A model generated the notes under the pieces. The model made no database searches. It saw nothing but the letters and a program-made list of their open reading frames with translations, and had not been told where the DNA came from. A stretch of 28,698 nucleotides of DNA from IMG/VR virus record IMGVR_UViG_3300021197_000490, positions 1-28,698 of that record. The stretch is one strand, 5' to 3'. Of the stretch, positions 1 through 28,698 are shown piece by piece; position 1 is the stretch's first letter; each line of letters starts with the position of its first letter. The position numbers were made by a program, and so were the translations under genes. Source of the stretch: a virus.

Positions 1-40
1 AAACGTGCTCAGTTTGTGGACAAAACATATCAATGGAACA

Positions 41-580
41 ATGTTGGTATTCGATCTGGAAAGTAATGGGTTACTAGATGATGTCACCTGTATCCACTGT
101 CTTGTCATCCACGATACTGAGGTTGACGAGACCTATGTCTATAACGATCAAGGCGATCAAGAATCGATCACCCGTGGTGTTCAACTCATTGAAGATGCTG
201 AAATCATTTGTGGACACAACGTTATCGGGTACGACATACCGTGCCTACAAAAGATTTATCCTTGGTTCAACCCGAAAGGTTTGGTAGTAGACACGCTTCT
301 GCTGTCACGCCTGTACCACGCTGACATGTTAATCATTGACCGTGGTGACAAAGTTAAAGGTAAGTATGTCGGGAAGTTTAAAGGTATGCCTTCACCCATG
401 TGGGGGAGACACAGTCTTGAAAGCTACGGATACCGCCTAAAAGAATTCAAGGGATCATTTGGTAAAGATACTGACTGGCAAAACTGGTCACAAGAAATGC
501 AGGATTACTGCGTACAAGATGTAAACGTCACCACCAAACTATGCGATCATTTCCAACCCTACCTGACTGGGTCGCGTTAG
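41..580 (+). CDS. T7 gp5-like DNA polymerase, 3'-5' exonuclease domain (split ORF)
   Basis: This 179-residue ORF is the proofreading exonuclease half of a T7-type family A DNA polymerase. The ATG at 41 is chosen because it gives DLE with Asp5 and Glu7, and GYD with Asp65, exactly the numbering of the T7 gp5 exonuclease metal ligands. A third ligand, Asp160, lies in YCVQD and matches T7 Asp174. The ORF is open upstream to a GTG at 5, but those extra residues do not look like the family. It stops at 580, just where the polymerase domain should begin, and the rest of the enzyme continues in another frame from 541. Either the two parts are made as separate polypeptides that associate, or there is a frameshift or sequence error. 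The exonuclease assignment is secure; the split is unresolved. Confidence 0.9.
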   Translation: MLVFDLESNGLLDDVTCIHCLVIHDTEVDETYVYNDQGDQESITRGVQLIEDAEIICGHNVIGYDIPCLQKIYPWFNPKGLVVDTLLLSRLYHADMLIIDRGDKVKGKYVGKFKGMPSPMWGRHSLESYGYRLKEFKGSFGKDTDWQNWSQEMQDYCVQDVNVTTKLCDHFQPYLTGSR

Positions 581-1812
581 AGCATGACGTAGCAATCATA
601 CTCACCAAGCAACAACTACATGGATGGCAATTTGATGTCAACGCTGCATGGAAACTTGCATCGTCTCTCAGATCAGAGCTTGAAGAAACTTGTCAACTAT
701 TACGCCACGAACATCCTTTCGTTAAGGGATCAGAATTTACTCCTAAACGAAATAACAAGACCCTTGGATACGTAGAAGAATGTACGTTCACCAAACTGAA
801 AGAGTTAAACCCAACCTCACGCGACCATATTTCATGGATCCTGCAAACATTTCATGGCTGGAATCCAACGGAGATGAGTCCTACTGGGAAGCCCATCATC
901 GACGAAGTGATACTCAAGGATATTGGGACAGAAATAGCCCTGGCTTTTCTGAAGTGTCTCGATATTACGAAGAGCTTGGGGATGATCTCGGAAGGCACGA
1001 ACGCATGGCTGAAGCTTGCTACGACTGCTAACCGAATACATCACCACTGTTCAGTGAGTACATTCACCCATAGATGTGCACATCGACGTCCAAACCTCGC
1101 GCAATGTCCTAGTAATCATGCATTCAGAGAACTATTTATTCCGACGCCTGGTCAAGTTATGGTGGGTGCCGATCTTAGCGGCATCGAGTTACGGATGCTC
1201 GCTCATTACCTCGCTCGATACGATGCGGGACGCTATGCGGACATTCTCCTCAACGGAGACATCCATCAAGTCAACGCAGACAAGATTGGAATCTCTCGGA
1301 GACAAGTCAAAACAGTTACCTACGCTTTCCTCTACGGAGCAGGTGATAAAAAAATTGGACATTCCTTTGACTCTTCCTTAAATGATAGCGATGCTGAATC
1401 CAAAGGCAAAGACATCAGATGGCGTTTTGTTACTGCTATTGATGGGCTTTCTGAGCTTCTTGCGCGAATCAAAAAGGTTTCTAAGCAGGGCTACATCCAT
1501 TCGATAGACGGTCGAAAGATCGCTCTAGATAGTCCACACAAAGCTCTTAACTATTTGCTTCAATCAGGAGCCGGTGTAGTCGCAAAGCGGCAAATGGTTA
1601 TCGCCCACAATTACATACAAAAACTAGGGTTGTGTGCATCACAACTCGCATTTATACATGACGAACTCCAATTCGAGTGCCACCCCGACCACGCAGCAGA
1701 TCTATCAGCATCCCTGGTATATAGCGCAGCAGAGGCTGGCGAATACTACAACTTACGAGTCCCCATCGCAGCCGAAGCGAAGCAAGGGAAAAACTGGTCG
1801 GAGGTCCATTGA
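541..1812 (+). CDS. T7 gp5-like DNA polymerase, polymerase domain (split ORF)
   Basis: This 423-residue ORF is the palm/fingers/thumb part of a family A DNA polymerase that replicates the phage genome. Motif A is GADLSGIELR with catalytic Asp211. Motif B is RRQVKTVTYAFLYGAG, where Arg253, Lys257 and Tyr261 match T7 Arg518, Lys522 and Tyr526. Motif C is FIHDELQ, with His373 and Asp374. Residues 11-32 (VALEHDVAIILTKQQ onward) match the start of the T7 polymerase domain. It overlaps the exonuclease ORF by 40 bases in the -1 frame, and I see no Shine-Dalgarno before its ATG. The frame is open back to about 475, so fusion by a frameshift is possible. Together the two ORFs total about 590 residues, shorter than T7 gp5 (704), mainly because the thumb and insert regions are reduced. 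Confidence 0.92.
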   Translation: MRSFPTLPDWVALEHDVAIILTKQQLHGWQFDVNAAWKLASSLRSELEETCQLLRHEHPFVKGSEFTPKRNNKTLGYVEECTFTKLKELNPTSRDHISWILQTFHGWNPTEMSPTGKPIIDEVILKDIGTEIALAFLKCLDITKSLGMISEGTNAWLKLATTANRIHHHCSVSTFTHRCAHRRPNLAQCPSNHAFRELFIPTPGQVMVGADLSGIELRMLAHYLARYDAGRYADILLNGDIHQVNADKIGISRRQVKTVTYAFLYGAGDKKIGHSFDSSLNDSDAESKGKDIRWRFVTAIDGLSELLARIKKVSKQGYIHSIDGRKIALDSPHKALNYLLQSGAGVVAKRQMVIAHNYIQKLGLCASQLAFIHDELQFECHPDHAADLSASLVYSAAEAGEYYNLRVPIAAEAKQGKNWSEVH

Positions 1813-2573
1813 TGAAACTTCTAGTTGACGCCGACTACATTGTTTATAAATCCTGTGCTGGTGCTGAGACTGACATTGACTGGGGTGACGACGTCATCAT
1901 GGTTGTCAGTAAGTTCAGTGAGGCAATGGCAAATGTACGACGTGACTTAACCAACATCAAAGGTCACTTTACCTGGGATGTGCCTGAACTTATTCTGTTC
2001 TTCAGTGACTCTGTGAATTTTAGGAAGAAAATTCTTCCCAGTTATAAGGGTCATCGAAATAGGAAAAAGCCATGTGGATACAAACGTGTCATCAACGAGC
2101 TGTCAAAACAGTACGAAGTTATCCGTATGCCAACGCTTGAAGCTGATGATGCCATGGGTATCTATGCAACAGCTAACCCTGGCAATGTAATCGTCAGTCC
2201 TGATAAGGACATGCGACAGATACCTGGTCGTCTGTTCAACATGACAGAGACAGTGATGATTACTGAAGAAGAAGGTTATCGATGGCATCTAATTCAGACG
2301 ATGGCAGGAGACCAAACTGACGGCTACTCAGGCGTTCCCGGCATAGGAATCAAACGTGCTGTTGCTTTGTTTGATGAGCATGGATACACGTGGGACACGG
2401 TTGTTCAAGCCTTCAAAGATAAAGACATGACTGAAGAAGACGCCCTTATCAATGCACGACTCGCAAAGATTCTCACCACTAACGAATATGACGGACAAGT
2501 CATACCCTGGACTCCCGCCGATGCCGGTGACGGAGTTGACGATGGAGCAGAGCTTCAAGCTACGAAGGCTTGA
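1812..2573 (+). CDS. T7 gp6-like 5'-3' exonuclease
   Basis: A 253-residue protein of the T7 gp6 / FEN-like 5' nuclease family, which removes RNA primers and degrades host DNA for nucleotide recycling. Visible family signatures are LLVDADYIVYK near the N-terminus, FFSDSVNFRKKILPSYKGHR, LEADDAMG (acidic metal-binding cluster), VSPDKDM, and AGDQTDGYSGVPGIGIKRA, the helix-hairpin-helix region. T7 gp6 has the same blocks in the same order. The ATG at 1812 overlaps the polymerase TGA by one base and has GGAGG at 1800-1804, seven bases upstream, so this start is well supported. The 3' end overlaps the next gene by 32 bases. Its position after the polymerase matches T7 order. Confidence 0.93.
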   Translation: MKLLVDADYIVYKSCAGAETDIDWGDDVIMVVSKFSEAMANVRRDLTNIKGHFTWDVPELILFFSDSVNFRKKILPSYKGHRNRKKPCGYKRVINELSKQYEVIRMPTLEADDAMGIYATANPGNVIVSPDKDMRQIPGRLFNMTETVMITEEEGYRWHLIQTMAGDQTDGYSGVPGIGIKRAVALFDEHGYTWDTVVQAFKDKDMTEEDALINARLAKILTTNEYDGQVIPWTPADAGDGVDDGAELQATKA

Positions 2574-2718
2574 AGACCTGTTACCTGAGGCAGACAAGAA
2601 GGACATCATCACGTTGTTGATTGCACTTCAACACCAGAACTTCTGCCTTTGCAATACTGTTTCTAACTTGGTAACTAATTGGCCCAATCACCCGAACACT
2701 ACACCCGCGGACACATAG
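2542..2718 (+). CDS. nblA: NblA-like phycobilisome degradation adaptor
   Basis: A 58-residue ORF with the layout of NblA, the small helical adaptor that tags phycobilisomes for Clp-dependent proteolysis. It opens with MEQSFKLRRLEDLL, matching the NblA pattern LEQ-F-x-x-R-x-x-E. The second half, LLIALQHQNF followed by NLVTNW, matches the NblA pattern of a helix with L-x-x-Q and a closing LLK-x-W. GGAG at 2532-2535 lies six bases before the ATG. The gene overlaps the exonuclease end (32 bases) and the next gene's start (40 bases), so its last dozen residues are doubly coded and probably not conserved. NblA homologues are known in freshwater cyanophages and in uncultured marine cyanophages. The assignment rests on pattern and length rather than an alignment. 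If right, it breaks down the host antenna and frees amino acids during infection. Confidence 0.7.
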   Translation: MEQSFKLRRLEDLLPEADKKDIITLLIALQHQNFCLCNTVSNLVTNWPNHPNTTPADT

Positions 2719-2960
2719 AAGTCTGGGACTTCATCCGCGATCAACAGCTTAACTATCATCTAGGCAATGCTATTAAGTATATTTGCAGAGCCGGTTACAA
2801 AGGTTCTAAAAGAGAGGACCTTCACAAAGCTATCCACTATCTTGAAAATGAACTCCTACATACACCCGAGCCTGATGGATCAAGCGGACCAATTCCGCTT
2901 TTCTTACAATATCCCGAATGGACCGGACAAGAGGACGACGCAGAAGTCTTTGATCGATGA
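2679..2960 (+). CDS. DUF3310-family phage protein
   Basis: A 93-residue protein whose first 60 residues fit DUF3310: HYTRGHIEVWDFI, then GNAIKYICRAGYKG, then DLHKAIHYLENEL. This family is common in phages beside nucleotide-metabolism genes; its biochemical role is not settled here, though T7 gp1.7, a nucleotide kinase, carries a related domain. The start is a TTG at 2679 directly after an in-frame TAA, and there is no internal Met, so TTG is the only sensible start. There is no clear Shine-Dalgarno, and translation may be coupled to the NblA-like gene it overlaps. The last 29 residues are coded in the 86-base overlap with the MazG-like gene and look like a tail outside the domain. Confidence 0.75.
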   Translation: MAQSPEHYTRGHIEVWDFIRDQQLNYHLGNAIKYICRAGYKGSKREDLHKAIHYLENELLHTPEPDGSSGPIPLFLQYPEWTGQEDDAEVFDR

Positions 2961-3216
2961 AGAATGGTCTGAGTTCCACGAGGCTTATCACTTCGAGGAT
3001 ACAGAACATCAGCTCAAAGAATTAGCTGACCTGGTGTATGTATGTTTTCAATTCGCCGCGTCCCAGGAATGGGATCTTGACGAAGCGATGACCAGAGTTC
3101 ATGAATCGAATATGTCAAAGCTCGGTGAAGATGGCAAACCTATCTATCGAGCTGACGGCAAAGTCTTGAAAGGACCTAACTACAAACCACCTCAATTATC
3201 TGATCTAGTTAAATGA
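2875..3216 (+). CDS. mazG: MazG-like nucleotide pyrophosphohydrolase
   Basis: A 113-residue all-alpha NTP pyrophosphohydrolase of the MazG / phosphoribosyl-ATP pyrophosphatase type. The metal-binding motifs are LIDEEWSEFHEAY (EExxE) and QLKELADLVYV (ExxD), with the normal spacing for one domain. Phage MazG proteins hydrolyse nucleoside triphosphates; in cyanophages they have been proposed to alter host nucleotide pools or (p)ppGpp-linked nutrient signalling. The ATG at 2875 is chosen because the following DQFRFSYNIPNGPD fits the family's N-terminal helix. Longer in-frame starts upstream would lie wholly in the DUF3310 gene. The stop overlaps the reductase ATG as ATGA at 3213-3216, so the two are likely translationally coupled. 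Confidence 0.8.
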   Translation: MDQADQFRFSYNIPNGPDKRTTQKSLIDEEWSEFHEAYHFEDTEHQLKELADLVYVCFQFAASQEWDLDEAMTRVHESNMSKLGEDGKPIYRADGKVLKGPNYKPPQLSDLVK

Positions 3217-4595
3217 CCACCGCATCTTATATCTCAAGGACTGGCCGTGTTCAGTCTTGGCTTGACGCACCCACTTCCCGCCTACCAGTTAGCTGCACTG
3301 TATTTGTAGTACAAGACTCAATGGAGGGTCCTAATGGAATCGAAGCAAGCTGGAGATTTGCTTCTCATGCTTTACGAAATGGAGCAGGTTGCGCGATCCA
3401 CTTGTCGGAGCTGCGACCCAAAGGAACTGAATCAACAAAAGGAAATGACAAGCTCGTTGCAAGCGGACCAGTATCATTCGCCAAAATCTACAGCACCTTA
3501 AATGAGATACTGAGGAGAGGTGGTACCTACCGTAATGGTGCGATAGTGTGCCACCTAGATCTCCGGCATCGTGATGCTCTTGAGTTCATTACTGTATCGC
3601 GATCAGAGTTACCTTGGGTCAAGCGTTGCATCAACATCACCGATGAGTGGTGGCAGGAATGTACATTCAAAGATAAACTTCTCTTTGCTATTAAGTCTGG
3701 AGATGTATGGCTGAACAAAGTAAAGTACGACAAATTAGGAGAAAGAATTCGTGGAAATGTATGCCTTGAAGTGTACCTGCCAAGCCGAGGCACCTGTCTC
3801 TTGCAGCATATCAATTTCGGTGCCTGTGAATTTGACGACATTCCAAGAGCTTTCACTGAAGGGATGCAAGAACTGTGCCAACTCCATGGTCGTACTGGCG
3901 TTAGCGATTCAGGAGAATATCTCCCAAGCGAAACAGACAGACAAGTTGGACTTGGAATGCTTGGACTTTCAAATCTCCTACGGCGGTACGGAGTAAAGTA
4001 TGAACAGTTTGGTGAAGCACTTCGGTGCCTGAATTCTGGAGAGGTAGTACGTACACCTGCCTATGAGCTGGCAGTACAGATCAAGCTAGGCATCAACCTT
4101 GCAGCACGTGTTGCTAGGTCACACAACATGGAAAGAGCGTTTGCAATTGCGCCTACTGCATCGTGTAGCTACAGATCAAAAGATATTGATGGCTTCACAT
4201 CTACCCCTGAAATTGCACCACCTATCAGCCGTACTGTGGACCGTGATAGCGGCACGTTCGGTGTACAAACATACAATTATGGTGATGTTGAGATTGCATC
4301 AGAGGTTGGTTGGGATGCCTACAAGGCAGTCGCTGACGGACTAATGATATTGCTCAACAACACAGGGCTTCTTCATGGATATAGCTTTAACTCTTGGAGT
4401 GACGTTGTAACCTACGACAATGAATTCGTGGAAGAGTGGCTACGGTCCCCGCAAACTAGTCTCTATTACAGTTTACAGGTAATGCCTGACACTCAAGATA
4501 AGTCTGATGCTTATGCAGCATTAGCCGATAGTGATATTGAACAGTATTTAGGGGACATTTTAAATGAAGAACCTCAATGTGATTGTCAAGAATGA
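3213..4595 (+). CDS. Ribonucleotide reductase, compact class I-like alpha subunit
   Basis: A 460-residue catalytic subunit that reduces ribonucleotides to deoxyribonucleotides for phage DNA synthesis. Seen in the sequence: Cys28 in PVSCTVFVVQDSM (first redox Cys), N-V-C-L-E with Asn182, Cys184 (thiyl radical site) and Glu186, then Cys195 in GTCLLQHINFG (second redox Cys). PTASCSYRSKDIDG follows, and the C-terminal tail has C456-D-C458 for re-reduction. There is no N-terminal ATP cone. A Tyr pair at 418-419 (LYY) stands where class I enzymes have the Tyr730/Tyr731 radical-transfer dyad, which argues for class I rather than class II. Such cyanophage enzymes were long annotated as class II. The next gene, starting in the ATGA overlap, is the radical subunit. 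Confidence 0.88.
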   Translation: MTTASYISRTGRVQSWLDAPTSRLPVSCTVFVVQDSMEGPNGIEASWRFASHALRNGAGCAIHLSELRPKGTESTKGNDKLVASGPVSFAKIYSTLNEILRRGGTYRNGAIVCHLDLRHRDALEFITVSRSELPWVKRCINITDEWWQECTFKDKLLFAIKSGDVWLNKVKYDKLGERIRGNVCLEVYLPSRGTCLLQHINFGACEFDDIPRAFTEGMQELCQLHGRTGVSDSGEYLPSETDRQVGLGMLGLSNLLRRYGVKYEQFGEALRCLNSGEVVRTPAYELAVQIKLGINLAARVARSHNMERAFAIAPTASCSYRSKDIDGFTSTPEIAPPISRTVDRDSGTFGVQTYNYGDVEIASEVGWDAYKAVADGLMILLNNTGLLHGYSFNSWSDVVTYDNEFVEEWLRSPQTSLYYSLQVMPDTQDKSDAYAALADSDIEQYLGDILNEEPQCDCQE

Positions 4596-5305
4596 ATCCT
4601 TATCAGAAACTACTAAACCGGAAACGGAAATGGACACCAGTACAGACAACTGCTGGTACATGCAAAGAAGGTGCACACGAAACACTGCTCCGTGCACTTG
4701 CGTTGCGACACATGGAACTACCTGTGGGAGATTTTATTCGTGATGCATTGGCGAATGACGTACCAAAAGCATCACGAGAGCTACTGGAATCCAATGTCAA
4801 AGACGAGGAGAACCATGACCTCGCGCTTGGTTTTATTGCCAATGCTTACGGGGTTGATCAAAAGGCTGAAGCTGAAGCGATACGGTTACGTGATGCTTGG
4901 ACAGCGCATCCGGATCATACGATCCTCAAAGCGATGGTTGCCGAGCGTGCAATATTCTTTGTTCTTTTACCATTGCTTCGCGCTAATGGTGACCCTGGAA
5001 TGCGAACAGTAAGCGCAGATATTAGCCGTGATGAACAAATACATGTCGCCGCGAATTCACTTGTATGTAGAGAACTAGGACTGGAGATCTCTCCAAGCCT
5101 GGACAAACTACGCAAAGCAACTATCAACTGGGTGATGCAACCACTTGGTAACAACATCGACAAATATCTAGACAAGAAATTCTGGCTGGATTCAAGTGAC
5201 AACTTGATGTATCAAGGCAAGGCTCCTGAGCTTTCCTTTACTAAGTCTGCACGTATGCCAGCGTTCTTTGAGCACTCGAATGTCAACCTCCCCCAATACG
5301 CTTAA
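4592..5305 (+). CDS. Ribonucleotide reductase class I beta subunit, no radical tyrosine
   Basis: A 237-residue ferritin-fold protein with the two-metal ligand set of a class I reductase beta subunit. It has E72-E-N-H75 (ExxH), Glu118 in VAERAIFF, E148-Q-I-H151 (second ExxH), and a likely first ligand Glu42. In Escherichia coli NrdB the radical Tyr122 lies four residues after the first ExxH His; here that position is Leu79. The protein therefore probably works without a tyrosyl radical, for example with a high-valent metal pair. It is far shorter than usual beta subunits (about 320-375 residues), with a contracted gap between Glu72 and Glu118. The ATG at 4592 overlaps the alpha stop by four bases, implying coupled synthesis. 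A GTG/TTG start a few codons upstream is possible but less likely. Confidence 0.82.
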   Translation: MNPYQKLLNRKRKWTPVQTTAGTCKEGAHETLLRALALRHMELPVGDFIRDALANDVPKASRELLESNVKDEENHDLALGFIANAYGVDQKAEAEAIRLRDAWTAHPDHTILKAMVAERAIFFVLLPLLRANGDPGMRTVSADISRDEQIHVAANSLVCRELGLEISPSLDKLRKATINWVMQPLGNNIDKYLDKKFWLDSSDNLMYQGKAPELSFTKSARMPAFFEHSNVNLPQYA

Positions 5306-5462
5306 GTTCCAGTACGAAAAACTGGACATGATTCAGGCTCGGTTAGCGGCAGCGTTCCCTAACGAGCCAATTAAACATACAGATTTACCACCCGAGATCT
5401 ACTACAAGGCTGGTCAAGCCAGTGTTGTTTCTTTCATAAACCAACTAATAGAAGAAGACTAA
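5280..5462 (+). CDS. Hypothetical 60-residue protein
   Basis: A 60-residue protein I do not recognise by function. It begins at the ATG at 5280, inside the last 26 bases of the reductase beta gene, and its TAA overlaps the next ATG by one base. It has a charged amphipathic N-terminal half (KFQYEKLDMIQARLAAAF), a middle DLPPEIYYKAGQ, and an acidic C-terminus (LIEED). There is no Cys and no signal or membrane segment. The tight overlaps on both sides, with the reading frame open across the whole spacing, support a real gene. Its place before the head genes suggests a late-region accessory role, but nothing in the sequence tells which. Confidence 0.65.
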   Translation: MSTSPNTLKFQYEKLDMIQARLAAAFPNEPIKHTDLPPEIYYKAGQASVVSFINQLIEED

Positions 5463-5731
5463 TGTGTGTAAACATTGCAAGCTTGCTTGGCTTTAACCCT
5501 CCCAAGCCGCCCGATCCGCCGAAGCTTCCGCCGATTGTTAGGCAAAACCCAGAGCCTCCTAAGGCTGCACCGGCTCCACAGTCACTTGTCCCTAAGGATG
5601 AGAAGAAACCAAAGGTTGACTTCGCTAAGAAAATGTCAACTACCAAAGCTAAACGTGTTTGTGCAAGTGACCTAAAGATTCCTCTGCAACAGACCTCATC
5701 TGGCGGTGGTACTGGAGGACTAAATGTCTAA
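5462..5731 (+). CDS. Proline-rich small protein, T7 gp7.3-like position and C-terminus
   Basis: An 89-residue protein with a Pro-rich, basic N-terminal half (NPPKPPDPPKLPP, then PEPPKAAPAP) and a C-terminus reading TSSGGGTGGLNV. T7 gp7.3, a small virion protein needed for tail assembly and adsorption, occupies the same place before the portal and also ends in a Ser-Ser-Gly-Gly-Gly-x-x-Asn-type tail. I therefore call it gp7.3-like, mainly by position and the glycine-rich end; the rest is not alignable by eye. It starts one base into the previous stop and overlaps the portal start by eight bases. It is probably unstructured for much of its length. Confidence 0.6.
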   Translation: MCVNIASLLGFNPPKPPDPPKLPPIVRQNPEPPKAAPAPQSLVPKDEKKPKVDFAKKMSTTKAKRVCASDLKIPLQQTSSGGGTGGLNV

Positions 5732-7313
5732 AGCGAAAGAACGGTACAGTCAACTGTCATCTGACAGACACCAATTTCTTGACATAGCAGTTGAGTGTTC
5801 TGAACTGACGCTGCCTCATTTAATTACTGACGACCTACGTGTACGTCAGAATCACAAGAGGCTGACGACGCCATGGCAATCCGTCGGTGCAAAGTCAGTT
5901 GTCACACTTGCGGCCAAGCTCATGCTTGCGCTGCTACCTCCCCAAACTACGTTCTTCAAATTGCAAGTACGTGACGACAAGTTGGGTGAGGACTTACCTC
6001 CAAATGTAAGAAGTGAGCTTGACCTTTCCTTTTCCAAAATGGAGAGGATGGTCATGGATAAGATCGCTGCATCCAGTGATCGTGTCGTTGTTCACCAGGC
6101 TCTCAAGCACCTGATCGTCGGCGGTAACGCTTTGATCTTCATGGGCAAAGATGGTCTAAAGAACTTCCCATTAAATCGCTTCGTAGTCAGCCGTGATGGC
6201 AATGGCTATGTGTGCGAGATCGTCACCAAAGAGCTTGTCAACCGCAAGCTACTTGGCATCGACCCCATGCCTGATCCGAACACTGTGTCCGGTAAGGGCA
6301 ACAACGATGGAGATGCTGAGGTCTATACATACGTACGTCGTCAAGACAATGGCGGCTGGGTATGGCACCAGGAGGTCGATGACAAGATCATCGAAGGCTC
6401 CCGAAGTACTGCTCCTAAAGATGCAAGCCCTTGGTTAGTCCTGCGCTTCAACGCTGTTGATGGTGAGGACTATGGACGAGGACGTGTCGAAGAATTCCTT
6501 GGTGATCTCCGTTCACTGGAGGCACTAAGCCAAGCTTTGATTGAAGGCAGTGCAGCAGCAGCAAAGGTTGTGTTCCTTGTGAACCCTGCTGCTACTACCA
6601 AGCCAGCAACCATTGCCAAAGCTGGAAACGGTGCAATCGTGCAGGGTCGGCCTGAAGACGTAAGCGTCGTTCAGGTTGGTAAGACTGCGGATTTTGCTAC
6701 TGCCTCACAGATGGCACAGCAGATTGAGCGTCGTCTTGGCGAAGCCTTCCTGCTGCTAAATATCCGTCAGTCAGAACGTACAACTGCTGAAGAGGTACGC
6801 CTCACTCAGCTCGAACTTGAACAACAACTTGGCGGACTGTTCAGCTTGCTGACTGTTGAGTTCTTGAAGCCTTACTTGGCTCGGACCTTGATGGTTATGA
6901 CACGTAGTGGACAGCTTCCAAAGATTCCAAAGGACTATGTCCAGCCACAGATCGTGGCAGGTGTGAACGCACTTGGACGTGGTCAAGACCGAGAGAGCCT
7001 TACTGCTTTCATCGGAACCATTGCTCAGACACTTGGACCTGAAGCGTTGATGAAATACATCGATGCGTCAGAAGCTATTAAGCGTCTTGCTGCTGCTCAA
7101 GGTATTGACGTACTGAACCTGGTCAAGACCAAGGATCAGATGCAACAAGACATGCAGGAACAGATGGGCATTGCAAGCCAGAAATCTCTTGTCGATCAAG
7201 CCGGTCAACTTGCTGGAGCTCCAATGATGGATCCCAGTAAGAACCCTGATGCGATGGAGATGGCTCAACAAATGATGCAACAACAACAACCACCACTACC
7301 CACCGATGGCTGA
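5724..7313 (+). CDS. Portal (head-tail connector) protein, T7 gp8-like
   Basis: A 529-residue portal protein, close to the 536 residues of T7 gp8. Twelve copies form the ring at the packaging vertex through which DNA enters and leaves the capsid. Family-like blocks include the N-terminal LTLPHLI, TPWQSVGAKSVVTLAAKLMLALLPP, the central LGDLRSLEALSQALIEG, VQGRPEDVSVVQ, and RRLGEAFLLLNIRQSERTTA ahead of the long crown helices. The C-terminus is Met/Gln-rich (MQQQQQPPLP). GGAGG at 5714-5718 sits five bases before the ATG. The stop overlaps the scaffold start by eight bases, so expression is likely coupled. Confidence 0.95.
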   Translation: MSKAKERYSQLSSDRHQFLDIAVECSELTLPHLITDDLRVRQNHKRLTTPWQSVGAKSVVTLAAKLMLALLPPQTTFFKLQVRDDKLGEDLPPNVRSELDLSFSKMERMVMDKIAASSDRVVVHQALKHLIVGGNALIFMGKDGLKNFPLNRFVVSRDGNGYVCEIVTKELVNRKLLGIDPMPDPNTVSGKGNNDGDAEVYTYVRRQDNGGWVWHQEVDDKIIEGSRSTAPKDASPWLVLRFNAVDGEDYGRGRVEEFLGDLRSLEALSQALIEGSAAAAKVVFLVNPAATTKPATIAKAGNGAIVQGRPEDVSVVQVGKTADFATASQMAQQIERRLGEAFLLLNIRQSERTTAEEVRLTQLELEQQLGGLFSLLTVEFLKPYLARTLMVMTRSGQLPKIPKDYVQPQIVAGVNALGRGQDRESLTAFIGTIAQTLGPEALMKYIDASEAIKRLAAAQGIDVLNLVKTKDQMQQDMQEQMGIASQKSLVDQAGQLAGAPMMDPSKNPDAMEMAQQMMQQQQPPLPTDG

Positions 7314-8058
7314 AACATTCACTTATGACAACGCCCCTGACACAGAGGTCCTGACCGAAGAGGAACAGGATTCTCTGGCAGTGGGTGAAGAACTTATGGA
7401 CCAGCAGGAGAACCTCCTCGCTGGTAAATATAAGAACGCTGAGGACCTTGAGTCTGCATACCTTGAGCTTCAGAAGAAGCTGGGTGAAGGAAGCGACGAA
7501 GCTGAAGAAGAAGGAGAGATGGAAGATGCAGAAGAGTTTGAATCAACTCCTGCTACTGACATGATCTCTGCTGCTTCTCAAGAGTTTGCTGAAAATGGTG
7601 AGCTAACACCGGAGACACGTGATGCTCTGGCTGAGATGGATAGTGCTGAGCTTCTCGATGCATACATGTCCTTGGCACAACCACCTTCACCTGACCTGAC
7701 TGATTCAGATGTATCTAACCTGAAGGCTTCAGTTGGAGGTGAAGAAGCTTACAACCAGATCACTGGTTGGGCTGCTGAGTCTCTATCTGATGTAGAGCTT
7801 GATGCCTTTAACACCACAGTTGATAGTGGTTCGATGGCACAGATCCAGATGGTTATGGCTGGGCTTCAAGCTCGCTACCAAGCGGAGAATGGATACGAAG
7901 GTACGCAACTACAAGGCAAAGCTCCAAGCAATTCACGTGACACGTTCCGCAGTCAGGCTGAGGTTGTTGAAGCAATCAATGACCCACGGTATGACCGTGA
8001 CCCTGCATACAGGAACGACATCCTGATGAAGCTTGAACGATCTGACGTTGCATTCTAA
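7306..8058 (+). CDS. Capsid assembly scaffolding protein, T7 gp9-like
   Basis: A 250-residue, strongly acidic protein (runs such as EAEEEGEMEDAEEFE) between portal and capsid genes, where T7 gp9 lies (307 residues). Scaffold guides procapsid assembly and is lost before DNA fills the head. The N-terminus (LLAGKYKNAEDLESAYLELQ) is a segment typical of phage scaffolds, the middle is low-complexity acidic helix, and the C-terminus (RYDRDPAYRNDILMKLERS) is the charged part that usually binds the capsid protein. The ATG at 7306 overlaps the portal stop. The TAA overlaps the following hli ATG by one base. Confidence 0.9.
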   Translation: MAETFTYDNAPDTEVLTEEEQDSLAVGEELMDQQENLLAGKYKNAEDLESAYLELQKKLGEGSDEAEEEGEMEDAEEFESTPATDMISAASQEFAENGELTPETRDALAEMDSAELLDAYMSLAQPPSPDLTDSDVSNLKASVGGEEAYNQITGWAAESLSDVELDAFNTTVDSGSMAQIQMVMAGLQARYQAENGYEGTQLQGKAPSNSRDTFRSQAEVVEAINDPRYDRDPAYRNDILMKLERSDVAF

Positions 8059-8249
8059 TGACAGTTATTAACGAAGACGGCGGTCGTACAAACATCTACG
8101 CAATTGAACCCCCTATCACACTTATTGACGTGCGCGATTTACACAACGAAAACGCTGAGAAACTGAACGGTCGTCTGGCAATGCTAGGTGTCATGGCAGC
8201 ACTAGGTGCTTATGCACTAACTGGTCAAATCATTCCTGGAGTTTGGTAA
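8058..8249 (+). CDS. hli: High-light-inducible protein (Hli)
   Basis: A 63-residue, single-helix chlorophyll-binding-type protein of the Hli/Scp family. The signature is E34-x-x-N37-G-R39-x-A-M-x-G followed by a hydrophobic stretch AALGAYALTGQIIPGVW, the usual Hli membrane helix. Hli proteins bind chlorophyll and carotenoid in the thylakoid membrane and protect photosystem II under stress. In cyanophages they are thought to keep host photosynthesis running with phage D1. Its ATG overlaps the scaffold stop, so it is transcribed with structural genes, and its stop overlaps the next tiny ORF by one base. The residues before the motif (about 1-31) are less conserved. Confidence 0.93.
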   Translation: MTVINEDGGRTNIYAIEPPITLIDVRDLHNENAEKLNGRLAMLGVMAALGAYALTGQIIPGVW

Positions 8250-8329
8250 TGCCACAAGGTAAAGGTACATACGGTACGAAGAAAGGTCGTCCACCTAAGA
8301 AAGGTATGAAGGGTGGCAAAAAATGTTAG
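8249..8329 (+). CDS. Tiny Lys/Gly-rich basic protein (26 residues)
   Basis: A 26-residue ORF beginning MPQGKGTYGTKKGRPPKK and ending in a Lys-rich run and Cys. Its ATG overlaps the hli stop by one base, and it fills the gap before the next basic protein. More than a third of its residues are Lys or Arg, suggesting nucleic-acid binding. I recall very similar short ORFs in marine cyanophages, but none with a known function. The reading frame could be chance at this length; the exact one-base coupling and coding-like composition favour a gene. Confidence 0.6.
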   Translation: MPQGKGTYGTKKGRPPKKGMKGGKKC

Positions 8330-8552
8330 CCTCAAGATGGGCAAGCACAAGTCCCGCAAAGGTGGTCTAACTGCTGCGGGGCGTGCCAAGTACAACAGAG
8401 CAACTGGGTCCAACCTGAAGGCTCCACAGCCTGGTGGTGGACCACGTAAGAAATCCTTTTGTGCTCGTATGTCAGGTAACAAAGGACCAATGAAAGATTC
8501 AAAGGGTCGTCCTACTAGGAAGGCTCTAGCCCTACGACGCTGGAAGTGTTAA
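8313..8552 (+). CDS. Small basic conserved phage protein (79 or 71 residues)
   Basis: A basic protein with KHKSRKGGLTAAGRAKYNRA, then LKAPQPGGGPRKKSFCARMSG, NKGPMKDSKGRPTRKALA and a final RRWKC. This arrangement recurs in many marine phages as a short protein of unknown function; the paired Cys near positions 56 and 79 and the clustered Arg/Lys suggest nucleic-acid contact. I favour the GTG at 8313, because GAAAGG lies eight bases upstream. The ATG at 8337 (71 residues) has no Shine-Dalgarno but begins at the conserved MGKHKSRKGG. The GTG start overlaps the preceding ORF by 17 bases. Confidence 0.75.
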   Translation: MAKNVSLKMGKHKSRKGGLTAAGRAKYNRATGSNLKAPQPGGGPRKKSFCARMSGNKGPMKDSKGRPTRKALALRRWKC

Positions 8553-8554
8553 TC

Positions 8555-8707
8555 ATGCCTGCCAAACGTGGCTTATACGCCAACATTCACGCCAAGAAAA
8601 AGAGAATCGCTGCTGGTAGTGGCGAGAAAATGAGAAAGCCTGGGTCTAAAGGAGCACCCACGGCTGCGAACTTTAAACGCTCCGCAAAAACTGCAAAGAA
8701 AAAGTAA
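8555..8707 (+). CDS. Small Lys/Arg-rich protein (50 residues)
   Basis: A 50-residue ORF starting MPAKRGLYANIHAKKKRI, with AAGSGEKMRKPGSKGAPTA in the middle and a KTAKKK end. About a third of the residues are Lys or Arg. It is the third successive tiny basic protein after hli, three bases behind the previous stop. Similar peptides occur beside structural genes in cyanophages. A role in DNA or virion binding is plausible but not shown. There is no clear Shine-Dalgarno, so translation probably relies on readthrough from the gene before. Confidence 0.7.
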   Translation: MPAKRGLYANIHAKKKRIAAGSGEKMRKPGSKGAPTAANFKRSAKTAKKK

Positions 8708-8729
8708 CACCTAACTAACAACAACACAC

Positions 8730-9068
8730 ATGAAATCTATTATTATCGCTAGTCTCCTCGTCGCCGCTGGTGGCGCAGCTCATGCTGGTCCCTACGTCAA
8801 TGTAGAAACCAACTCAGGCTTCGTCGGATCTGACTACACAGGATCTGCTACTGATGTACATATCGGTGTAGAAGGTAACGGCTGGTATTTGCAGGGAGGA
8901 CCTGCTCTACTTGCACCGGACAATGCTGATGGTGAAGTAGAACTCTCAGGTAAAGCTGGTGGTTCTTATGGAATTAATGAAGCACTCTCTGTCTACGGAG
9001 AAGTGTCTTTCCTTACTGGAGATACAAACAGCTACGGCACTAAGGCCGGACTTAAGTATAACTTCTAA
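8730..9068 (+). CDS. Exported mini outer-membrane-like protein
   Basis: A 112-residue protein with a clear signal peptide: MKS, a hydrophobic IIIASLLVAAGG core, and AHA at 17-19 before GPYVNVE. The mature part (about 93 residues) alternates polar and hydrophobic residues in short strands rich in Gly, Tyr and Trp, lacks Cys, and ends LKYNF. A terminal Phe after alternating hydrophobics is the beta-signal used by outer-membrane barrel proteins. I infer a small beta-barrel or half-barrel targeted to the host envelope. Similar proteins occur in other cyanophages without known function. It has no Shine-Dalgarno; its leader at 8708-8729 is A/C-rich. Superinfection exclusion or permeability change are possibilities only. 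Confidence 0.7.
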   Translation: MKSIIIASLLVAAGGAAHAGPYVNVETNSGFVGSDYTGSATDVHIGVEGNGWYLQGGPALLAPDNADGEVELSGKAGGSYGINEALSVYGEVSFLTGDTNSYGTKAGLKYNF

Positions 9069-9084
9069 TAGCTAAATAGAATAA

Positions 9085-9103
9085 GGGAGGTGCAATTCCT
9101 CCC
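9085..9103 (+). terminator. Hairpin upstream of psbA (copy 1 of repeated element)
   Basis: A perfect 6-bp stem, GGGAGG with CCTCCC, closes the 7-base loop TGCAATT. It lies between the outer-membrane-like gene and psbA, and is followed by CTAGC rather than a T-run. A near copy occurs after the psbA/peptide unit at 10485-10503. It could be a weak terminator, an RNA-processing or stability element. The remainder of the 9069-9175 gap shows nothing else I can support. Confidence 0.5.
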
Positions 9104-9175
9104 CTAGCTCTAGCCAGCCAAGGCTTAAAACTGGTCTTACTTAACTTACTTACCCAACCATGAACTTTTACTTAA

Positions 9176-10252
9176 ATGACCGCTGTACTTTCAAGACCAC
9201 AACAACTAAATAACTGGGAAGCCTTTTGTAATTGGGTTACCTCTACTAACAACCGTCTGTATGTCGGTTGGTTTGGAATCCTCATGATTCCCACGCTGCT
9301 TGCAGCTACCACTTGTTTCATTATTGCCTTCGTTGGCGCACCACCTGTAGACATTGATGGCATTCGTGAACCAGTTGCAGGATCGCTCCTGTACGGAAAT
9401 AACATTATATCGGGAGCAGTTGTCCCGTCTTCAAATGCAATCGGCCTGCACTTCTATCCCATCTGGGAAGCAGCCAGTCTCGATGAATGGCTATACAACG
9501 GCGGACCATTCCAGCTTGTTGTCTTCCACTTCCTTATCGGTATCTACTCTTACATGGGACGCGAATGGGAACTTAGCTACCGGCTAGGTATGCGTCCTTG
9601 GATCTTCGTTGCTTACTCAGCACCAGTTGCTGCGGCAAGTGCTGTCTTCTTGGTATACCCCTTTGGACAAGGTTCTTTTTCAGATGCGATGCCTCTTGGC
9701 ATTTCCGGCACCTTCAACTACATGTTGGTCTTCCAAGCTGAACACAATATTCTTATGCATCCTTTTCATATGCTTGGTGTTGCCGGCGTATTTGGTGGGG
9801 CTTTGTTCAGCGCTATGCATGGTTCTCTTGTCACCAGTTCCCTGGTTAGGGAGACGACCGAGAATGTATCTCAGAACTATGGGTATAAATTTGGACAGGA
9901 AGAAGAGACATATAATATTGTCGCTGCTCACGGATACTTTGGTCGGTTGATCTTTCAATATGCTTCTTTCAATAATTCTCGCAGCCTTCACTTCTTTCTT
10001 GCTGCTTGGCCCGTTGTTGGGATTTGGTTCACCGCTTTGGGTGTTTCCACAATGGCATTCAACCTTAACGGTTTCAACTTCAATCAGTCAATCGTTCATG
10101 GTGGACATGTCGTTAATACCTGGGCTGACATCCTTAACCGGGCTGGCTTAGGTATGGAAGTAATGCATGAGCGTAATGCTCATAACTTCCCACTTGATCT
10201 GGCAGCAGCATCTACCACTGAGGTAGCACTGACTGCTCCATCTATTGGTTAA
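9176..10252 (+). CDS. psbA: Photosystem II D1 protein
   Basis: A full-length 358-residue D1, the reaction-centre protein that turns over fastest in light. Seen directly: Tyr161 (YZ), Asp170, Glu189, His190 and His198, all at standard numbering. The late ligands HERNAH and LDLA follow, but one residue early (His331, Glu332, Asp341, Ala343). Residue 130 is Glu (MGREWEL), as in high-light D1 forms. A C-terminal extension of about 15 residues follows the usual processing site after LDLA. The one-residue shift comes from an altered lumenal loop, HGGH at 308-311, where cyanobacterial D1 normally has DSQGR-type sequence. There is no intron and no Shine-Dalgarno; the leader is A/T-rich. Phage D1 replaces damaged host D1 during infection. 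Confidence 0.98.
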
Positions 10253-10260
10253 TTAAATCG

Positions 10261-10340
10261 TCCGTTCATCGAATACCGTCGATCAGGACAAGATACCAAT
10301 CTCGGTAAACGACGCATGACATGAGGTGACATGGAACGGG
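10261..10340 (+). promoter_or_regulatory. Putative glutamine-II riboswitch (Downstream-peptide motif)
   Basis: A structured leader between psbA and a tiny ORF. The outer stem P1 pairs CCGTTC (10262-10267) with GAACGG (10334-10339), plus a T-G wobble. Immediately inside its 3' strand is a stem CATGACA (10315-10321) with TGACATG (10327-10333), having one A-A mismatch and the loop TGAGG. Upstream are smaller hairpins ATCGA/TCGAT (10268-10283) and TACC/GGTA (10294-10307). The features CGTTCATC at the 5' end and GACGCATGAC leading to CATGGAACG at the 3' end match my memory of the Downstream-peptide RNA of marine cyanobacteria, a glutamine-binding class placed before short peptide ORFs. That is exactly the arrangement here. 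The match is from memory, not a covariance search. Confidence 0.65.
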
Positions 10341-10343
10341 GTC

Positions 10344-10363
10344 CCTCAGTTCTCTTATGGAGG
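10344..10363 (+). promoter_or_regulatory. Ribosome binding site with possible sequestering stem
   Basis: A strong GGAGG at 10359-10363 sits five bases before the ATG at 10369. CCTC at 10344-10347 can pair with GAGG at 10360-10363, hiding it. Because this lies directly after the putative riboswitch, it is a natural expression platform: pairing could change with ligand binding. The Shine-Dalgarno is seen; the switching is inferred. Confidence 0.5.
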
Positions 10364-10368
10364 ATATT

Positions 10369-10470
10369 ATGCCAAACGTTGAATTACGTCAGCGTCTGCG
10401 TGAGCAAGCCCAAGCTGCCAAAGAGCAGAAGCTTGTCTATCGCGGTGTGGCTTACCTTAAAAGCCGCTAA
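10369..10470 (+). CDS. 33-residue peptide with YRGVAY motif, riboswitch-associated
   Basis: A 33-residue ORF: a charged helix (VELRQRLREQAQAAKEQ) followed by KLVYRGVAYLKSR. The Y-R-G-V-x-Y segment resembles the core of DUF4278-type cyanobacterial small proteins. It has an ideal Shine-Dalgarno at five bases and sits right behind the putative glutamine riboswitch, which is the genomic habit of 'downstream peptides' in marine cyanobacteria. As I recall, one such cyanobacterial small protein, PirA, binds the PII nitrogen regulator; whether this peptide is related needs an alignment. I infer a role in host nitrogen control. The ORF is too short to exclude chance on its own, but the Shine-Dalgarno, motif and leader agree. 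Confidence 0.65.
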   Translation: MPNVELRQRLREQAQAAKEQKLVYRGVAYLKSR

Positions 10471-10484
10471 GTAGTTCTGTAATT

Positions 10485-10503
10485 GGGAGGTGCAAATCCT
10501 CCC
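10485..10503 (+). terminator. Hairpin downstream of the peptide gene (copy 2 of repeated element)
   Basis: GGGAGG pairs perfectly with CCTCCC around the loop TGCAAAT, 14 bases after the peptide stop. Over 24 bases it differs from the hairpin before psbA (9085-9108) at two positions only, and the copies are exactly 1400 bases apart. The lack of a T-run makes a classical terminator doubtful. Confidence 0.5.
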
Positions 10504-10626
10504 TTAGCAATTGGCATTGGCCCTCTGAGGAGGATACCCTTTGCCGTCATGACGGTGGGAAAAGACCACAAAACTATTTGTACGTACGAAGATTCAATCA
10601 ATACTCTATTTTAAAACTGCTAAAAA
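10504..10626 (+). other. Non-coding capsid leader with 12-bp palindrome
   Basis: The non-coding stretch before the capsid gene holds a perfect palindrome CCGTCATGACGG (10544-10555) and an orphan GAGGAGG (10527-10533) with no start codon at usable distance. It ends in an A-rich run directly before the capsid ATG, which lacks a Shine-Dalgarno. A promoter for the capsid transcript probably lies here, but I cannot name one by consensus. Confidence 0.4.
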
Positions 10627-11763
10627 ATGGCACAACAATCTAGTACTCTTACCACGTCACTAACTAGACCTGGTATTAACGCGAATCAGGCGACTCCGTC
10701 AACTGATCCTCGTGCTCTCTATCTGAAGTTGTTCAGTGGAGAAATGTTTAAAGGCTTCGAGAATAACGCTATCGCTCGCGATCTCGTTATGAAGCGCACA
10801 CTTAAGAACGGCAAGTCTTTGCAGTTCATCTACACCGGTCGCACTACGGCTGAGTACCACACGCCTGGTAACGCCATCCTTGGCAACAGCGATGGTGCAC
10901 CTCCAGTGGCCGAGAAGACCATCACTGTTGATGACCTTCTGATCAGCTCTGCCTTCGTGTACGAGCTTGACGAAACTCTTGCTCACTACGAGCTGCGTGG
11001 CGAGATCTCTAAGAAGATCGGCTATGCACTTGCTGAAAAGTATGACCGCTTGATCTTCCGTGCGATCACCCGTGGTGCACGTTCTGCATCGCCGATCGCA
11101 AAGACCAACTTCAAAGAGCCAGGTGGTACTCAGGTCCGCGTTGGTGCTACTACTAACGAGTCTGATGCATACTCTGCAACCGCTCTAGTGGATTCCTTCT
11201 ACGACGCCGCGGCTGCGTTGGACGAAAAAGGAATTAGTCAAGACGGGAGAGTCGGGATCTTAAACCCAAGACAATATTATTCGCTGATCCAACAAGTGGG
11301 TGAGAACGGTTTGATCAACCGCGACGAGCAGGGCTCCTCTCGTCAAAGCGGCCAAGGCATCGTTGAGATCGCTGGCATCAAGATCTACAAGTCAATGAAC
11401 ATCCCGTTCCTTGGCAAGTACGGCACCAAGTACGGCGGCACCTCTGGTGTTGCTGATCCTGGTAACACTGGTGACTTCATCGGAGTTGCTGCTGAGAACG
11501 CCTCTGGCGCTACCACCGGCATCAACAACGACTACGGAACTGCTGCTGAACTGGGCTCTAAGTCCTGCGGCATCATCTTCCAGAAAGAAGCCGCTGGCGT
11601 TGTTGAGACCATCGGACCACAGGTCCAGGTGACCTCTGGCGACGTGTCTGTTGTGTATCAGGGCGACGTGATCCTTGGCCGTTTGGCTATGGGCGCTGAC
11701 TACCTGAACCCTGCTGCTGCTGTTGAGCTGTATGTAGGCGCTACTGCACCTGCTGCATTCTGA
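10627..11763 (+). CDS. Major capsid protein, T7 gp10-like
   Basis: A 378-residue HK97-fold major capsid protein, similar in length to T7 gp10A. Family blocks include the N-terminal arm through ALYLKLFSGEMFKGFENN, the FIYTGRTTAEYHTPGN segment, and LLISSAFVYELDETLAHYE leading into the long helix with KKIGYALAEKYDRLIFRAI. VGILNPRQYYSLIQ and the P-domain run up to GDVILGRLAMGADYLNPAAAVEL. It is expressed strongly, with its own leader upstream and a strong terminator 15 bases after the stop. Codon choice is distinctly GC-richer than in the neighbouring small genes, consistent with high expression. I see no frameshift signal for a minor form. Confidence 0.97.
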   Translation: MAQQSSTLTTSLTRPGINANQATPSTDPRALYLKLFSGEMFKGFENNAIARDLVMKRTLKNGKSLQFIYTGRTTAEYHTPGNAILGNSDGAPPVAEKTITVDDLLISSAFVYELDETLAHYELRGEISKKIGYALAEKYDRLIFRAITRGARSASPIAKTNFKEPGGTQVRVGATTNESDAYSATALVDSFYDAAAALDEKGISQDGRVGILNPRQYYSLIQQVGENGLINRDEQGSSRQSGQGIVEIAGIKIYKSMNIPFLGKYGTKYGGTSGVADPGNTGDFIGVAAENASGATTGINNDYGTAAELGSKSCGIIFQKEAAGVVETIGPQVQVTSGDVSVVYQGDVILGRLAMGADYLNPAAAVELYVGATAPAAF

Positions 11764-11777
11764 TATTTATTTCATAC

Positions 11778-11805
11778 AAGGGTTCCTTCGGGAGCCCTTT
11801 TTTTT
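11778..11805 (+). terminator. Rho-independent terminator after the capsid gene
   Basis: AAGGGTTCC, loop TTCG, GGAGCCC, then eight T. The stem has seven pairs with one T-G wobble and a stable UUCG-type tetraloop, ideal for intrinsic termination. T7 has its main terminator at the same place, after gene 10, which keeps capsid transcripts in excess over the tail genes. Confidence 0.92.
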
Positions 11806-11809
11806 AACT

Positions 11810-12424
11810 ATGACTACTCCTACAACTATTGATCTCGATACCGAACTATCCGCAGTAAATTCAATCTTGGGGAGTATCGGTCAGTCTCCAGTAACTAACC
11901 TCAACTTCACTAATCCTGAGATTGAGTTCATCTACAACCTCCTCAAGGAAAGCAACGTTGAAGTGCAGAGTGAGGGTTGGGTTTACAACAGGGAAGACCA
12001 CTACCCATTCACACCTGACACTAACAAAAACATCAGCATTCCTAACAACGTCTTACGTATGGATGTGTGTAAGGAAGAAGTCTTCCGGAGTACTGATGTC
12101 GTCAAACGTGACGGCAAGCTCTACAACAAAGTCAACCATACATATGAGTTTGACAAACCACTTGACATGAACGTCGTGTGGTTATTTCCATTTGAGGATC
12201 TACCTCAACCTTTCAAGCGTCTGATTGTTGCTAAGGCTTCTGTCCGTGCAGCTACGCAGCTTGTGTCGAACCCGACGCTTGTCCAACTCCTAGGCCAGCA
12301 GGAAGGCTATGCCCGAGCAATCGTCACTGAGTACGAGTGCAACCAGGGTGACCATAACTTCCTCGGCATGGGACATGACCAGGGCTACCAAGCCTATGAA
12401 CCATTCCGTGGATTGCGTCGCTGA
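11810..12424 (+). CDS. Tail tubular protein A, T7 gp11-like
   Basis: A 204-residue protein of the gp11 adaptor family (T7: 196 residues), forming the ring between portal and nozzle. The N-terminus DTELSAVNSILGSIGQSPV is the hallmark of this family. GWVYNREDHYPFTP, the central strands, and FEDLPQPFKRLIVAKASVRAATQ near the C-terminal helices also fit. It starts five bases after the terminator T-run, so it depends on readthrough of that terminator or on a promoter within it. The stop overlaps the next gene's ATG by one base. Confidence 0.93.
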   Translation: MTTPTTIDLDTELSAVNSILGSIGQSPVTNLNFTNPEIEFIYNLLKESNVEVQSEGWVYNREDHYPFTPDTNKNISIPNNVLRMDVCKEEVFRSTDVVKRDGKLYNKVNHTYEFDKPLDMNVVWLFPFEDLPQPFKRLIVAKASVRAATQLVSNPTLVQLLGQQEGYARAIVTEYECNQGDHNFLGMGHDQGYQAYEPFRGLRR

Positions 12425-15168
12425 TGCCAAGTATTACTCAAACTATTCCTAACTTCTTTGGTGGTATCTCTAAGGTGCCTGACAGCCAGATGGGTCAGGG
12501 TCAAGTTAAAGATGCATTGAACTGCATACCAGATCTCAACAAGGGCTTATACAAGCGTCCTGGAGCTATGCGTGTAGGTACGTCAGCACTGTCTGGTGCA
12601 ACGTCCACAGGTGTGTGGTTCCATTACTACAGAGATGAAACCGAAGGTAGTTATATCGGCCAGGTCCAGTCCAACGGTTCAGTGAATATGTGGGATGCCG
12701 ATACCGGTAATGCCATCACTGTTAACTACGAAAGTGGTCAGCAATCGAACCTACAGAGCTACCTATCTAATGGCACTATTGGAACTGAAACCTTACAGTT
12801 CACGACCATCAATGACAGTACCTTTGTTGTCAATCGGAATGTGACTGCTGCTATGCAGCCAACATCCGTATCAAAGACTGACGAAAAACCTCACACTTAC
12901 TCAGCTTTTATTGAGCTGAAGCGTACACAGAATGGTCGGCAGTACGGGCTGAATATCCACAACCCCTCGTCGAACTCGACTACTACTATTTCAACCGCAA
13001 CGCAGGTGTCTGCGAACCCTACTGGTGAGGGCTATAGCACCTTCGGTGGCAACAATGGACACTGCCCGTTCGTGGGCACAAAGGTGTTCACCATCAACAG
13101 CGGTAGTAAAACCAACCTTGTGTTTCGACTGACTGTCACAGGCCAACAGGGTCCTGTCCCTGGTCACAATGACGAGTCACCTGAAGCTGGTGATTACACC
13201 TGTACGTATAGCCACAGGCTTGACCTGCTACACGGTGGAGAGGGTTGGACAGTTGGCAGTGCAGGCACTGTGACGCTGGAAGGTAAGGACTATCCGATCA
13301 ACATCGACAAGACTGAAACCGTCCAGGTACGTGCGTCGATCAAAGCTGTACGTCCTGACCCGACACCATTTGACCAACAGACCAACGTCACCCCTGACAG
13401 CATCCTTGGTGGTATCACCGCTGAGCTGGGTGGTACTGGCATCAGTTTTGAGGTCATCGGTAACGGGATCTACTTCTACAGCAACTCAACAAACTTCACT
13501 GTCGAAGCACAAAACACTGACCTAATGAGCGTTATCACCGACCAGGTGAACGACGTGACTGGTCTACCGTTCCAGTGCAAGCACGGGTACATCGTCAAGG
13601 TATCTAATAGCAGCTCTACTGATGACGACTACTACTTGCGCTTTGAAGGCAATGGTGGTGGATCTGGTCCTGGTAGTTGGGTTGAATGTGCTGAGCCTGG
13701 GATTGCAGACACCATCAACCCTTTGACAGTACCTCCCGTAATCCAACGTCAAGGCAATGGTCAATTCATTGTCAAGCGTTTTGGGTATGCACAGCGTACT
13801 GTTGGCGATACCAATACAAATCCTGAGCCTAGTTATATTGGCAAGACGATTAATAAGGTTCTGTTCTTTCGTAACCGACTTGCTTTCTTAAGTGATGAAA
13901 ACGTCATTCTGTCCCAACCAGGTGACTTGGGCAACTTCTTTGTCAATACTGCTCTCACAGTTTCAGGCACTGACCCCATCGACATTAGTTGTTCTTCTAA
14001 GTATCCTGCTATCTTGTTTGATGCTATTGAAGTAAACACTGGTCTAATTGTATTTGCAGCGAACCAACAGTTCTTGCTAGCTACAGACTCAGATATTTTG
14101 AACCCCAATACTGCACGTCTTAGCAGCATCAGTACTTACAACTACAACACTGCTGTACCACCGTTCTCTCTTGGAACTGTGGCTGGTTTCTTAGATAATG
14201 CAGGCTCTCATTCTCGATTCTTTGTCATGTCAAACGTGGCACGTGAGGGTGAGCCCAACGTTAATGAGCTGAGTAAAGTTGTATCAACTGCATTGAGTAA
14301 GAATATTGACCTACTTGCTGACTCACGTGAAAACACCACTATCTTCTTTGGTAAGAAGAACAGCGCTGAGGTGTTTGGATACAAGTACTTCAACGTGGCT
14401 GATAAACAGATCCAGTCGTCCTGGTTCCGTTGGAAGCTCGCACGACCTGTTGTCTATCACTGCTGTGTGAATGACACGTATATCTTTGTCGATGATCAGA
14501 ACTTCTTACAGAAGATTAACCTGATCAGAGATGACGACGCTACGTTCACTGAGAATAGCGAGGAGTACATTGTCCATCTGGACAACTATGTTGCTGCTAC
14601 TGGTGGTAGTTACAACAGCACTACAAAGCAGACCAGCTTTAACTTGAGTTGGATTAGTAGTATCACAGATAAGTCTGTGAACCTGGTGGCTGTCAAGCCT
14701 GGTGTTGACGGTCTCATCGTCCTTGATGTTGATGTTCCTTCTAGCGGTACAACTGTGACCGTGCCTGGTAACGAGACCTCATTGACCTTTGGGTATGCGT
14801 ACACCATGCAGATTGACTTTCCTAGGTTCTATGTGCAGAAGGTTTCTGGTGAACGCACTGTTAACGAAGAGCGTGGGAGCCTAGTAATTCATCGCATTAA
14901 ACCTTCGTTTGGCCGTCTTGGTCAGTATGAAACAACTGTAAAAAGAACGGGTAAGGTTGACTATGTAGATGACTTCACTTCTAGCACATATAACCAGTAC
15001 TTAATTGCTGATGTGCAAGTGGAAGATGAGTTTACTGGAACCGTACCTGTGTATGAAAAGAATGATAACTTTAGCTTATCAATTAAATCTAATTCACCTC
15101 TCCCCGCAACACTTATCTCTTTGACTTGGGAGGGTGACTATTCACCCAAATACTACAAGAATGTCTAA
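12424..15168 (+). CDS. Tail tubular protein B (nozzle), T7 gp12-like
   Basis: A 914-residue nozzle protein, longer than T7 gp12 (794). Six copies form the tail tube tip to which fibres attach. The N-terminus SITQTIPNFFGGISKVPDSQ and DLNKGLYKRPGAMRVG are family signatures, and IGKTINKVLFFRNRLAFLS and the EVFGYKYFN block lie in the conserved propeller core. The extra length is mainly a Ser/Thr/Gly-rich insertion around residues 150-380, where surface loops lie. The gene overlaps gp11 by one base and the gp13-like gene by eight. Cyanophage versions often differ most in this inserted region, possibly from host-surface selection. Confidence 0.93.
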   Translation: MPSITQTIPNFFGGISKVPDSQMGQGQVKDALNCIPDLNKGLYKRPGAMRVGTSALSGATSTGVWFHYYRDETEGSYIGQVQSNGSVNMWDADTGNAITVNYESGQQSNLQSYLSNGTIGTETLQFTTINDSTFVVNRNVTAAMQPTSVSKTDEKPHTYSAFIELKRTQNGRQYGLNIHNPSSNSTTTISTATQVSANPTGEGYSTFGGNNGHCPFVGTKVFTINSGSKTNLVFRLTVTGQQGPVPGHNDESPEAGDYTCTYSHRLDLLHGGEGWTVGSAGTVTLEGKDYPINIDKTETVQVRASIKAVRPDPTPFDQQTNVTPDSILGGITAELGGTGISFEVIGNGIYFYSNSTNFTVEAQNTDLMSVITDQVNDVTGLPFQCKHGYIVKVSNSSSTDDDYYLRFEGNGGGSGPGSWVECAEPGIADTINPLTVPPVIQRQGNGQFIVKRFGYAQRTVGDTNTNPEPSYIGKTINKVLFFRNRLAFLSDENVILSQPGDLGNFFVNTALTVSGTDPIDISCSSKYPAILFDAIEVNTGLIVFAANQQFLLATDSDILNPNTARLSSISTYNYNTAVPPFSLGTVAGFLDNAGSHSRFFVMSNVAREGEPNVNELSKVVSTALSKNIDLLADSRENTTIFFGKKNSAEVFGYKYFNVADKQIQSSWFRWKLARPVVYHCCVNDTYIFVDDQNFLQKINLIRDDDATFTENSEEYIVHLDNYVAATGGSYNSTTKQTSFNLSWISSITDKSVNLVAVKPGVDGLIVLDVDVPSSGTTVTVPGNETSLTFGYAYTMQIDFPRFYVQKVSGERTVNEERGSLVIHRIKPSFGRLGQYETTVKRTGKVDYVDDFTSSTYNQYLIADVQVEDEFTGTVPVYEKNDNFSLSIKSNSPLPATLISLTWEGDYSPKYYKNV

Positions 15169-15655
15169 GTACATTTATCCACTAACTAAAGAGGTCGCTA
15201 TACATGTGGCCTCTAATTTGCGCCCTGAGGACCATAGGGAGGTAACTGAGGGTCATGGTCACAACCCTCTACTTGCTCTCCTTGGAGGCGCTTCTAGTGG
15301 TTACTCAGCAGCCTTCATGATGCCTAACGGTAAGTGGGGTGCTGCTGGAGGAGTAGGTCCCGAGAACGGGATCTGGATGCTATGCACTCCTGAAATACAC
15401 AACTATCCGAAGACCTTTGCACGTGAATGTAAACGTCTTATTGAAAGTAGACCAGAGAAGATGCTGTGGAACATTTGCGATAAACGCAATGAAGTTCATT
15501 TAAAGCTTCTTCGATTTCTTGGATTCAAGTTTCTTCGTGAAGTAACTCATGGTCCTAACAACTTAACCTTTATAGAATTTTGCCGTGTGCGATCCAGTAA
15601 TCGGAGGAATAGCAGCAGGTGTGGGCGGAGCGGCGTCAGCCTTCGGGGGTCTTAA
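15161..15655 (+). CDS. Internal virion protein A, T7 gp13-like, GNAT-like fold
   Basis: A 164-residue protein in the gp13 slot, starting at ATG 15161 within the end of gp12. The body looks like a GNAT acetyltransferase fold: residues around GGASSGYSAAFMMPNGKWGAA, a strand GIWMLCTPEI, a helix ARECKRLIES, and WNICDKRNEVHLKLLRFLGF, the usual last helix of phage GNAT proteins. Such phage proteins are annotated as internal core proteins or acetyltransferases; enzyme activity is not assured. The last 24 residues are coded in a 71-base overlap with the next gene and have an odd, Arg/Ser-rich composition, suggesting a by-product of the overlap. Confidence 0.75.
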   Translation: MSKYIYPLTKEVAIHVASNLRPEDHREVTEGHGHNPLLALLGGASSGYSAAFMMPNGKWGAAGGVGPENGIWMLCTPEIHNYPKTFARECKRLIESRPEKMLWNICDKRNEVHLKLLRFLGFKFLREVTHGPNNLTFIEFCRVRSSNRRNSSRCGRSGVSLRGS

Positions 15656-16412
15656 ATCCGCTGCTGATCAGAAAACTGCTGAAGTAAACAACTACAAAAG
15701 ACAGCTACAGATACGTTCAATTAAGTGGGACGGGCAACGCGCCATGTATGGCACAAGGCTTGCCGAGTACGACACCACTGTTCAAGAGAATGTCTTGTCA
15801 GCTAGTCGGGCTTATGCGGATGAGCAAAGCCGTTTGAATGATCTATTCAAGCAAGCTGATACAAAAGGCTTAGATGCCTTTACTCGCCTTATGGAGAATA
15901 TGAGGGGCTACGGATCAGGTAGGACTGCACAACGACGTGAGGCACGTGACCTAGCTAAATACGGAAGAAGTCAAGCATTAGCTACATCGAATCTTTTACG
16001 TGCTCATGAGAATTATCAGAGCAGAGTTGAGGGTATTCGAGAGAAGCTTCGTACTACTAATAGAGGTGCTTACGCAAAGGTTCAATTCAAACCACAACCT
16101 GGAGTACCACCTGTCAAGCCGAATGTAGATATGACTGCGGCCAACCTGTCATTTATTGGAGGAATAGCTAGTGCAGTTGGTAGTGGAATTTCTACTTATA
16201 GCAGCCTGAAAGCACCAGCAGTTGGCTCAATGCCAAACCTTCAACCCTTAGGCGACTCATATAACTTTGATTTTGGAGGCAATCCTTTTGGGGCTTCTCC
16301 AATGACAAACATGGGAGGCGCGTTTAATAGCGGGTTTACTCCTTCTTCATTTGCCTTTGGGAACGTTCCAGGTTCATTTGCTTCGACAACTAGCTACACT
16401 AACTACTTTTAA
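15585..16412 (+). CDS. Internal virion protein B, T7 gp14-like
   Basis: A 275-residue protein matching the gp14 family by place and by its N-terminus MCDPVIGGIAAGVGGAASAF, a Gly/Ala membrane-like segment found at the start of gp14 proteins. GTG at 15585 is the start because it gives the family's MCDP. The middle (residues 35-160) is a long charged helix region. A second Gly/Ala segment (FIGGIASAVGSGISTYSS) comes near 190, followed by a Gly/Phe/Ser-rich tail ending TSYTNYF. In T7, gp14 is ejected first and forms the outer-membrane part of the DNA channel. The overlap with the gp13-like gene is 71 bases. Confidence 0.9.
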   Translation: MCDPVIGGIAAGVGGAASAFGGLKSAADQKTAEVNNYKRQLQIRSIKWDGQRAMYGTRLAEYDTTVQENVLSASRAYADEQSRLNDLFKQADTKGLDAFTRLMENMRGYGSGRTAQRREARDLAKYGRSQALATSNLLRAHENYQSRVEGIREKLRTTNRGAYAKVQFKPQPGVPPVKPNVDMTAANLSFIGGIASAVGSGISTYSSLKAPAVGSMPNLQPLGDSYNFDFGGNPFGASPMTNMGGAFNSGFTPSSFAFGNVPGSFASTTSYTNYF

Positions 16413-16414
16413 TT

Positions 16415-18898
16415 ATGACCACTTCCTTTCAAACATTCAACCAAGGTGGTCAGTTCCAAGCGGCACAAGTAGACCTTGGTTCTAATAATCTAGAGCAATT
16501 AAATCAACAACGTGTACAAGAGCTTGATCGTCAAAGTGATGCAATCCTTCAACGTGACCGACAGGCAGCTCAGGAAGTTGCTGAAGGCGCTAAGGGCTTA
16601 GCTCAATTCTCTGACTCACTGTCTTCCATACTTGTCGAACGACAGAAGAAAGAGAATGAAAAGCAGATGCTCGAAGGTATGCGGGACTACTGGTACAACG
16701 GTGCTGGCGAAGAGGAACAAGCTCAGTTCAAGGCTGACGAAGCAGCTTTAGGTGAAGCACGTTCTTTAGCTGATCAAGCTGCTGGTGAGTATGAACAGGG
16801 TGGTGGCGATGTTTTCGTCGCTGAAGGTCTGCGTCAGCTCTCTGGCTGGAAGGCTTACGGCTATGCCACAGCAATGTTGCAACAAGCTGGTGTTAGCTAC
16901 GGCACTCACTACACACAAAGAGGCCAAGAACTTGGTCTAAACGAAACGTCTGACCCACGTCAACGTGCTGCTATTGAACAGCAGATCCGCGAAGAATATA
17001 TGCAGCCGTATGGGGAGTTAAATCCGATGCTGCTTCATGAGCATATGTTCCCGTCAATGCGGAGGTTTGAGCAAGGTGAACAACTTGCATACGCAAATCG
17101 TCAAGCAAAGCTCTTTCAAAAGCAGCGGGAGACAGAGCGTAACCAATCCCTATATGCAACCTTTGTTAATGCCGACCCTGGTCAGACCGCTCAAAATGTA
17201 TTGCAATGGGTAGACCAGTACAAAGGTCAGTTTGGTGGAAGCAGGGGGCTAGCTTTTGCGGCGGCCACTGAAACTATCCGTACTGGACTTAGCAATGGCT
17301 CAATCGACCCAACTTCTTTTAGAAATGCATTAGATCAAGAAGTTACCTTGGATGACGGCACTGTCATCCAGCTAAGGGATCACCGTTCTAATGACCTTGC
17401 TTTACTTGAGCAAGCGGCGATTGCTGCTGAGACACAGAAAACTAATCGACTAATTGAGTACAATGACAATGCAGATAAACTGCGTATCCTTGATGCACGT
17501 GAAGCGTTCCTTCAAAGTGACCGGTCTCAGAAATCATTTGATGAAATCATTGGCGTTTTAAGGCTTGATGATTCCAAGCATTATGGCTTGTTATCAGGTG
17601 TCATGACCAATGAACAGTATGACGATCGGATTACCGCTGCTGAGATTGATTCACGTCTTGATAAAGGTCAGATCGTTTCTCAAAAACTGGTCAATCAGCT
17701 CAACGACGCCAGCAAGCGTGCCTCATATCAAGAAAAAGTACTTCAGGACGATAAACTACATCCTCCTAAGCCTCAGATTGAAGAAGCCAATCTTGATATT
17801 GAAGCTGCTGTTAAAGATGCAACCGGTGTTTTTGAGTATGACAGTCTTGACAATAGATATGCAAAAGAAAATGCTCTTGCTTTCTATCGTGCACGATATA
17901 CACAATATCGAAACGAGGAGAGTCCAAGAAGTCCACGCGAAGCTCATGAACTGGCAATAAGAGAAACACTTGCAGCAATACCTGAACAGTTTAAGTTAAA
18001 AGAAGGTGGTTTCTTTACACGTCCTGGGTTCGAGTTTCAGCAGGACAATAAGAAGATGTATGAGACCATAAGAAGTAATATCGAAGCTGGGACTGTCAGC
18101 CTTGATACAAAGCTAGAAGGTGTAGGTGAACAAGTAAAACAACTAAATGACTCAATACAAGCTAAAACAGGTATTCCAACTTTTTGGCGTACTCTTGCCG
18201 ATCAGCATGGGGTTGATGTTTATAACCTCATTAACACCAACCTTAGGGGATACGGTTACGAGGAGTTCAACCCTCCCAAAACTATTGCAGAACTCGATGC
18301 TATGTCAGCCGAGAGTCGGCGTCTGCTTCAATTTCATAAAACCTCTTCTCGTGAGCTAAGAGCTGCTACAGGCAGTACTGAAGCGAATTGGTTTTTGGAT
18401 TCAATTGCTTCTGTAGAGTCCCGTTCTTACGGTGGCTACGAAGCATTTAATCGCGGTGGTACTAACGGCGGCAACACTTCCATTGGTAGTGGTAACAGTA
18501 CTTCTGACTTAGATAAACCGATTACACAACATACAATCGGTGAGATCAAACAACTTCAACTGTTGGCTAAGAATGATCCTAATGTCCTTCATGCTGTTGG
18601 ACGTTATCAATTCATTCAGCCTACTTTCTTAGAAACAGCTAACTTGCTTGGTTTCGATGATAGCCAACCGTTTGATGAAAAAACACAGGACTTGTTTGCC
18701 TTGACTAGAGCAGCAGTTCGTGTGCAGGAAATGAATGGTGGTTCTGTAGCTGGTCTCTCTGCGGAGTGGATTGGACTTAAAAACTTACCACCAGAACAAC
18801 TTCAAAGAATGGTGGCGTTTGGTAGGAGCCTGCCACATTTCAGACAAGTACACACGTTGCTACCAGGAGTTGCTAAGGCAACACTGAAACCGAACTAA
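16415..18898 (+). CDS. Internal virion protein C, gp15-like, with muramidase-like domain
   Basis: An 827-residue protein in the gp15 slot (T7 gp15: 747). Residues 1-640 are Gln/Glu-rich helices of the internal core. From about 657 on it carries a peptidoglycan-cleaving-type domain: SIASVESRSYGGYEAFNRGG with candidate catalytic Glu668, ITQHTIGEIKQLQ, then AVGRYQFIQPTFLETANLLGF and FDEKTQDLF, ending near 815. These blocks resemble phage muramidase/transglycosylase domains with the AxGRYQ segment. In T7 the transglycosylase sits at the N-terminus of gp16, so here the activity seems to have moved to gp15. The ATG at 16415 is two bases after the gp14 stop. Confidence 0.85.
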   Translation: MTTSFQTFNQGGQFQAAQVDLGSNNLEQLNQQRVQELDRQSDAILQRDRQAAQEVAEGAKGLAQFSDSLSSILVERQKKENEKQMLEGMRDYWYNGAGEEEQAQFKADEAALGEARSLADQAAGEYEQGGGDVFVAEGLRQLSGWKAYGYATAMLQQAGVSYGTHYTQRGQELGLNETSDPRQRAAIEQQIREEYMQPYGELNPMLLHEHMFPSMRRFEQGEQLAYANRQAKLFQKQRETERNQSLYATFVNADPGQTAQNVLQWVDQYKGQFGGSRGLAFAAATETIRTGLSNGSIDPTSFRNALDQEVTLDDGTVIQLRDHRSNDLALLEQAAIAAETQKTNRLIEYNDNADKLRILDAREAFLQSDRSQKSFDEIIGVLRLDDSKHYGLLSGVMTNEQYDDRITAAEIDSRLDKGQIVSQKLVNQLNDASKRASYQEKVLQDDKLHPPKPQIEEANLDIEAAVKDATGVFEYDSLDNRYAKENALAFYRARYTQYRNEESPRSPREAHELAIRETLAAIPEQFKLKEGGFFTRPGFEFQQDNKKMYETIRSNIEAGTVSLDTKLEGVGEQVKQLNDSIQAKTGIPTFWRTLADQHGVDVYNLINTNLRGYGYEEFNPPKTIAELDAMSAESRRLLQFHKTSSRELRAATGSTEANWFLDSIASVESRSYGGYEAFNRGGTNGGNTSIGSGNSTSDLDKPITQHTIGEIKQLQLLAKNDPNVLHAVGRYQFIQPTFLETANLLGFDDSQPFDEKTQDLFALTRAAVRVQEMNGGSVAGLSAEWIGLKNLPPEQLQRMVAFGRSLPHFRQVHTLLPGVAKATLKPN

Positions 18899-18901
18899 AC
18901 T

Positions 18902-21900
18902 ATGGATGAAATTACTACACCACCTGAGGAGAGTCTAAAGGAGGCATTAGCACGACAAATAGGAGAAGACGAGATCCTTAATCAAGGAAATTCTCTACAA
19001 GCTCCTCCTGAGGAACAACCTCAACAAGATGAGGATGAATTTAGCGACATTGGTGATGTTGCTCGTGAGATTGGTAGTGCATTAGTTGGTGGCCTGCAAC
19101 AAACAGGCTCCGATCTTATAACTCTGCCTGAGCGTGCTATCGATATGGCTCGTGGTGAAGATGTTGGAGGTGAAGACTATCGCCCTGATACTGACATCTT
19201 TGGCGCATTTGAAAACCCTATTGAGACACGTACTTGGTGGGGTGGTGTCCTTAAGACACTTGTTAATTATGGATCTCTTGCTTTCGTACCTATCCCTGGT
19301 GCACGAATAGGAGCTGTTGGTAAAGCGACAGGTCTAGCTCAAATGGGTCGTGCTGCACTTGTAGGTGCAAAGGTTGACCTGATTGCTTCTGGTTCACAGC
19401 AAGACAACGCATCGGCAATCGTTCAATCAGCTCTTCAAGAGCACTACCCACAGATACAAATTCCTTTAGCTACTAAAGACACTGACCACCCTGCCATGAA
19501 GACGTTGAAGAACGTCGTTGAGGGTATGGGTATTGGTGCAGTTATTGATGGCCTAGGTATGGTCATTAAAGGCGCTAGAGGCGCTAAAGGTGCTGAAGAA
19601 GCTATTGAAGCTGCCCGTAAACGTAATCAAAGTTTAAATGAACAGACCACTGCTAAAGGTATTGATGAGGTAGCTGAATCGCCTGGAGAGTTTAGAGGTT
19701 CAGCTAACAAGCCTGTTGCTGATCCTCCTCAAGGAGCACATACATCTAATGCTCCTGCTGGTGACGTAAACAAACAACTGTCACGTACTCGTAATGAGTT
19801 AGGTGCAGAAGGTGGTTCTACTGACTCACTGACTCGACCTATCGAGTTGGACCGTATTGGTAAGGGCAACGTTGACTTGGCTCCTAAAGAGATCAAGCGA
19901 ATCATGGAAGAGTTTGCCACTACTGACTATGTGGTCAGAGAGGTGGCTGAGGCTAAAAAAATGGGAATACCACTCCATGATGTATGGGCCGACTCAACTG
20001 CCTCGATGAAGGAGATGTTCGAGGGTCGTCTAAATACTGAATTGACAACCCGTGAATGGGCTGATGATTTCTACAAGCAGGGAATCAAGCGCAAGGTTCA
20101 GCTTGAAGACGGCAGCTTTGAAGAGATCGAGATCATGGATCCAAACATGATTCCTGCTGCTGACCTACTCAAAGGTTCGTTGCTTAAAGAGATCCGAGAT
20201 CTAGGTGTCGCTGGCCGTGAGCTGCAAGACCTGTATGACCTGGGTGATACTGACGGTCCTGCCAAAGCATTGTTCGACAAGTTTGCTTCACTAGTTGCGA
20301 TTACTAAGCAGTCTCGATACTTCACTGGTTATGACCTTCAGTCTGTCAGAGGTGTAGATGGTCTACCTAAGAAAGCTGTTTATCAACAAGAGGTTAACGC
20401 GGATATTGGTAAATCTATCGATGCTTTTCGTACTGCCTTCACCATGGCTGGTGAAACCGGAGACAACGAGCTGTTCAAGGCATACATGGAAGTTGCTTCT
20501 ATGCTCGACGATGTCACGAACCTGAATGACCTGGACAACTTTTTCCGCAAGAAATTACGGGGAGGGATGTTGGACGGTAAGAAACAGACAGGTGAGCTAA
20601 TTAAAGAGCTTGAAGGTGTGATGATCCATAGCGTCCTGAGCGGTCCTAAGACCCCTATCAGGGCAATCATGGGTACTGCCTCTGCCACATTCTTACGTCC
20701 TATGGCTACTGCTCTTGGGGCAACTTTTAGTGGTGACGTGGTTACACGTAAATCATCACTAGCTGCTCTCAACGGAATGATGGGTATGCTTCCCGAAGCC
20801 TTCACGCTGTTCCGTAAGAAGCTTGATGGTTATTTCTCTGGTGATATTGCCACTGTTCAATCTCGATATGTAGAACGGACAAAGGCTGATCAAAAGTGGA
20901 AACTCTACGGAGACTGGGCAGAGAAGCGCGGTAGTGATGCTGACAAGGCTGTGTTCCGTGCTGCCAACATGGCTCGCGCTATGAACGACAGCAACTACTT
21001 GTCATACTCAACAAAGATTATGGCCGCCACTGATGATGTGTTTGGTCATATCCTTGCTCGTGGCAAGATGCGTGAACGCGCTATGCGTGAATCTCTTGAG
21101 CTTGCAAGTAAAGGTGAGTTTACTGAGATCACCCCCGCAATTCTTAGGAAGGCTGAAGAGAAGTTTGCTAAACAAATCCTTGATGAGGATGGCAATATCA
21201 TTGATGATGCTGTCAAGTATGCCAAGCGTGAATCAACTCTGACTAAAGACTTAGAGGGATTCTCTAAGGGTCTGGAGACGCTGTTCAACTCAAACCCCTG
21301 GGCTAAGCCTTTCTTCTTGTTTGCACGTACTGGTGTGAACGGTCTGGAACTGACTGCGAAGTACACACCAGGATTTAACTTCTTAGTTAAAGAGTTTAAT
21401 GATGTTGCATTTGCTAGTGTCAAAGATGTTGAAGCCGGAAACCTAACTAAGTACGGTATCAATACTTTTGAAGAACTACAAAACGCCAAGGCTCTACAAA
21501 ATGGACGCCTTGCTATTGGCTCTGCTGTTGTATCAATGGCATCCATGATGTGGATGTCGGGCAACATGTCTGGTGATGGACCTACTGACAGACAAATGCG
21601 TCAGTCTTGGGTTGATGCTGGCTGGAAGCCCCGTACCTTCACACTTGGTGGTGTGCAGATTGGTTATGAAGCGTTTGAACCCTTTAACCAAATCATGTCA
21701 ACCATCTCCAATGTGGGCGATCACAGCCTATTGATGGGTGATGAGTGGACTGAAGATCAGCTATTGAAGATTGCAATGGTTGTTGGACAAAGTGCTGCTA
21801 GCAAGAGCTACCTCACAGGTCTGCAACAGTTCGTCGATCTTTTCTCTGGTCAACCTGGTCAACACAATCGCATCATCGCAAGCTTGATGAATAACACTCT

Positions 21901-22567
21901 GCCTTTGTCTTCCTTAAGGAATGAGATCGGCAAGTTAATTACACCACACATGCGTGAGTTGGATTCTGGGATTCTTGATTCTATCCGCAACCGCAACTTA
22001 ATTACTGAGAATATTACTGATCAAGCACTGCCTATTAAGTACGACATGTTGAATGGCCGTCCTATTAAGGATTACGACTTTATGACACGTGCTTTCAATA
22101 TGTTCTCTCCTATCCAATTCAACCTGGATCAGGGACCTGGTCGAAAGCTGTTGTTCCGCAGTGGTTATGACTCACGTCTGTCCGTGTATTACGCACCAGA
22201 CAACACTGATCTTTCCAAGCTACCTGGTGTCCGATCCAAGTTTATGAAAGCTATTGGCGATCAGAACTTAGAAGCTGAACTAAATAAACTTGCTTCTGAT
22301 CCACGTATCCAAGCAAGTATCCGCAAGATGGAGAAAGATCGTGTTTCTGGTAATCGTGGTTACGAGCCGATGAAGGCTTATTACCACACGAAGGTTATTG
22401 GAGCACTGTTTAATAAAGCCAGAAAACGTGCATGGGGCACCATTCGCAATGAAGCTGACGTCCGTGCAGCAATCGCTGAATCCCGTAGTGAACGTATTGA
22501 AAATCGACAAAGCCAACGACAAACAACTTACGGACAACTCGAACCCGTTCTTAGAATGAACAAGTAA
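18902..22567 (+). CDS. Internal virion protein D, T7 gp16-like
   Basis: A 1221-residue protein in the gp16 slot (T7 gp16: 1318). gp16 is the largest ejected core protein and forms the periplasm-spanning channel that helps pull DNA into the cell. The N-terminal 50 residues are acidic, Gln/Pro-rich and probably disordered. Gly/Ala hydrophobic segments follow ([19 protein letters not shown] and [17 protein letters not shown]). A disordered linker lies at about 265-310, and then a long helical body. I see no lysozyme-like Glu motif at its N-terminus, unlike T7 gp16, in keeping with the muramidase-like domain on the preceding protein. The stop overlaps the tail-fibre ATG by one base. Confidence 0.88.
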
Positions 22568-25500
22568 TGGCAACTACACTAACAACTGAACATTCTTATA
22601 CAGGTAATGGCTCCACTACTAATTACTCTGTCACATTTACATATTTAAAAGAAGCAGATGTCAAGGTAACACTTGATCATGTTGCTACAACTGCATACAC
22701 GTTTGCTAACGCTTCAACCATTTCATTTACTACTGCTCCTGCTAGTGGAGTAGCCATCCGTATCTTCCGTGATACTGATGTAGATGCAGCCCGATTTGTC
22801 TTTTCTTCGGGCTCTGCCCTTAAGGCTGGTGAGCTAAATGAAAACCTAGATCAGCTTCTGTATGCTGACCAAGAAAAGGCTAGCACTGACAACATTGCTG
22901 ACGAAGCTGTTACTACAGCTAAACTTCGTGATGGTGCTGTAACTACTGCAAAGTTTGCAAACCTTTCTATTACCACTGCTCAGTTAGCAGATAGTAGTGT
23001 AACAACTGCAAAGATTGCAGCCGATGCAGTCAACGGTACAAAGATTGCTGACAACAGCATTAACTCTGAGCACTACGTTGATGGCTCTATCGACACTGCT
23101 CATATTGCTGATGCACAAGTCACGACAGCCAAGATTGCTGATGATGCTGTTACTGCAGCCAAACTTGCAAACACGGCTGTAACTGCTGGTAGCTACACAG
23201 CTACTGACATTACTGTTGATGCACAAGGCCGGATTACTGCTGCATCTAATGGTGCCATTGGTACTTCTGAAATTACTGATGCTGCTGTTACTACAGCAAA
23301 GATCGCTGATGCAAACGTCACTACAGCAAAGATTGCAGATAATGCAATCACTAACGCCAAACTAGCTGACGCTGAACTGGTAGAGCTTGCCACCATGGGT
23401 GGTAACACTGCTTCTGCTTTAGCTGACCTTACACAAGCTGAAGTACAAATCCTTGATGGTGCAACGGTTACCACTGCTGAGCTAAACACGCTTGATGGTG
23501 TTACCGCTACTGCTACAGAGATTAACCAGCTTGATGGCAAGACACTGAAAGCCTCAAGTACTGACTTCACATCATCTATTCAGTTCCCATCTGCTGCTGA
23601 GATTGACTCGCGTATTACCGCACGTATTGATCCACTTGGTGGTTTTGAAGCTATTGCTGATGAAGACAGCTTCCCAGCAACTGCACCTCCAGTTGGCACA
23701 GTTATTAGTATTGCCAACGCTAACAGCCTTGCTGTTAATAGCAGTGGTGTAGGTGCTGGTACACGTGCAGGTGGTAGTGATGCTGTTGTTATTAACGGCT
23801 TCCCATCTGGGTTCAATAGCACGTCTCTTGATGACGGTATTGGTCTCTTGGTTATTGCCACGAGCACTGCACACACGTATGACTTCCATCGTGTTGTTGC
23901 AAAGAACGAAGACGTGCGTCAGCTCAGTTCTGACATTAACGACTTCAAAGCACGGTATCGGATTGGTTCATCTAATCCAACTACTGACAATGATGCTGGT
24001 GACTTGTTCTTTAACACTGGCACTAGCAAGATGCTTGTACGTAATGCAGGTAACTCTGCGTGGCAAGAAGTACAAGCTGTTGGTGACTTCTTCATCAATA
24101 CTATTAGCTCCTCTAGTGGTACTGGTGGCGGCTCAGCAACGTTTAACGGCTCTGCCTATAGGTTTACCCTTAGCAATGCTCCAATCACCGCACAGCAGCT
24201 TCTAGTAAGCATTAACGGTGTTGTGCAGAAACCTAACAGTGGTACTTCACAACCTTCTGAAGGTTTCGTACTTAATGGTGCTGACATCATTTTCTCTGCT
24301 GCTCCTGCATCTGGTGCTGCTGGTTTCTTTATTACCATTGGTTCTAGTGTAGGTATTGGTACGCCAAGTGATAACACTGTTAGTACAGCTAAGCTTGTTA
24401 ACGATTCGGTTACTAACGCAAAGATTGCTGATGATTCAATCGACTCTGAACATTACGTTGATGGGTCTATTGATACGGCACACATCGCTGATAGTGCTGT
24501 AACGTCTGCCAAGATTGCTGACGGTACGATTGTTAACGCTGATGTTAACGCTAGTGCTGCAATTGCAGGTACAAAGATTAGCCCTAACTTTGGTAGTCAG
24601 AATGTATTGACGACTGGTTCGGCTGGGATTGGCACGACGTCGCCTACTTCGGCACTTCACGTTTCAGCGAATGATCCTGCCATCTTTATTCAAGATGCAA
24701 ACAGTACAGGAAATAATGTAAACGCAACTCTTCAATTCAGAGATAGCTCAAATACTCAGGTGTCGTACTTTGGTTTTGCAAGCGCTTCTGATAGCCATTT
24801 ATCAGTATTTAATACAATGTCTGGCGGTGATCTGCGCTTTGGCACGGCATCTGCCGAGCGGATGCGAATCGCCAGCTCTGGCAGAGTTGGCATTGGAACG
24901 TCGTCGCCTTCGCAGTTGCTAACTGTTGCAGGTGTGGCACGCTTTGAAAACTTTATTGAGTTTGGTGGTTCAATATCAACACCAGGAACAGCAGCCGCTA
25001 TTTATCGACCTGCTGATAACAATCTTGCATTTAGTACAGCAAGTGCCGAACGCCTAAGAATCGACAGCTCGGGCAGGCTGCTTTTAGGCACGACTACTGA
25101 AGGTCTTGCAGATGGTAACAATCTAACTATTGCTGATAGTGGTCCTTGCGGAATTACGCTTAGAAGTGGAAGTTCTAGTGGTGGTGCAATTTATTTTAGC
25201 GATGCAACTTCTGGGTCTGGAGAATACGCTGGATTTGTTGAATACCTCCACAGCAGTGATGCTTTAAGGTTCGCTACCGGTGGTACGGAACGGATGCGAA
25301 TCGACAGCTCGGGAAATGTAACTCTTGGACGAGCTGGAACTAGTTTACATTTTCAAAATGGTTTTAATAATAGTACGTCAAGAATACAAAATGGTGGTGG
25401 TTCAAACAGTTCCAACTTTAAATTTTTAGTCACCAATTCCGGCTCTGAATCAGAAGCAATGCGAATCGACAGCTCGGGTCGAGTTAAGTGCCAAGCAGGC

Positions 25501-26175
25501 TATTTATATGTGCAAAACAGTGCATCAGGGACAGGGGATACTGACGGTCTTGCCTTAATTAGTGATGGTAACGCAGATAAATATATATGGAACTATGAAA
25601 ACACAAGTTTGCGTTTTGGTACTAACAACCAAGAGCGGATGAGGATCGATAGCGCGGGGCTCTGTAAACACTATAGAAACACAACAACAACAGGTGTTGG
25701 TCTTCTTCAATGCAATTCAGATATTGGCGGAACTGATAGAGCACAATGGTACGTTCTAAGTAACGGCGATGTTCAAAACCGTAATGGCAGTTACTCGACC
25801 ATTTCTTCTGACGAACGGATGAAAAAAGACATTGTTGACGCACCTTCACAGTGGACAGATATTAAAAACATTAAAATGCGTAAATTCCGTTACAAGGCTG
25901 ACGGTGATGATTCGCAATTACAGCTTGGTGTTATTGCACAAGAGCTTGAGGTAGTTTGCCCTAACTTGGTAACAAGGAAGCCTGCCACTGCGGAAATGTC
26001 CGCTGAATCAGAAGGATTAATTGCTGAAGGGGAAGACCTTCTGAGTTGGAAGCAATCTATTGTTCACCTTAAAGCCCTTAAAGCGTTACAAGAAGCAATG
26101 GAGCGCATCGAAACCCTAGAAACACAAAACGCCTCCCTTGAGGCAAGACTAACCGCTCTTGAAGGAGGATCTTAA
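22567..26175 (+). CDS. Tail fibre 1: gp17-like anchor, repeat shaft, S74 chaperone
   Basis: A 1202-residue tail fibre that should bind the host surface. Residues 1-110 (YTGNGSTTNYSVTFTYL onward to LNENLDQLLYADQE) are the gp17-type anchor to the tail. Then come many degenerate TTAKIAD/NAKIAD repeats (about 115-300 and 600-670), including a duplicated block SEHYVDGSIDTAHIAD. A shaft with repeats of ERMRIDSSGRLL type follows (about 750-1030). The C-terminus is an S74 intramolecular chaperone with Ser1081 and Lys1086 (SSDERMKK), the pair used for self-cleavage, then a coiled coil (ALKALQEAMERIETLE). Release would leave a fibre of about 1080 residues. The fibre probably trimerises before cleavage. 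Confidence 0.9.
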   Translation: MATTLTTEHSYTGNGSTTNYSVTFTYLKEADVKVTLDHVATTAYTFANASTISFTTAPASGVAIRIFRDTDVDAARFVFSSGSALKAGELNENLDQLLYADQEKASTDNIADEAVTTAKLRDGAVTTAKFANLSITTAQLADSSVTTAKIAADAVNGTKIADNSINSEHYVDGSIDTAHIADAQVTTAKIADDAVTAAKLANTAVTAGSYTATDITVDAQGRITAASNGAIGTSEITDAAVTTAKIADANVTTAKIADNAITNAKLADAELVELATMGGNTASALADLTQAEVQILDGATVTTAELNTLDGVTATATEINQLDGKTLKASSTDFTSSIQFPSAAEIDSRITARIDPLGGFEAIADEDSFPATAPPVGTVISIANANSLAVNSSGVGAGTRAGGSDAVVINGFPSGFNSTSLDDGIGLLVIATSTAHTYDFHRVVAKNEDVRQLSSDINDFKARYRIGSSNPTTDNDAGDLFFNTGTSKMLVRNAGNSAWQEVQAVGDFFINTISSSSGTGGGSATFNGSAYRFTLSNAPITAQQLLVSINGVVQKPNSGTSQPSEGFVLNGADIIFSAAPASGAAGFFITIGSSVGIGTPSDNTVSTAKLVNDSVTNAKIADDSIDSEHYVDGSIDTAHIADSAVTSAKIADGTIVNADVNASAAIAGTKISPNFGSQNVLTTGSAGIGTTSPTSALHVSANDPAIFIQDANSTGNNVNATLQFRDSSNTQVSYFGFASASDSHLSVFNTMSGGDLRFGTASAERMRIASSGRVGIGTSSPSQLLTVAGVARFENFIEFGGSISTPGTAAAIYRPADNNLAFSTASAERLRIDSSGRLLLGTTTEGLADGNNLTIADSGPCGITLRSGSSSGGAIYFSDATSGSGEYAGFVEYLHSSDALRFATGGTERMRIDSSGNVTLGRAGTSLHFQNGFNNSTSRIQNGGGSNSSNFKFLVTNSGSESEAMRIDSSGRVKCQAGYLYVQNSASGTGDTDGLALISDGNADKYIWNYENTSLRFGTNNQERMRIDSAGLCKHYRNTTTTGVGLLQCNSDIGGTDRAQWYVLSNGDVQNRNGSYSTISSDERMKKDIVDAPSQWTDIKNIKMRKFRYKADGDDSQLQLGVIAQELEVVCPNLVTRKPATAEMSAESEGLIAEGEDLLSWKQSIVHLKALKALQEAMERIETLETQNASLEARLTALEGGS

Positions 26176-27205
26176 TTATGGGACTTACACAAATCACAAC
26201 TGGAGGTGTTGATGACAATATCAACATCGACAGTAATACTCTGAAGGTTGACGGTACGAATAACCGGGTTGGGATTGGGACGGCAGCGCCCGCTAATAAA
26301 TTGCATGTTTCAGATACATCTGGTTCAGCTCAAATTCGCATAACAGGCTCAAGCGGCAGTAGTAACATTTACGCCGATAGTAATATTTATTTCCAACCAA
26401 ATGGCAGCACTGCGGTTACTCTTGCTAGCTCGGGAAATGTTGGTGTTGGTGTAAGCAGTCCTCTACGTTCATTACACATTGCTGGAGCAGGTGACACAGG
26501 CTTAATGCTTCAGACAACTAACGCTGTTGATAATAATGAAATTTGGGAGATACAAGTTGGTGCCAATGCAAGCAATCATGCTGATTTAATCTTTCGTTCA
26601 CGCACTAACGCTGGAACAGGCGGAAGTGAGGCAATGCGAATCGACAGGTCGGGCAGGCTGCTGGTGGGTACGACGACTGAAGGTGCTGTTAGCGGGGATA
26701 ACCTTACCATTGCAGCTAGTGCAAACTGCGGAATGACAATTCGCAGTGGTATTAACAATTTTGGTTCAATCTATTTTTCAGACGCTACAAGCGGCGGTGG
26801 AGAATATGACGGATATATTGCATATAGCCAGCCCAACAGGTTCATGCAGTTTGCCACAGGGCAAGCAGAAAGGATGCGAATCGACAGCTCGGGTAGGCTC
26901 TTAGTTGGTACGTCTAGTAGCGCCAGCGGAAGTGTATCTCATTATGCCCGTTTGCAAGTTCAAGGGCATTATCAAGGCAGCGCAGACGAAGCAAGAATTA
27001 GTTTTCAAAGGGGTGAATCGTCTGCATCTATGTCAAATGGCGACAAAATAGCGTTAATTAGTTTTGCAGATAAAGACGGTGGAGATTATGCGCGAATTGA
27101 AGCGTATGCGGATAGCACACCTGGCTCTAGTGACTATCCAGGTCGCCTAGCGTTCTCCACTACTGCCGATGGTGCGTCAAGCCCTACGGAGCGGATGAGG
27201 ATTGG
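24856..27205 (+). repeat. Conserved DNA linkers inside the two fibre genes
   Basis: A block around ATGCGAATCGACAGCTCGGG recurs, near-identical, at about 25056, 25294, 25456, 26634 and 26874, with weaker copies near 24856, 25632 and 27190. It encodes M-R-I-D-S-S-G. A second linker, GGCATTGGAACGTCGTCGCC-like, precedes several repeats. These stretches are GC-rich, while the segments between them are AT-rich and diverged. Identity at the DNA level, including rare Ser codons (TCG), points to exchange between copies rather than protein selection alone. Confidence 0.8.
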
Positions 27206-27737
27206 GAATGGCGGAATGGCTAGCTTGTTTGCTTCGTCTGGATGGGAAAGTCAGATTCTATTCAATCAGAATGGGGCTGGAACAGCACGATCTTTCATAA
27301 TTGGCAGACATTCAGCTACTGCATGCTCTAGTGCGTCTGGCACTATTGGCACTATTTCGTTCCGAGTTTATACAAACGGAAACGTTACAAACACCAACAA
27401 CTCCTACGGTGCCATCTCCGACATCAAGTTGAAGGAGAACATCGTTGATGCGTCTTCACAGTGGAACGATCTAAAAGCAATTCAGGTTCGTAACTACAAC
27501 TTCATTGAAGGACAAACACATACTCAAATTGGTGTTGTCGCTCAAGAAGTAGAAACAGTGTCACCTGGTCTTGTTAGTGAATCTCCTGATCGCGACGAAG
27601 AAGGAACTGACCTTGGCACCGTTACTAAATCAGTCAACTACTCGGTGCTTTATATGAAGGCTGTGAAAGCACTTCAAGAAGCAATGGAACGCATCGAAAC
27701 CCTAGAAACCAAAGTTGCAGCCCTTGAGGCTGGATAG
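26178..27737 (+). CDS. Tail fibre 2 with S74 chaperone
   Basis: A 519-residue fibre-like protein behind the first, with GGAGG at 26164-26168 and nine bases to the ATG. It lacks the gp17 anchor. It starts GLTQITTGGVDDNINIDS, then VGIGTAAPANKLHVS and several ERMRIDSSGRLL-type repeats shared with fibre 1. Its S74 chaperone has Ser414 and Lys419 (ISDIKLKEN), and the same C-terminal coiled coil (ALQEAMERIETLETK). It may form an outer fibre section joined to fibre 1, or an alternative receptor-binding protein. The shared DNA between the two genes suggests duplication or repeated exchange. Confidence 0.87.
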   Translation: MGLTQITTGGVDDNINIDSNTLKVDGTNNRVGIGTAAPANKLHVSDTSGSAQIRITGSSGSSNIYADSNIYFQPNGSTAVTLASSGNVGVGVSSPLRSLHIAGAGDTGLMLQTTNAVDNNEIWEIQVGANASNHADLIFRSRTNAGTGGSEAMRIDRSGRLLVGTTTEGAVSGDNLTIAASANCGMTIRSGINNFGSIYFSDATSGGGEYDGYIAYSQPNRFMQFATGQAERMRIDSSGRLLVGTSSSASGSVSHYARLQVQGHYQGSADEARISFQRGESSASMSNGDKIALISFADKDGGDYARIEAYADSTPGSSDYPGRLAFSTTADGASSPTERMRIGNGGMASLFASSGWESQILFNQNGAGTARSFIIGRHSATACSSASGTIGTISFRVYTNGNVTNTNNSYGAISDIKLKENIVDASSQWNDLKAIQVRNYNFIEGQTHTQIGVVAQEVETVSPGLVSESPDRDEEGTDLGTVTKSVNYSVLYMKAVKALQEAMERIETLETKVAALEAG

Positions 27738-27743
27738 TAAACC

Positions 27744-27766
27744 GCCCCATGGCAACGTGGGGCTTT
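27744..27766 (+). terminator. Hairpin terminator after fibre 2
   Basis: GCCCCATG pairs with CGTGGGGC (one T-G wobble) around a GCAA tetraloop, then TTT. The stem is strong but the T-run is short, so termination is probably partial. An ATG at 27749 lies inside this hairpin, which argues against it as the start of the next gene. Confidence 0.65.
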
Positions 27767-27796
27767 AAACAAACAACACACTTTTATTTATTAAAC

Positions 27797-28102
27797 ATGG
27801 CTACAACTAACACCTGGTCTATTGCACAACTGGATCGTGAAACCGCTGACGGTTACGTATTTACTGCTCACTACACTGTAGAAGCATCTGATGAAACTTA
27901 TAAAGCAGGTGCATACGGTTCTATCGGGTTTGAGAAGCCTGAAACATTGGTACCTTTCGCTGACCTCACTGAAGAAGTAGTGGTCGGCTGGGTTAAAGAT
28001 AAACTGACTGCTGAGAAAGTAACTGAAGTTGAAGCTGCATTGCAGGCACAACTCGACGAACAAAAAACACCAACCAAAGCCAGCGGTACACCCTGGAGCT
28101 AA
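27797..28102 (+). CDS. Conserved cyanophage protein of unknown function
   Basis: A 101-residue protein: TWSIAQLDRETADGYVFTAHYTVEASD, then YKAGAYGSIGFEKPE, FADLTEEVVVGWVKDKL and a charged helix to the end. The first half looks like a small beta-sheet domain, the rest helical. Close relatives occur next to tail-fibre genes in cyanophages, where a role with fibre or tail assembly has been guessed, not shown. I chose ATG 27797 because the upstream ATG at 27749 falls in the terminator hairpin and adds residues of unlike character. Confidence 0.75.
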   Translation: MATTNTWSIAQLDRETADGYVFTAHYTVEASDETYKAGAYGSIGFEKPETLVPFADLTEEVVVGWVKDKLTAEKVTEVEAALQAQLDEQKTPTKASGTPWS

Positions 28103-28104
28103 TC

Positions 28105-28275
28105 ATGATTACACTTATCCGTCCAATTCTATTTTCTTTTCTTCAATCCCAAAAGGTCAAGCTTCTCATCGTAGATATGCTGACCAAACTGGCTGAGTCT
28201 ACAGATAACGATGTAGATGATAAAGCTGTGGAGTTCATCCGTAACGGACTATTCCCTGCTAAGCCTCTGGACTAA
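28105..28275 (+). CDS. Hypothetical 56-residue protein
   Basis: A 56-residue protein: a mildly hydrophobic N-terminus (MITLIRPILFSFL), an amphipathic helix (KLLIVDMLTKLAES) and an acidic middle (TDNDVDDKAVEF), ending NGLFPAKPLD. It starts two bases after the previous stop, and its TAA overlaps the next ATG. T7 has its small holin gp17.5 at this place, but the N-terminal segment here is short for a membrane helix, so I do not assign holin. It may be a small membrane-associated protein. Confidence 0.6.
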   Translation: MITLIRPILFSFLQSQKVKLLIVDMLTKLAESTDNDVDDKAVEFIRNGLFPAKPLD

Positions 28276-28698
28276 TGGACTTGGGTGAGCCACCTGTACT
28301 TCCGTATATACGGCTCCCTGAGGCATTGTCATTACCACGTCCAGTACTAGACATACCACGAGCGGAATTGCCTTATTACAAGCCGCTTGTGGTGCCTCCT
28401 AGTGACCTAAGACCACCTCCGGGTGTTAAAGGAACTACAGAGTCAGACAAAGAAAAACCTAAACCCAAACCTCCCCCGGTAAAACTACCGGACATACCCA
28501 TACCTAAAGACACACGAGAGATAGACATTCCATTCACGGATGTCACGATGCCTCTCCCGTCTAACGAAATACTCGTCACGGCTGGTACTACAGCCACCGT
28601 GTCTGTTGCAGCCACCCTTACAGCAACAGCAGTCTTTAAATGGACTGTAACTGCAATGAAGCCAATACTTAAACAGACATGGACAAAGATCACAAAAA
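28275..28698 (+). CDS. Proline-rich protein with one membrane-like segment (cut by window end)
   Basis: Starting at ATG 28275, one base into the previous stop, the frame stays open to the window edge (141 residues so far). The first 95 residues are Pro-rich (LGEPPVLPYIRLPE, PSDLRPPPGVKG, KPKPKPPPVKLPDIPIP). A hydrophobic Ala/Thr/Val stretch follows at about 99-121 (ILVTAGTTATVSVAATL onward), then a basic end (FKWTVTAMKPILKQTWTKI). I recall this N-terminal pattern in conserved proteins near the ends of the structural blocks of cyanomyo- and cyanopodoviruses; its function is unknown to me. The 3' end lies outside the window. Confidence 0.7.
   Translation, partial: MDLGEPPVLPYIRLPEALSLPRPVLDIPRAELPYYKPLVVPPSDLRPPPGVKGTTESDKEKPKPKPPPVKLPDIPIPKDTREIDIPFTDVTMPLPSNEILVTAGTTATVSVAATLTATAVFKWTVTAMKPILKQTWTKITK

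Follow-up and report, generated by a model that had tools for sequence, protein, structure and literature searches.

The small barrels of the bacterial outer membrane, such as the N-terminal domains of OmpA and OprF, OmpX and OmpW, are up-and-down meanders of eight strands with a hydrophobic outside, a charged inside and a phenylalanine at the C-terminus. To our knowledge, eight is the smallest number of strands in a natural single-chain outer-membrane barrel. Minimal barrels with short loops have been designed de novo, also with eight strands (PDB 6x9z, 6x1k). In the YadA-type trimeric anchors of other phages, which occur in phage fibres, each chain instead adds four strands, preceded by a coiled coil. 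In cyanophages, a family of small proteins is described in Pfam as 'Cyanophage outer membrane protein like beta barrel domain' (PF24653, Phage_OMP) and goes by the names DUF680 or PhCOG173 in papers on cyanomyoviruses (PMC6224464, PMC9146016). Our literature search found no published functional test of this family. ORF224 of S-TIM4, which in our search matches PF24653 with 109 bits, acquired 13 mutations, many of them inactivating, that reached approximately 100% in populations evolved experimentally on Synechococcus WH8102 under nutrient-replete conditions. Its product is not particle-associated, having gone undetected in virions by mass spectrometry, the host strains of that study lack a homologue, and a response to phosphate limitation had been suggested for it earlier (PMC6224464). 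A DUF680-named protein is included, with two peptides, in the virion proteome of S-SZBM1 (PMC9146016).

The window analysed here, the whole of a 28,698-nucleotide stretch (28.7-kb virus contig), is part of a T7-like cyanopodovirus. It contains an ATG-initiated open reading frame for a protein of 112 residues, with exactly the limits given in the initial annotation (Table 1). This is a real gene, because homologues are present in 468 phage records and in 588 of the first 599 viral contig stretches among the matches listed. It is also under constraint, given that the median pairwise dN/dS of the mature domain is 0.07 among close podoviral relatives.

Table 1. Coordinates of the Phage_OMP gene, its predicted elements and its neighbours in the window.
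Feature	Position	Strand	Basis
hli, upstream neighbour	8058..8249	+	phrog_178
DUF6321 small basic protein	8313..8552	+	PF19846, 93 bits
Phage_OMP (PF24653) gene, 112 aa	8730..9068	+	ORF list; Pfam, 127.6 bits; phrog_417; 468 phage records
Predicted Sec signal peptide, residues 1-19	8730..8786	+	Sequence, A19 invariance, AxA-like site, low pLDDT
Predicted β-strand 1 (residues 20-32)	8787..8825	+	AlphaFold2, dyad pattern
Predicted β-strand 2 (35-49)	8832..8876	+	AlphaFold2, hairpin covariation
Predicted β-strand 3 (52-63)	8883..8918	+	AlphaFold2, hairpin covariation
Predicted β-strand 4 (69-81)	8934..8972	+	AlphaFold2, hairpin covariation
Predicted β-strand 5 (86-95)	8985..9014	+	AlphaFold2, hairpin covariation
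Predicted β-strand 6 (101-110)	9030..9059	+	AlphaFold2, hairpin covariation
C-terminal GLKYNF, BAM-type β-signal (G..h.F)	9048..9065	+	Motif kept in 383/389 relatives
psbA (photosystem II D1), downstream neighbour	9176..10252	+	PF00124, phrog_182
Major capsid protein (T7-like gp10), marks late structural block	10627..11763	+	PF21703

The match to PF24653 far exceeds the cut-off of 27 bits and spans the whole protein, residues 3-112 aligning with positions 4-122 of the 122-position profile; the PHROGs family is annotated as being of unknown function. The presence of psbA, hli and structural genes of T7-like type in the window accords with the occurrence of the family in cyanophages. Judged by its sequence, the window gene is a new member of an already named family that is common in cyanophages. 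The initial annotation had called such a protein rare for a phage accessory gene, which is wrong: the records found by tblastn are those of Synechococcus, Prochlorococcus, cyanophage, marine or uncultured phages, and hundreds of cyanophages sequenced so far, T4-like as well as T7-like, contain the gene. The closest relatives are on two Mediterranean podovirus contigs that share the gene order of the window, AP013538 (95%) and GU943054 (73%). The T4-like copies are annotated as 'DUF680' or T4-GC 241, and the cyanomyovirus members of PF24653 have in common with the window protein the whole-length profile, the signal peptide, six predicted strands and the terminal phenylalanine. Podoviral copies group together on the tree, with 5 label changes versus 50 expected, and transfer of the gene between podoviruses and myoviruses has therefore been rare. 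No copy was found in S-PM2, P-SSP7, Syn5 or P60. The phosphate-induced genes S-PM2d004 and S-PM2d169 were considered as possible relatives and rejected, as neither is a family member. The GU943054 copy has been deposited as a 166-residue open reading frame (L084:4842-5342); our alignment begins at 5001, so the start was probably placed too far upstream in that record, masking the signal peptide.

We located no copy on any cyanobacterial genome. A scan of genome contigs returned seven matches, none titled as a cyanobacterium, and on all seven contigs the copy is accompanied by genes or gene orders of cyanophages (portal, psbA, pstS, nrdC-td-phoH, hli). An origin from a host gene was therefore rejected at the level of family matches, which is what the scan covered; more distant host relatives may still exist. 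The family appears, in cyanophage gene orders, in public bins with the titles Euryarchaeota, Dehalococcoidia, Lewinella, Flavobacteriales, Rhodobacteraceae and Porticoccaceae, and on a 188-kb contig of a Nonlabens isolate assembly (L090-L096), all of which are probably mis-binned or contaminating phage DNA.

The protein begins with MKSIIIASLLVAAGGAAHA (residues 1-19) and continues with GPYVNVETNSGF...KAGLKYNF. The first 19 residues contain Lys and a hydrophobic stretch and end in Ala-His-Ala, as in a Sec signal peptide, which is likely to be cleaved after this motif. Ala19 is invariant across 63 relatives, an AxA-like cleavage site is present in 388 of 389 unique full-length relatives, and the signal peptide is disordered in the AlphaFold2 model (low pLDDT over residues 1-18). 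The 93 residues of the mature part comprise 19% Gly and 12% Phe, Tyr and Trp, with a net charge of -8. They contain no cysteine, and neither does the mature part of any of the 389 relatives. Of these same relatives, 386 end in phenylalanine and 383 retain the terminal β-signal in the form G..h.[FYW].

AlphaFold2, run on an alignment of the 63 relatives, predicts six antiparallel strands, with a pLDDT of approximately 90 over the mature part, and the pstS-linked branch of the family (see below) also has six strands when folded from a separate alignment. The protein thus combines a Sec signal peptide, an antiparallel meander with a dyad repeat and a terminal aromatic β-signal, three hallmarks of outer-membrane barrels. 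In the VIA fold comparison the top matches are OprF (Z = 10.3) and OmpA (9.8), followed by the de novo barrel 6x9z (9.6; r.m.s. deviation 2.2) and OmpW (9.3). The resemblance to the natural barrels does not extend to the sequence, where identity is approximately 15% and there is no match, and a sequence search against solved structures likewise gave no meaningful match. Foldseek found no solved structure at E<0.001; its top PDB matches, all non-significant, are mostly outer-membrane proteins, and the only significant named matches in the viral library are to the Phage_OMP family itself. The YadA-type anchors show a weak Foldseek likeness over approximately 63 residues, but the window protein lacks their coiled coil. 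The alternation of polar (lumen) and hydrophobic (lipid) positions is stronger than in all of 10,000 within-strand shuffles. Mean-field covariation on 387 sequences (effective number, 73) recovers all five antiparallel hairpins with scores of 4.1-8.1. The score for strands 1 and 6 is 3.4, the same level as that of the non-adjacent pairs 2-4 and 3-5, and closure of the barrel is therefore only suggested. Taken with the Pfam assignment, the sequence and the model make it very probable that the product is an outer-membrane barrel. The initial annotation had proposed as much from the signal peptide and the Gly/Tyr-rich, strand-rich mature domain ending in Phe, and had named structure prediction as one of the checks; all of these features are borne out, and a sheet is indeed predicted.

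With six predicted strands and 93 residues, the mature protein differs from the eight-stranded OmpA, OprF, OmpX and OmpW, and its predicted outer loops, at 2-5 residues, are shorter than theirs. Given the eight-strand minimum stated above, either this is a smaller barrel or several chains combine. If closed by one chain, it would be smaller than any known natural single-chain outer-membrane barrel, and with six strands the family would serve to probe how small a natural membrane barrel can be. In the model, conserved Glu, Lys, Asp and His side chains fill a narrow lumen. This speaks against a pore that is open in the monomer, and a single chain of the psbA-linked form does not look like one.

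In the window, the portal (5724-7313) and scaffold (7306-8058) genes lie upstream and tail genes lie beyond the capsid gene. The Phage_OMP gene is 107 nucleotides upstream of psbA, confirming the location beside psbA that had been noted initially. The usual order in podoviruses, seen also in S-SBP1 (where the copy is gp29, between hli and psbA) and S-RIP1, is portal-scaffold-hli-(DUF6321)-OMP-psbA-capsid. Of 23 podovirus loci having at least 1.5 kb of downstream sequence, 21 have psbA no more than 3 kb away. In P-SSP10 the copy follows psbA, and in P-SSP7 hli is followed directly by psbA with no copy between them. A hairpin between the Phage_OMP gene and psbA is no better than in shuffled sequences (z = -0.73), and scans for promoters and terminators gave results at chance level.

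Myovirus copies adjoin nrdC-td-phoH, CP12/talC or hli genes, and one myovirus branch is located directly upstream of pstS in 70 of 71 loci having at least 600 nucleotides downstream. Two copies in tandem precede pstS in pstS-carrying cyanomyoviruses (L102:2998-4910, L437:2258-4214); the order is talC-2OG-OMP-OMP-pstS in P-SSM2 and OMP-OMP-pstS in S-SCSM1. Scanning for the Pho-box pattern YTTAAN6YTTAA, we found boxes in 22 of 72 regions upstream of the pstS-linked branch, versus 1.0 expected. The second gene of the tandem, which has the pstS link and the Pho box in P-SSM2 and S-SCSM1, belongs to this branch and has a charge-swapped lumen, K26 E75 K91 E105, where the window protein has E26 K75 E91 K105. 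The swap coincides with a single tree branch and is thus counted as one event. The mature domain of the pstS-linked branch contains 14 Lys and Arg residues versus 4 in the branch of the window, and has 8 positive residues on the lumen side versus 3. None of these distinguishing features of the pstS-linked branch is found in the window copy: psbA rather than pstS is downstream (pstS is near none of 48 loci of its clade), the lumen is not swapped, and Pho boxes are absent both upstream of the gene and from all 41 regions scanned upstream of genes of its branch. We therefore rejected regulation of the window gene by phosphate, and the phosphate link cannot simply be transferred to its branch.

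Our best overall explanation, to which we give slightly less than an even chance, is that the protein is an auxiliary outer-membrane barrel for the host cell during infection, acting in permeability, and that myoviruses have a distinct version for phosphate. Sec would export the Phage_OMP protein, cleavage after Ala19 would remove its signal peptide, and the BAM machinery of the host would fold the remaining 93 residues into the outer membrane as an up-and-down barrel of six strands, with very short loops and a lumen that is charged and salt-bridged. The protein would be made together with the hli/psbA/capsid block and would serve the infected cell by keeping up or changing small-solute permeability after host synthesis stops, the barrel being closed by one chain or shared between several. 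The window form would be the psbA-linked counterpart of the phosphate-linked branch upstream of pstS. A change in host permeability was one of two roles suggested in the initial annotation, and it is the better supported one, mainly through the pstS-linked branch, although the branch of the window lacks that link; we regard a role in permeability or nutrient uptake as possible, at somewhat below even chances. The loss of S-TIM4 ORF224 in replete medium fits a conditional accessory function in the host envelope. If the family indeed acts in permeability, phages supply an outer-membrane step in nutrient capture besides PstS, and the psbA-linked form would extend this step to a different need. 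A more doubtful proposal is that these proteins are natural transmembrane barrels of six strands, one-chain or shared, and that the family has diverged into two versions: one upstream of pstS that is phosphate-regulated and anion-friendly, and one beside psbA that is linked to photosynthesis.

The other role suggested initially, a block to superinfection, would have the barrel inserted late into the outer membrane, masking or remodelling the receptor to prevent further phage adsorption. Outer-membrane localisation and the position in the late block would fit, as would the restriction of the gene to phages, with no copy located in cyanobacterial genomes or in the S-TIM4 host strains (PMC6224464). 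We found no positive evidence for it, and it is unlikely: the predicted outer loops offer little surface for receptor masking, conservation is strong, with no hint of rapid evolution in an outer loop, the pstS-linked branch points elsewhere, and the S-TIM4 gene was lost on one host only. An outer-membrane barrel whose gene lies among the late structural genes might also help egress, weakening the outer membrane or triggering release at lysis. This we consider quite unlikely, as P-SSP7, Syn5 and P60 manage without the protein, related copies adjoin talC, nrdC, hli or pstS and not lysis genes, and S-TIM4 populations thrive after losing the gene. That the protein is a virion component is suggested by the neighbouring capsid and scaffold genes and by the S-SZBM1 proteome (PMC9146016), but it is very unlikely in view of the cleavable signal peptide and the failure to detect the S-TIM4 member in virions (PMC6224464); envelope carry-over or debris in virion preparations can explain the two S-SZBM1 peptides. 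Finally, a small, soluble, avidin-like periplasmic barrel binding a ligand is most improbable, since avidins reach only Z ~7 (7.1 or less) in the VIA comparison, clearly below the outer-membrane barrels at Z 9-10, outward hydrophobic positions alternate with a polar lumen, and the terminal Phe β-signal is almost invariant.

In AP013538, a TolA-like protein is annotated just upstream of the portal region (L083:8340-8663) and is possibly another envelope-related accessory gene. Between hli and the Phage_OMP gene, the window has three tandem, overlapping small open reading frames for basic proteins rich in Lys and Gly (8249-8707): one of 26 residues, MPQGKGTYGTKKGRPPKKGMKGGKKC; DUF6321, which has a GTG start inside the first; and phrog_16028 (8546-8707). 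DUF6321 also forms the C-terminus of far larger phage proteins (phrog_10346, phrog_3477), suggesting a single short basic tail module that occurs either standalone or fused.

Follow-up and report, generated by a model that had tools for sequence, protein, structure and literature searches.

The window, i.e. the whole stretch of 28,698 nucleotides analysed here (IMG/VR record IMGVR_UViG_3300021197_000490), belongs to a marine T7-like cyanophage and carries the following genes and features, all on the forward (+) strand:

12424..15168, +, gp12-like tail nozzle protein, given as context (PF25675 Phage_nozzle, 1.1e-152)
15134..15655, +, gp13-like protein (phrog_308 internal virion protein, 4.4e-37; PF11090, E 0.0072, below cut-off)
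15585..16412, +, gp14-like internal virion protein, a weak assignment (PF24072 T7_gp14, E 0.014, below cut-off; position)
16415..18898, +, gp15-like internal virion (ejection) protein, 827 aa (ORF; S-TIP37, 60.9% over 100%; P-GSP1, 21.9% over 31%)
18353..18853, +, lambda-lysozyme-like, presumed peptidoglycan-cleaving domain, gp15 residues ~647-813 (leave-out HMM, PDB profile search, AF2, VIA-align)
18416..18418, +, codon (GAG) of E668, proposed catalytic glutamate equivalent to lambda E19 (MAFFT --add alignment to lambda E19)
18593..18610, +, AVGRYQ signature, residues 727-732 (conserved block; GAGRYQ in lambda)
18902..22567, +, gp16-like internal virion protein, 1221 aa (phrog_6651 internal virion protein, E 6.1e-287)
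22567..26175, +, gp17-like tail fibre, given as context (PF03906 Phage_T7_tail, 1.2e-14; Peptidase_S74, 1.5e-10)

The gene order around the gp15-like ORF matches that of phage S-TIP37, where the counterpart of the 827-aa protein is STIP37_37, and by position the protein also corresponds to P-SSP7 'gp15'. It qualifies as gp15-type by its location between gp14 and gp16 genes and by a size within ~750-1000 aa; it shows weak similarity to the P-GSP1 gene found at the same place, and the gp16-like ORF starts 3 nt past its end. The names gp15 and gp16 as used here rest on position and size, and those of P-SSP7 were themselves 'assigned by synteny and size'. A scan of positions 15000-23000 gave 6 promoter-like (11.4 expected) and 7 terminator-like sequences (6.7 expected), i.e. 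nothing useful.

A lambda-lysozyme-like domain at the gp15 C-terminus

The initial annotation placed a muramidase-like domain at the C-terminus of the gp15-like protein, with the E668 region and the AVGRYQ block at its end, and both profile searches and structure prediction agree with this location. Domain sequences were gathered from 66 loci (L078-L143) and from 9 of 15 distant loci (L036-L050); under 0.9 similarity, 46 of these 75 sequences were kept, from which L123 (containing an unknown residue), L043, L048 and L049 were then dropped, and the resulting 42, together with the window and six close relatives, form an alignment of 49 rows (A4). An HMM built from the 42 distant relatives, i.e. 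excluding the window and the six rows close to it, matched the window gp15 with an E-value of 1.4e-42 (142 bits), and still with 4.1e-39 when two further rows were removed. The best scores obtained with shuffled residues 636-827 (n=2000) were only 5.8 and 6.3 bits, and residues 1-635 alone scored about 0 bits; a chance motif is rejected on the basis of the leave-out HMM and the shuffle controls. When all six frames of the window were scanned with a profile that includes the window, the gp15-like ORF was the single match (2.3e-58), the next best having an E-value of 1. Neither Pfam nor NCBIfam gave a match when searched with the gp15-like protein, whether whole or as its C-terminal 177 residues, and the best PHROGs families for the domain, phrog_90 and phrog_1200, are both named 'endolysin'. 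As the domain is missed by Pfam and NCBIfam, the presumed wall-breaching enzyme of these cyanophages often goes under 'hypothetical protein', or else its family is labelled 'endolysin'.

Residue E668 is invariant in the 49 rows of the alignment, as are Y675, A727, G729, Y731, Q732, T737 and Q758, with R730 present in 43 of them; a six-frame search of the entire window finds the motif G[RK]YQ a single time. The residue aligned with E668 is lambda E19, the catalytic glutamate of the lambda enzyme; the pairing comes from a forced alignment, with which the profile's own match to the N-terminal part of the lambda protein agrees at an insignificant score (0.3 bits).

Regarding the fold, for which a check by AlphaFold had been suggested, the AlphaFold2 (AF2) model of the domain built from the 49 sequences is a predicted lysozyme fold (pLDDT 86, pTM 0.82), an earlier run on 11 near-identical sequences having reached a pLDDT of only 47. 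With VIA-align, the model is closest to the hub of cyanophage A-1(L) (Z 9.0) and to lambda lysozyme (Z 8.7 for 1am7 and 8.2 for 3d3d), followed at Z <=5.8 by rows that include other lysozyme-fold enzymes, among them RpfB, MltE, phiKZ gp144 and 7eyb_I; the latter, a 'core proteins' chain aligned at 14-147 (Z 5.5), is presumably T7 gp16 with its SLT domain. Foldseek alone gave lambda lysozyme at just E 0.41 and no PDB match at E<=0.001. In the PDB profile search, the matches were 11mn_A (5.8e-11), lambda lysozyme (3d3d/1am7, 1.6e-7) and 8kea (1.3e-6); with a broader alignment, lambda lysozyme weakened to E 6.9e-4, and the list lacked the A-1(L) hub. A direct comparison with lambda R by hhalign (Prob 93.9, E 1.5e-7) covered 46 columns around GRYQ. 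The fold, the alignment of the catalytic glutamate and the significant sequence kinship all place the domain in the lambda type. The lambda endolysin R family corresponds to CAZy GH104. The term muramidase-like is thereby retained as regards a lysozyme-like domain but less so as regards a hydrolytic muramidase, since the relationship to lambda endolysin makes a lytic transglycosylase more likely.

The gp16-like protein and the T7 enzyme

The enzyme of T7 was stated to reside at the N-terminus of gp16, where Pfam indeed recovers it as a positive control (SLT, residues 15-127, 1.7e-31). The gp16-like protein of the window, said to lack such a motif, matched no Pfam family at E<=1 and gave no lambda-type profile match at E<=10, and none of 25 cyanophage-type gp16 sequences matched SLT (at E<=0.01) or another lysozyme family. 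At the level of sequence, the gp16-like protein holds as one without a recognisable catalytic domain.

The view that the ejected machine has been rearranged stands insofar as a putative hydrolase is present on gp15 with none recognised on gp16, but not in the sense that the T7 enzyme moved: SLT is another family, and comparison of the lambda-type profile with the T7 gp16 family gave no link, on which grounds a transfer of the SLT domain from gp16 to gp15 is rejected. Replacement of the T7 enzyme would fit better, because its family differs and no homology to T7 gp15 or gp16 was detected in the sequences. For gp16, the cyanophage proteins showed no detectable homology to T7 gp16, compared as a single sequence or as a family profile, and against solved structures gave just weak matches to designed and unrelated helical proteins. 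For gp15, a profile of only 11 closely related sequences gave an hhalign Prob of 0.16 against T7 gp15 and no match in the PDB.

Wall hydrolases on gp15 in other phages

The arrangement is not peculiar to the window phage. The lambda-type domain is also found on gp15 of S-TIP37 and S-RIP1; in the latter, the C-terminal 300 residues of the protein at the gp15 position match phrog_90 at 1.5e-115. Of the 75 examined viral loci that carry the domain, a number that includes near-copies, 33 have a gp16 homologue, which in all 33 lies on the same strand and directly downstream. Beyond this domain, the gp15 C-terminus was surveyed in the window and 23 named T7-like phages, taken from 62 records with a gp16 match, several of which duplicate one genome. 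A hydrolase was well supported in 10 of these 24 phages and more weakly in 6, with none recognised in 8, and at least five hydrolase families are represented. The lambda-type profile was run on the window, 19 of the 23 phages and T7, with Pfam only for S-B28, S-CBP42, S-SBP1 and S-SRP01; S-TIP37 was scanned with the lambda-type profile and NCBIfam, without Pfam. At the gp15 position, the matches comprise SLT_3 in S-CBP3 (5.4e-13), SLT and M23 in S-CBP4 (8.3e-12 and 2.1e-9), Glucosaminidase in S-CBP1 (3.3e-11), Phage_lysozyme2 in S-CBP2 (1.8e-9), Hydrolase_2 in S-RIP2 (2.5e-6) and S-SBP1 (1.8e-7), and Glucosaminidase with M23 in S-SRP01 (7.8e-22 and 3.3e-9); a regular expression for the M23 motif had no matches, although Pfam found M23. 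A comparison with P-SSP7 and Syn5 had been proposed in the initial annotation, and the lambda-type domain was recognised in neither: P-SSP7, like P-GSP1, has no recognisable hydrolase on gp15, and Syn5 gp44 carries another domain with weak support (phage tail lysozyme PF18013, E 0.013, below cut-off). The gp15 of 9515-10a contains a GLGRFQ motif with an unconvincing profile match (domain E 0.075). In NATL2A-133, inspection by eye of the interval between gp15 and gp16 made no stand-alone hydrolase ORF evident.

Two close relatives, S-B28 and the viral locus L096, differ in this region. Their gp16 proteins are 77.2% identical over 955 residues and their gp15 bodies 47.3%, one 50-column stretch of the latter also going down to 17% identity, while the last ~116 and ~146 residues of gp15 are unrelated and DNA similarity resumes (76.5%) at the gp15/gp16 boundary; on the S-B28 side, the Hydrolase_2 match is below the Pfam cut-off. 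When the module labels, uneven in strength, were placed on a gp16 tree, 16 changes were counted when 9515-10a was scored as a separate state (15 when it was not), against a shuffled mean of 19.5, and a number as low was seen in 3 of 200 shuffles. This tree is a quick one with SH-aLRT only, containing 37 rows, long branches for S-CBP2 and HTVC025P and 13 loci chosen for carrying the lambda-type domain. As the labels are more clustered than in most shuffles, exchange appears not to be free of descent. Neither the survey of families at the gp15 C-terminus nor the cassette difference in a close pair was found in the literature searched.

A hydrolase on gp15 has already been published for K1E/K1-5 and PhiM1 (PMC11440229 for PhiM1), and the window is another case of this gp15 C-terminal arrangement. 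In the ejectosome structure of Pectobacterium phage PhiM1, the octameric ejection protein gp49 has a lysozyme-like domain (Gly718-Ser903), said to be lacking in T7, from which the authors infer wall degradation after ejection (PNAS Nexus 2024, PMC11440229). PhiM1 resembles the window, by position and published description, in having this domain on the protein that acts as gp15, but its gp16 counterpart has an inserted endolysin-like domain whereas none is recognised in the window gp16. PhiM1 is not listed in the PDB profile searches, nor is its domain listed by VIA-align, the latter absence carrying no weight as evidence. K1-5 also has a hydrolase near the C-terminus of its gp15-position protein (PF00959, residues 776-910 of 982) and, as in the window, no SLT on its gp16-position protein; the gp15 homologue of K1-5/K1E is named gp35 in a review and EPKV1_gp38 in the K1-5 record. 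Its hydrolase, however, belongs to another family (Pfam Phage_lysozyme), and direct kinship with the K1-5 lysozyme is rejected, the lambda-type profile giving no match to K1-5 taken as a single sequence. T7 has a wall-cutting enzyme on an ejected core protein, as is presumed for the window, but the T7 enzyme is an SLT at the gp16 N-terminus instead of a lambda-type domain at the gp15 C-terminus, with only a distant fold resemblance (Z 5.5). Lambda endolysin R has the same fold, catalytic Glu position, and GRYQ and QD motifs as the window domain, but is a free enzyme acting in lysis at the end of infection, whereas the window domain is fused to a virion protein. The same sequence family also includes domains on proteins annotated 'endolysin' in T4-like cyanophages, on baseplate hubs of rhizobiophages and on the A-1(L) hub, all of them large proteins encoded next to tail genes or annotated as hubs; their carriers are contractile-tailed phages with the domain in the hub or tail region, unlike the presumed internal core protein of the window.

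A probable entry role and competing interpretations

It is likely that the lambda-endolysin-type domain, borne by an ejected gp15, cuts the wall at entry and that the gp15 C-terminus is exchangeable among marine T7-like phages. Residues ~647-813 would form a lysozyme-fold domain of lambda-endolysin type with E668 as catalytic acid, on a gp15-like protein that would be packaged in the internal core of the capsid and ejected to the periplasm at infection. The C-terminal domains, presumably in several copies on the tunnel, would cut glycan strands locally, probably as lytic transglycosylases, and this local cutting would let the DNA tunnel pass the cyanobacterial wall. The window domain would hence do the job of the SLT enzyme carried by T7 gp16, and the C-terminus of marine T7-like gp15 would be an exchangeable position at which unrelated wall hydrolases are fused.

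Loss of catalysis, which would leave the domain to bind the wall or to serve as a structural element of the core, e.g. by shaping a DNA-spooling groove around the ejectosome, is improbable: the equivalent of lambda E19 is invariant in all 49 rows together with the YQ signature, and the recognisable modules at the same place in relatives are enzyme families. In its favour, a binding function is still conceivable for the C-termini in which no family was recognised (8 of 24) and, in the available portion of the publication on the A-1(L) hub, activity is reported for the endoglucanase and peptidase domains and not for the lysozyme domain (PMC10966104). Still more doubtful is the proposal that gp15, or a C-terminal fragment processed from it, is the phage endolysin lysing the host late. 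The names of phrog_90 and phrog_1200 speak for it, as do the lack of any other lambda-type match in the six frames of the window and of any Pfam wall hydrolase in ten further ORFs; the gene, however, sits between gp14-like and gp16-like genes, related domains are also carried by annotated baseplate hubs, a separate endolysin may lie beyond the ends of the window, which is a fragment, and, as phrog_90 matches the gp15-position protein of S-RIP1, the 'endolysin' label seems to be inherited from the domain. That the 827-aa protein is some other virion lysozyme, e.g. a tail-attached one, and not the T7 gp15 counterpart, is very unlikely despite the undetected homology to T7 gp15 and the gp15 profile without PDB match, as order and size agree with S-TIP37, P-SSP7, Syn5 and T7, with the weak P-GSP1 similarity at the same place and the gp16-like gene 3 nt downstream adding to this.

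Beyond a wall-cutting gp15 acting at entry, a broader and tentative possibility is that T7-like phages use the gp15/gp16 boundary as a slot dedicated to exchanging peptidoglycan hydrolases; the stop and start codons may then lie before or after the cassette, and the enzyme class may be adapted to the host wall. This draws on the at least five unrelated families at the marine gp15 C-terminus, on Phage_lysozyme in K1-5, and on SLT or other N-terminal parts on gp16 of T7 relatives. While the general arrangement is known from other phages, the idea of an exchange slot is worth testing and, if true, the chemistry of the wall would influence which phages gain entry. The position of a hydrolase on gp15 offers a testable account of the passage of short-tailed phages through the cyanobacterial wall and points to a protein worth study; a gene-editing system has been published for S-TIP37, whose gp15 is 61% identical to that of the window (PMC8776855).

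The phage and its internal virion proteins

At 28.7 kb, the window is a viral contig from a T7-like phage. Among the isolates found, cyanophage S-TIP37 (an Igirivirus that infects Synechococcus WH8109) comes closest to it, with 60.9% identity in gp15, 81.5% in gp16 and the same order of structural genes from nozzle to tail fibre:

12424-15168, nozzle
15134-15655, gp13-like protein
15585-16412, gp14-like protein
16415-18898, gp15-like protein (827 aa)
18902-22567, gp16-like protein (1221 aa)
22567-26175, tail fibre

Since profile comparison finds no match between window-type gp15 and T7 gp15, nor between gp16 and the T7 gp16 family, both proteins are named by position and size only; the P-SSP7 record likewise describes its own gp15 and gp16 genes as 'assigned by synteny and size'. 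The tail fibre contains many TTAKIADxAVTTAKI-type repeats and a C-terminal Peptidase_S74 chaperone, and the next ORF (26178-27737) also bears Peptidase_S74 near its end. Besides, a T7-like DNA polymerase lies in two overlapping frames (2-580 and 541-1812), for which Pfam returns the exonuclease part (RNase_H_2, E 2.5e-4, just under the cut-off) and the polymerase part (DNA_pol_A, 1.9e-35). Because the S-TIP37 polymerase is split likewise, its annotation speaking of a split variant or frameshift, a sequencing error in the contig is an improbable explanation.

The lysozyme-like domain of gp15

Neither full-length gp15 nor its C-terminal 177 residues have a match in Pfam or NCBIfam. In PHROGs, the 177-residue segment, unlike the full-length protein, hits families that bear the name endolysin (phrog_90, 3.3e-7; phrog_1200, 1.1e-5). 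The segment has relatives in T4-like cyanophages, on proteins whose annotation reads 'endolysin' or 'hypothetical', in rhizobiophage baseplate hubs and, on other viral contigs, in shorter ORFs of about the length of an endolysin (~280 aa). Against the PDB, a diverse alignment of 11 domain sequences (A3) retrieves 11mn_A at 5.8e-11, lambda lysozyme at 1.6e-7 (3d3d/1am7) and, from cyanophage A-1(L), the hub 8kea at 1.3e-6; with a larger alignment (A4, 49 rows), lambda lysozyme weakens to 6.9e-4 and the hub is absent from the list. A leave-out HMM, from which the window and its close kin were removed, scores gp15 at E 1.4e-42, the best of 2000 shuffles reaching 5.8 bits. Of note, phrog_90 also matches the last 300 residues of the S-RIP1 gp15-position protein (L053:2978-5341) at 1.5e-115; its 'endolysin' label probably derives from the lysozyme domain and may mislead the annotation of ejection proteins.

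Regarding the fold, AF2 failed with 11 near-identical sequences (pLDDT 47) and, with A4, gave a model of pLDDT 86 and pTM 0.82. By VIA-align this model is closest to the A-1(L) hub (Z 9.0; 138 aligned, 5.0 A), followed by lambda lysozyme (Z 8.7, 123 aligned, 4.7 A; and Z 8.2), other lysozyme-fold proteins (RpfB, 7eyb_I, MltE, phiKZ gp144) standing at Z <=5.8. Among these, 7eyb_I, a 'core proteins' chain which we take to be T7 gp16 with its SLT domain, aligns at 14-147 (Z 5.5). Foldseek alone is weak against the PDB (best E 0.41); against predicted viral proteins it returns 20 at E<=1e-3, S-TIP37 gp15 being the top one. Once lambda R is added to A4, E668 pairs with E19, the catalytic residue of the lambda endolysin, a GH104 transglycosylase; a profile match to the lambda N-terminal part gives the same pairing but at an insignificant 0.3 bits. 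Eight residues (E668, Y675, A727, G729, Y731, Q732, T737 and Q758) are invariant in 49/49 A4 rows. The muramidase-like domain that the initial annotation had placed at the gp15 C-terminus, from E668 and an AVGRYQ block, is thus borne out by profile and model.

gp16 and the comparison with T7

While T7 gp16 carries SLT (Pfam, 1.7e-31), the window gp16 matches no Pfam family at E<=1 and does not match the lambda-type profile, so that the absence of such a motif, also claimed at the outset, holds at the sequence level. Nor does SLT or another lysozyme family reach E<=0.01 in any of 25 gp16 sequences of cyanophage type, which come from 23 phages or loci; two of these have gp16 in two pieces, and two of the loci are partial. 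The sole Pfam match at E<=0.01 is M23 in one of the 25, the S-CBP2 upstream piece (L055:4480-7635; 3.5e-8, residues 736-807), an ORF flanked by gp15 on one side and by the C-terminal piece of gp16 on the other. The proposal of a rearranged T7 ejection machine is only partly supported: the domain is on gp15 and none is recognised in the gp16 sequence, but neither protein has a profile match to its T7 namesake. Within the T7 family, 48 loci were retrieved with T7 gp16, and in 16 of them (L171-L176, L178, L179, L182, L184, L188, L190, L192-L194, L196) the similarity to it begins only at residue 144-159. Nine of the 16 were translated; what can be seen of their upstream sequence (about 60-100 residues, as each locus stops short of the start codon) is unlike T7's SLT region, and this variable start possibly holds another hydrolase in the same place.

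Hydrolase families at the gp15 C-terminus

K1-5 (PF00959, residues 776-910 of 982) and, according to excerpts of PMC11440229, PhiM1 (lysozyme-like domain, 718-903) carry such domains on their gp15 counterparts; a hydrolase on gp15 is therefore an arrangement of known kind. Behind it stands a wider, testable pattern, namely several hydrolase families at this C-terminus. Neither the cyanophage case nor the multi-family position was found in ranked listings of the open-access PMC literature, and both go unmentioned in the portions available of PMC4646655, PMC9860041, PMC10386132, PMC5345008, PMC11784390, PMC8790148 and PMC8776855; a term search of PMC10575957 gave no match.

Across the gp15-position proteins of the window and 23 named phages, for which the set of profiles run varied among proteins, a hydrolase is well supported in 10/24, weaker in 6/24 and not recognised in 8/24, the latter including 9515-10a, not assigned to a family. 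The lambda-type domain occurs in the window, S-TIP37 and S-RIP1 (E 3.1e-13), SLT in S-CBP3 and S-CBP4, Glucosaminidase in S-CBP1 and S-SRP01, and Hydrolase_2 in S-RIP2 and S-SBP1 (S-B28 below cut-off); in S-CBP4 and S-SRP01, M23 comes after the first module. Phage tail lysozyme PF18013 is above cut-off in S-CBP2 and below it in P60 and Syn5; S-TIP28, SS120-1 and S-CBP42 join this class only via last-380-residue similarity to Syn5/P60, with which the first two share phrog_19560. No recognisable hydrolase was found in P-SSP7, P-GSP1, NATL1A-7, NATL2A-133, P-SSP2, HTVC025P and CRP-227. The suggested comparison with P-SSP7 and Syn5 yields no recognisable hydrolase for the former and a sub-threshold one for the latter. 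The C-terminal 200 residues of P-SSP7 gp15 (L015:4559-7072) end in two copies of a W-KIPN-IGY-V--G-EW--SGQ-GK-type motif, which could be a wall-binding part. The 9515-10a gp15 (L019:7718-10612) has GLGRFQ near its C-terminus and a non-significant lambda-type profile score (E 0.075), and may end in a diverged lysozyme.

In uncultured phages, 75 loci with a lambda-type domain were examined (near-copies included), and 33 of them have a gp16 homologue. In each of these 33 it follows immediately downstream on the same strand, at -8 to 88 nt (median -1). None was found in the other 42, in some because the locus ends there.

By analogy with T7 (excerpts of PMC8954989) and PhiM1 (those of PMC11440229), the core proteins would exit the head and form a tunnel through the periplasm. 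A hydrolase joined to the C-terminus of gp15 would then have the copy number of gp15 and, if enzymatically active, could cut the wall around the tunnel, from which we infer a putative role in entry.

A direct sign of cassette exchange at the sequence level comes from S-B28 and contig L096, whose gp16s are 77.2% identical (955 residues) and gp15 bodies 47.3%. Their gp15s diverge from about residue 735-740, S-B28 ending in a sub-threshold Hydrolase_2 (E 5.4e-4; last 380 residues similar to those of S-RIP2, 3.3e-39) and L096 in a lambda-type domain (a row of A4), and DNA similarity is back at 76.5% at the gp15/gp16 boundary. Counter to a clean reading, gp15 body columns 451-500 (50 columns) likewise fall to 17% identity. 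On a quick gp16 tree, module labels require 16 changes; the mean for shuffled labels is 19.5, and 3/200 shuffles reach a value as low. The gp15 module changes frequently, yet partly follows descent.
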